Shown: piece after piece, positions 1 to 64,000 of the stretch | Layout of the letters: each line of letters begins with the position of its first letter | Position numbering within the stretch: position 1 is the first letter of the stretch | Origin: Nymphaea colorata | Lineage: Eukaryota; Streptophyta; Magnoliopsida; Nymphaeales; Nymphaeaceae | DNA: 64,000 bases | Assembly: GCF_008831285.2 (NCBI RefSeq) | Contig: NC_045139.1 | Coordinates: 16,226,354 to 16,290,353 of the forward strand | Direction: 5' to 3' | The notes under the pieces: model-generated | Database searches by the model: none | Told to the model about the DNA's origin: nothing | What the model saw: only the letters and a program-made list of their open reading frames with translations | Program-made: the position numbers and the translations under genes

Positions 1-3000
1 AAGAATTAGTCCATGGAAATAGTAGGCAGCAGCCTGTAAATATAGCAGTCCGATAAATTAGTATGCGTCAGTGTAAAAGGTGACACAAAGTCAAAAACTA
101 CTAAAATATGTGATGAGCTAAGAAGATCGATGACAGCTAAAAACAGTATTTAATATTTACCGTAAGGTTCCATGAACAGTCGACGTGTTGAAATTGCTAT
201 TCAAAATACTAATGTTAGAAAACTTTTCTCTATGTTATGACACACAGTGGAAGTACACAAAAAATAATAGCTCAATAGATACAGAATTTTTATCTTTCAA
301 TGCCCACAGAGCCCTCACTCACAGGGAAACAGTGAAGTATCTCATATAATAGAACCATGACCGAATGGCTTCTGTGTGCTTGATAAATGAAGAAATCTGG
401 GGTGGCGTTACCTTTCAAATAGTTCTCAATTTACGATGAAAGCAATGCAATCTGCCACGGCAGACGTGTAGAAATATATGGCGAAATGATCCTAGCACAT
501 AGATTTCATACTAACTTGACTAGGACATAAAGTCCCAGGTACCTTCATTTTACAGCCATGTTAGCATTACCAGTCATGGTCCAATAATTCGTAGTCTCAA
601 GATGGTAAAAGGTGAAAAAGCGCCAAGAAAGAGAGTTGATGAATGAAGATGTCAAACATACATCAGTCCCTGAGCAAATTCAAAGGAATAAAACAACAAT
701 CTAGAAGCAGACCTTTGCTTCAGCATATTTCCATTTGATAAAGAGCCGATGTTTGTCTCCCCAGTAACTTGCCAAGGACACGTTCATGATATTTTCTTGA
801 GCCTGTTAGAAAAATGAAACAAAAAAAGTTAAGAATATTTGCCCATGTTTTGAGCTTGGGGTAAACCATATAACCATGTCAACAAACAATGCCATGGCAG
901 ATATGCCTAAAATCAATACACTGTTGAACAACACAAAACCAATGTCACTGGAGAAAGAAGCGTATAGGAAAACAAGACAGAACGGTAAGGTCCATTGCAT
1001 AACAAATACAAAAAAAATCGTAATACCTGTTGCCAATACTTCACCATTTCACAAGCAAGCCGTCGTTTTACAGCTAATGTCGCCTTGGCACTATCAATTG
1101 CCATTCCAAGTTGTATGTAGGCACCCTTTGGAGAAAAAGGAAAAAGTCAAGGGCAGGACAAACGAACTTAAAATTTGAATTGAAGGAAGTCAAATGATGG
1201 AAGAATGAAATAGACAAACCCCAAAGAAAAAGGTACAAAAAGGAATTTAAGCTATTAATTTGGCATGATGATTTTCCAGAACTGTATGCAAGAAAGGCGT
1301 TCATAATTGGTGACAGTTTACAAAAGTATACCTGGCCCAAGGCCTGTAGGCAAAGAGCGTTTAACACTTCTTCTGTCAGATCAACTGGAAGATTTTTCCT
1401 GCAAATTATTGATGAGCTTTAAAATCAAAATTGAAGGTTTCCATCCCATAAGAACGCACTGTCAACCAGTCGACTGATTCTGATAAGGGCCCAAACATCA
1501 CAAGTTCAACAAAGAATTAGTCTACAAACCTGACATCAGGAGGCAATCGAGGAATGACATTTTGAATAGCACAATCTAGGTATCCTGCTGCTTTTAGGAA
1601 AATATCAACAGAATTCCGCTTGCTATCTATGACAAAGGAACACACGACAAACAAAGGTCAGGCAGACATAAGCGGGGACGGTAAATAGACATACTCTATA
1701 TAAGCATGAGTAAGCAGCCAAAGGTGGTTACTCCTCTGATGGGATACAGAAAGCCATCAACAAAACTGCTAATGTGATTCCTTCAAATTTTATATGAAAA
1801 TCATTTTTTTTCTTTGTTTTAGCGAGAACTTCAGCACAATATCAAGGCTGTGCAACTAAAAATATTCAAAATTTAAGATCGCCAGCATATCAAATTAGCA
1901 TTCATGTAAAGTATACCAATAGCAACCCGTACTGTCTGATATCTGAGTCCTATAACACAGTGCAGATTGACCAGCCAGATACTGGCAAAATCCTCAGCAC
2001 TCAGCAGCGCATAACAAAAAACTATCACAGAATGAGAAGAAAAACTGCTGTAGGTTTACAAAATGAAAGTAAATGTATCAGCTTCAAATGAACCAAAAGC
2101 CATAACAAAGAGAAAAAGCCAAAATGAAGTCTACTTATGTTTCTGTTTATCCTACCATTCCTACCGTAATTTGACCAAGTCTGTTTGTATGACTTACAAA
2201 GAACACTCTTTAGAACATGACAACATCTTACAAACGAGACGTGGTTAGGTTGCCAACTATAGGAGGAAATCACTGACACAAATTTCCAGTACCATGGTAT
2301 AACGGCTAAAAACTTAAACTATGTCAATCCCGAGAAATTTCATAACTGTGAAGATAGACATATTAAACTACCAAGCAATTTAAGCAGCAAAATTTCTGTC
2401 TTGGACTGATTTGGTTAACAAGTATTCTCCGGCTTTATCTGGTAGCTAGTGGATGAAGAAGCAAAGAAGAAACATAGATCTCTGACATGCATGGACATGC
2501 TAAGATGCTCAACCATGACATCCATTTTGTCTAATTCAGAATGAACTAGGTTAGCCATCATTAGATTAAAAACCTCCCTGGTGGCACAGGAAAACAGCAA
2601 ATAGAGAGAGAGAGCGAAAACGAAAAACAAGAAGAAGAAAATGTCCAGAAACAAGGGAAAATAATAAATATTCGTCACTTAAGGCTTCAAAAAAGGCTAA
2701 CCAGCCCACCTAATAGTGAAAATTTTAAGAATTATATTATTATTCAGATGGAAAAATTAGACAAATCCACAATGTATCAGCAATTCATGAACTAAAATAA
2801 GAGGCAGATGACCAAGAGAATAGACTTCCTTATATTGCCTGCTCACCTTCTGATATTTTTGGTTGATAACCATCGGTGGTTGTTTTAGGTAGAAGTAGCG
2901 CATTTGCCTCTGAGAGTGAAAGCATTGCCATAAAATGTAGTACTGACAGCACCTCATACCAAGCACTTGACATTCCAGTTTTCTGCATGAATGTCTATGT

Positions 3001-4008
3001 TATCAGAGTGCAAGTCACTTGACTGAAACAAGGATAATAGGAATGAACCAATAGCCAATCCTCACCTCTGTATCATCTTCCTGGTTGACCCACACAAACT
3101 CCACCAAGTGCTCTAGACGGTTCCCTGCACAGTCATGCAAGAAACATACTCTTAAAGATCGAAGGCTAAACTCCAACTAAGAACCTTCCATCCACAAATG
3201 TTGTTGGACTCCATTTATTGAAAATTACCATCATTCACTAATCCCAACAGCATGCTTAGATAAGGTTGAAGGGGCTGTTGAAGGTCAGCCTGAGTTGACC
3301 CTCCTGAAAAAAATTAACACCTGTGAGAACATCATAGGCCTCTTCAAAATAAAATTCACCAATATCAAATAAAGTCCTTATATATCAGCTAATACACTTT
3401 ATTTAACATATGGCGCCAGCACCCCAACAAGAACGTTGTAAGTAGCCTTGAATTGAACTGAACAAATAAAGTCTTCTATTGTCAGCTCAGAACAACATAT
3501 ACTCTATATTCCGCAGAGCGTCTTAGTTTTGCCCCAATGTATGTTCCATTTCTTTAATCGGACAAGTGGACCGTTACTACAAAGAGAGGCAATGTGACCT
3601 CTTACTGCAACTATTTGCATAAAATGGAACCAAAGGTCCTAAAGAAGTAAAATGGCACTTGTTTTGCCAAAGAGCCGGTCAGGGACTAATAAGGCAAGAT
3701 AATGCAATCCAGCTGAATGCAGCTAGAAAAATATGATACAGATCACTTCACCAACCATGTCGCGTGGCCGTTTTCTTCTTTGACTTTGAGGCCGTTTGCA
3801 TCTCTTGGTCAGCCAGCAAAACTATTCCAGTTTGGAGAGCTGAAAGGCGTTGGATCAAATCTGAAGACAAGCCTTCTGGTTGTAGCGGAGAAAAATCTGA
3901 AGATTTAGGGATACGCAGGCCAGGAACAAAAACAACTATTTCACCGACATTGGCCGGTCTTCTTCTAGTTCCGCCGCTGTCACTTGGAGTGGATACCAGG
4001 CATCCCAT
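1..4008 (-). CDS. BRO1-domain protein (endosomal targeting BRO1-like), 3' end outside window
   Basis: Spliced gene, exons traced by reading frame and GT..AG borders: 3756-4008, 3229-3303, 3066-3124, 2847-2982, 1530-1626, 1332-1398, 1027-1125, 713-802 and <1-33. Phases agree throughout, giving 303 codons before the left edge. The product matches, along its whole visible length, the plant BRO1-like family (Arabidopsis At5g14020 type, about 400 residues), so roughly the last 100 residues are missing here. The start at 4008 is supported by the family N-terminus MGCLVSTPSDSGG: Gly2 followed by Cys3 and Ser6 is a typical N-myristoylation/palmitoylation signal, so a membrane-anchored protein is inferred. 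Conserved blocks include AGYLDCAIQNV, LCLQALGQ and AIDSAKATLAVKRRLACEMV. BRO1 domains bind ESCRT-III in yeast and animals; the exact role of this plant subgroup is not settled. A possible acceptor (GTGTAG, 4025-4030) just upstream of the ATG suggests an intron in the 5' leader. Confidence 0.93.
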
Positions 4009-4024
4009 ATCTTGGATCTCACAC

Positions 4025-6700
4025 CTACACTCGTAAACAAACTGGTCATGCAAGAATAAAAAGAGAACTTGGCAGTTACCTAATCAATGTGCTTCCTCTA
4101 GGAGGTTCAGCTAAAATGAACACTGTATGGAATCAGCTTGTAAAAACTGAACAGCAAGAACCAAGTCATAGGAACTGAAAATGAGCCGAATAACATACAG
4201 TTCTCTATCAAAAACTCAAAACTAAAGATTGATGACCAGGAAAAAAAAAAGAGCCATGTTTAGCCAACAAGGGCTCCGTTCACCTTGCTGAACAGTTGAC
4301 TTAAAACGTAAAAGATTTAGATTAAAGAAAATAAACACTTCACTATCTGGTGTCTGCCCCTTGGCCTAGTATTGTAGGAGCTGCTTAATCCCAAATTGCC
4401 AACAGAAAAAGAAAAATGCAAAGGAAACGTTATTGGGGGCTTGAAAAAAGGAGCATGCATGTCATATAGCCGACAGAGAAAAAAGTTAGAGAGTAAAATT
4501 TAACTTAGAAAAATATACATAGCTTTCCAAAAGAGAGATGGCATCACACGAGGCAACGCCAAATGGCATTGCAAGTAACTATGACATAGAAGACTTGAGG
4601 CCTTTATTTTTCTTTACCTAATCGATTAACTTTCGGTCGAACAAGCTTATAACCGGCAATTATTACAATTTACATTAAGAATACGGGTCAGATACACACA
4701 ATGGTGGACTGGGTGTACGGGAAAATATTCACCTCAAAGTTTTACGCTGACGGGGGTGACCTTGGTTACACAAGATAAACCAGGGCGACCAACTGTGGCA
4801 CCGAAGTTTCTCAGTTCTGGGAACAGCTAGAGCGAGAGAGAGAGAGAGAGAGGAAGGGGGTTGAGGTGGGGGTGGTTGTCGGAAGAGACCGCACGCAATG
4901 ACAAGTGTAAACGTCACATGAAGAAAACTTTTTAAGCCCTGCAAAGCAATACTCAACCGTAAGAAAGCATACCTCCTTGCCTAGACCAAGCCCAGAGATT
5001 TAGACTTCAGTTAAAGCTTTCCCTGTTCCTGAAAAGCAAAAATTAAATGTCATAAAAAGCGGCTTAAGGCTCCATGCAACTGAAAAAGAAAAGCAAAATT
5101 CACATGACAACGGATGCACCAACATAAGGATCGACCGTTCTGAACTAACTCCATAAATGCAATTAAGCGGAGAATAATTTACACACACAGAGCCAGTAAA
5201 ATGCGTTATCATTTGTAAATAATACATATGCATCTCAGGAAGATAAAGCAAAACAAAGCAGGCCTCCTTAAGCCATATCTACATCTGCACAAAAGCAGAC
5301 CCACAACATCTTTTCAAAATCTGCAAAAGCTAAACAAACGGAAAGACAAAGGATCCGCCCTACGGATCAGACAAATGTATCAGTTGATAGCAGAAGGTAT
5401 TCCCTCAAGGCAGGGGAGAAATACATAAATGAAAAATGAACTGGACAAGCAGGAAAAAAACGGATCTCCTGTAGCTGAGTCAAAATTGAAGCAAGCAGGG
5501 TGTTTCGGTGCTAGAAATCATCCATAGATAACGTATTAGCCAATGAATTCTAGGAAAGGAAACACAAAACGTGATAAATGAGATAAAATAAAAGAAAAGG
5601 GAAGCTACAGGAAAGGGAACCTGGAAAGATTTAAAAGAAATGAAGAAGCTCGAGATCATTTCATTAAGAGAAGACGATAAGCAGAAAATCCAGCCAAAGT
5701 TGTACAGAAAGGGACTGTTGAAGAAAGGCGCCTACTCAATTCGACAACCAAAGGAGGGAGAAAGCAGAAAGAAGCAAAAGCTGAGACTGTGAACAGGTGA
5801 GAAATTGATGAAGCGTCTAAAACCTTCGAAAACTTATCAAAAGAAAGCCGAGAATTCTAAATTCAATAAATCAAAGTTCTCCGAACCTAAGGAAGTAAAA
5901 GCATTGACTAAACAGAAAAATCACCAGAACACCATTAAAAGGAAGTCAGCCAACTTTAATCCACCTCAAAGAGAGATAAAGCGAGTGAAGGACCGAGATT
6001 TCTATTTGAATGGAACAAATGAATTCAGGTGCGAAGAGGACGGATCGATCGGTAAATTTTCCAAGTACGAATTTTCTTCAATTTACCTCCAAAAAAGGCA
6101 ATAATTTCTCTTCAAAATCACAGCACAACAAAAAGACTCCAGATAAGAAAGAAAACCACAACGAAGCCGATTCGAGAACGAAGAAAATTAGCGCGCGGCG
6201 GAAAATGAAGAAAACGAAGGACAAGGATAAGGAAGTCAAAAAAACAAGAAGCAAAAGTAAAAGGAACAAAAAAAAGGAGGACGAATCTAACTTTACGCAC
6301 TTCTCCGTCATAGTGGGAAAGAGACGATGAGCACAGCAGAAGGCACAAATTTCAAGAGAAATGAAGGCGATCGATCGCGTCCGCCTTCCTCTTCTCCCAG
6401 CTCCTTCTTCTTCGGGCCAAAGGCACTGTGACGGGCACGGAATCCTGGCTTCCTCGGCACGCAAGCAATTACATATATATATGTATATATATATATATAT
6501 ATATATCTCTCTCTCTCCCTAAGAGTAGGGTTTGCTTGAGAAAGAGCCTTCGTTCGTAGTCCTCTTAACTAAGAAAGAAGAGTAGCAGCAGAGAAGAGAA
6601 GAGGAGGAAGCAGCTGGCGATGATGAAGGAAAAGTGGGAAGGGAGAGAGAAGCGTGACTAGGAAGAGTCGCGTCGGGATGGCGCCCGACTTCAAGTCTCC
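4025..6700 (-). promoter_or_regulatory. 5' leader (probably intron-containing) and promoter of the BRO1-domain gene
   Basis: No coding exon of the gene lies upstream of 4008, and nothing else here resembles a gene. On the minus strand a telo-box (AAACCCTA, 6526-6533) is followed by a (GA)n/(TA)n tract, and the stretch 6540-6660 is pyrimidine-rich in the gene's sense, as plant 5' leaders often are. Transcription probably begins around 6450-6660 with a long leader intron ending near 4025. The first-exon donor cannot be placed with certainty. Plus-strand open frames at 5805-6330 are lysine-rich, low-complexity readings of this leader. Confidence 0.45.
6473..6517. repeat. (TA)n-(CT)n microsatellite
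   Basis: About 34 bp of alternating TA (with one G interruption) followed by six CT units, inside the presumed 5' leader/promoter of the BRO1-domain gene. Confidence 0.95.
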
Positions 6701-6739
6701 CCGCCCCCACACCCCCCATCCCTTTTTTATAACAAGAGT

Positions 6740-8750
6740 TTAATAATAATAAAAACATCATATACTAATAATAATGGAGAGAAACCGACGTCTCTCCCTC
6801 CTCATGACTCGACGGGTAAATTCCGGGATTTTTTTTATTCAAAATAAATTCAAAAGTTCCACTAATATGTTGAATTAGTTTTTATGCAAACATGCTTAAT
6901 TAGTACTACTCCCATGGGGTCGTGTAGTAGCTAGTCGATCTTACTAATCAATTGTAAATGGTGAATATATATATAAAGGGACAAACTCCGGTCTCAAAGC
7001 AGTCTTAAACCCGAGGCCGATGCCAAAATATCAAAATGATTTGCCGACATGAACAATATTGATTTGGTTAAGCGAGCCGAGTCGAGGAAGAGCTTTCAAA
7101 GCCAGCCTAGATGGGGAGGGTGGGTGCGGTGTAACTTCATTTTAGGAAGGAAGGAGGTAAATGCTCCAAACACGTTGTCTACGTCCAACATGTTATGTGG
7201 TATAGATTCCCATAAGTCTGTTCTACCTGAATCGAATCACATTCTGTCTCTCTCTTTTCTTAGTCTCACAGTCACTTATGTCGACATATGTCCGCCCTTG
7301 TTCAATTTTTAAAAGAAGAAGACAGAAAAGGCGTTTTGCTTTTGAGAAAAATTTTATAAAAGGCATGAACTATATCACATCTTATTCTTTTGATATGAAA
7401 TAACAAATTAATCTTTTAAATAAGAATGAGTTTCTTGATGGTTAAAGAAAGAGCATTTTTTTATAGGATGTATGTAGGTATTTTACGTGATGTTTTCTGT
7501 CAATATATACCTCTTCAAAATTTCTCTCAAAAGCGGAGCACCTACTAAACTAATCAACTCTTAAAAGTATGAAAACGTTTTCTTAGTCACTAGAGTGTAT
7601 ATCAACAATTTCTCTAATAAAATAATAAAAAGATGGAATTTTATTATTATGGATTAAGTTAAATTGAATAATAGTACTTTGGACTTCGCCATTTACAACA
7701 CCACTAATTCTTTCTTATTGTGGATCTGACAGCTCTTGAAAGACGCCAAGATACTAACTATGGCACATGATGCTAAATTAACTAACGATTTACCAAGTGC
7801 CAAACATACAATTATCTAAAAAAAATATTTACATCAACTACTTTGAAGTTGAAAAATAACTAAATATAGACTTAGTAAATATGAGGATCATGTGGTCAAA
7901 TCTTCCAATCAACCTGACTAACGATTCATGATATCTTAGATATAAAGTTAGTACTTTAAAATGCCAATAATCATTAGTGTTTTAACTTTGAAAAACGACT
8001 TTGTATATGACATCTCGTGAACAATCAAATTATATACATATTTATTCTGCTTTCCGGTTGTCCTCCAATATAAAGTACAAGATTTGGGGCTTCTCCATTA
8101 CCCACTCAAAAAGGTTTTGCTGTACAAAGAAAGAAAAGACACTAAAGTATTGAACTGTGGATCTGCTTCAACTAGGAGCATGTTTGTGGAGTCCTTACAA
8201 GCTCACACTAGCTGGTTCGCTTTCAATTCTGACCGGATAAGCACAAACACGAACATTATTCTGATGGGGACACCCTCTACCCTCATACAAACAATGGTGT
8301 GACATATATACATAAGATTTGAAATAATCAAACGCCAAGTCTCTTGGCTTGGAGGGAGGATATAAATAACTGCAATCTAGTTTCCAATTCAATAATCTTC
8401 TGGTATATCAAATGTTCACATCTCTTCAACCAGAAAAAAAAAGATTTATGGTTAAATAAATTGAATGTGTGGGATGGAAAGGATGAGGCTGCCATCATCA
8501 TCGTCTTTTTTTTTTTCTTTTTTTGTTGAAAAAAAAAGTATTTAGCATTACTTTTCATGTATGAGTGATGGTGACGGGATCACATGGGAGGAGCAGTAAA
8601 AAGTTGGGGCATTAATGGCTAAACCATGCGTGTTTAACGAGAGCAACTTCCACCTCTATCGACAATGCATGCATCCACCCCAATTAATTACCCCGTTGAG
8701 AAACCACTAATTAGTGTTTTACTTTCAAAAGTCACGCTTCATTAGTCTCC
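6740..8750. other. Intergenic, no gene seen
   Basis: AT-rich sequence. Open frames are short and show no conserved domain, and I recognise no element here. Confidence 0.6.
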
Positions 8751-8758
8751 CATTAAAG

Positions 8759-8929
8759 TTTTTTTTTTTTTTTTTTTTTCTAACTGAGGCAATACCAACA
8801 TTAGCATTTGGTCCGAAAGGTGTGTTTGAGTCATGGTTGGCAAATTTGTGACTCGAACTCGGATCAACTGCCTGTTCAGAGAGTTTGACTCAATTAGATG
8901 GTAAGTCTCCCGAGATTTGTGTATATTTA
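8759..8929 (-). mobile_element. SINE-like element with tRNA-type head and poly(A) tail
   Basis: On the minus strand the segment has an A-box-like stretch (TTACCATCTAATTGAGTC, near 8897-8914), a good B-box (GAGTTCGAGTC, near 8848-8858), about 75 further bases, and then a run of about 21 A (plus-strand T run 8759-8779). A tRNA-like promoter at the 5' end and poly(A) at the 3' end are the hallmarks of a SINE. TAAAGTTT occurs just outside both ends and may be a short target duplication. The spacing of the boxes is somewhat long, so the call is tentative. Confidence 0.5.
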
Positions 8930-9966
8930 GTAAAGTTTATGATGTTTCACAATTCAAAAAGTAACAAGCTACAATGTTCAGTAGTTGAAGGCCTTAACTG
9001 ATTCGGCCTGCCCTAACTCGTGACCCAGTAAATGAATGATCTTAGCGGATTTGGACGAGACTCAAAACTCAATAGGCAAGTTTTACCAGTTATAGTTTGA
9101 GTGACACCCTTAAATGCTGTTTCAGCGCAAAACATCCACAAAAAAGTGTTTAATGCATACTTAGTTGATCAACAAAACAAAACTGGGTGTTTGAAAAGAT
9201 CTAAAATGCAGAAATTGCCCAACAATAAAATTAAAGAAAAACTGTTTTATAAATATAAAACTACAAAAAAAGAAATTAAACCCTAAGTTATCACTAGATT
9301 AATAAGCTATGGTCAATGTGTTGTTTAAGAGAATAGCTTCAAGTAAAACGCATTAATTATGACAGAATGACATTCCTTTGAATCCTTCTCCCCTAACCTC
9401 CAACTTTTGCTGCTTTCTTTTTCTGGCAGAACCCACCAACTCCATGATCACTCGGACCTTGGAACCGCCATGAGCCACCCACCTGACCTACCCTTCGCCC
9501 ACATGTGGCAGACCGCTAGAGGTCGGTCCGGCGGACCTGCAAAAGCTTATGGTTAAAATTCGAGGGCCGTGAAGACGATCACTGCAATGCACAGGGAAGA
9601 AGGGACGGCCAGATCAATAAAGCAGAGAGCTGAAAGAAAGAGAAGGAGATGACTTGGCCTCTTCTCCCACGCTGCTTTTTTCATGGAGACCCACCGGTGG
9701 AGGACGTGGCCCAATGCGTCCCCTCCCGGACCTATGAAAACGTGAGCCCTGAGTTGTAGAGATAGAAAATGAGAGACAGAACAGAAGGAAGTAGCAGCTG
9801 CTGCTTTAACTGAAGCGGTCGGTTCAGTCAGACGTTTGGTTCTCTCTTTTTCTCTGTCTCTTTGTAGGACGTGTGCGTTGTTAGGCTTCACGAACTCGAC
9901 TCTTGTGGATCTGAAAGCCTTAAAACAAGGGGACACATGTCCGGCTTAGAGGAGGACGGCCGTAAC

Positions 9967-9990
9967 TTTCTTCTTCTTCTTCTTCTTCTT
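9967..9990. repeat. (TTC)8 microsatellite
   Basis: Eight perfect TTC/CTT units directly following a GC-richer stretch at 9400-9960 that contains no recognisable gene. Confidence 0.9.
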
Positions 9991-9999
9991 CAGCAACGC

Positions 10000-11218
10000 T
10001 CTTGCACCTCATTGATTGGAAGATCTTTCTTCCTTCTGCCCTGAACCACAGGATGGCTCGACAAAAATATCAGTATTTGTTCTTGGAAATGTCTAGAATG
10101 TGAATAGTTATTAAGACTAGTAGTTTCAAATTTCAATAAATACGCTATAGTGGCACACAAAATTTATTTGGTGAGTACAACTATGATACTTGAAGAGATC
10201 TGATAAAATTATAACGATCTAGAGAAGATTAGCATGGGGAGTTTAAAGGACGGGATTTGATAGCATTGGAGGTTGAGTTAAAAGGTGTGTTTTGAGAGAT
10301 TCTCTAAGTTTTTAGATCATTGGCAGTGAAACCAACACAACCTTAGCTATTGTTCAATTCTTAATATGGATTTTAAAAATAAGATATGCTTAGGATAAGT
10401 TTGAACAAGAAAATTTTGAAAGGTCTAGAAATCCAGTAGTGTCGGTATGGTGCGGTACCACAAGTGACAAGCTCATCGTGACCGTGGGTGCAAGTTCAAA
10501 ACTTCAAATCAGAAAGTATCGTCTTGTCTTCTACTCATCTTTCTTCCAATGCCGAGACAAAATGTCATTTTGCAACGAATCATTTGTATTTAGAAAAGAA
10601 GGAATCTTCCCAGCATGCTGCATTTGAAATTTTTGTATCCATGTGCGCTTCTAGAGTCATGCGAGAAAGAGAGAGGGCGAGAGAGAAGATTGCATGGAGT
10701 TATTTATTGCCACAAACAATTTATTTTAAAAGTTTGAATAATATTTTCATTATATATATTACCATTGATTAAAAAAAATTAAGAATCTATTGCTAAAAGC
10801 GCCATAAACCATTATTGTACCATAAAAAGTTGCTAATATTCTCGATACAACTGTTTTTTAAGACAATTTTTAAATTTTTATCCATTTGGTATTGTCATAC
10901 TTAAATTTTCTTATGTTTCAATTTTGCAGAATGTCTGATGTTGCCAAATGACTAAAAATAAAAATCAATTCTTAAAGAATAATAATTACAAGAGCATTAA
11001 CAACGGTTTATGATACAAGGACAGTTTATAGTACTTTAAGAGACGGTTTATGATGCATTTAATGACAAATTATCATTTTTTTAGCCATCCAACAACATCT
11101 ACATCGACATACTAAATTGTTCATGTGTATGTGTGAGAGAGTAAAACTGGTCTCACATAAACATTATCCAGAACATGGCACACACGCAATCTTATCAGAT
11201 GTCACCGAAGAGACGGCT

Positions 11219-11220
<2 letters not shown>
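10000..11220. other. Intergenic, no gene seen
   Basis: AT-rich; only short open frames without family resemblance. Confidence 0.6.

Positions 11221-11222
<2 letters not shown>

Positions 11223-11292
<70 letters not shown>
11223..11292. repeat. (TA)n microsatellite
   Basis: About 70 bp of alternating AT with an ACAC interruption near 11260, ending in a short (CA)n run. Confidence 0.95.
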
Positions 11293-11293
<1 letters not shown>

Positions 11294-11785
11294 ATAAAAA
11301 AAGATCTTTCAATTAATGGTTTTAAAAGACCAGTTTGAATATGAAAGTCAGCAATCAGCAATCAATTAAATATGGTAATCAATTAATAAGGCTTCAAGAA
11401 GTCAAAATATATGGAGCATGGCGGCAACTTTTATTCAAGCCATTAATGCAAATATCTAAACAAAACCCTAGGGTTGCTGGCGGCCCGCCCCTGTTTGCTG
11501 GCTACTTGGGTTGCCCTTAATATAAAAATCTCGTCTCTACTCGAGCTGAGTCAACTTCTCTGGCTCAAGACGGATGAAAGATTAGTACACAGCCACGTTA
11601 TTCATCAGATTTCCGTAGCAAAGAAAACGGATCTAGTTTCCTCTGGTTCAGCATTGGATAATGGAGGCATATGTTGTCTGGGGATAAAGTTATCAATAAC
11701 CGTTCCTATTTTTAGATTAAGAAAACCATGGGGCTTGCATTTTTTGAAGCCAATCTGCATCAGTCTAGAAGGAAACCGACTATGC

Positions 11786-11787
<2 letters not shown>

Positions 11788-11825
<38 letters not shown>

Positions 11826-11857
11826 AAACACACATATATATATATATATATGTTTGG
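11788..11857. repeat. (TA)n microsatellite with an inverted CCAAACA/TGTTTGG pair
   Basis: A TA tract (11788-11823) is followed by CCAAACA (11824-11830), a second TA tract, and the inverted partner TGTTTGG (11851-11857). The second half could therefore fold into a hairpin. No gene context. Confidence 0.8.
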
Positions 11858-12834
11858 AAGAAGCAAATTTAGTGGTTGGATGGGTGATCTCAACTAGATC
11901 AATGTTGGGAGCTGACCTTATCAAATAATTAAATGGACAAGATCTAACCCAGTTGGTTGCAAGTAGAACCATTTGTGGCTCACATATTGGGCCCTGATGC
12001 AGTCAAGCTGGCCAGCCCAATGAATATCGGTCGGCGGATATCCGGCCTGAGGACTACGTCACATCTCTCTCTGTCTCTCTGCATGTATATATATGGATCG
12101 AGATCGAGAAGATCTGGAGCTTTTAGATTTGCAGGGGAGATGCGCAACACAGTCGGTCTAGGCGAAATCTGCGGTGGCTTCTTCAGGAGAGTCGTTTTCA
12201 ACGTGGACAATTCGAGATAGCATGCATGTTGAAGCAGAGCAACTCACGTATATTTGGAATATTTAACGTCTGCACATGGCTGGTTTTGAAAGAGATGGCA
12301 TCTCCCAAGAGCCTTAAGATTCGAGCAAGTCATGATCGGAAGGATCTTCCCCGATATCGAGGGCGGATCTCCCTTGTAGATATATACAGCTTTGCTGCCA
12401 CCGATCCAAAACAAAGGCATCCTCATGTCTTCATGACTTCTAGCATAGGTTGGATGATTGAAGGTCTCGTGTTAGTTCGATTTTCATTCAAGCTACTTAC
12501 TTTTTTTAGACGGCAAACACAACACTATAGTTGACAAGTATATCGCTTTCCACCTAGATCCTAAAGTAGCCTTAAATCTTGGTAGCAAGTAGAAAAAAGG
12601 AGAGGCGGAAGCCTCTTCTGAGTTACACCCCTCACCCCACCTTTTTCTTAGAAGTGACTGCATTTTCAAGGCTAGTTGGCCATACACAAGGTTCCAACAT
12701 CTCCTCTTTCTCTCACTCTCTAAACCAAACAGTTGTATGAGATCTTTCCATGCACAATGCCAATGAGATCTCCGATATTGGTCTTTTGTTAAAAGAAAAT
12801 AAATCTTGAACTTCTTTTGGGGTCTAAGAGGCCC

Positions 12835-13060
12835 GAGTCTGCCATGTCATTCCCCTTGAAGCCAGGGGTCCGGCAGGGGCCATGGCACACCTTCATATTC
12901 TTTAAATTTAAAAAATTTACATATAAATTTTATAAAACTTAGTTTAACCTATATAAAAAATATATGAAAAGTTATATTTTGGTCTTTGTTAAAATTTTGA
13001 AGGTATAGTTTGGCTCTACAACAAAAGTTCCTAGCTTTGTCCTTGCTTGGATCTTCTAAA
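12835..13060 (+). repeat. Dispersed repeat family B, copy 1
   Basis: Shares with 51955-52155 a GC-richer head (gccaggggtccggcaggggcc), an A/T-rich body containing a TATATTTTGGYC..AAAATTTT..A pattern, and a tail ending in a ctagctttgtcc-like sequence. Class unknown; it is probably a short non-autonomous element or an LTR relic. Confidence 0.5.
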
Positions 13061-14285
13061 ATATGAGCTGCATGTTTTTTAGAGCTGCATGTTTATGCAA
13101 ATTAAACTTTGATAAGTTATAATGAAGTTGGATCAAAGCTGCATTGTGCTGCCAACGAAAGCCAATATTGAAGATGATGCTCTTTGACTCTGTCTACGGC
13201 AAGATCTTGGTGGTTAATGCGCACCAAGAAAAAAGCCAATCAATGTTCATAGGACATAGTAATTGAACTGAATCTCAATTATATCCTCTTCTCTACTGCT
13301 AGATGTAGTAAAGAGAGCAACGCACTCAATCCGGCTTGTCTAACCTTTCTCCCGGTGTAAGTAATTGGTGAATGCCAACAAGCTAATTAATTAAATGCCG
13401 GCTGCCCACTGATCGATGAAGTGTTGAGTCATGGTTGAAATTGATTGCAAATTAATCATTGGAGTTAAATTTGGCAACTATTGCTTTTATTGCAGCACAC
13501 AAGTACCCTTGAAGAAGAAAGGAGAGTAGAAGTCCATATAGTGACATGCACGTATTTTTCAATTGTCATTCACCCATTTCACTCTAACTATGCTAAGTTG
13601 CTAACTATGGTTAAAGGGCAAAAGAATGAATTGTTTCTTGAATGTGAAACTAACCTGCCAATTTGAAGAAGGCAGAAAATGATGTTTCAAATTGAATAGA
13701 AGTGACGAATGATTTTGAGAAACTTTTGGACCATGGAACTACGTATATGTGCACATACTTAGAAATAATGAGGCGATGTCTGTATAGTTCCTCATTAATC
13801 ATCAGGCCAGCCCTTCACCTGGCAAACCTTGCCAACTAAACGCAGTGGACCACGTTGGGCGGCCGTGAGAAGTATGTATTTTCCACCTTTTCGTCGATAG
13901 AGATGTGCCATTGTCACCTTCTCACAAGAAAAGATGTCTGGTGAGCAACCTTGACTTTGGCATGTTACGTAGTGCTTGCAGCATTGGCTTTTCCATGCTT
14001 CTGTTGTTACATAGCACAGTGACGTAGAACTTTCTGCAATTTATCTTTTGTTGGTGTGTCTAGAGCATGATGTCTCTTCGCCTCTGGGGGTTAGAACGGA
14101 ACGTGTTACGTGCAACACCCTGAGACCCTTGGATCCTTCTACTTAACGGACTAAGATGCATGGGTTGCTTGCTGGCGCCAACCCTAAAATAGAAAGCTGT
14201 CTTTTAATATGTCTCCTTCCTACTATATTTTGACAGATGATGACCTTGCTACAATTTTCGCGTGAACAAGAGGTTAACAACTGTT
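13060..14285. other. Intergenic, no gene seen
   Basis: No open frame with a recognisable family and no element recognised. Confidence 0.6.
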
Positions 14286-14289
14286 CTAA

Positions 14290-14500
14290 GAGCATACTCA
14301 AAGGCCCCCCTTCATTTCTCCTGCTTACAGGGTTAGGGTTTTGGGCTGCATTAACGTCAACAATGGTAGTGGTGCATCCTTCAACTTAGGTACCATGCTC
14401 TACTACCTTAAGATGCAATGAGATAGTGCTCACCAGAATCGAACCGGAAACATTCACTTTCACATGCTCGTGGCACAACCAAACCATGTTCTACAGTTTC
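14290..14500 (-). mobile_element. SINE-like unit with B-box; body shared with 50509-50652
   Basis: On the minus strand a B-box (CGGTTCGATTCTGG, around 14430-14445) with a weak upstream A-box (TGGTTGTGCCACGAG) precedes a body that is about 70 percent alike to the insertion at 50509-50652: shared landmarks are TAAGGTRGTAGRGC, CTAAGTTGAA, a TGCAC motif and GCAGC. The plus-strand agggttaggg near 14330 belongs to this unit and is not a telomere repeat array. Confidence 0.45.
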
Positions 14501-15001
14501 AAGTCAAACCAAATCAATATGAAATTGACTAAATTGGCAGTCTTAATTTGTTAAAGCCTAGAAGTTGGTCGTTTCCATGCGCCAATAAGTTAGGCTACAG
14601 CTGACCAATACAAATTTAAGATGCTTGACTCTCAAAACCGGCTCCTTTGTTTTTCTTTTTGGCCCGCCTAATTAATGAGGCAGTTTTTTGCACTTTCTCT
14701 GTCGTCGAGGAAAAATATACACAGCCTGAAAAGGTATCTCAGGAATATCCCAATAAACCAACCGATTATTGGACTGCCACATAGTCGTTGAGCCATCAGA
14801 TCACTAATTTTCAGTAGCCATCCTTCACGTCCTCTTCCTTTGTGGCCATTAAATGAACCCTGATTTCTTACGGATTCTCTAGTAATGGCAGCAATCTTTC
14901 TCTTAAACAAGAATCATAAAGAGACAACATTCCTAAACTTGGAAGCCAAAAAGAGTTGGATCCTTATATTTAAGCTTTGAGACCCGAGGCAGAGCCCGAA
15001 A

Positions 15002-15002
<1 letters not shown>

Positions 15003-15030
<28 letters not shown>
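15003..15030. repeat. T28 homopolymer
   Basis: Uninterrupted run of 28 T followed by AATGGGGG; possibly the tail of a retroposed element, but no head was recognised next to it. Confidence 0.9.
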
Positions 15031-15033
<3 letters not shown>

Positions 15034-15457
15034 GGGGGTAGCAAATACATAGTTAACACTTAGGTCTACTTAAACCTATAAAACAGTGGTGGCTCGGGTC
15101 TGGTAAAGTTGTTCTATAAAGTTTTAGAGTGAGTTCCAAGAAATTATATATTTTATGAAGACCCCATCTATCTCCACATTTCATGGGGCCAATGTATGTT
15201 GGCTTAAACACCTCAATATATATATATATATATATATCGTATCTTCTTCATTGGTATATGAATCATATACTTGGACATACCCCTTTTTTTATTTGTGCAT
15301 TGCCGTTTTATTATTATATTCAACCATTCTTATCCGCAATAGTTCGAAAGTTGGATTAAAAAAAGAAATCTTCGTTCTCTTTTCAAGAATTGACTTGTCG
15401 ATCCGGCAAAAGTATGAGAGCGAGACGTTTTATACCAAACAGGGTGATGAGAGAGTG

Positions 15458-16307
15458 ACGTGTCTTCGCGGGACCCACGGACCGACTATTGGTTGGCCAG
15501 TTGCCTTCTGGTAGCCGTCAACGTGTCGGCATCTCCTGCCGTGGGAAAACTGACCTAAGCCCCCACCCCCCCTAAGGTGACACTCATCGGGACCATCTTG
15601 TCCACGTGTTCTCGTTTGAGTAGGACGTCCGTTACACCTTTGCTCGCGTTTCCGCTCGTCGGAAACCCCATCGTTCGTAATTAAATCGGCTTCTCGACAC
15701 TTGTTTCTACCCTAACTAAACAAAAGGCAGCCTTCCTCACACGTGGGTTTGTGTGGACAATTGCCCACACAAAATTTACTTAAATTGTTTATTGATATGT
15801 CAATATTTTATAGATATATACTTAATTTACACATTATTTAGTTTTTAAGAGGTTGTTTTGGACATGAGAACAATAATAAACTCATACTAAAATGTCATTC
15901 CTTTCTTCACTACTACGTACCGTGTGCACGCAACTTTCTTGCCTTGTCTTTGATTTAATGACTTATTGTCTGTCAAGTGTCCAGTTGCTTTCCTTTATAC
16001 CGAAGTAAGGAACCAAGGCATATACGTTTAGCTTGAGCCGCATTTTTTTTTTCATACTTCTAGATCATAAGAAACGATGAAGTTATTAAATGAATTAAAG
16101 ATCAATCTTTGAATGAAAGAAAAATTGGAGAAGACCTCAAAAGCAAATGAATGAACCCGTGTTCAACCTCCCGCACGCATGATTCACGGGTTCCTGCAAA
16201 CGCCATGGCGCCACATGTAAAGTAAGTTTATATTCATTTGTGTCTTAGAAACGTTAAATAAGAACCACAACTAAGTCTTTGCTTTCTTTTCGCTTCTTCC
16301 CCACGTG
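15458..16307. promoter_or_regulatory. Cluster of ACGTG (G-box/ABRE-like) motifs without an adjacent gene
   Basis: ACGTG cores occur at 15458 (ACGTGTC), 15521 (ACGTGTC), 15603 (CACGTGTT), 15740 (CACGTGGG) and 16302 (CACGTG). Such motifs bind bZIP/bHLH factors in plant promoters. No gene with a credible start lies within a few kb on either strand, so this may be chance, a promoter of a lost gene, or part of a transposon. Confidence 0.25.
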
Positions 16308-16879
16308 AAACAACAGGAAGTATCTTTGAAATTTCTTTGTTATTTTCTTCAAAGTTTTATTATCCATTGATACCAACCACCTTCTTTAAACACATTATAT
16401 ACCTATAAAAATTCTCAAATTATCTTTAAAAAATGACACGAAGAACCCTTGAATTGGCCACTGAATTGAATCCATTTGCCACTGATTTGATGGCCCGAGA
16501 AAAAGATTCTTCAGTTTTAATACGATCGCGATCAAAATGGACTTACGCGTGACCAAGATCAATCAAGCATTAGATTAATGTTGCCGACCCTAGATAGACG
16601 TTTCCAATAGAAATCCGCCACATGTATGAGAATCCGAAAGCAGGCCGCATTTTTCAAATCCAATGTGGAGAGTTTGGTGAAGAAGGGCCGGCAGAAAAGT
16701 GACCATCTGTGTTTTTAGAATTAGGCACCGCAAAATACATTGGAGGTCAGATCAGGAACTACATTTAGTACATTACAAGTTGACAAAATCATGAAATAAA
16801 AAATACTTATTAAATGCATAATATTTACGATGATATAAACATAGACGGAAAATTTAATTGTCGGTCTTTCTTTTTTCTT

Positions 16880-17085
16880 CTTTCTTTTTTTTAAGGATGA
16901 GTAGTTCATTTCACTGTCTCTCCTCCCTGGGTTCACAGAGCATGCTTCGAGACCTTTTACGATCTAGAAGTAAAGCACATTAGAATGTGACAGTGACCAC
17001 TTCACAATTCGAACACAAGTCCTTAAAAGAAGTGGATTACCTTGCTGCCTAGTACATTACCACCCTTCACTCGGTCTTTCGCTCC
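16880..17085 (-). mobile_element. SINE-like element, family E copy 1
   Basis: Minus-strand reading: head TAATGTACTAGGCAGCAAGG (A-box-like), then B-box TGTGTTCGAATTG about 45 bases later, a body of about 110 bases, and an A-rich tail (plus-strand T run near 16880-16893). The head closely resembles the unit at 38475-38685, which has the same box spacing and also an A-rich tail. Confidence 0.5.
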
Positions 17086-17198
17086 GATGTTGTGGAGTTG
17101 GTTTCCTATCAATTTCAGACAAACAGGATCTTGTCTGGCAGTGCTTTCCAACACTTAATCACAATCAATCAGTTCATTCTTCTCATCCAGGAAGTTCC

Positions 17199-17465
17199 TA
17201 AGGGGTATTTGATAGCTCATATTTGAGATCCTTGAGATTTGAGAACTATGGAGTTAAGATCAAACCCTCACCTACGATCTTAAATCAGACATTTTCTTAA
17301 TGAAAAGAAGTAAAATAATGATCTTAAATGTGGATCAGAGGTTTAGGATCCTTATTTTGAAGAACCATGTCCTTTGTCATGGATTTTTTGTCGTATTAGC
17401 AAAAAACATACTATTTCAGATCAGAACTATAGATTTCAACTTTGGAATAATTAAATGCCCCTAAA
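17199..17465 (+). mobile_element. MITE-like element, family A copy 1
   Basis: About 267 bp with inverted ends (left TAAGGGGTATTTGATA, right end reverse complement TTTAGGGGCATTTAATTA). Internal text such as TTGAGATTTGAGAAC and TCTTAAATCAGA recurs in the copies at 42478-42659 and, reversed, at 50800-51065. No coding capacity. Confidence 0.6.
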
Positions 17466-18049
17466 TAAATTCTTTCTCTCTTCCCTTTCAATAATTGATC
17501 TACTTTTTGAGATGGGAAACTTTGCCATATTCGTTTAACTTACTGTAGCCACAATTATGTGACAGTGTGTTATTATTGTCAAACGGGCCGTATAAGTCTC
17601 CCTCATCATCAGCTACAATGGTGTTCTTTCATTTCAAATTCAAGGGAACTTGTTCAATGGAAATTCAAGGGCACTTTTTTTTTTTTTTACCAAGAAAATT
17701 TGTATAAGTAAACCAACCAAACTTATATAATGGTGTGTTCCGATACACACATTCAGAAAAGGCATGTTGGATGGCTTGAAAATAGAGTTTTCAAATTTTT
17801 CTAAAAAACTTTTTTTGACAAGGAAGTGAACCCTTAAGTTATTCATCTAAAAGTCTTTTTTTGCCTGCCCACCAAACATGAAAAGATGTTTTTCAAAACC
17901 AAGTTTTTCAAAAACATTACCTAAGGCTCTATCAAATATTAAACCAAAAGTGGCCAACAAAATGTTCGTTTCCAGGTTTTCAAATTATTTGCTCGAAACT
18001 ATGGAGTTTTAGAAATGTGACTGCACATGACAAGTTGAAGTGGGAGTTG

Positions 18050-18370
18050 ATGGTAGTATCAAGAAATATCGTGTGAAGGATTTGTCAAGATCTGGTTATT
18101 AGAGGCTGATAAAGATAAAGAGATTTGTCAATATCTGGTTGTATATATACATGGCTAATATGATCTTATTGCAGCGTGGGAACATAGATTTATTATGTGA
18201 CTACTTGCAACCTGAAATGGAAGGAAAGGGTAGGAAGGCTTAGACATCTTATCCCATCTAATCTAGGTGGGAAAGTATAAAACCATTCTTGTAGTCCTCA
18301 ATTTTTTTCCTTCAGTTGAAGTGGGGAAAGTTCTATGTCAATATGGACATCTAGATAGAAAGGTAAGATG
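18050..18370 (+). repeat. Dispersed repeat family D, copy 1
   Basis: Collinear with 23035-23540: shared landmarks are GAGGCWGATAAAGA, CAATATCTGG, GCAGCRTG, CAACCTGAAATGGAA, TAGGTGGGAA, AAARCCATTCT and a GTGGGGARAGTT motif. This copy lacks roughly 170 bp present in the other. Unclassified; no coding frame. Confidence 0.6.
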
Positions 18371-18399
18371 TAAAGATTCTCCTAACGTGATCCATATTC

Positions 18400-18610
18400 A
18401 ATGCCCTTATATTTTGAAAACTAGCCAGATTCAATTCAAAATTCAGATTCAAATGCGAAGGTAAAAATTGGATTTTGATCGAATTCACATTGAGAAATCC
18501 AATTTTGAATTCAAATATAACTTTTTTTTTTCGTTCTTATTTGAATCCAAACATGTGGATACCTAGAAAAGCAGATATGGTTAAGAGTATATCTGATTCA
18601 AATATGATCC
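18400..18610. repeat. Family C-like AT-rich repeat fragment
   Basis: Composed of degenerate GATTYRAATT/GGATTYGGAT motifs like the other family C copies (33285-33610, 41565-41835, 46443-46880). Boundaries not resolved. Confidence 0.35.
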
Positions 18611-19014
18611 GCTACCCGTTGTTGATGGGCCCAACGATGGGTCCCCAAATTTAACAAGCAGATGTGATCTATCTTTGGGCCGAGCCCAATGCCCCAACCT
18701 ACCCAAGACTCTGTAATAGTATATATAAACCTGTCCCTTGTTGATCATGTATCACTCTTTAGTCAAGTGAAGCCAAACTCCATGAGGAAAATTGGGGGCT
18801 TTGTTGAATTAACTTAGGATCAATGCAGTTGAGGATTATTGCACAGAAGTCTGTTGTCCTACCTTTCCATCTAAAGAGGTGGGGTGTTTGGTTAATAATT
18901 TCTATTCTAACTTGGCCAATGGGTAGCCTTTCATAGTGTCTTCCATATGCCACTCCCTCGAATTACATGGGAGGGTTTTGTTTTTTGGAATTTAACTTAT
19001 CCCTTCCCGTTAAT

Positions 19015-19150
19015 GCAAAAAAAAAAAATTACATTGAAAAAAATAAAATTTTTTAATTGCGCCATGTATTTTTGAAATTTGAATTCAGTTGGCCCTACCC
19101 AGATTCACAAGTTGGACTGTTGGCCCACCTTTGAAGAGAAAATCGTAGCT
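19015..19150 (+). repeat. Dispersed repeat family B, copy 2
   Basis: Nearly the same text as 44905-45025: AAAAAATTACATTGA, AAAATAAAATTTTTTAATT, TTTGAATTCARTTGGCCCTACC and GTTGGACTG in the same order, about 85 percent alike by eye. Confidence 0.6.
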
Positions 19151-19620
19151 TCCCCCTTGGTTCCAAGTTCACTTCTTACTCAATCTGAAATCTATAAACG
19201 GACATCAAGTGCAGTTAAATTGCTAGAAGTCAATCTTAGGGTCACATCACATCAAAATGAACTGGTTAATCTTTTAATCAACAATCATGTTTTCAGAAAA
19301 ATATATAACTTATGCATGTTTATTAATGAGTCTTACAACCATATTGAACTTTTGACGTCAGCATACTCAAGCTAATTAAACTTAGAAAGGGTAAGTTTAC
19401 ACGGCCACCTTGTTAACGGTCATTCATACAACTCACAATCAATTCACGATATGCTTGCTGTTTTCACATATAACCTTAATTTACAAATAACTTTTCGAAG
19501 TTTTAAATGGTAAAATTTTTCTTGGGTATAATTCGGTGACTTTGAAAAAATGGAGAAAAGCGGTAATTTTTTAAAAATTAAAAAAACTAAAAATAAGAGA
19601 AAATAAAATAAATAAGAAAC

Positions 19621-19666
19621 TAATAACACAAACATCAAAAGATAATAACACAAACATCAAAAGATA
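19621..19666. repeat. 21 bp tandem repeat, two copies
   Basis: The unit AATAACACAAACATCAAAAG is repeated head-to-tail with a period of 21 bp. Confidence 0.85.
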
Positions 19667-19669
19667 ATA

Positions 19670-20950
19670 GATTTGCGACAAACAAAAAAAAAAAACTGTT
19701 TGGCATTAAAAAATGAAAAAAACGCAAGAAAAAAGTGTTTTTAATGTTTTTTTTAAAACGTGTTTTTTAAGTTTTAAACGACAATTTAATTTATCATGTT
19801 CTTTTTCACGTTTTTTTTTTTTAAAAAAAAAAACGCCTTTTTTGTGACTATGCCTAAACTATGTCTATGGTAACTAATAAAATCTACCCCAATAGACAAT
19901 AGTGACAAAAAAAAAAGAGGTTGAAAGAGAATGGCCCATGCATGCGAGAAAGCTACTAAAAATTGAACGTTCACATCAATTACTCTAAACATAGAGTATG
20001 CTAATTTTTCACAATTATGGAAGATATATGCTCAATTGAGTTATATGCGTTATATTGATGCATAATTTTTCATGTGCCAATAATGGTTAATGAATAAAAT
20101 AACTTTAATTCACAATAAAAAAGAAAACTGACAAAATGAAAAATGAAAAAAAAAAAAGATTATAGAGAACATTTTTTTAATAAATTATTAAAATGTTCTT
20201 ACCTCCTTTACTGTGCATGGTGCCCCCGGCGCACTTAACGTAACTTTCTCTCGAGATATATATCAACGTAATTCTCAAGCAATAGCATAATGAGGCCAGT
20301 CTCTTGAGAATGTTCAAGAATAAACTTTCACTGATCCCAAAAAAAACACAGTAAAGGACCTTCCAACATCATTCATGGCATAAACGAGACACTAAGCATA
20401 ATCGAGTGCCGTAAAGCCCATTTTAATTTATGTCACGTCTCATCAAAATAAACTCGTCAAATGTTAAACCTTTTTCTTGGAAAGCTAATCTATACATTTT
20501 CATTAATAAGCACATTAAAGTACCTTAGATGCCATTGCATGCATGTTTGTAAACTTAAAAAGAGTTACTTCACAAGTGACACCTTGTTAACCATCTATTA
20601 AACATATCGCACAACTCATAACATTCAATGTTTCACATAGTACGAATGTGTTCACATTTTTCACAAACTATATACATATATATAGGAAATGAGTAATGAT
20701 TGTGAAATGAACAAATAAAAGAAATGAGGAGAGAAAAAGAAAGATTCAAGCATATATATATATATATATATGGAAGTGAATAAGATTTTAACTATTTAGA
20801 ATCACTCACTCATCTAATCAAAGTCGACCATTTAACATAGATGAATGATTAAAAGAAAAAAAAATATAAATTAATATTAGATAACAAATATACCTATCAC
20901 TTTTTGTCTTTGTTATTCTTTTGACCATCTATCGATCAGACAATAAGTCG
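19670..20950. other. Intergenic, no gene seen
   Basis: Very AT-rich with A and T runs; no credible open frame. Confidence 0.6.

Positions 20951-20952
<2 letters not shown>

Positions 20953-20984
<32 letters not shown>
20953..20984. repeat. (TA)16 microsatellite
   Basis: Perfect alternating TA tract. Confidence 0.95.
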
Positions 20985-20986
<2 letters not shown>

Positions 20987-21948
20987 GACTGTCGCAGTGA
21001 AAAAGATGAAGATAATTAGGTCGACCCCAGCCCCACAAAAAAACCGTGCATAAATGGCCCATGCACGAGAGCCTGTACTGAAATTGCAAAGATAGAGAGC
21101 CTGCAACCAATTCCGCTCTATGAGGCACCCGCCGCTCCTCCTTTGCCCCTTCTCTTGTGAAAAGTTTTCCGTTCCCCATCATTGAAACTTGGGGATTTCT
21201 CACCATTTACCATTGCCTTGCCTATTGAAGGTGTCTAGACTCCGTACTTGGGCGAGCATTCCTTCCTTAGAGGCCCCACTACTGCAGCAAATAAAAACAG
21301 ACTCCACAGTTTCCTCCCCACGGCGAACGATCATCGTATCAGGAACTTTGTGTTAGCTCTGGTTTATCTAGGCCACTGACTGAGTCTGTGGCAGCCCATG
21401 ACTATTGTCTCTTCCATTCCGCAACAAAGTTGTTGAACGGAATTTGCCGACCCACGATGCCCTGTCCTCCTTTAACACTTAGGTCGTTGTCAACCTGTCC
21501 ATGAAAACCCTCTTGGAGCCCGACTGCCTGAAACTCCCTATGTATTGCCAATGCTAGAGCAGGAGGTGTACATATGGCTTCCTCTGCCCCATTACAGGGA
21601 GAGTGCCACCCTTGTCTTTCTTTGCCCCATCGCACTCCATCCTCCTCAAAACAATTCAAACACTATGCACCTCGATTTCATGAGACCATAGCAAGTCGAT
21701 GGATTCTGGGAACCGAAATATTGAGAATTGAATTGGAGTCGGTCATGCATTTTCAGAGGAATATTTCCATGAGTGCTTAGAGGTGAATTTGTCAAGGAAG
21801 ACTAGTGTACCAATAAATGGGAGCAACCTCTTGTGATGCATAGTTCTTGTATACTCATACCCTCTTAAAGTATAGCAGATCAGTGTGTACAGGTTAATTA
21901 GTTAAGTTCTGTTGTGCATATTGGTCAGCTGACACATGAGTCACATTG

Positions 21949-22084
21949 TGTAGAAATTAGAATGGTATTGTGCAGTAACAAGTATAAATATGGGAATATG
22001 TGATATTTTGGCCTCTACTATTTCTGCTCTGCTCTTGCTCTTTACTCTTTTCTGCCACTATTCTTTGAATTCTTGATTTCTACA
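21949..22084 (+). repeat. 136 bp copia LTR
   Basis: The LTR starts TGTAGAAAT and ends ATTTCTACA, a perfect 9 bp inverted pair with the canonical TG..CA ends. A TATAAATA box sits at about 21983, and the primer binding site follows with no gap. Such short LTRs are usual in several plant copia lineages. No second LTR was found in the window. Confidence 0.75.
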
Positions 22085-22536
22085 TGGTATCAGAGCCATG
22101 TCTGAGACCAGCCTGATCATTCTACTAACTCAATGGCTAATCCTGCAAGTTCTCCTGCATCAGGATCAGAGTCATCGCCCCTTTCTCCATTTGACTTCCT
22201 GAACATAAGCTGGTTGAAGCAACTCATGTTGGAGTAATCATTTTCTCATCCTTCTTTACAGTTAGAAATGTTTACTTTGTTCCATAATCTAGTTTTAATC
22301 TTTTATCAGTTAGCCGACTTGTTCCTGGAGCTAAGTGCTCTGTTTCATTTGATGTCACCAGCTGCCTAATTCAGGATCGGACTTCAAGAATGAAGATTGG
22401 AGCTGTTGGCCTACGGAATGGGCTATCTTACGTCATGCCTAGTTGCAATTTCAATGCTTCCACTTCAACTATTTTGCTTTCTTCTAATCACCGGACCAGT
22501 TCATGGCACTTGAGATTAGGTCATCCCTCTTGTTAA
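21949..22536 (+). mobile_element. Gutted Ty1/copia retrotransposon (5' LTR, primer site, gag start, pol scrap)
   Basis: The order is: short LTR (21949-22084), primer binding site TGGTATCAGAGCC (22085-22097), a gag-like start at about 22133 coding MANPASSPASGSES, and then, after an abrupt jump near 22210, an open frame of about 105 codons. That frame reads as the end of copia protease and the GAG-pre-integrase region: NLLSVSRLVPG, SCLIQDRTSRMKIG, GLRNGLSYV and SWHLRLGHPSC are typical. One in-frame stop (TAA, about 22285) lies inside it. Most of gag, the protease core and all of integrase, reverse transcriptase, RNase H and the 3' LTR are absent. It cannot move by itself. Confidence 0.85.
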
Positions 22537-22539
22537 AAA

Positions 22540-23030
22540 AAAAAATGTATGCTCTATGACACACTTGCAAGTCCACAAAACACATTTCAACCAGATCAGA
22601 CTACAAGTTACCATAGCTTAATAAAATTCACATCATAAGACAATTAAGAGATGTAAGAACAAGTAAATGCCTGTCCGTGGTTTCTAATAGTTAATACAAA
22701 TAGCATATTGTATAGGAGCTATAGAGGTGTAAGAGCTCTGAGGTTTCCAATTTCAAAACGAACTGAAGGTACCCAAAGTCCAAACCATCAATCCTATCAG
22801 TCCAAGACAACCAATACGCTAAAAGCAACTAAGGTACCAGAGGTGTATGTGTATGTCAGACCAGAATGAGAATTCTTTTATACACAAATTCTAACTGGAA
22901 AGCTTCTACATCACATGCATTAGAATTTGGCAGCATGGACAACCAATAAACATAAAATGAATTAATCCCTTTTCAAGAAGCAGTAAAATAGACGCCTCTT
23001 ACTGCTAGGAGGAGTAAGAGATATAGTGTG
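22540..23030. other. Intergenic, no gene seen
   Basis: Follows the truncation point of the copia element after an A11 run. No open frame or element recognised. Confidence 0.55.
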
Positions 23031-23034
23031 TAGG

Positions 23035-23540
23035 AGTTGTCAAGACATGTTCATGGGTTTCTGGCTGTCAGAGGCAGATAAAGAGCGTACTCAATATCTG
23101 GCGGTCTACAGGCCTAATATTCTTTTATGATCTAAATGCAGCATGAGGACAGAGGTCCGACAGAGATCCATTCAGACTGCTACTTGGGTTGGCAGGTCGA
23201 GAATAGTTGTTGGTGTTGCGTGGTGGGGGACGAGAGGAGACCATCTCAGGTGGGAGTTGGTGTAAGCTAAAGAATGGATTGACTAGGCTGAATTAATGTT
23301 TTTTCTTAGCAAGTGGATTACTAATCTCAATGACCATACAGGACATTATCATGTGACTTCTGACAACCTGAAATGGAATAAATGACTAAGAGGACTTCAA
23401 GAGGGTACGCGTCATCCTTCCCATGTAGGTGGGAAGGTATAAAGCCATTCTGCTCCAAAATTGTGGTCCTTGATATCTTCCCTTCAATAGAGGTGGGGAG
23501 AGTTCAGCATAAATATGGTCATCTGGATGGAAAGCTAGAC
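23035..23540 (+). repeat. Dispersed repeat family D, copy 2
   Basis: Longer relative of 18050-18370 with the same order of landmarks plus an extra internal segment around 23160-23330. T-rich text with a TTTTTGTAATGTC motif continues to about 23760 and may be the 3' end of the same element. No coding frame; class unknown. Confidence 0.6.
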
Positions 23541-23779
23541 GTGGGCTAGAAAGGTTGTGTTCTGTTTCTTTGTTTTTCCCATTAATGTTTTATGTTTTCT
23601 CGTGTTGCTACTGCTTGTTTAGTGGTTTGTCACAATTCGTGGTTTTTTGGGGCCTCCCTATCAATGTCTGGGTTAGTAGGGGTCCATTAACTTGTTTTTG
23701 TAATGTCTGATGCATGTCATCCTGATTTTGTTGCCTTGTACATAAGTTGTTCTTTCTGAATCAAGGACAGGAGCCATCT

Positions 23780-24900
23780 CCCAGTAGCTGTCTATTGGAA
23801 CTCTTTACTTGGCATATATATCCAAAATCATTGGAACCGAAGAAACTAGACTAAGAAAAAAGAAAGGAATGTGGCTTTTGTGAACATTGAAACAAGGGCT
23901 GGAAAGAAGGAGATGGTCCATGCAAAGAAGAAAACTTTCGGTTTTGGTTCATATTGACCCACAAGAAAAGCTAGTAAACGTCCTTCAGGCTTCAACAACT
24001 GCTATTTCACTAAAATCCTTTATCCGCCTACATATGCAGGCTAACAGCTATATATATATATATATCTTGAGTAACCTTTGGATCAATTTCGTTGCTTCAG
24101 TGACGTTTGGCTCATTTTCTTCAGATTACTAACAGAAAGATGGTTGAGATCGTCAGCTAGCCTCTGGACATGGAGAACCCAACGCAGAAGCTTTTTTTCA
24201 TTTCTGAATAATGGTGCCGGGGGGTAATTAGGTAGACAGTTCGTGAATTGGATATACTCCAACAGACAATAGGAAGCAATGCACAAAAGGATTACCTGTT
24301 AGTGACGGAAGAGCACCAAGCTGGCCTTGAGAGCTTTGTCATGCCGCCAATGGAAACCTTTGTATACCTGTGCATTAAAATGTGTAAGTTGGTTCCAAGT
24401 TCCAACCATGTGCGATGGCACGGTGTGGCGGTGACAATGTTAAGTGAACCTTAGGGTCTCAAAGACTTTGGCATGGTTGGACGAACCAGCAGCTGGTTCA
24501 CCGATTATAGTCCTGTGAACATCAACCTCCTGTGCGTTGGCTTGTCGGCTACATGTCCTTCATGGGCAATGTTGAACTTAGGTTGCTGACAAGTTCGGAG
24601 AGGACTTCGGCATCAACTGCATTAAGGTCAATTAGGAGATCTTCAACCTTGACAGCCCTCATAGCATCCTCTTAAATATTTTATTATTTTGCCAAACTCA
24701 TTGCTAAACTCATATAAGATTATAACTGACGCACAGGAACAATTTATTAATTGGACAGGGGGAGGGGACTACTAAACCCCGATCTGTTTATCATAAAAGA
24801 AAAGAGGAACTAAGGGAGCAAGTCATACTATTTGTATATAAAGATACGAGACACTTAACATCCCCACACTGCATCCATCCAACAGAAAGAAGACGAAGAA
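23780..24900. other. Intergenic downstream of the DUF6817 gene
   Basis: Contains a short (TA)n tract near 24050. The first 100 bases or so left of 24937 should be the 3' UTR of the DUF6817 gene. Other open frames show no family resemblance. Confidence 0.5.
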
Positions 24901-24936
24901 AGAAAGATTGGGGATTCATGATGCTCTGTTTTCTGT

Positions 24937-26277
24937 TCACTTAACAAGCCCAAGGTTGAGGATGCCCCAGGAGGCCTTGGGCCAAGACCTTTCCTTTGCC
25001 TTCATCACCAACACCCTGGCCCATGAGATCCACCCTTCCCACGACATCCTCTTGTCCCAGCTGCTTCCCCATTCCAACATGAGCCTCAACCCTACTTCAG
25101 CCTCCCTTTCTCCTTCTTCATAACTCCCCATCGACAGATACGTCTGAGCCAGCACCACATGGGGCTCCCCTACAAATGGATTCTTCTCACAGCACTTGAC
25201 CAGGAGCTCCGCCGCCGTCTCATTTGCTTCTCCTACACCACTCACTGCCTCCCAGTACAGGTCCCTCGCCTCGATTTGCTCATGCTGGTCCAGAACCTTG
25301 GTGCAGTCATCGAAGACCGGGGGGATGACAAGCTCTATTTCCTCCATCCTCTCACTGAAATACCCGTTAACCAAGTCGCCGTTTTCGTTGCTGTTGTCGG
25401 TGCCACGATGATCACCATCGTTTCCAATCCTGCCATTAGCGCCATGATGGTCGCAACCACCATCTTTCCGATCTCTCTCCATTATGTAGAGGATCTCCTC
25501 CCTCGCGATGAGATTGTACAGTGCGCCCATCCGAGAGATGGAATTCATCCACAGACCCGGTTTGCCGTTTCCTGGCCAGAGCGCCGTGAACGAATTGCCG
25601 GTGAACTCCATTCGACCATTCGCGTTGTCGAAGAGTACGTCCTGGAACCCGAAAAGCTGATCGCTGAAGTCGGCCATCGTCATCAGCAGGAATATGGCGA
25701 CGAGCCGGCGGGGCACCACGACGTCTTCTCCCGTTCTGATGTGCTTCACCGTAATTCCCTCCGCCGGCAGGAGAGCCTGCAGCTTCCTCCTCCATTCCGG
25801 AAGGTGGTTATCGCTGGCCACTGGAGGGGGCTTGCTAGAGGCTTCGAGGGAGGCCTGCGAGTCTGCGAGATCTTGGACCAACTCGGCGTCGGTGTAGCGG
25901 AAAAGGAGGTCATCGTGGATAAGGGGTTGGCGAGGAACGATGCAGAAGAGGTGGACGAGATGCTCGGCAGGGCCTCCGATGATGCGGCGGACGTCGGGGC
26001 GGCCCACATCCGGGGGGAAGATGGCGAGGTTAACGTAGGAGTTGGAGTAGGCGGAGTGGAAGAGGCCGCAGCGGGAGACGTGGGGATGAGCCCCCCACAG
26101 GTGGAGGATGCGGTAGACGTCGAGCAGGTGATGGAGAAAGTCGCCGTGTTTGTGCCAGCACTCCCCGGCACCTGCCGACGCCAGCACCTCAACGAACGTC
26201 GGCAGCTCCTCGTCCACGCTGTGGAGCTCCCCTCGCAAGAAGGGCCGAGCCCGCGTCAATATGTCGCCGACAGCCAT
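24937..26277 (-). CDS. DUF6817 (HD-like) domain protein with C-terminal TPR-like segment
   Basis: Intronless gene of 446 residues. The ATG at 26277 is chosen because the family begins with MAVGDIL-type sequence followed by RARPFLRGEL; the frame is open further upstream but has no ATG there. The N-terminal half has GECWHKHG (residues about 38-45), HHLLDVYRIL, and CGLFHSAYSNSYVNLAIF (about 70-87); these histidines resemble an HD-type metal site, and the order matches plant DUF6817 proteins. FCIVPRQPLIHDDLLF and MADFSDQLFGFQD follow. A low-complexity linker rich in D, G, N and H lies around residues 285-315. The C-terminal part (NPFVGEPHVVLAQTYLSMG, then an E-rich helix pair) looks like a tetratricopeptide repeat. 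Biochemical role unknown. The coding DNA is much richer in G+C than its surroundings. Confidence 0.92.
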   Translation of the reverse strand: MAVGDILTRARPFLRGELHSVDEELPTFVEVLASAGAGECWHKHGDFLHHLLDVYRILHLWGAHPHVSRCGLFHSAYSNSYVNLAIFPPDVGRPDVRRIIGGPAEHLVHLFCIVPRQPLIHDDLLFRYTDAELVQDLADSQASLEASSKPPPVASDNHLPEWRRKLQALLPAEGITVKHIRTGEDVVVPRRLVAIFLLMTMADFSDQLFGFQDVLFDNANGRMEFTGNSFTALWPGNGKPGLWMNSISRMGALYNLIAREEILYIMERDRKDGGCDHHGANGRIGNDGDHRGTDNSNENGDLVNGYFSERMEEIELVIPPVFDDCTKVLDQHEQIEARDLYWEAVSGVGEANETAAELLVKCCEKNPFVGEPHVVLAQTYLSMGSYEEGEREAEVGLRLMLEWGSSWDKRMSWEGWISWARVLVMKAKERSWPKASWGILNLGLVK

Positions 26278-27393
26278 GCTTTCCTTCAACTCCCCCGCTG
26301 CTGCTTCGTTTTCCACGAGAGACAGAGACCCAGAATCGTGGCACCAGTATAACGCCTATAACTAGGTTCGAGGAGAGAAAGGGATAAGGATAAAGATTGA
26401 GTGCCATCGGACTATCCTCAAAACGCTAATTGCTGCATTTCACGAAAATCCCCTTCTTATCAGTCAAATCCCCCGTTTGTTTGCAGTTAAAATGGTTCTA
26501 TCGTTCTTTAACCGTAACAGACCCATTCCTTGCGTTATCTGTTCTGCAGATATTTGACAGAACCCGCCAAATCCGAGTAGAAGAAATGTTACAGTGTCAT
26601 CGTGGATTCAAAATGAATTCGCATTTAAATATTATTTGCAAGATCCAGTCTAAAAATCAACCAAGATACTTAGATGTTAGTTTCCATTAATCTTGTTTTC
26701 AAAATCTGGCAGCTTAGTTCATGTAAGAAAGGTATTCAGGCATCAACTACACACTGTAAATCTTTTTTTATCCGATTAGGCTATAATTAAAGCGTGCAAA
26801 GGCTATTTTAAGTAGGTGGTATTTTCTGCCCCTTATTTTATACTCTGCTCTTAGAACGCAAAACCAACCACAATATCTTTCTCATTCCTATTATTGTTGA
26901 ACACAATGCCCATTTCCGTCTTCCCCCACCCATGCGGAGTACGCTGACAACGGTTTCTGAGTGATTGTGAGTAATATTTACTTACAGGAAAGCACGAAAC
27001 GAGAGACTCTCGGCCGTTTGGTTAAAGGCTTCATGAAAGTAGTTACACAAATTTAATAAAGAAATACATGCTTGGTATTCAGCCTCTCCAAGAATGTCGA
27101 AACAGGCAAGTATAACAAAAAATACAAATCTTCTTTTGTGGCATCTGCATGAACGCCAAGCACCAAATAAAATAAAATTAGTAAACTGCAACCAGTTCTA
27201 GCACATTAGCGATATCTATTCGGTTGGTGTAATACGCATTCCGCAAGCTTCCACCATTTTTCTGTAGTCCATCCAAGCTTACAAGTGTTGCATGGATCAT
27301 ATGGAAGACAAAAAGAAGGATCGGGTGCAGCTTCAAGAGAGAGGGACGAGTGTTCCATGAAGAATTCCCATAATCGCGGTTGACGGAACATAA
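26278..27393 (-). promoter_or_regulatory. Upstream region of the DUF6817 gene / downstream of CDT1
   Basis: 1.1 kb between two genes on the same strand. It must hold the CDT1 3' UTR and the DUF6817 promoter. A short upstream ATG (about 26407) opens a different frame that overlaps the main start. No clear TATA box found. Confidence 0.4.
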
Positions 27394-31043
<3,650 letters not shown>

Positions 31044-32079
31044 ATGTTGCTGCTGGTGTTAATCTAGAATTTAAGCAAATAAAAATATCAACCTTTGACT
31101 CAAAACCATTTTAGAACCAAAACCCAAAAGGCGTACATACTAGTTCGTGAGAATCAGCAAGAGACAACTAAGCGGAAATGTGGTTGTGCAGGTCCAGTGA
31201 TGCAAATATCACACATTGAGAGTTCAGACAGATGTGCATACCACACACCCGCTTGCCCATGTACGAGCATTCAAATGATTGCCTGTCCATACAGCAAGCA
31301 TAAATAACCCAACAACCGGGGCGATGAAAATGTGGCGATACCGTGGGAACGGACATAGGCACAGGACAAAATGTGGAACAACTTGGATATGAAGATGGCA
31401 ACATCACAGCCTTTCATATCATCCGGATGACTGGGTACTCCTCATTTACTGGAATACACAAAGAGCTGCCCATTCACAGCGAAGAACATACATAACCCAA
31501 TAGACAAAGAGTCAACTATTGTTTAATCAACAGGCAGATGGAGCAAAACCAGTAAAATCGCTGAAGCAGCACCAAATTCTGGGAAGATGATGGTGATGCA
31601 ACGCGTCGACACCATAAAATGTAATCTGTTTATATCAAATTTTAAGTACCAGCAACTGAGTCAGATGTGTTTATTTGCTGAGTGATCATCATATGATGAT
31701 AATTGTATGCTCGCACCACCACCCAAAAGGAAATCCCAAAACAAATTGACGAATTTTTTATCGAATAAAAATAGGAGAGATGTACAAAATCTTCCGAAGA
31801 ACAAACGGAATAGTGCAACATACACACCATTAAAGATCTAAATCACCCATTAGTGTTTCAAACTGACACAAGTTGCCCTCGGAGGAGCCTGCCAGATACT
31901 GATTTCCCTCATATGGCCTGCAGGAACGACCTAGATCATTTGAACCAACATTTCATTTCTAACCCAAAAACTAGTTTCGCAATGATTACTGTCCTCGGCA
32001 TCATCGCAACAAGACTTCAAGATTCTCAAGAGAACAGTGATGAATGAATACTAAAGAAAGAGTGAACAGGGACCAAAAC

Positions 32080-32250
32080 CTGGAGGTTCGCCTTATGAGA
32101 GAGAGGGGAAGCAAAGCTGGAAGTGTCTGTGGGAAGGAGAGCGTCTCTTCTTAGATGGCTTCCAGACGGCAGACAGAGAAGAGCGGTAAAGAGGGTGAAA
32201 GTGGAGAAGACGATTTGCCTTCTCTCGGTTGTCTCACTCCCACCGTTATG
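32080..32250 (-). other. CDT1: Non-coding 5' exon and promoter of CDT1
   Basis: On the minus strand a pyrimidine-rich leader-like stretch without ATG ends in CCTCCAG followed by GTTTTGG, a good donor (exon end 32080). The matching acceptor would be just upstream of the ATG (TTCTAG or CACCAG, about 31055-31075), giving a leader intron of about 1 kb. The transcription start (about 32250) is an estimate. Confidence 0.5.
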
Positions 32251-32259
32251 CCCCCATTT

Positions 32260-33280
32260 GATTGACGGGCCTGGGAGGGAAAATAGCCTTTCAAACTTGT
32301 TTAATAGCGGATCGGGTCAACGTAGTCCCAAGCCTGGATCTTATCTTGCCCACTTTCTCCGCTTAAAACTATCTTACAATTTCGGAAGAACATACCCTCA
32401 TTTTCTTCAACAGAAATTTACAAAAACATATTCAAGTACAAATACATATTGAAGCCCTCATGAAATAATAAAAATATGGTTAAGTTTTGATTTCTTCTAT
32501 TTAATCGCTTACACACTTTAAATATAAAATAATCAGTACCGTTTTAATAAAAGGAAGCCTGAAGAAACTGGAAATTTCTGAAAATTCATATAAAATAAGT
32601 GGATTCTTTGATAAGAGTTTGTCCTTTTCGATGATGTAAAATTTGAAATTGAAGTCGTTGTGATATTTTCTCTTTTAAGCCATAATTCCTTCATCAGAGG
32701 ACCGTTGAGGAAGAATTAACTCAAGAAAAATTCTGCTTCTTCAACGTGCCACAAAGAGCTTGCTCTGGCACCAATTGTCATTGCTTAGTAGCTGAGCTTG
32801 CTAGCTAGTTGTAAATGTGTAGCGCTAGAGTTTTAGTTTGTTAAGAACCATCACAGAAGTTGGTAGAAGTTTGGCAACAACAACAACACGTTGTTACTGT
32901 CCCCATGAATCCATCTCAAAAAATGGGTTTCGTTGAATGGTAACAGTGTGTACTGTTGTCAAACGATCCCGAAGAGTGTTAATTTGATGACTTGGGGACA
33001 CTGCTACTTTTCTGTTGCAAGAACTTGCTCGGGAGTTTTAATCTGCTGGGCATCGCATCGCAGGAGAAAGCAGTATGTTGAGAATGCTGCTGAACTCGAT
33101 GGGATGAATATGAAAAGGTGAAAGAGGAATTTGAAAATGTCAATACAACAATAACTTGTTCCTTTTTTTCTTTTGTTGCTCCTGCGATTTTCTTTTCTGA
33201 ACGTCTTTGGCCATGTTTTGATGGCGCCCATGAATGGCATTGTGGCAGTTTGGCCTTATAAGCACCGTTTAATATTTGGG
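32260..33280. other. Intergenic, no gene seen
   Basis: Upstream of CDT1; short open frames only. Confidence 0.55.
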
Positions 33281-33284
33281 TGAC

Positions 33285-33610
33285 AGGTAGAGATGCCAAT
33301 GGATTGGATTTAGAAGGGAGATGAGATAAATTTGCCTTAGAAAAATCGGATATGAAAAAAAAAACATCCAATTAAGAAATCATGTTCAAATTCAAATTTA
33401 AAAGATGGCATCTGACCAATTCAGATTTAAATTCATTTTCAGTTTAAATAAATATCTTATATTCAATGTCTATAGTTTCACACATTTTGAAAGTTTTGGT
33501 TCGTAACATACATCCACAATGCGGTTCGGATTCAGTTGTGTATTTGAAAATCAGATTTGGATTAGATTTGGGTTGTAAATTTAAATATTGGATTCAGATG
33601 TATTGTGAGA
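33285..33610 (+). repeat. Dispersed repeat family C, copy
   Basis: Starts GTAGAGATGCCAATGGATTG, very like the inverted ends of the complete copy at 46443-46880, and continues with GATTCAGATTT / CAAATTCAAATT-type text. The other end is not clear, so this is probably a truncated copy. Confidence 0.5.
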
Positions 33611-33619
33611 GGATCAGTT

Positions 33620-34560
33620 GAAAGGATGTGTTGATATTACATTGGTCTGAGAATTTTTATCTGCTGTTCTTGTTCCAAGCTGTGCGGGATATGGAGGTTT
33701 AGTTGTTCTTTGCTACCCCCAATTTTGTGGGGTCATAGATTGGACAATAAGAAGGGAAATGAAGGGGATTTGGAACTCTTCCTCTGATTCGCTTCTCTCC
33801 CACAAAGGGATGTTAAAGATTCACTCTGCCGTGAAGCAATGAGGTGGCGTGGTAAGAATAGAAACCGAATCGAGGACCGTTTCCAAGATTATATCGAAAT
33901 CTGATGGATGGGATTTATGGGAGTCTGAAAAATCCGTAAAAAGACAGATCCTCTTCGTTATGGGATTTATGGCGTTTACTTTTATTGCCTTGCATTTTCT
34001 GGCCTGAGTTTATTTTAGCAAAGGACGTGGTTGATATATCCACTTTCAACTTCACTGCGATCACGAATCATCGGCTGCCTGACCTCTTTTAAGTTTTACC
34101 TCACTGCAATCGGTTCATCTGACTGAAACTTGTTTGATCAGGAATCGTCTTCTACATTCTGATTCTCGTCTTAGACTTTGTCCTTTCTGCCTTTTCTTTA
34201 TTTTAAAAACTATTGTTGTAAACATTTAGGAAACAATGTTTCCAATTCAAGGTTTTCTTGCTCAGTCAATAAGCTCTTACACCGTGAAACAACGAAAATA
34301 AGATAGAATTAGCAGTGATAATTCAGAAAAGGAAAAGGGTAGTACATGGGGATCGAAACAACTCTGGGCCACAAGAATAAACTAGGAAAAAGGAAATAAA
34401 AAATCAAGGATAAAAAGAGGAACTGAATAAATGTCAGTCGGTTATCAGTCGATCAGTTAATCGGCCTCGAACTTGTTTACTTTTTTATGATATGATGTTC
34501 GGTTGAGGAAGGTAACCAGCAAGGATGCGGAGGATGGATTCCATTGTGGCAGCTTGTCTG
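33620..34560. other. Intergenic downstream of the LRR gene
   Basis: The right part should be the 3' UTR of the LRR gene. No other gene seen. Confidence 0.5.
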
Positions 34561-34569
34561 CGCTATGAC

Positions 34570-36369
34570 TCACCTCTGGAGCTCTGTTCTGCTGCAGGAT
34601 GGAAGCGGAGCTCCACATAAGCATTGGTTGTGCGCATATGCTGCTGCAGGGAAGACGTTGAAAGGCCTCTTCTGTGGTATTTGCCCACAAAGATAATTGC
34701 TTCTGAAGTTTGCATGCCTTAGGCTGCCAAGGGTCTTAGGGATGTTCCCTCCAAGTCTGTTGGTGGAGACATCAAGCCATTCTAGAGACTGCAATTGGCC
34801 CAAGTTTGCAGGGATGTTACCCTGAATGTTGTTTCTTGAGATATCCAGCCTCCGAAGATTGACCAAGTTTGACATTGAGTTGGGGATTGTGCCTGCAATT
34901 CTGTTGCTACACAAATCCAGTGATCTTAGATTTGAACCCTGCCTAAACTCAGGAAGTGTCCCTTCAATCCTATTCCAAGACAAGTTCACAATCTCCAGAA
35001 ATTTGCCGATGTTGTTTGTGATAAATGCAGAAATGGATCCATAAAGCCTGTTCGAATGCATGTCGATGAGAGACAGCCCACTTGGAAGGATAATTCCTGA
35101 TACATCTGATTCTAGCATATTGTTTGACAACTTTGCTGTGTCTAAACTTGTCATTGAGACGAAGAAGTTGCCAATTTGACCCGTCAGGGAGTTATCAGAT
35201 AGATCTATAGAATTCAGGCTGGAAGCATTCGAAAAATGTGGGAGTGGCCCTTCGATTCTGCACCCTGCAAGGTGGACATCTCTCAATTCTCTGTTCGCAA
35301 TCCAAGCTGGGACACTACCCAAATGGAGATTGTTGTATGAAAGATCGATGCGCAACAGGGAAGGCATGCCTTGAGCAAGAGAAGCAGGCAACGGGTCAGA
35401 AAACCCGTTTCTTGAGAGGTTAAGATGCCATAGGTTTGGTAGTCTGCTCAGTGAATCTGGAATGGTGCCTGTAAGGAGATTTTGGCTGACAGAAAGAGTG
35501 CAAAGAGATCTCAAATTACCAATCTGGCGTGGGAGCTCACCAGTAAGGTGGTTGTTGTTTAAAATTAAGCTGTGAATATACGGCAAGTTGCTAATTGAAT
35601 TTGGTAAACTCCCACTGAATTCATTGTCAGATAGGTCAATATATTTGAGATTCTTCAGTTCCCCAAAAAAATCAGGAATGTGCCCAGACAAACTATTGGA
35701 GCAGAGGTCAAGGGACTCCAGGCGACGAAGTTTTCCCAATGTGGACGGAATTCCTCCTGTTAAGACATTCTTCCCCAGATTTATCTGCACCAGATTCTTT
35801 AGGCTCCCCAGTTCTGGAGGAACAACTCCCCCCAACCTGTTACCACTGAGAGAGAGGGCCTCGAGCAAGGTCAACTTACCCAAGCTTGAAGGAATACTTC
35901 CTCCCAGCATGTTGTCTTCCAAATACAGTTGTGTGAGAGATGATAACTTGGAAATGCTTTCAGGGATCGGGCCCATGATCTGCTTCCCTGAGATCAACAT
36001 GACCTGCAAGAATTCAAGGTTACCTAAAGAAGGGGAAAGGACGCCCTTCATGAAGCTGGTGCCATCTGAACCTGCTTGCAGTTGCAATACAATCACCCTT
36101 CCTGTTTTGGTATCACACTGGATTCCCTCCCATGCTCCACAGCAGTCTTCACCAACCCATGTGGACAGAAAGCCTGTTGTATCTCTCAAAATGCTGGATT
36201 TGAAGCTCAGAAGAGTAGCTCTGTCTGAAGCAGCGCAAGTGGGGTAGGCTGACTCTGTTTCTGCTGAAACCCCAGGTGAGTCGAGAAGAAAATGGAAGCT
36301 AACAGCTAAAATGAAGAGCAAATGGAGAATCCGTCCGTGTTCTCTCATTTTGGACTTCAAGAGATCCAT
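34570..36369 (-). CDS. Secreted leucine-rich-repeat protein (At5g23400-type), no kinase
   Basis: Intronless, 599 residues from the ATG at 36369. The N-terminus carries a hydrophobic signal segment (ILHLLFILAVSFHFLLDS). Next is an LRRNT_2 cap (CAASDRATLLSFKSSILRDT ... DCCGAWEGIQCD, about residues 45-85). About 19 plant-type LRRs of 24 residues follow, with repeated LxxLDLSxNxLxGxIP text. The C-terminal cap contains NYLCGQIPQKRPFNVFPAAA and ends LCGAPLPSCSRTELQR. No transmembrane helix or kinase follows, so the product is probably secreted to the cell wall/apoplast. It matches the Arabidopsis At5g23400-like LRR family end to end, including GTIPDSLSRLPNLWHLNLSR and the SVPAWI block. A second Met nine residues in (MREHGRIL) is an alternative start. 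Function of this subfamily is not established; ligand or receptor partners are unknown. Confidence 0.93.
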   Translation of the reverse strand: MDLLKSKMREHGRILHLLFILAVSFHFLLDSPGVSAETESAYPTCAASDRATLLSFKSSILRDTTGFLSTWVGEDCCGAWEGIQCDTKTGRVIVLQLQAGSDGTSFMKGVLSPSLGNLEFLQVMLISGKQIMGPIPESISKLSSLTQLYLEDNMLGGSIPSSLGKLTLLEALSLSGNRLGGVVPPELGSLKNLVQINLGKNVLTGGIPSTLGKLRRLESLDLCSNSLSGHIPDFFGELKNLKYIDLSDNEFSGSLPNSISNLPYIHSLILNNNHLTGELPRQIGNLRSLCTLSVSQNLLTGTIPDSLSRLPNLWHLNLSRNGFSDPLPASLAQGMPSLLRIDLSYNNLHLGSVPAWIANRELRDVHLAGCRIEGPLPHFSNASSLNSIDLSDNSLTGQIGNFFVSMTSLDTAKLSNNMLESDVSGIILPSGLSLIDMHSNRLYGSISAFITNNIGKFLEIVNLSWNRIEGTLPEFRQGSNLRSLDLCSNRIAGTIPNSMSNLVNLRRLDISRNNIQGNIPANLGQLQSLEWLDVSTNRLGGNIPKTLGSLRHANFRSNYLCGQIPQKRPFNVFPAAAYAHNQCLCGAPLPSCSRTELQR

Positions 36370-36526
36370 CAAGTTATGGTTGATCCTCTCTGTCTCACTC
36401 TCCTATTTGCTGGGATGATCTTCTTCCTCGGGTGCGGAGAAACGCATAGTGACCGGAAGGGCGTGAAGAGGAAAGAGGAGGGGAGTAAGGCAGGGAAAGC
36501 TGGACGCATGAACCTAGGCCTGCGTT

Positions 36527-36537
36527 GTTTTTATAGG
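36527..36537 (-). promoter_or_regulatory. TATA box of the LRR gene
   Basis: CCTATAAAAAC on the minus strand, about 160 bp upstream of the ATG, a normal distance for a 5' leader of about 130 nt. Confidence 0.6.
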
Positions 36538-36599
36538 GCCTGCCCTTTGCTCGCTTCGTTTGTTTAAAATTTTTTACTGTTGTTTCCTTTTAATTCCCT

Positions 36600-37825
36600 T
36601 CACATGGATGTTCGTGCATGTGCTTAGCATTGATGACGAGCATTCGGGACGTCTTCCTGTTGAATTACGAATTTGGTTCTTCAAAGTTCCTCGATGGAAC
36701 GGATTAAGGTACCAAGAAGAACCAGCTGGTAACATTATTTTATTTGGTCGGAAGAATGTAAGAGGTCCGGAGTTCAGATTTTTTTTTTTGTCCTCAGTGA
36801 GGCAACAACGGCTTGATTTTGGTGCAAAAAGAAGAATTTTCCTTTATCTGCAATTTAAGCAACGAGAGATCTTCCTCGAAGCATGTCACTATAGACGGTC
36901 CCAGAGATTTAGACCATTTTGCAGACACTTGACTACCATTATATTTCTTTTTCAGCTCTTTAGTACTATTGGTCCCCAAATTGTCAAAATGAGCCTGAAT
37001 CATTCCCAAATCAATCCGACTCAAATTCCCGATTTCATGCTTGTCTTATTTTGTTTTTTGCCTTTTAGTTTCAAGCATGCAAGTATAATAATAATGTTTT
37101 GCTGATTCAGAAACGATTCGGAACAGAATCTAATGAGTTGATCATCCTGTCTGTTCGATTCATTTCAGAATCAATGGTTACTTCCACTGCTTCTGCTGTA
37201 TCCTAGCGATTGGGAATGTACAAGCCAACTCAGATGCAGAATATTAAGTAAAGATTGCTAATTTCACTAAATCTGGCGCTTAGAGAAGTTGGGTTGTCTG
37301 CTTTTCTGCAATTCATGCAGGTACTTCCTCCATGCATGCGGTCTACAAGGTCTTCTACTACTGCAGAACTCAGGAATGATGAGATTCTACAGAGACCTTT
37401 ACTAGAGGTAACGTTGGGGAAAGCATGGGGCCGCTGTAGTCGGTGAAGAATGAAAGTGTCGAAAGTTATTCCTTCTTTTGGCTCTTGGCAGCGTGAATGG
37501 TGGCCATTGCACGCCAAAGCCGCGTTGTGATTGGCGGCCAAAGATGGCAAAGGCCAGTAGCGGTCCCTTATGCATCCCGATCTTGGCCTCGAGGGGCCCC
37601 AATCGGATATCTGTCATTTCTGTCTCAGGGCTATCGCTTCACAAGATAACAAAACCGGTGGAACTCTGTAGGATTTAGTTGTTTTGATATCTAAAAGGAA
37701 GATTTTGAAACGAAAATTTATTAAGAGCATGCCATGAAATGTTGTTTAACTTTCTACTTTCAAGAGTTGAAGTGCTCTGATGCATAGTTTCATTTTCATG
37801 GGTGCTACTTTTTCTTGAACTGTGA
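36600..37825. other. Intergenic, no gene seen
   Basis: Open frames of up to about 180 codons exist but lack any recognisable domain, and codon content looks random. Confidence 0.5.
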
Positions 37826-37830
37826 ATGGT

Positions 37831-37926
37831 GGTTGTGCGACACTCAAGTTAAAAGGTGTACCATAACCATCACGAGCTGGTTGTGCGACACTCAAGTTAA
37901 AAGATGTACCATAACCGCCACGAGCT
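37831..37926. repeat. 48 bp tandem duplication
   Basis: Two adjacent 48 bp units beginning GGTTGTGCGACACTCAAGTT differ at three positions (37831-37878 and 37879-37926). Confidence 0.95.
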
Positions 37927-38474
37927 GAACCATGTGCGACTGTGCTTCTTCTCAGCTCTATTTACTTACTCTTTTCTCTTGTTTTGGTGGACTTCTTTTG
38001 AATCAATAGCAATGTGTTGTAAACGTTTGGTGCAGCTCGAAGATGCTGGTGATGCCTTGTTGGCTTCTTACAGTAACGTAGTTTTCCTGAGCTGTTGTTG
38101 GGGACCATGTTTCTTCCTTCACGTATGAAATATATAAAAACAAGCTCTCTGCGGTGAACATCCCGGAAGAATGTAGATCTCAAAATCGTAATTGCCGCTT
38201 CGTGCAAGGGCCATAGTCCCCTTCTTTTTGGCCCTTTTGCCTAACTACAAGCAGCATTCCCACGGCACATGTCTCTTGTTTCCTCCATGTGGCTCAATCA
38301 TGTCGCCGCAGAAGAAACGCCATTGACGTTGGCAAGGAGCACATTTGCCCTGCACCTACTTTTCTAGAGTGCTCGTCTAAGGAAGGGATCCTTCTTTCCC
38401 TTTTTTTTTTTTTGACCTGAAAAGGGAAAGAACCAAGTCAGTTGGCACTGATTGTCCTTCATTTCTTAAGAAAT

Positions 38475-38685
38475 GAGACACTTTTTTTTTAATATTTATT
38501 TAGGGAAAGCCGGTAAGGTTTGGGTTGCTTCTAGGTAGATCTACAATACATGAATCATGATTCAACTTAATATCGTGCTTACAACCATTTATAGTCCAGA
38601 AAGGAAGTCATAGAATTTGAACCTCAACCCCTTTTTGAATATGAAGCTTGCTGCCCAGTTGTATTATGCCCTTTCATTAGTGGAT
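38475..38685 (-). mobile_element. SINE-like element, family E copy 2
   Basis: Minus-strand reading: head TAATACAACTGGGCAGCAAG, B-box GAGGTTCAAATTC about 45 bases later, a body of about 110 bases, and an A-rich tail (AATATTAAAAAAAA). Head and spacing match 16880-17085. Confidence 0.5.
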
Positions 38686-38699
38686 GTATGCTATGTCCA

Positions 38700-41560
38700 T
38701 GCATGGATGCAACTAGAAGTCTAGAACTCCATAACTTCCATATTATGTGTATATATTTCCCCTTTGTGCACATATTCCCCAAGTGAAACTCGTCAGGTCT
38801 TTCATTAAATTATGGATGCTGCACATATTTTACATATACTTATGATACGCATGCATGTTGTATGACATGTATTTTGAGATTTTGATGTTTATTAAAAAAA
38901 ACTTGGCAGAACGTTTAGAGACTGAACTCTTTTCAGAAAATGAGGTCATCGTGTTCAGCTCATTCTAGGTTCTTAGGATTTTGAAACCGAGTTTGGCTTA
39001 AATTGAGACCCACTTTTTACCCATGGTTCTTACAAACTGCGGCCATGAATGTAAGATCTACATTGAACTTCAAATTTGAGATTCATAGTTTTTAAGATGC
39101 AAAAATTTTACAAATCCATGATATAGTCTGCATTTCTTTCTCAAAATTCATATCCTTGTAAGGACCTGAAACTTCTCTAGAGACTCACTATGCAGTGGGG
39201 GGCCACCCAAAATCTCAAATGGCCGCAGATTTCGGATCAAGGACGCCATCTGACATTCAACCTGGGAACCCTGCGGGACAAAGGCCAAAGTTTGAATATC
39301 AGGGAACCTGCCGCTTTTTTTTTCTCTGAATTTCATTCTGTCCTAATGGATTATTCTCTATTCGCTTCACATACAGCAACTTCTCCATTTCTAGATAAAA
39401 AATTTTCCATTCCTGTAAACTATAAGAAGGAGAAATTTGGTATCCCTAGGATATCACGGGCTCTTGAATTGCCTCTACATCTAGCCCCTATCTATCTATC
39501 TCTATCTCCATTGCCATTTCTGGGTGTTGGTTTGTTTGGAGAATCAGAGGCCTTTCAAGTATTTTACTGTTATCGCTCCCTTTGTTTTAGTGCATAGATG
39601 GCGGAAGAAGAAGAAGAATCTTTACTTTTAAAAAGTACTGAGATAAAAGCGAACGTGCGTTCATTGCCACAGCAGAGGCATCTTTTCGAGCGCTGCTGTT
39701 TCTTTTCGTAGAGAGACGGTGCTGGGTTTTTTGGGATTGGGAGGATGCCAATCATTCATTCTTCTTCCTGCCATGTGTTGCTGGAAGGAAGGTTGTGGAT
39801 GCAAAGCTTTTCGCTTCTTCTGTCTCTCTCTTTTCTCTTCTCTGCTTGTCTTCACCACCGCTGAACTTTTGTATTGTAACGATGTTTACCTTCATCATGG
39901 GGCATGGTGCTGCTTCTGCCCTGCCACCAAAAAGGCCGGCCACAATCCACATTGAATTGAAACCGCGTCGCCTGCTGTCAGCTGTCCTCATGTGCTTGCT
40001 TCAAGCAATTGAAGAATCTCCTCAATCAGGCATCAGACCGACTGAAACCGGGTAATACCGGATTCAATAATAACAAAATTAAAGAAAATAAAGAAGCAAG
40101 GTATCTGACCAGTCAATGGTTTTGCTCTTTCTCATCTTCTCTCGATTAAACAAAGAAGATTTCTCTAGCAGTTGGTGTTTTTACAGTGTATCTTGGAGCT
40201 CGGAAGGACATGACCCAGATTTGCATGTACCGGGAATCCTTTAAAAGGATCACCTGTTGCTTCACTGTTGTCACATTCAGTAAGCTTCTCACAGAAGCAA
40301 TGAGGAGGTCCAATGCACAGCCAGGCCTGCTTTATGCTTCATGAATGTCAATTCATCAGTGTCGAAACCGCAATCAGCGGGCAACTGCATATATTTTGTT
40401 CAGTTGGTTGATGTTCTATATTCTAATCATACGGATGTGGTACTGTAATCAACATATTTAAGATCTTAGACATGCAGTCCATTGAAAGATTTTAGATATG
40501 CTTTCTTAGAGGAGTTCTTTTGGAAGCTCAGGTAAGATTCTGTAACTGAAAGACCAAGAAATTCTACATTGGCAATCTTCAAGTTTTTGATTCATGTAGA
40601 AAACTAACTACACGTCCAAACAAACTGACATAAGGGAGGAGTTCTGACTGCTTGAGATTGCATTCATATTGTTGGAAATTCAGAGAAATGATTAGAACAG
40701 GTGACAAGTGTTGCTTACCTGTTCATCTCTTGATCAAAGATACTCGCTCTTTTGATCATTGATAGGAAAAATTAAACTACCTCCATGTTCAAACAAGTGT
40801 TGCAGAAATTTTAAAAAGACATGCAATATAGTGATTCATGAAGTATAATTATACATTAGTGATCAAATTCAAGTGCAATTATGTAGCATCCAATTTGTTG
40901 TCACCATGTGATATTTTTGTTATGTGCATACATTGCAACAAAAAATTCTGCCAATTACATCCTAACTTTTGCTTCGGTTAGACGTTATACAATGCATCTA
41001 AGCAAGTACAGCTACCATTTTCTGCAAGCTGCAGCTGTGATAGCGTAGGGATGAAAACTGCAAGCTGCAGATGGGACTTGGGTTTGGATCCAGGCCATGC
41101 CATCATGGTTAATGAGTCCGACTCAGCCTCAGACTTGGACCTGCTATCGGAATAGATATCCGCATTCGAGTAGCATAAGTTCTGACTTGCTCAGATTTAT
41201 TGGATCTTGTACTTGGACTAAAACTGCTATACAGATCTCGATCTGGATCTAGTTCTTCATTAGGAAATCCATCTAGAAGAATGCAAATTTGGGTCGGTAA
41301 TTGAGTAAACCCCACCCATAATACTATTAACGAAAGGCATATATCTTTCACCTTATCACTAATTGATTAATCTTTTTCTTGTCACATCATCAGTTCTTAA
41401 TGTTATGAGAAGTAAAGATTCGCTATTACTATGGGATGAATGCTATCACTTTTTGTTGTATAACCAATATATGAAAGTTTAACAATGAAAAGTAAAGTTT
41501 GCAAAAAAACAAAAATGCTTAAAGAACCCAAGGTGCGGTCTAGCACGACTAGCCGAAGGA
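38700..41560. other. Intergenic, no gene seen
   Basis: Scattered open frames (the longest, 135 codons, at 39190-39597) show no family resemblance and no supporting splice or start context. Confidence 0.5.
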
Positions 41561-41564
41561 ATCG

Positions 41565-41835
41565 GATTTTAATATTTGATTAAGAAATTAGATCGGATTC
41601 GGATTTAAGAAATGACATCCGATCGGATTTCAATATACATAAATATCCAGTTGGATTAAGGTCAGATTTTTTGTTAAATAAATATTCTCTATCAAATGCA
41701 CTCGATTCAAAATTTGGATTCGGATGTGAATACAAAAAAAAAATCAGATCATGAAATCAGATTCATATGCATATATAAGTTTCTTTGTTTGTTTTTGATT
41801 CTGAATTCGAATAAACACACAAATAAAAACGAAAC
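41565..41835. repeat. Dispersed repeat family C fragment
   Basis: Dense degenerate GATCGGATTCGGATTTAAG-type text like the other family C copies. A related scrap continues around 42040-42140. Confidence 0.4.
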
Positions 41836-42435
41836 ATACACTAGAAATGCATTACTTTAATGAGTTATAAATGAAGATTTTATGAAGCGGGTGTGGGTGG
41901 TGCAAACAAAGGAGCACGCCATACACCAGTTACCAATTGCAAACACCATAGACGCATCCAAAATCACATTAATCTATGACCGACCAATTACTGTTGAAGC
42001 CGATCGAGACTTTCTATCACTTAAGAATTAATAATCATCTTGCATATCCCGAACCCTAATTCTCATCTGATCCGATTTGGATCCGGCTGTTCAGATCACG
42101 ATACTCATTGGATCCCATCTAATTAGTTTGGATTCAGGCTGCCTGATTTCTTGGGTCGCCGACAAAACCATTTATTTCTCTTATATTTGGCATATCTTAA
42201 TAAGGAGATCTGGTCAAAAAAGGTTAAAAGCACAGGAATCTTGCCACAAATTTCCGGTGAATGAGACGAGGGACCGGGTTTGAAACCAAGGGACCCGATT
42301 CTACTCTTTCATTAGATACTAGTCGTCCTAAGCAGTTAAGATACGGTTTCTCTCGTTTTCTCGCATTTTTCGGTTCTACCAAATATTAAAGGATCTTCTC
42401 AGCTACAATGTATTCAATTTGCAGAATATGGTTAA

Positions 42436-42459
42436 TATATATATATATATATATATATT
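42436..42459. repeat. (TA)12 microsatellite
   Basis: Perfect alternating TA tract just left of the family A element. Confidence 0.9.
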
Positions 42460-42477
42460 ATTTTGGAAGTTGTCATC

Positions 42478-42659
42478 TTTAGAGGTGTTTAATTGCCCCG
42501 GATCTAAAATCTTCAAGATTTGAAAACCATCTTAAATCCGACCCTTTCAAAGTGTAAAAAGGTAAAATAAGGATTTCAAGTGGAGAACTTAGGTCGGACT
42601 TAAGATCCTTTGTTTGATAAACCATAGATTTTACCTGAAGTAATCAAACACCCCCTAAA
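42478..42659 (+). mobile_element. MITE-like element, family A copy 2
   Basis: About 182 bp. Left end TTTAGAGGTGTTTAATTGC and the reverse complement of the right end, TTTAGGGGGTGTTTGATTAC, form an imperfect terminal inverted repeat. The interior (GGATCTAAAATCTTCAAG, AACCATCTTAAATCCGACCC, TTAAGATCCTTTGTTTGAT) matches the copies at 17199-17465 and 50800-51065. Non-coding. Confidence 0.65.
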
Positions 42660-42669
42660 TGGATGAAAG

Positions 42670-44115
42670 GTTTAGCATTTTTTAGATTGGTTATTGAATC
42701 CGATCGAGTTTCTTGGCTCTTTCCCCAAGCCCTGGTTCGATTACTTTCCAGTGTTCTTTCATTATCTACCGCTTTCTCAATACTATATCTTCTCGTTCTC
42801 CATAGATAATTTCAGCACACGATTGAATTTTGGCATGATCAGCAAGCCAGACCAGCTTTAATTAACCTGTGATATCATAAGACCAGTTTGACATTATATC
42901 TTTCTTTAGCATACTTCATTTGCAATTTTTTCTTGAAAAAAAAGGTTGACATAGCGTTTGAATCAAAATTAAAAAGAAAAAAAAAATTGTCAACAGGTCT
43001 CTCACCTTCAGAATGATTTTCTTGTTGTTGGGAAAAAAAAATTAAATCAAATTTTCTTTAATTAACTTTGTATTATCAGATTATAAACTGGGTTCTTGGT
43101 GTATTCAATTATTTAGAGAGAGAAAGTCACGGAGCTAACCTGATCCTGTCCACGAAAAGCCTGAGTATTTAATATTCTCAACCAATATTCGGTTCTTGAA
43201 TCCAAACGGCACTGCCTCTTCAAAGATGAATGACGTGACCCAACTGAAAGGGGCCAGAATCGTTTTCCGATCAAGAAAATTAAAAAAGTTTGGACTTTTC
43301 AAAAGAATGTGAAAAAAAAAATATAAGAAACTTATAAGCAGTAAAGGTTCATCTTTTTTAATGAATTGAATAATGGTTTATAAGGTTCAATCAATTGGAA
43401 AAAATAATTGAGATTAAAATTACTAATATCATATGCTTAATCATTTGAAAAAACGATTAATAAATGTTAAATTTTATAACGTTTAATATAAAATTATTTG
43501 TATGATGTTGAATGTGAATCTTAACCACGAATTTCTACCACGAGAATATTATAGGAAACATAAATAACAAATAGCAAGGTAAATCTTGATTCGTAGTCAT
43601 CAAGTCATCAAAAATTTACTTAAAAAAACAACAGTACTATAGAAAACGCTCATGCAAGGCTCGAAATAAAACAACTTCTTCATCATGTCACCTTGGTATA
43701 CATCTCTATGAATCAGTGACAAAGCCAGAAAAATTGGCTAGAGAAGCATTTGCTCAAAAATACTCATATCTAGTGCGACACTTATATATATATATATATA
43801 TATAATAAAGAAAATAAAAAAAAGCTGTCTAAACCAATCACCAGGTGGTTTCGCCACTGCTCTGAATAATTTTGTTCAGCTAAAATTTACTCTTGCTAAC
43901 TTTATTCAACAAAGTCGCCACTCATTTCAACTTTTTGTGTTAGCCAACTACAAAATATCACGTTTTTACTTGTTTTACTGTTTTACGGAGCATTATAGTG
44001 AGCAAGACCCGTCAAGTTTGCTGCTTCCCTTTGGCCACCCTATTAATTATAGAGTTTTCCCAAACAAGAATACCCGTCGTATAGTGAAAAAGAAGGACTT
44101 TTGAACTTGTTTGAT
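42670..44115. other. Intergenic, no gene seen
   Basis: AT-rich; holds a (TA)n tract at about 43783-43803. Confidence 0.6.
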
Positions 44116-44123
44116 GTGAGTGG

Positions 44124-44271
44124 GGTATAAATCTACCTCAATCTTTGGATATATTAATCGAACAGTTACATAATGTTCTCGCTACCGACAACCAAAAGGC
44201 ATAAATCTACTTCAATATTTAGATGTATTCATCAAATAGTTACATAGTGTTCTTGCTACCGACAACCCTTT
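44124..44271. repeat. 74 bp tandem duplication, diverged
   Basis: Two units with a period of 74 bp (44124 and 44198), each ending GCTACCGACAACC, differing at roughly ten positions. Confidence 0.85.
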
Positions 44272-44864
44272 AAAGTGCAAGAAGGTCAGTCTTTCTCATA
44301 AAAAAAAAAAGGTTCTCTTTCCATTAGCTAGCTAACAATCATCTTATTCAAAAGTGATGATGCTGGAATAGGTTAGTTCCTTTCATTTTCTCCTACTTTC
44401 AAGGTAGTATTACACTCATCAATTAAAATATTGCACACCTCACTGTTTTGCAATATAAATGAGTAATACCAACTGAAAAAATGTTGTCCTTTGATAAAAT
44501 GCAATGACAAAAATACCTTTATTAAAATTAAAAAAAACTTTTTATGTAAAGATAAATAAGGATGTGAAAAAAAATCAAAATGCCCACTATTTTATAAAAA
44601 CATCAAAAATACTCCCTTATCATGTTTGGTGCATATTTATTGCATGCACTGTGATTGTGATGTGCACGCAACTCTCTCTCTCTCTTTGACCTTCTTATTT
44701 TGTAGAGTTTTTTCTTAAACGAAACAGTAGTTCCAGCGTGGCAGCTGTTCTTATTTGGTATCTAAACTTTTTTCAATAATCACAAATATTGAAATTCTGT
44801 CATCCAAATTTGAATTATTTTTCATTCATTTATTAGAGATTGAGTCCATATTCACCACCAGCAA

Positions 44865-45040
44865 GGGGCGGAGGGAGGGGAGGGCCCGCCTATGCCATGG
44901 CTCCACCTTGACCAATGAAAAAAAAATTACATTGAGAAAAATAAAATTTTTTAATTACATTATGTATTTTTTAAATTTGAATTCAATTTGGCCCTACCGA
45001 AATCCAGAGGTTGGACTGAAAATCCTAGCTCCGCTATTAC
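44865..45040 (+). repeat. Dispersed repeat family B, copy 3
   Basis: Head GGGGCGGAGGGAGGGGAGGG with CATGGCTCCACCTTG, AT-rich body nearly identical to 19015-19150, and tail CCTAGCTCCGCTATT. The head and tail (GGCGGAG... / ...CTCCGC) are roughly inverted. Confidence 0.6.
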
Positions 45041-45049
45041 GGCACCAGC

Positions 45050-46220
45050 TTATTTTTGGTGATCGGCCATTGAATATAATAATAATGTATTAACAATAAT
45101 GAGAAAGCGAAGACATGTGATAAAAAAATACATATGTGCTCGCCTTAGTTTGTATCTAGCAAGTAATAAATCGACCACAACAATCGATGTAACCAAATAA
45201 ATAAATGAAAATCGGCTGTTTGTGGGGGCGCATTGTCTTGGCCTACCCTCACCTTCCTCATCCGAAAATGGAAAGACGTACGGCTCACGGCAAACGCTGA
45301 GCAAGAAAAGAGGAGGAGAAAGATTTTTCCTTTTTTTTTTTCCCCAAAGGGGCCCATGTCATGAGAATAGACAAAAGATACTCAATCCTGCTATAATTTA
45401 ATATAAATTTTACACAACCGCTAATATTTGAAAAAAAAAATTGAAAAGCAAATTTTGAAGTTTCTAATCTAATGGCTTTTTATAGCAGAATAGGGACAGA
45501 TTATGTGTATTTTTTTCAGCTTGAGCTAGTTTCGAGAGACATAGTATAACTGGTCGCAGTTTGATTCTTAGCTCTTCCCTCTAAACTTAGAAGGTGAACA
45601 AAGGGTATCTTATTTTTCAGTTAAGCCCGAAACAATCCTGAACTCTATGAAAAATAAGAACAATTTCGATCTGTCATGGAATTGTCATTCAAGATGGAAC
45701 ATTGATACTTATAATATTGGCAAAAATATAATTAGGGACTTGTAAAATACAGAAAAAGGCAGGGCCATGTTGGTCTATGTCTAATATTTGGAAAAAACAA
45801 ATCGGAAAAGAGAAAAGAAAGTAAAGGGAGGTGGCCAAGTCTAGGCCGTCGTTAATGAATACAAAAACAAAGGAAAGCGACTGAAGGAAGAGTGTAATGC
45901 AAAAAAAATATCTTGCTTTGACCATTGAATTCGCTTGCTGCCAAGGTGCTTACGCGGTGCCATCAATAATTTATAAACGTAATAAAAAAAAAATCATGTT
46001 TAATCTCTGGTGAGCATCCAACAACTGCCCACCAACCACCCAAAATAAAAATATATATCTCTGTTCGGCTGATATCAGACTGAAACAATAAGATTTGTTT
46101 GCCCATAGTACACAACATATACTTGTAAATTTATATAAGCATCACTATCAGGAGTTCATTGCTTATAGGAAACAAAAGCTAGAGTGTGTGCATTTTTTTC
46201 TTTCTTTGGGGTGAATCTAA
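45050..46220. other. Intergenic, no gene seen
   Basis: No credible open frame; A-runs and short repeats only. Confidence 0.55.
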
Positions 46221-46223
46221 AAG

Positions 46224-46225
<2 letters not shown>

Positions 46226-46265
<40 letters not shown>

Positions 46266-46272
46266 GAGAGAG
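46226..46272. repeat. (TA)n-(GA)n microsatellite
   Basis: About 36 bp of TA followed by a short GA run, at the 3' side of the SINE-like unit. Confidence 0.9.
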
Positions 46273-46422
46273 AAGAGGGAGGGACAAGAACCGGTCCACT
46301 TGCACCGCTCATTTCAAGAACAACATTACTACCCAAGACCATTAGGATAACATGCTTCTAGATTCAAATTGGAGACATAACCACACTACACCACCCAACT
46401 CAACCGGTTGCGCTACCCATCA
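46262..46422 (-). mobile_element. SINE-like element with tRNA-type head
   Basis: On the minus strand the unit begins GATGGGTAGCGCAACCGGTT (A-box region TAGCGCAACCGG), with a degenerate B-box (TCTCCAATTTGAATC, 46361-46375) about 45 bases later. It ends in a pyrimidine-rich stretch and then the (TA)n tract. The head resembles known plant tRNA-derived SINE heads. Confidence 0.5.
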
Positions 46423-46442
46423 CTTGGTATATATATGAATTA

Positions 46443-46880
46443 GAGAGATGTCAACACATTGGATTTGAATCGGATGGATATCATTTACTATATCTGATTT
46501 GTCTGATGTTCACATATTTGAATTTGAACTGATGTTTAAACTTGAATGGAAAAAGATCTACAATATTTCTCAATTTGGACTTTAAATTTGAGCTGCATCT
46601 GACTTTCAAATACACAACTGAATCTGGATCACATTACTATATATTAAAAAACCAGAATCCAAAATGTATTGATATTGAATATAAGATATTTATTTCACTA
46701 AATCTGAATTTGACTGGGTATTTGATTAAAATCAAATCTGCATATGATTGGAAGCCATTTCTTAGTGAATTCGACCTGATTTCTTGATCAGATGTTGCAT
46801 TTTTTTTTTCATGTCTGACTTTTTTTTTTGAAGTAATTCAGTTGGACATCCAAGCTAAATCCAACTCATTGACATCCTTA
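46443..46880 (+). mobile_element. MITE-like element, family C, complete copy
   Basis: About 438 bp. Left end GAGATGTCAACACATTGGAT and the reverse complement of the right end, AAGGATGTCAATGAGTTGGA, form an imperfect terminal inverted repeat of about 25 bp. The interior is made of degenerate AATTTGAA/GATTTGAAT motifs without an open frame. Target duplication not resolved. Confidence 0.6.
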
Positions 46881-47414
46881 ATTTAAATAAAACTGATACA
46901 TCTCAAAGTTTTAGAACATATTAAATATACATATAGTTCATGGATGCATTAGTTAGACTTTGTAAGGGTGTGGAGATCAACAATTAAAACTTCTGGTGAA
47001 ATTTGAAACATAAATTGAAGATGATTTATTTTTAAAGTTCGATACACCAAAAATCTATTTGCACGGCTTAATTTGTTAAAAAAATATTATTTAAAGAGTA
47101 GTGTCTTATCAAGGTGTCACCTTTTTAGATGACACAAATATACATCTACCTTTCCACTCAATGCATTGATTAGGAACAATATTCAATGAATAGAGACCGA
47201 GAGGGATCGAATTTTAGGAAAAACAAGGGTTTCTAAGCAAGCATGAGAACGGTCAAATATGAATTATTAGGTACGCTGATGTTAACTGCTTGAATAATAT
47301 GGTTGAACTGCTTCATAAATGCACCTTATTTTCCAAATGACGTAGAAAGTTGCTTTAAAGAAAATATGATTTTTTTTTGCTTCTAGAAAACGACATCTTT
47401 AGTAAAATACCCTT

Positions 47415-47416
<2 letters not shown>

Positions 47417-47470
<54 letters not shown>
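47417..47470. repeat. (TA)27 microsatellite
   Basis: Perfect alternating TA tract of about 54 bp. Confidence 0.95.
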
Positions 47471-47475
<5 letters not shown>

Positions 47476-47479
47476 TATA

Positions 47480-48300
47480 AAAGAGAAAGAGAAACTGGTA
47501 GGTGTTGGATGCTTAAATACTAGATAAATAAAGAATAATTTCAACCATTGATTTTTTCAAATGAACAAATGAGAGAGAAATTAAAAGAAAAAGGAGGCAA
47601 GACATTTTAATCATCTAGTATTAATTCACTTTTTTTTTTCTTGTTATACACTATTGGTCCAGCATCTAAGTATCTCGCCCTTACTATTTCTTATATCTAT
47701 AAATTTAACTTATTTCTTTTGGAACGATTGCTTGAGTGAGAGCCAAAGTGTTTATTTTATTACATTTTCTGCGCCTAAGGTTCAAGGGTTGCATTGATAC
47801 ATAAGATAAGGGCTACATAACACTTCATTTTCTGCATCCCTTCATCCCTAGTAATATAGAAACATGACACTTATGTCATTGGAATTAGTAACGGGCCGCC
47901 CACCAACCACTAACCCAATCCTTCCACTTGTTTTCCCATCGCTCTCATAGAACGAAAGGCCAAAATAGTAGTAGGGGAAGAGAAGGAAGGGGAATAGGTA
48001 TAGGGGTTGGAGGGGCAGGGGACCACCCAAGTAATTGCAAGCTTGCAACAACTGGAAGAAGATAATGGAGCCAAGTTGGTTAAAAAAATCTGCAACCTTA
48101 TTAAATATCTGGCCCCTTCCCCCTCCACCTCCTCCTCTAAACCCGCACACTTTCCCTTTCCTACTTAAATCATATTATATATATATATATATATAACTAC
48201 AAACCAAGTTTTAAAACTGATTAAAATCAAGTTTAAACAAAACCTTTTTTCTTTCTAACTAAAACACCCTTCTGTGGCCGTAACAGCCTTCATGTTTTTT
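47480..48300. other. Intergenic, no gene seen
   Basis: Includes a GC-richer stretch at 47890-48150 whose open frames are low-complexity (proline/glycine-rich) and unconvincing, and a (TA)n tract near 48176-48195. Confidence 0.5.
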
Positions 48301-48309
48301 CAGCTTTTA

Positions 48310-48620
48310 CGTCCTGTTTGGTTGGAGGGAAAGCGAGGGAAAGGAAGGGAAAGGAAAAGAATAAAAAGGAAAGAGGAAATGAAAGTATAGAAATGAGAGG
48401 GATAGTGTGAGAATAAAAAGACTTTTTTTCTTTCGTTTCTTTCATTTCCTTCCCAATGTTCGTTTTGGGAGGGATTGCATTTACACTAAATAATCTCTCT
48501 TTTTCCTTTCCCTTCCATCGCAGTCAAACACACTTTCTTCCTTTTTCTCTTTTCTAATTAGCCAACCAAACAAAGGAGTGATTGTTCAATCCCTCCCTTT
48601 CCCTTCAACCAAACAAGCCG
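48310..48620. mobile_element. Tourist/Harbinger-like MITE with TTA target duplication
   Basis: 311 bp element. Left end CGTCCTGTTTGGTTGGAGGG and the reverse complement of the right end, CGGCTTGTTTGGTTGAAGGG, match at 27 of the first 31 positions. TTA stands directly outside both ends (48307-48309 and 48621-48623), the 3 bp duplication typical of the PIF/Harbinger superfamily. The interior is a purine-rich/pyrimidine-rich GGAAA-type sequence without coding capacity. Confidence 0.75.
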
Positions 48621-48629
48621 TTAGAATAA

Positions 48630-49140
48630 ACACAACTAGAAAACCAATAATTTGGGCTTCGTTTTTAATCTTAAATGACATTTAATATGGTGTGACGAGA
48701 TGAATGGAAAATGATATTTTAAGACGTGTGTGAGTTGTTAGGATTGGAGACAAATTCGACAATCATTGGGCAGGCAATCGGCGCTTGGCGCGATCTCCTG
48801 TCCCTCGTATAAGCCATTTTGGGTGTCCACCAAACGGATTTTACAGCCGCTCTGAAGTTCAAGACTAGGTCTTCCTTTTAATCATATTTAATATATTTTT
48901 ATCTCTTTTTTATTATAAATATCACATTTATATTTTAATTATGGATACTTTATTCATTTTTTAATTAAAATAAGATCAAGCCGGGTCAGACCTGGGCCTT
49001 GATGGCCGGCCCAGGGTCCCGGCCGGCCGGAGCCCGACATCTATGGGGCCTTGTTTCTTCTTTTGCTATTTAACTTTTTTTTTTTTCACTGAAATAATTT
49101 TCAGGGAAACACCTTTTCTTTCCTTATTAATTAGAAAAGG
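48630..49140. other. Intergenic with CCGGCCGGCC palindromic patch
   Basis: Around 48975-49045 lies a GC-rich patch (GGCCGGCCCAGGGTCCCGGC and CCGGCCGG) in otherwise AT-rich DNA. No gene. Confidence 0.5.
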
Positions 49141-49149
49141 TGCCTATCC

Positions 49150-49510
49150 AAAAGATTAATTAAACAAACCTCAACCCGCCTCTCCCTCTTCTTTCACGTG
49201 GAAGGCACAGTCAGCCATGAACCCACGGGCGTTTCTCCCTGCTGACTCTGGAAGTTCGAATTGGCTGCCGCTGCTCTGTTTTTTGTGCCGTCCGACCGGC
49301 GCTGGCAACCCGTCTGCTCTCTCACCTCTGCCATCTTTCTCCCTTCTCTCATCAGCCCACATTACACACCACTTGCTGTCGCCATAGCCGCCGGCGCCGC
49401 CGCAAACCGCCACTTTCTTCCTCTCAATTCTCATCCGTCGCTGCCATTACTGCACTTTTGCCCATCCCTCTCTCTTTTGTTTGTTTCCTTTCCTTTTGAA
49501 AACATGTAAA
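49150..49510 (+). other. GC-rich, leader-like island without a recognised gene
   Basis: The stretch is clearly GC-richer than its surroundings and CT-rich on the plus strand, like a plant 5' leader. It has an ATG at about 49217 opening 56 codons (MNPRAFLPADSGSSNWLPLL at its start) that stop inside the island. A captured gene fragment, a dead first exon or the start of an unrecognised transcript are all possible. Confidence 0.3.
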
Positions 49511-49519
49511 GTTGATAGA

Positions 49520-50390
49520 GGCTCAAGAATCCAAGTGCTGCCAGTAAACATGAAGGAACAAAGAAACGGAGAGAGGAGTTTAGGTGGTAGCAGCAAAATG
49601 GAACTGCTCAAAGCATATATATTTTATGTGCTTTCTTCAATCTTTTTCAGACGATTGAAGAATGAATCTTACATGCACGATTCGCATGGTTTATTTCGCA
49701 AAAAAGTGGTTTGGATTGTGCGATTATGACAAATGAATAATTTCAGTACTATAATTAATGGGCCACACAAAAATTGATGGCTAAATAAGCAATGCGCTTC
49801 CCTTAGCAAGCATGGCTCATTGTGTGTTTCCTAGTAAATAAATGATGTCACATATATTTAAGCACTTCCAATTAAGGTCGATCATGGTCTGTCTAGCTAC
49901 CTTTTTAATAAGATCTTATATACATGAGTAAGCCTCTCCTTTCCAACAATATGAAAAGATAATCCTCTGTATATATGGACATTTTATAGAACAGTATATT
50001 AATTAGTAACTATTGTAACGCTTCGCTCATAGTAGTAAAATTAAATTTCTGTCCAAAACAAGGTGATGTACAAGCTGGTCTTTGAGGTCATGAAGATTGC
50101 ATCAACTACACGAGTTCTAATGGGAATTTATGCATGGAATTCAAACTCCAAGAATCGTGTCAAATTCGTACTCTTCTTCCTAGATTCTGACTGCCCATCT
50201 AGAGTTTGAAGGTTTTATAATCAATTGGGAGTTTGAAAACGTATTTAAGTTATAGAAGAAAGGATTATTTTATTAATGGTAGAAATTATTATTAAAGTGC
50301 AAGTACGAATGCAATTTTATGAATAAACGCTAGAATTATTAGGAATTTACTTTTTTTTTTTCGTTATTTTTTTTCCATAACCAGACAAAC
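49520..50390. other. Intergenic, no gene seen
   Basis: No credible open frame or element. Confidence 0.55.
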
Positions 50391-50394
50391 CATT

Positions 50395-50808
50395 AAACCG
50401 GTGTTTAATAGCCTTGAATCTTAAATAAAATGCTGACATGAAATCCCTTTTATTTAGGGCCCATAGACATCCAAACACTGGATTCATATCCACTATAATG
50501 TGAACATTGGGTGCGCGAGAGGTTTATCCTACCGCTCGACGCGAGGCCAGAATGACCCCTCATTCTTTCTGTCTTTGGGGTCCTGAGCTGCGTTGGTGTC
50601 AGCGATAGCAACAGTGCACCATTCAACTTAGATGCCGCGCCCTACCACCTTATATAACGTGAACATTCGATATTCTCAAAATGTAGTGAAAACCTTATAT
50701 TTGAGGTCCGACGGAAACGAGTCTGATCTCAAATCATCATATTTAAAATCCATAATGATCACCTTGGATCCAAGGTGAACACTGGTCCAAAGTAAACAAA
50801 TGCCCCGT
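50395..50808 (-). mobile_element. MITE-like element of family A type carrying a nested insertion
   Basis: Left end CGGTGTTTAATAGCC and the reverse complement of the right end, ACGGGGCATTTGTTTAC, are inverted relatives of the family A ends. The interior has CCTTATATTTGAGGTCCGAC and CAAATCATCATATTTAAAAT. It is interrupted at 50509-50652 by a separate insertion. Confidence 0.4.
50509..50652 (-). mobile_element. 144 bp insertion with 15 bp target-site duplication
   Basis: TATAATGTGAACATT (50494-50508) and TATAACGTGAACATT (50653-50667) flank the segment, 14 of 15 bases alike, as expected for a retroposed element. The insert is related to the body of the SINE-like unit at 14290-14500 but lacks its B-box head, so it may be a 5'-truncated copy. 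Confidence 0.6.
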
Positions 50809-51065
50809 AAGCATTTGATTACTTCACATTAAGATCCATGGATTTGATGTGGATCTTATCTAATATGTTGATGCTGATGTGGCAAAAGATCCACCGTAAA
50901 ATCTATAGTTCATCAAACTAAAGGATCTTAGGTCTGAGTTGAAACCTTTTTTTTGTCCTTTATATCGTTGAGAAGAGTTCTGATTTAAGATCAAATGGAA
51001 AGGGTCCAGTCTTAAATCCATGGTTCTCGAACCTTGAAGATTTTAGATCCTTTTCGGCCTGTTAT
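50800..51065 (-). mobile_element. MITE-like element, family A copy 3 (reverse orientation)
   Basis: Its reverse complement contains GGATCTAAAATCTTCAAGG, GAGAACCATGGATTTAAGAC, CTAAGATCCTTTAGTTTGAT and ATAGATTTTACGGTGGATC, in the same order as in 42478-42659. It abuts the interrupted copy to its left. Confidence 0.6.
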
Positions 51066-51069
51066 TTTA

Positions 51070-51950
51070 TACTTTTTAAACATTATACAATTCCGCTACC
51101 TAGTTGGTTTGCTTCTACTATCTCGGGTGAGATCTTGAAAGCATATCCTTGGAAGGCGAAAATTAAACAAAAGAGGCAGAGCAATGAATTTTTCATTTGG
51201 GAGACCCAACTATAGTTTCAAAAGTTTAATGTGGGCTGACATATAATTTTTTTAAATTTTTATATAAGGCTAAATGGCTACATGGAATTCCATGCAACTT
51301 TTTTTTTATTATTTAATTTTAAGGGGAACCATAATCCCTAGTCGACCTCTGTTAGGACCCGACCAGTTGCGACTACAAAGTGCCTTAGGGAATCAATAAA
51401 TTGGAGGTGGAAGATGCCACCCCCCATGTGACTGAGGCACATAGAAAAGGCCTCCAAACTAGCACCATCTATTCTACCAATTGATACTGACTTTTTAATG
51501 TGAAAAGTCTATATCATTAATATCATTAATCATATGGCTAATATTCATGTTGGAAATTATAACGTTATTGGAAAAAAAATGAGAATCAAAGATAAAAATG
51601 ATGAAATCATGTTGAACCAAGTCTCAGTTTTACTATTTTAAAGCCTTCAGTTTTCTTGTTATCTTAATAGGGGCAGATGTTTGAGGAGTCTGATCCGTTT
51701 GCTTTTGCCTCCAAGATCCAAAACTACTTTATTTGGTAGAAACTATACACTCCGCTCAACTAGAGTGTCACACGCTCACTGTTTATTGTTTGTGAAAGTA
51801 ATGCCGATGAGAGTCAAACAGATGATCAAACTCTTTCATACGAACAGTCAAATCAGCTATGCTACACCTTTTGAGGATTTTCACTGTCTTAAAAAGATGT
51901 AGGGGATCATGAACAAACCTTTGAGTAAAACTGATTTTGTCAATACTATG
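51070..51950. other. Intergenic, no gene seen
   Basis: No credible open frame or element. Confidence 0.55.
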
Positions 51951-51954
51951 GACA

Positions 51955-52155
51955 GGGGAGGAACCAAGGCAGGGCCGCTTGGATCTTGGCTCCACCTCAA
52001 TTTTTTTTTAAAAAAATTTTATATGTACATTTTAAAAAATATCACTTGTTTTATATGAAAAAATTTAAAAAATGATATTTTGGCCATAGTCAAAATTTAA
52101 AAACTTTAATTAGAACAAATTTTTGAAAAATTTCTGGCTTTGCTCCTAACTATAA
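51955..52155 (+). repeat. Dispersed repeat family B, copy 4
   Basis: Head GGGGAGGAACCAAGGCAGGG with TTGGCTCCACCTC, AT-rich body with GATATTTTGGCCATAGTC, and tail TTTCTGGCTTTGCTCCTA; collinear with 12835-13060 and, more loosely, with 44865-45040. Confidence 0.55.
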
Positions 52156-52159
52156 ACCC

Positions 52160-53700
52160 ATGAGATGAAAAGGAAATTGTAGATGTAGGGACATGCTTCT
52201 CGTTTTCTTTCCTTTTTTTTATGGTAATTCCATTTGTTTAAGAAGCTCAATTTTACAACTTTTGTTCATCAGTTGTGTGAAAATTTGTAGGTTTTTTCAT
52301 AATATATTTCTCCATTTTAGTGTTTTTAACTTGGGTTAAAGCGCAGAGATAAAAATATTCCCTTATCAATATTTGTTTAGTGTTGTGACGAACGTATTAA
52401 AATTTTCAAGAGAAAGAGAGAGACGGGGGTGGGGGGGGGAAAGAAACACTACAGTGCAAACTTGGGTACCTATCACTTGTCAGCCATTAAGTGCGCGTGG
52501 ACTAAAATTGGACCTTGCTTTTTCCATGTTTCGTTCGAACTCCATGAACCAACATTGCAGGGATGTTAATATAATAATGCAAATATTTAAAATTTGAAAC
52601 TCTTAAATGTATATTCTATTTCTTTTTTAATTAACTTCTTGACAATAAGAATTTGATGAGAAAAATATAAATAACTGTTATATTTCCGATACCATGTTAT
52701 TCCAGGTATGCCTTTTCATGAATGTTTCTTAGAGAATAAAACTTTTATATATATATATACGTGGAAACATGAAAAAGAAAAAAAATCAAATATTAAATAA
52801 CAAAAATACTCATCACATAATCACAATTCAATTTATATATATATGTATATATATGAAAGTGCTAAGACATTTATATGCTATATAGATAGACAAAAGCAAT
52901 CAGGTCTTGATATTTTTTAAATCGGTGGTTGTGAAAAGAATAAGCAAATGTGTGAAACTAACAATAAGCAACAAAAATGTCACATCACCTTATGAAAATC
53001 TTGAAAACTCGAAGTATATATTAGATATTATGAGGAAAAAAGTTAACCATTTGATTTTTGAGCTGTATAAACTCCAATTAATCTATTTAATGTACATATT
53101 AATTCTTTTAAAGTTGTATACTTTTAAACAGTTTTCATTTATCTCTATATATAATTAAATTTACATAAGATATCACTCATAATGCTTGAGAGTGAGAAAA
53201 CCACTGGAAAGCAGGACAAATTAAAGGGACTGATTTGAGTTTTTCTAAAAGACAATATGATATTTGGATTTATTTTTAATAAACTGAATTCTTAATGAGG
53301 ACAACAAAGTTAGACAAGCTCAAAAGTTCGTTTGGTAAAAAAATCAACAACATCCACTCTTTTATTTGTCTCTCTTTTCAGTTTCTTATGTTTATTAAGA
53401 ATTTAATTTAGTTTCAAATCAATAAGATGCCAGACATTGTGCCGTATTGTAACAAAATTATACTCATTATTTAAAACATTATAAACAATACTTTATCACA
53501 AGAAAACTTTTTTAACAATAAATTTTTAATTTTTAACCATATGAAATTCGTCATCTTAAACTCCTATGTTTTTAAACTGACTTTCTTATGATTATTACTG
53601 AACAGACAAATAAGTAAATGCTCATTTTTAGTTCATCAAGGGAAAGCAAATCCATTTAAGGAGTGAATCTACCGATAAATCGCATCAATTTACTTCGATA
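52160..53700. other. Intergenic, no gene seen
   Basis: Very AT-rich with TA tracts near 52745 and 52835; no credible open frame. Confidence 0.6.
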
Positions 53701-53749
53701 CTTTCACCTGAGCCTGGTAAAAAATAAGATTCACCCCAAACAAAACCCG

Positions 53750-54540
53750 GACGCTTTTTATCTTCAATATCTCTTTCCTTGTTGATGTTTTTTTCTTATT
53801 ATTTTTGACTGCTTATTTCCAACCGCCGTGTGCTGCGTCTGCCGGCGCTGGATAAAAAGTTCTTTTCCTTTTATTGCCGTTGCCGTCCTTTCCTCTTTGG
53901 CTTTTTTTTTTCCATTTCTATTTACCGCGTCTGTCTAGGGTTTAAAAATGGTCAGTAGATACAGTGTGTCTTCGCTGTCTCCCTTCCTCTCATGACTTCA
54001 TCTTCCTAATTTCTTCCTCTCTTCCCTCCCTTGTTTCCCCTCTGTCTCTCTTTTCGTTTCTTTTCATGTGTTCTCTTTGTTTTGTGCTTCCCTTGTTCGA
54101 TGGTCTTCTTCCAATTTCCCGTGCGAGAAAACCCATTTCCCTGTTCATAATTCGTGTTCTTTCGTCAAGGTAGACGGAATTTCTGGGGTGCTGGGTCACG
54201 GATATTCTCCCTTTGCGTGTCTGCGTTTAATTTTTCCACCCCCTTTCCTGCTCTCCTCTTTCTTACCCTCTTTTTCTGGCTGACATATCTGTCTCTCTGC
54301 CGGTTGTGAAATTATTTGCTTTCCGACCGATTCTGTGCCGTTGGATCTGCAAGAATTTCTGATAGCTGTTTTGTCCTTTACCATCTGTTTCCATCGGGTT
54401 TCAGTAATCGGACTCGGGATTTATATTTTTCTAGCTCGTTTACCTTTTAGGATTTCTTTCTGGGTAGGTCGGTTTTCATTTTTGGGAGGTTCTCTCGTCT
54501 AAGTGAGGGAGAAACGGGGAAGTGCTGTCCCGGTCGGAAT
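53750..54540 (+). promoter_or_regulatory. Promoter and CT-rich 5' leader of the MYB gene
   Basis: Pyrimidine-rich leader-type sequence follows a GATAAAAAG box (about 53851). A telo-box (TAGGGTTT, 53936-53943) sits at the likely transcription start. Two short upstream open frames lie here: 53948-53995 (15 codons plus stop) and 54066-54173 (35 codons plus stop). A possible leader intron runs from AAGGTAGAC (about 54170) to TGGGTAG (about 54467). Upstream frames in this position can lower translation, but this is inference. Confidence 0.5.
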
Positions 54541-54582
54541 TTGGACGAGGGACTAGATGACAACCGATTGGGGGGGAATTCG

Positions 54583-57500
54583 GTGGCGGAAACGGTGGAC
54601 GGTTCCGAGTGGAGCAGGGAGCAGGAGAAGGCGTTCGAGAATGCGCTTGCGACTCATCCGGAAGATTCGAGCGACAGGTGGGAGCGAATTGCTTCATCGG
54701 TGGCCGGGAAGAGCGCGGTGGAGGTGAAGCGCCACTACGACGTCCTTGTGGAGGACATCGATGGGATTGAATCCGGGAGGGTGCCCCTTCCCAGCTACGC
54801 CTCATCCTCTTCTTCCGATGCGTTTGGGGATGCATCTGCCGAGAGTGGAGGTGGAAGGAAAAGCGCTCATTTTGGCGCCGTGCAGAGCTCAGAGTCCAGC
54901 CTTGGTGGAAAGACTGGGTCCCGGTCGGACCAGGAACGACGCAAAGGGATAGCTTGGACAGAGGAAGAGCATAGGTATTCTTCTGCCGCCTTAAATTTCT
55001 TCGCTACTACTCGATTTGCGTGCTGGTATCCAATGAAAAATCTCCATGGCTCTTTATTCTAGCTTTTACATAAATCTATTTCTTGGTGGAACTGGAAGCT
55101 GGCAACTTTAGTCATACTGGTAAAACTACCAGTACTTGAGTTCCAAATGCTTACTTTTCATTTTCTGCTGGATACTCACCATGTGCAGAAATGGTTCCAT
55201 GTACGGTCTAGCTGCCGTTGAGAGAATTTCTGTTTGTTTGGTCACTTGGTATTTTGTGATTTCAAGTGTTGGATGTTTCCGCTGTAAATATTATCTTCTA
55301 AAATTCATTTTGAAATCATTTGTAATTTGTCTAAGTTAAGGACAGCAACTTTGGTCATTTTCCAGGTTCTATATCCTCGTGTATCGTTGGTAGTAGTGGT
55401 GGTGAAGACATCTTTTTACGGTGTTCTTTCATAGTCAACATCTTTCTTATTTCTTCGATGATTCTGCTTCAGGACGACACGAATTTGGTCTCTGGTTAAT
55501 TTTGTTCTACGTGAATGGATTAGGATTGAGATTTTTCTTCCACCTAGTTGGTTTCCTTTTCATCTTCAGTGATGACATATGCTGGTCATGCTATTATTGG
55601 GGTGAATAACAACATTGATATTCAGGTTCAACTCTGAACAGAGCTTCTGAAAGTGCATCTCTGAACAGAGATTCTTGCTCGCTTGTGCGAAAGGGTGATT
55701 GTAGACCCTTGAGCACCTGATACTTGATACTAGATTTGGTCAGTTGTACCTGTTGGTTGTAGAGTTGGCCAATCCTTTAGGGAAGCTCTGGATGTCTAAT
55801 CATGTACATGCATGCGTTTGACTTTTAGCACACCTGTAATGTGTGAAACCAGTTTTAGTTTTCTATCTCTTCGTATTTGCTTCTTACCATTGAGTCTGGT
55901 AAATCTTTAAGTAATACTTAGGCCGCAACAGATATGTTCCGTTAGATGTTACAATTGAAGGTGAGTCCCTCATGTGAAAAACATGGGGAGGTCCACATTT
56001 TACCAGCTATGTTTTATTCCCATACGCGAATCGTGTAGCGTTGAGTAATGGGTAAATAACTATATTGTTGAGTAGTGGCCTAATTTTGGGATTTGCTGTA
56101 ATTACTTCATAAAACCCATGGGATGAGGATTTTAGTTTAGTTTTTGCCATGTATGACTCTTGAATTTGGGAGTTATATCATTATTATGGTGTGTGGCGGC
56201 TCTTAGAACACTGTAAAGTAGCAGCCCAATTCCACCATCTTTTTCCTCACAGTTTCTATCTCCTGGAAAGGAAAATTAGCCTTGTCATTAATGGCTTTTA
56301 TGTTCTTAAGGAAGACGAAGTATGGGACTTGCTCGGAGAAACTTTGTCAAGTACTTCGTAGTGGAACTGCGAATATTTTAGCTTCTGAGCTTCGCATCTG
56401 GAATTCTTTAATAATCTTCTTTGTTGTCTACGAGTCACAGTCAACATGGACCATTTTGCTGAAGCTAATACTTTTTCTTTGCAAATTATCGTTCCATCCT
56501 TGAAGGGGCCAAAGACATGTATTTTTTTTATTCTATATGCTTTTTTTCCCACTTATCTAGTTTTCACATCCATATCTGCGGTGGCTTGTTATAGAAAACA
56601 CTGATCCTCTTTAAATCGATTGTTGATTCTCTGCTTTGCCAATTTTCTCACCTTTTTGTCAAGGAAACAGAGAACATGGACAAACACATTTTAGCATGTA
56701 TTTTCACATCTGCTGATATGCAGCATAAAAGCACAAGGCTTCCTATACTTCAGTAACCAATTGCAATGCTCTTGTAATTATATTGCCTATGTGAGATATT
56801 ATGTTTTTGTTGTTGCTGCTACTGTTATTATTGTTATTATGTATGTGATACTGAATTTGGGTTCACATCTAAGTCACATGGGTAAAGTCCACGTACTCGT
56901 ACTCGTGTTGCTGTACCCGTACGCAAAATGGGTACTTGGACACTCTCGGGTACCTTTAGATTCAAATTGCTTAATTTTAAGTTTGATTTAATTTTTTTCA
57001 CCTTACTTTTCATTCTACTTAAAGTTATTATTCATTAACATAGTAACATACTAATGTTTTTTATTTATATCACTTGTTTACTAAAATGTTGCTTTCATTT
57101 TGATTTTTTGTGTTATTTTGCATATATAGATACATATATCCTGCCGTACCCCGTACCTACATTGTTAAAGTTGTCGTGTTCGTACCCATACCCAAACTGT
57201 ACCCGTACCCATGTGACACCTACTCTTAGTTCATTCTTAGTTGTTTGTAAATAGATATTCAGGTATAGCAGGCTGGTGCTAGTCCTTTTCTACCGGCTCC
57301 ATCTTCATTTTGGAGATTTTGTGTGAGAACTTGATCCATCGAAACTTATTGACATTGGGATAATAGAGGGGCCCTTGGTCAGCAGATCATGTGTGTAAAT
57401 ATCCACTTTAGCTTTTTAGTTATTTTATTTACATCAGTAGATACAGTATGCCCCAAAATGTTGGTACAAAGAAGTCATGATTTTTTTTATTACTAGACTG

Positions 57501-59911
57501 GATTTTTTGTGAGTTGACAAGGTTAAGAATTGATTGACTTTTTTGATCATGTAGAATCCATCTACATATGGTTGGATTTGTGAAAAACCGCAAACAGAGT
57601 TCTACGGGGCTGGACGGTTGATGTAGTTCATGGACGGCACATTTCATGTGTGTATGTGTGTGTGTATAAACGTGTGTCCATCTGAAACAGGAAAACAAAA
57701 CAAAGGGTGGGTGAACTTAAACTTCCACACCACAAGGGAGATATTACCGACTGCTGGTCATCACTTTCCAAGTCCCTTTGTACCTCTAATTCACGTCACC
57801 CGACATATCCAACGAGCTGATGCCGGAACAATCCACAACATGCGAGAATTTTATTCTCTGTCCAATACTAGATACTCTTGCACCTGCTGTTGTGTCTGTG
57901 CTAGTTTGCTAACAGCAAGCACATTGTAACCTCATGTGAGTTTCCATACAAGAGTGCTTGATTATAAAAGTGCAACTAGCCTTCTGGGCCAATCGGAGTA
58001 CCCCAAATAAAATGGACCGAAATTGCCTTTTGAGTGCCTGCAGAAGGTGGTGAAACCTTACCTTTGAGCACACGGCATTGAAGACACATGCAGGTAGCAT
58101 GGTATCTGAAATAGGGCATGAAGGACAAGTGGCGCCAAAAAGAAGTTAGAAGTATTGATAAAATTTTTAAATCAAGTCCGTAAGTGAAACGTGGAGGCTG
58201 AGACTGGTAGCTGGTTACGTTGGTTTTATAAGGAGCTCACATAGGTAGATCATATTGATTGAACCAGAGAATGATGAGATGGCAAGAAGAGGCGATAATT
58301 TCACAAGGTTGGTTAGACAGGAGCTTCTGAGCCCTCTCAAAAGGATGTAAATCCAGTATAAGGGCAATGGACGAAGCAGTTAGGTTGTACTTAGATTTTC
58401 GAGCTTGCATGTCAAGGTGAAAAGCATCTTAATGCTCTCATCATATTAGTAGAGGTGAATGGTGTCCTTTCTTATTGTGAACAGAAACGACTTAGCTTTC
58501 TTAAGTCCTTTGTGTTTCCTATACTACTACTTTCATCTCTCGTCTCTCCAGTAACTCCCTTCAGTAGACTCCATTCGCTCTCTGTCACTTGATTCTGATT
58601 GTGATTCCTAAAAGACTGTTTTTTCATCTTTTAATGAAGGATTATAATACGAGCTTCTATCAGGGGGTCCTGCCCAAAAGAAAATGTTAATTATATGGTC
58701 AGAATGAGGCAAGCAAATCTGACCTATGTTTATATGCGCTCTTCCCTCCTTTCTCTCTTCCTCCTCCACCCCCACCTTCCCTTACCCCCCAAAAAAGGTT
58801 AAAAGGACATGATCACCTAAGATGCTAGATAATGCCTGTTTATAATTTTACTAAATAGGTGAAACCCATATATTCGCTACTCAATTTACATGGTTTGATA
58901 GTGAAGTTGTTTCTCCGTTGCCTTGCCCCGTCTCTGCATTCATAACTTTCATGTTTGATTTTGGCTCGGTATGTGCTGGCTTGGGTGCACTGTTTGCAAT
59001 GTATGCAATTAACGTGGAGATTTGTTCCTGAGCTTTTTTTATAATTTTTTTTAATAGAATAGAAACATCATGATGGCGTCCAGTTTGCATCAAGTTGTTT
59101 CTTACCCATCAAGAGGAAAAAGGGGAGTAGCAAAATTGGTAAACAAATACTTGTTGTTGGTGATCCTAGAAAAAAATGCGTCTTGTAGAATGTAAATTCA
59201 ATCGTGATTTCTCTTATGCACGCCAAACTTTATCCAGAATGCAAGTGAACCAACTTAATTTCAGTGTTAGCCCTCTGTTTTGCTTCTTGACGTGGATTTT
59301 GATCGAGTGTTTATTGATAATTATTCCACTTTTGCTGGAAAACAAGCAACTTTTTTTTTTTCCGATGCTGGAACTGATTTCTCATACTCCGCACGCACGC
59401 TTATTTTGTCGTGTTCAGGTTGTTTTTACTTGGTTTAGAGAAGTATGGAAAAGGTGACTGGCGTAGCATCTCAAGGAACTTTGTGATCTCGAGGACACCT
59501 ACCCAGGTGGCTAGTCATGCACAAAAGTACTTTATTCGCCTCAATTCAATTAACAAAGACAGAAGGCGATCAAGCATTCACGATATCACCAGCGTCAGCA
59601 ATGGCGACATGCAGGCAGCTCAAGGTCCTATTACAGGACAGACGAATGGAGCTGCTGTATCAGCTGGAAAACCTGCCAAGGCAGCCAGTCAGTTGCCTGG
59701 TGCTCCAGGTGTTGGTGTATATGGGACTCCTATTGGTCAGCCCATTGGTGGGCCGCTTGTCTCTGCTGTAGGAACACCGGTAAGTCTACCTTCTCCTGGG
59801 CATATGGCGTATGGAGTTCGTGCGCCAGTCCCCGGTGGCATGGTACCAGGTGCTCCGATGAACCTTGCTCCGATGGCATACCCAATGCCTCAGACTTCGG
59901 CGCAGAGGTGA
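54583..59911 (+). CDS. DIVARICATA/SRM1-type two-repeat MYB transcription factor, start codon missing
   Basis: Exon 1 ends 54974 (CATAG, then GTATTC) and exon 2 is 59419-59911; the 4444 bp intron splits Arg in EEHR-LFLLGL. Counted from the GTG at 54583 the product has 294 residues (Arabidopsis SRM1 has 298). The N-terminal SANT/MYB repeat has [32 protein letters not shown] and HYDVLVEDI. The second repeat ([33 protein letters not shown]) contains the SHAQKYF motif typical of DNA-binding I-box MYBs. A Gly/Pro-rich tail ends MPQTSAQR. The role is nuclear transcription control; relatives act in stress and flower-symmetry programmes. Anomaly: the frame is open back to a stop at 54448 but has no ATG. 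The start given is the codon that best matches the family N-terminus; an out-of-frame ATG lies at 54557. Confidence 0.85.
56869..57220 (+). mobile_element. MITE-like element in the MYB intron
   Basis: GTCACATGGGTA (56873-56884) and its inverse TACCCATGTGAC (about 57206-57217) bound about 350 bp. Inside both ends lie degenerate CGTACCCGTACC repeats, a pattern common to non-autonomous DNA elements in plant introns. No clear target duplication found. Confidence 0.5.
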
Positions 59912-60130
59912 TGGGCAGGCATTGCCCAAATGTATAAAAGAACGGAAGGGATAGAATAGTGAGGGAGGCTGTTGTAGTTGTTTCGTGCTATTTGTCATAA
60001 TCTCTTTGGGGGATTAATAAGACGATGGTTCAGTATTGGGCTATTTTGCATTCATACTCCATGGGAATAAGCCGTAGAACTGGGTGATGTATATACATTT
60101 CCTGTAAATGTTTTACTTATGGGAGCATTA
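59912..60130 (+). other. 3' UTR of the MYB gene
   Basis: Sequence after the TGA; weak polyadenylation-type motifs (ATTAATAAG near 60013, TGTAAATG near 60102). The exact end is not determined. Confidence 0.4.
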
Positions 60131-60139
60131 TGATTCTGT

Positions 60140-62600
60140 CGTCGCCTATCTCTCATTCCATTCCTCTCCCTCAGTAGTGCTTTCCTTGCTTGGTTGAATT
60201 AGAACTTCTGATATTGGCATGCCTGAGCTTGTGCATGCACCTGCACACACAGACAAACGTGCACACAGTTACTGGTTTATTTTGCTTATGTACTTTTTGA
60301 ATCTATGCTCGTCACTTTTTGACCGACGGACTGCTGGTAAGAACGTCGATCGCCGAGGTTTTACGGAAGCAAGAGGGGCGCACCGATACACACGGTAACG
60401 CTTTGCGTCGGTGGCGTAAGGCCAATCGGGCGATGGTTAGTGGTTGCCTGTCGTGCCTGCTGTCTCGTTTTGTTGTTGGTTGGCGTTGGTGTCGCTGAGT
60501 TTCATCCTTCTCTGGCTGGCAAAAACATAGGCCAAGTTATTGAATAACAAGAGCGAACGTGGCATCACCGAACAAAGCAAGCTGAAGTCCGTTTTTCACG
60601 GGCATCGCCACTTTCCTGAAAATATCTCCACTTTCGTCCCTCGGATCTTTATGGGTAAAGTTGGGCATCAGGTCAGGGTTGGTTAACTCAAAACCTAACA
60701 AAGTCAGACTTGGGTTGGCTCAAAGCCCTTGTCTACAGCTCGCATAGTTATCGGGTAGACTTAACTGTCAATTTTATACCCATCGGGTATATAGTTTGAT
60801 GTTTACTCACATTTAAAATTTTTAATATTTTAAGAACCTTTAGGGATGTCGAGTTTTTGGTGTCGTCGGTGACACATAAAGAGTTTTTTATTAAGTGAGC
60901 TGATTGTTAATGTCATTTGCAAAGATTATATATCAAGAAAGAGAAGCAATGCAGAAAGATAATATATATATATATATATATATTCAGTCTAAACTCAGTT
61001 CATCAGGAATCGAGTACTCAGTTTATTCATCACCAATCGAATACCCAACATTCCCATCAGATACCCGATCTGTTGCACATCGATATTAGTGGGATTGCGT
61101 CGTGAGGGGGAAAAACATGTAGGATTGAGAAAAAGAGTTTTAAAGTTGTAAATATCATTATGTCTATGGTAAATAATGCGATCTTAGGCTTTGCTTTCTC
61201 AATGAGCTAATCATGTACGGGCTTCTTGACTAATCAGACCAAAGCTTAAGAAGAAAAGCTGCTTCTATTCGTTTACCAGCCAATAAGGTAAGCAGCCTTC
61301 AGATTTCGGCAAGATCCTTAATTTTATTATCTCTTGCATTTTCGTTGACTTCAAAATATTGCGTCAGTAGGGTTGTACCTCAAGAGATTTTAAAGTTCAA
61401 GTCAAAAAGTTGGAAGCCCACCTGCCGGAGTTCATTGGAAGGTGTTGATGGGCGTGAGCCTAACTCTAGCACCCTTCCTGTAAAAGCGTTGACAAAGAAG
61501 CACGGGTGGCTCTAATTCTAAAGAAGCGCTACAGGTTTTTGAATTTTGTTGATATATGTCAAAGGTCTAAAGTCTGCGTTGTGAGGAAAAATTAGGTTTT
61601 CGTGTTTGGCAGGCGGAATACATGAAACTAGAAAGCCAATTGGAATCAGAGGTAAACCCAAGTCTCCATCATCGACTCAAATGCAATGCAGAAATGGGCC
61701 TCAATACATCCAAGCGATCTGTTACCCAACTTCATTTACATTGTTCCATTGGCCTTCGCAGACTACAGCAGTGGCCATGCTGCGTTCATTAACAGCAACG
61801 CTTATATTGTATAATATTTTTCACATTCACTTCCACACAAACACAAATGTACATTATATATATGAATGTATCTATGTATGAGGAAAAGTTGATCCAGTCT
61901 TAGTTTGAGTCGGATTTATGAATTTTAACTTGGCGAGGATGCTCATAGAGGCTCTTAGACTTGCCAGAGAGGGTTTGGTGGACATGTTGTTTCCCTATTG
62001 TCGGTACATCAGAACCGGTCCGAGCAGGTCAAGGATGCCATTGAATTGTGGCATCACTCAAGAATTTTCTGCACTCTACGTCAGGTAGAACACGACCGTG
62101 TGGTTCGACTACTGAAATTGCCTCAGGGATTGTGAACAGATTGTTTTCTGGGGCAGGAGTGCTATGGCAGGACTCTGCAGCCTATTTGAACATGGATGAT
62201 TATATTTTCTTGAGTCCCGTGTTCTGCGGAAGTTAATTGAAATGGTCTCCAACTCAGTTCATGAGATCACTCTGAAAGCTAACAATGAGCAATAGAAAGC
62301 TAACGCTCTGATATTTTCCTTTTCTGGACCATGATTCAAGACTGAGAAAGTGAGCATTCGACATGGTATGCTTTCCAAGGACATGATCGTCTACTACGCA
62401 GGATGTAGACTGGTTATAGATCCTTGTGTTTGTAAATAGTATACAACCTTTTCTTCGGTTTTGTTTGTATTCTTTCATGCTTTTCAATAAAGAGAATCCC
62501 CCACTAGAAAGAAGGGTGGAGAGAATGGTCGTCGAAGGACAAAAAGAAAAAGAAAAGAAAAAGGTGAGGGAGTGAAAGAGAGTGAAAGAACCAGTCTGAA
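60140..62600. other. Intergenic, no gene seen
   Basis: Contains a (TA)n tract at about 60961-60982. Open frames are short and show no family resemblance. Confidence 0.5.
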
Positions 62601-62614
62601 AATGAGATTGGTTG

Positions 62615-62745
62615 AACTCATCATGTAGACCGACGACTGAGTAGATAAAAACAGTACGTAGACTCAGTACATAAGAACAACGTACTCATGAAATATGTAC
62701 TGATGACTGAGTAAATACGAACAATCTGTAGACGGATTCTAAGTC
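62615..62745. repeat. Short degenerate repeats of a GACTGAGTA(G/A)ATA motif
   Basis: CGACTGAGTAGATAAAAACA, TGACTGAGTAAATACGAACA and GTAGACTCAGTACATAAGAA occur within about 100 bp, interspersed with GTAGAC steps; probably an old decayed tandem array. Confidence 0.5.
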
Positions 62746-62786
62746 AACTTATATGTCAGATTGAATGGTGGCACGTGCAAAGTCAT

Positions 62787-62803
62787 ATATATATATATAT
62801 ATA
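62787..62803. repeat. Short (TA)n tract
   Basis: Perfect alternating TA tract. Confidence 0.85.
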
Positions 62804-63244
62804 GACAGGCATTGTAGCTTGATCATCATTTCTTTGAAACATTTTTTTGCCTTTTGGTGACGAGTAAGTGCCAACCCTTTGGGGGAGCCGAAAGTATAAT
62901 ATAAAGATCTCCCTCTCTCACACTGTTGGCGAGGCCTTGGACTTGGTGGTGGGGAGTGAAGTTCAAGAGTAATGCCGGCGTTCGTAAGAGCAATGTCCAG
63001 ACAACCTAGATTTGTCAATTAATATGGAAAAATATCAGCGACCTTATCTACTCCATCTCCATGTTCATGCTTCCAGCTGACAAATTTTGAGATCGAATCC
63101 TTTGCCTTTCTTTTGGCAGAGCGCATTATTTTATAAATCAAGTGGTGAAATACTTCAGCATCGACGGAGACGGGTTCATTCTGCATGCGTTCACGATTAT
63201 ACCCATGCCGGCTGGTTTGTCAAAGGCAGTGGAATGTAGTCGCC

Positions 63245-63385
63245 GTAAAAATTGATTGTTAAAAGTAGAAAATTATTTTAAAAGCGCTGCCAATTCAAGC
63301 TGATCGGATGAAGTTTTCGTAAGATTAATTGCTAAAGTAAAAAAATGATTCTAAAAGTGCTAATTCGGGCTGATCTGGTCTGCCT
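63245..63385. repeat. 74 bp tandem duplication, diverged
   Basis: Units starting GTAAAAATTGATTGTTAAAA (63245) and GTAAGATTAATTGCTAAAGT (63319) share TTTTAAAAGYGCT/TTCTAAAAGTGCT and RGCTGATC in order. Confidence 0.65.
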
Positions 63386-63389
63386 CATT

Positions 63390-64000
63390 AGTCATTATCA
63401 CTTGGCAGAAAGATAAGGCTTCAAGCCAATATTGGCAATACTCATAGACACTGTTTTTTCTATTAAACTATAAAGTTCATACTTTCTTTGTGCTCTTCAT
63501 TACCAACTGGATGTCACAGGTTTGTCCTTTTGAATCGCACCAAGACAACCTAGCAGTCCAGCCCTTGCTAGGGAAGGGACCGATCACTTTGTCGGGTTTG
63601 ATCCAAACGAATCTAGCGAGATTAAGTTTCATCAAATGTGAAACCGATTAGGAAATCACTATGAGCTCATCAGTCTGAACGATGGGAGCTCAAGAACGAG
63701 ATGCCTTATCATGTTTGTTGGCAAATATAGATCTCTCCTTCATTTTAAAGAAACAGAGCTCAAACTTGATTAGGCACAATGAAGAGAACTTAACTCATGT
63801 CCTTTAACTTCATGAAGTCTTGGACAATGAGAGAGTCAAAACTTGATTCAGAGTTGTTGAGTCCTTAGGGGAATCCGATAAAACCCTAAGGTCTTGTCTT
63901 CGTACCTCCAAGGTTCTGTCTTGCTTTAGAGTTTGAGTGGACTTATAGTACATTTTTCAACTCATGTGTCAAGTTTGTTACCGTTTACCTTACAAATGAG
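63390..64000. other. Intergenic, no gene seen at right edge
   Basis: No open frame, tRNA or element recognised; a gene beyond the right edge cannot be excluded. Confidence 0.45.

Follow-up and report, generated by a model that had tools for sequence, protein, structure and literature searches.

SRM1 of Arabidopsis carries two MYB repeats, the second of which contains the SHAQKYF motif, and a gene of the same layout was found in the DNA of Nymphaea colorata analyzed here. Two coding exons and a matching C-terminus are presumably further points of likeness. The gene differs from the SRM1/MYBS genes in one respect, as it has no in-frame ATG in this assembly. The second described system is RADIALIS, whose solved chain (PDB 2cjj) covers the first repeat alone, whereas the MYB gene has two.

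With respect to the start codon, the closest precedents are other plant genes. Exclusive non-AUG starts are described for AGAMOUS, tobacco RpoTp and Nuphar RpoTp in PMC3022604, and the MYB gene resembles these in having no usable in-frame AUG near its start. For the Nuphar RpoTp the CUG start was demonstrated with GFP fusions (PMC3022604), whereas a sequence error is the likelier explanation for the locus described here. A literature search for the start codon of SRM1/MYB/DIVARICATA genes found no paper that combines these subjects.

Structure and Identity of the MYB Gene

The window, i.e., the whole stretch of 64,000 nucleotides that was analyzed, corresponds to C2:16226354-16290353 of the searched assembly (407,766,735 bases in 783 contigs). 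The gene and its parts are as follows:

54583 to 59911, + strand: MYB gene from GTG to stop, with one intron
54583..54974, + strand: exon 1 counted from the GTG, first SANT/MYB repeat (frame, splice, Pfam and structure matches)
54975..59418, + strand: intron, GT...AG (donor CATAG/GTATTC, acceptor TTCAG/G)
59419..59911, + strand: exon 2 with the SHAQKYF repeat, C-terminus and stop (frame, splice, Pfam)

The spliced gene (54583-54974 joined to 59419-59911) comprises 294 codons counted from the GTG. Two stretches of its product match the Pfam family PF00249 (Myb_DNA-binding) with an E-value of 8.9e-22, and the first repeat aligns to the RADIALIS structure with an E-value of 2.2e-19. The two MYB/SANT repeats expected of an R-R type MYB (SRM1/MYBS, DIVARICATA-like) are present, as is the SHAQKYF motif of the second repeat, located at 59513, which is a further feature of this type. 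Frame reading and Pfam showed both exons to be otherwise free of stops and frameshifts. The gene had been described as intact apart from its start, and the open exons, the GT-AG intron and the presence of both repeats bear this out. It encodes an ordinary two-repeat (R-R type) transcription factor, which by resemblance probably belongs to the SRM1/MYBS group.

A search of the assembly for a second copy of the locus returned a single place at 100% identity. Rfam at gathering scores gave no match in the 64-kb window, and a scan for sigma-70 promoters was dropped because it is inapplicable to plant DNA.

The Start Region Contains No In-Frame ATG

Five features upstream of and at the beginning of exon 1 are needed for the following analysis:

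54103..54556, + strand: ATG-free stretch, read as 5′ leader (ATG-to-ATG gap)
54448..54450, + strand: stop TAG at which the open MYB frame ends on its upstream side; could also serve as a 3′ splice site (TTTTAG/GAT; sequence)
54557..54559, + strand: ATG ending the ATG-free stretch and probably the authentic start, here shifted by one frame (sequence)
54570..54576, + strand: seven-G run in which a base is probably missing (sequence; shuffles)
54583..54585, + strand: GTG then GCG, alternative start position, with the first MYB Trp 9 codons further on (sequence; relatives)

The MYB frame is open from 54451, and ATG is absent from it up to the conserved block. This is what the original prediction had stated, and all of its coordinates hold. 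Exon 1 encodes no methionine, and after splicing the frame does not reach a Met until residue 195, counted from the GTG. An in-frame ATG is a feature of the gene model and not one that defines an R-R type MYB; its absence is probably due to a sequence error. The 132 nt of open frame upstream of the GTG are unremarkable, since 23% of the shuffled sequences were equally open.

No two successive ATGs of the window lie farther apart than those at 54100 and 54557 (457 nt, compared to a maximum of 400 nt on the − strand). The ATG-free stretch holds 0 ATG where a mean of 4.4 is expected from local dinucleotide shuffles (P 0.004). A gap of at least this length arises somewhere in 26 of 200 whole-window shuffles, so that only the place of the gap counts. 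With the GTG as start codon, a single ATG falls within the leader, which is again less than in shuffles (P 0.016), and an ATG-poor leader therefore fits a start at this codon too. The same stretch (54103-54556, +) holds about twice as many CTG triplets as its shuffles (16 vs. 7.4) and half as many TTG triplets (7 vs. 13.6).

The ATG at 54557 was confirmed to be out of frame and to be followed by the seven-G run, and one added base in this run restores the frame, as had been proposed. Only three runs of at least seven G or C occur in the 64-kb window. In two sets of local shuffles such a run fell within the 26 nt between the ATG and the GTG in 1.2% and 1.5% of cases, respectively, while, with any base counted, 3.6% of the 26-nt segments in the window hold a run of at least seven. 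Shifted by one base, the ATG would lie 18 codons before the first MYB Trp. Its sequence context is weak, with T in position −3 and A in position +4.

Relatives in the Same Genome

A search with the exon 1 protein sequence identified at least 16 matching places, namely the window itself and at least 15 others. Thirteen relatives (L003 to L015) were counted; L016 and L017, which are long proteins with a SANT stretch, were left out and also carry in-frame ATGs upstream. All 13 counted relatives have an in-frame ATG within the open stretch holding the first repeat, and none is present in this exon of the MYB gene. For none of these relatives does an additional coding exon have to be assumed further upstream, and the MYB gene stands as the exception to the 13 counted. 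From L003 to L015, the distance from the Trp to the nearest in-frame ATG is 7, 15, 10, 9, 10, 9, 7, 29, 10, 10, 9, 19, and 13 codons. In 11 of the 13 these candidate starts are located at 7–15 codons.

The sequence ATGGC is found 9 or 10 codons before the Trp in 6 of the 13 relatives. These six match the query in the first repeat only and are RADIALIS-like in look. The closest relative among the matches listed, L003, is located on the same contig and is 57% identical in exon 1. Its start region reads ATGTCT at 7 codons before the Trp, and its C-terminus (L003 is listed with L018 and L019) differs from that of the MYB gene. Placing the start by a DNA alignment of the 5′ ends of the MYB gene and L003 was abandoned, as the two are too diverged. 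Five of the 13 relatives carry, in the 500 bases upstream, an out-of-frame ATG that overlaps the start; the nearest lies at 49 bases.

The exon 2 query gave no relatives in viral contigs and plasmids, and a single one (L001) in genome contigs. L001:8880-9302 encodes a plant- or alga-like part of the second MYB repeat near the end of a bin contig assigned to an uncultured Opitutae bacterium, where its presence is probably a binning or assembly mix-up. As it comprises part of the second repeat only, it was of no use as a guide to the start.

A Base Is Probably Missing From the G Run

The explanation that we prefer, with a probability of roughly one half, is that the authentic start is the ATG at 54557 and that the assembly is one base short at 54570-54576. 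The assembled sequence would have dropped one G from the run. In the correct sequence, a scanning ribosome would start at 54557, the first AUG after an AUG-free leader, and reading would continue from there straight into the MYB repeat. The missing base, the fault in the assembly and the position of the transcription start are inferred. The nearest ATG of the relatives spans 7 to 29 codons, and the 18 codons of ATG 54557 are consistent with this range.

The errors of PacBio-type reads are mostly indels, and homopolymer indels are commoner than single substitutions, both as errors and as mutations. Canu, Arrow, and Pilon were used on PacBio RSII reads to produce the published Nymphaea colorata assembly, which comprises 409 Mb (1,429 contigs, 804 scaffolds; PMC7015852). 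Its description names PRJNA565347 for the reads and states that Illumina reads, too, went into the polishing of this probable source assembly, which counts against an error (PMC7015852).

If the assembly is indeed short of one base, the consequence is a matter of annotation only, as the gene would be truncated or called a pseudogene for a single base. If the sequence is right, the locus would add to the plant genes that initiate at a non-AUG codon, or it would represent the natural loss of a conserved regulator of which a diverged duplicate is left.

Alternative Explanations

The original prediction had offered two simple explanations, the short G run and an A-to-G change at 54583. Both survived the analysis, which leans toward the G run. 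In the second, the start was an ATG at 54583 whose first base is now G, or was misread as G, so that the start would be lost or a weak start would remain at GUG. The GTG was said to stand where the family has ATG-GC, and this was corroborated by the relatives: it lies at 9 codons and is followed by GC (the sequence after it is GCGGAA), in the place where the six relatives have ATGGC. Of the local shuffles, 1.8% have a near-cognate codon followed by GC at this distance (9 or 10 codons), so the coincidence required here is about equal to that for the G run (1.2–1.5% vs. 1.8%). When the position is relaxed to 7–20 codons, however, a near-cognate codon is present in 91% of the shuffles, and one with GC after it in 11.5%. 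In the alignment to the RADIALIS chain, query residue 6 pairs with chain residue 7, which puts the first residue of the chain one codon upstream of the GTG. The RADIALIS-like look of the six relatives, together with the different start of L003, argues against this position.

The choice between the two is based on the greater frequency of homopolymer indels compared to substitutions, which also holds for errors in long-read assemblies, and on the handicap that an out-of-frame AUG only 26 nt ahead would mean for a start at 54583. ATG 54557 would be such an overlapping AUG, and none of the 13 relatives has one this close. The handicap argument is weak, since five of the relatives have an out-of-frame ATG of this kind as well. 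A changed ATG at 54583 is considered unlikely.

Slightly less probable still is a start in a separate upstream exon that is spliced to the open frame beginning at 54451. Such an exon had been rated less likely before, and the present analysis agrees, even though seven splice models starting from two ATGs (53588 and 53948) pass a loose donor score. The best-looking model starts at ATG 53948 (A in position −3, G in position +4), leaves at GTCAGT and is joined to TTTACCTTTTAG/GAT at 54450, so that the stop codon of the MYB frame would itself be the splice site. Base composition changes sharply near 54503, and the MYB frame at 54505-54555 is nearly as coding-like as exon 1 (coding score of 0.51 vs. 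0.58 per codon). The other frames of this segment, and of exon 1, score positive as well. Directly upstream of the GTG the coding signal is weak, with nearly equal scores in the other frames, and a stretch of nine codons is too short for such statistics. Splice models that pass a loose threshold should arise by chance, all 13 counted relatives have their in-frame ATG without a splice of this kind, and ATG should turn up in a stretch that is largely intron.

The one-base deletion in the G run could also be real in this plant and recent, leaving a null or weak allele. The sequence evidence for it is that of the preferred explanation, G runs mutate often, and the diverged copy L003 could buffer the loss. 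The two exons are without any other stop or frameshift, however, and the C-terminus of the MYB gene appears more conserved than that of L003 when compared with SRM1 proteins. We regard a true deletion as improbable and less likely than a fault introduced in assembly or polishing. The otherwise open gene agrees with the earlier preference for an error or a young lesion.

The possibility that the MYB gene makes its regulator from a non-AUG start (ACG 54514 or TTG 54541) or through slippage on the G run, and that its start region is a translational control point, appears highly doubtful. A correct sequence with a protein starting at a non-AUG codon such as ACG 54514 or TTG 54541 is itself very improbable. 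Both codons have a strong context and are located upstream of ATG 54557, strong near-cognate contexts are also found at 54592 and 54595, and an AUG-free leader with an open frame would suit such a start. Near-cognate codons are frequent by chance, however, and none of the 13 relatives needs one. Non-AUG initiation is also called rare in plants (PMC3022604). Precedents do exist, as exclusive non-AUG starts are documented for a few plant genes (PMC3022604).

Slippage of ribosomes or polymerase on G GGG GGA, from the frame of ATG 54557 into the MYB frame, is scarcely credible: the run is a slippery heptamer in that frame, but no stimulating structure beyond that of shuffles was found in the next 100 bases (z +0.79), for which programmed −1 frameshifting was rejected, and we know of no frameshift so soon after a start.

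Other Genes in the Window

Exon pieces at 28254-30517 (−) resemble a CDT1-type replication factor; two of these pieces were scanned with Pfam and gave no match. A DUF6817 gene (PF20680, E-value 5.8e-29) has a long open frame at 24940-26355 (−), and another long one lies on the opposite strand at 25027-26349. A gene for a leucine-rich-repeat protein is located at 34573-36402 (−), where the frame stays open for about 610 codons.
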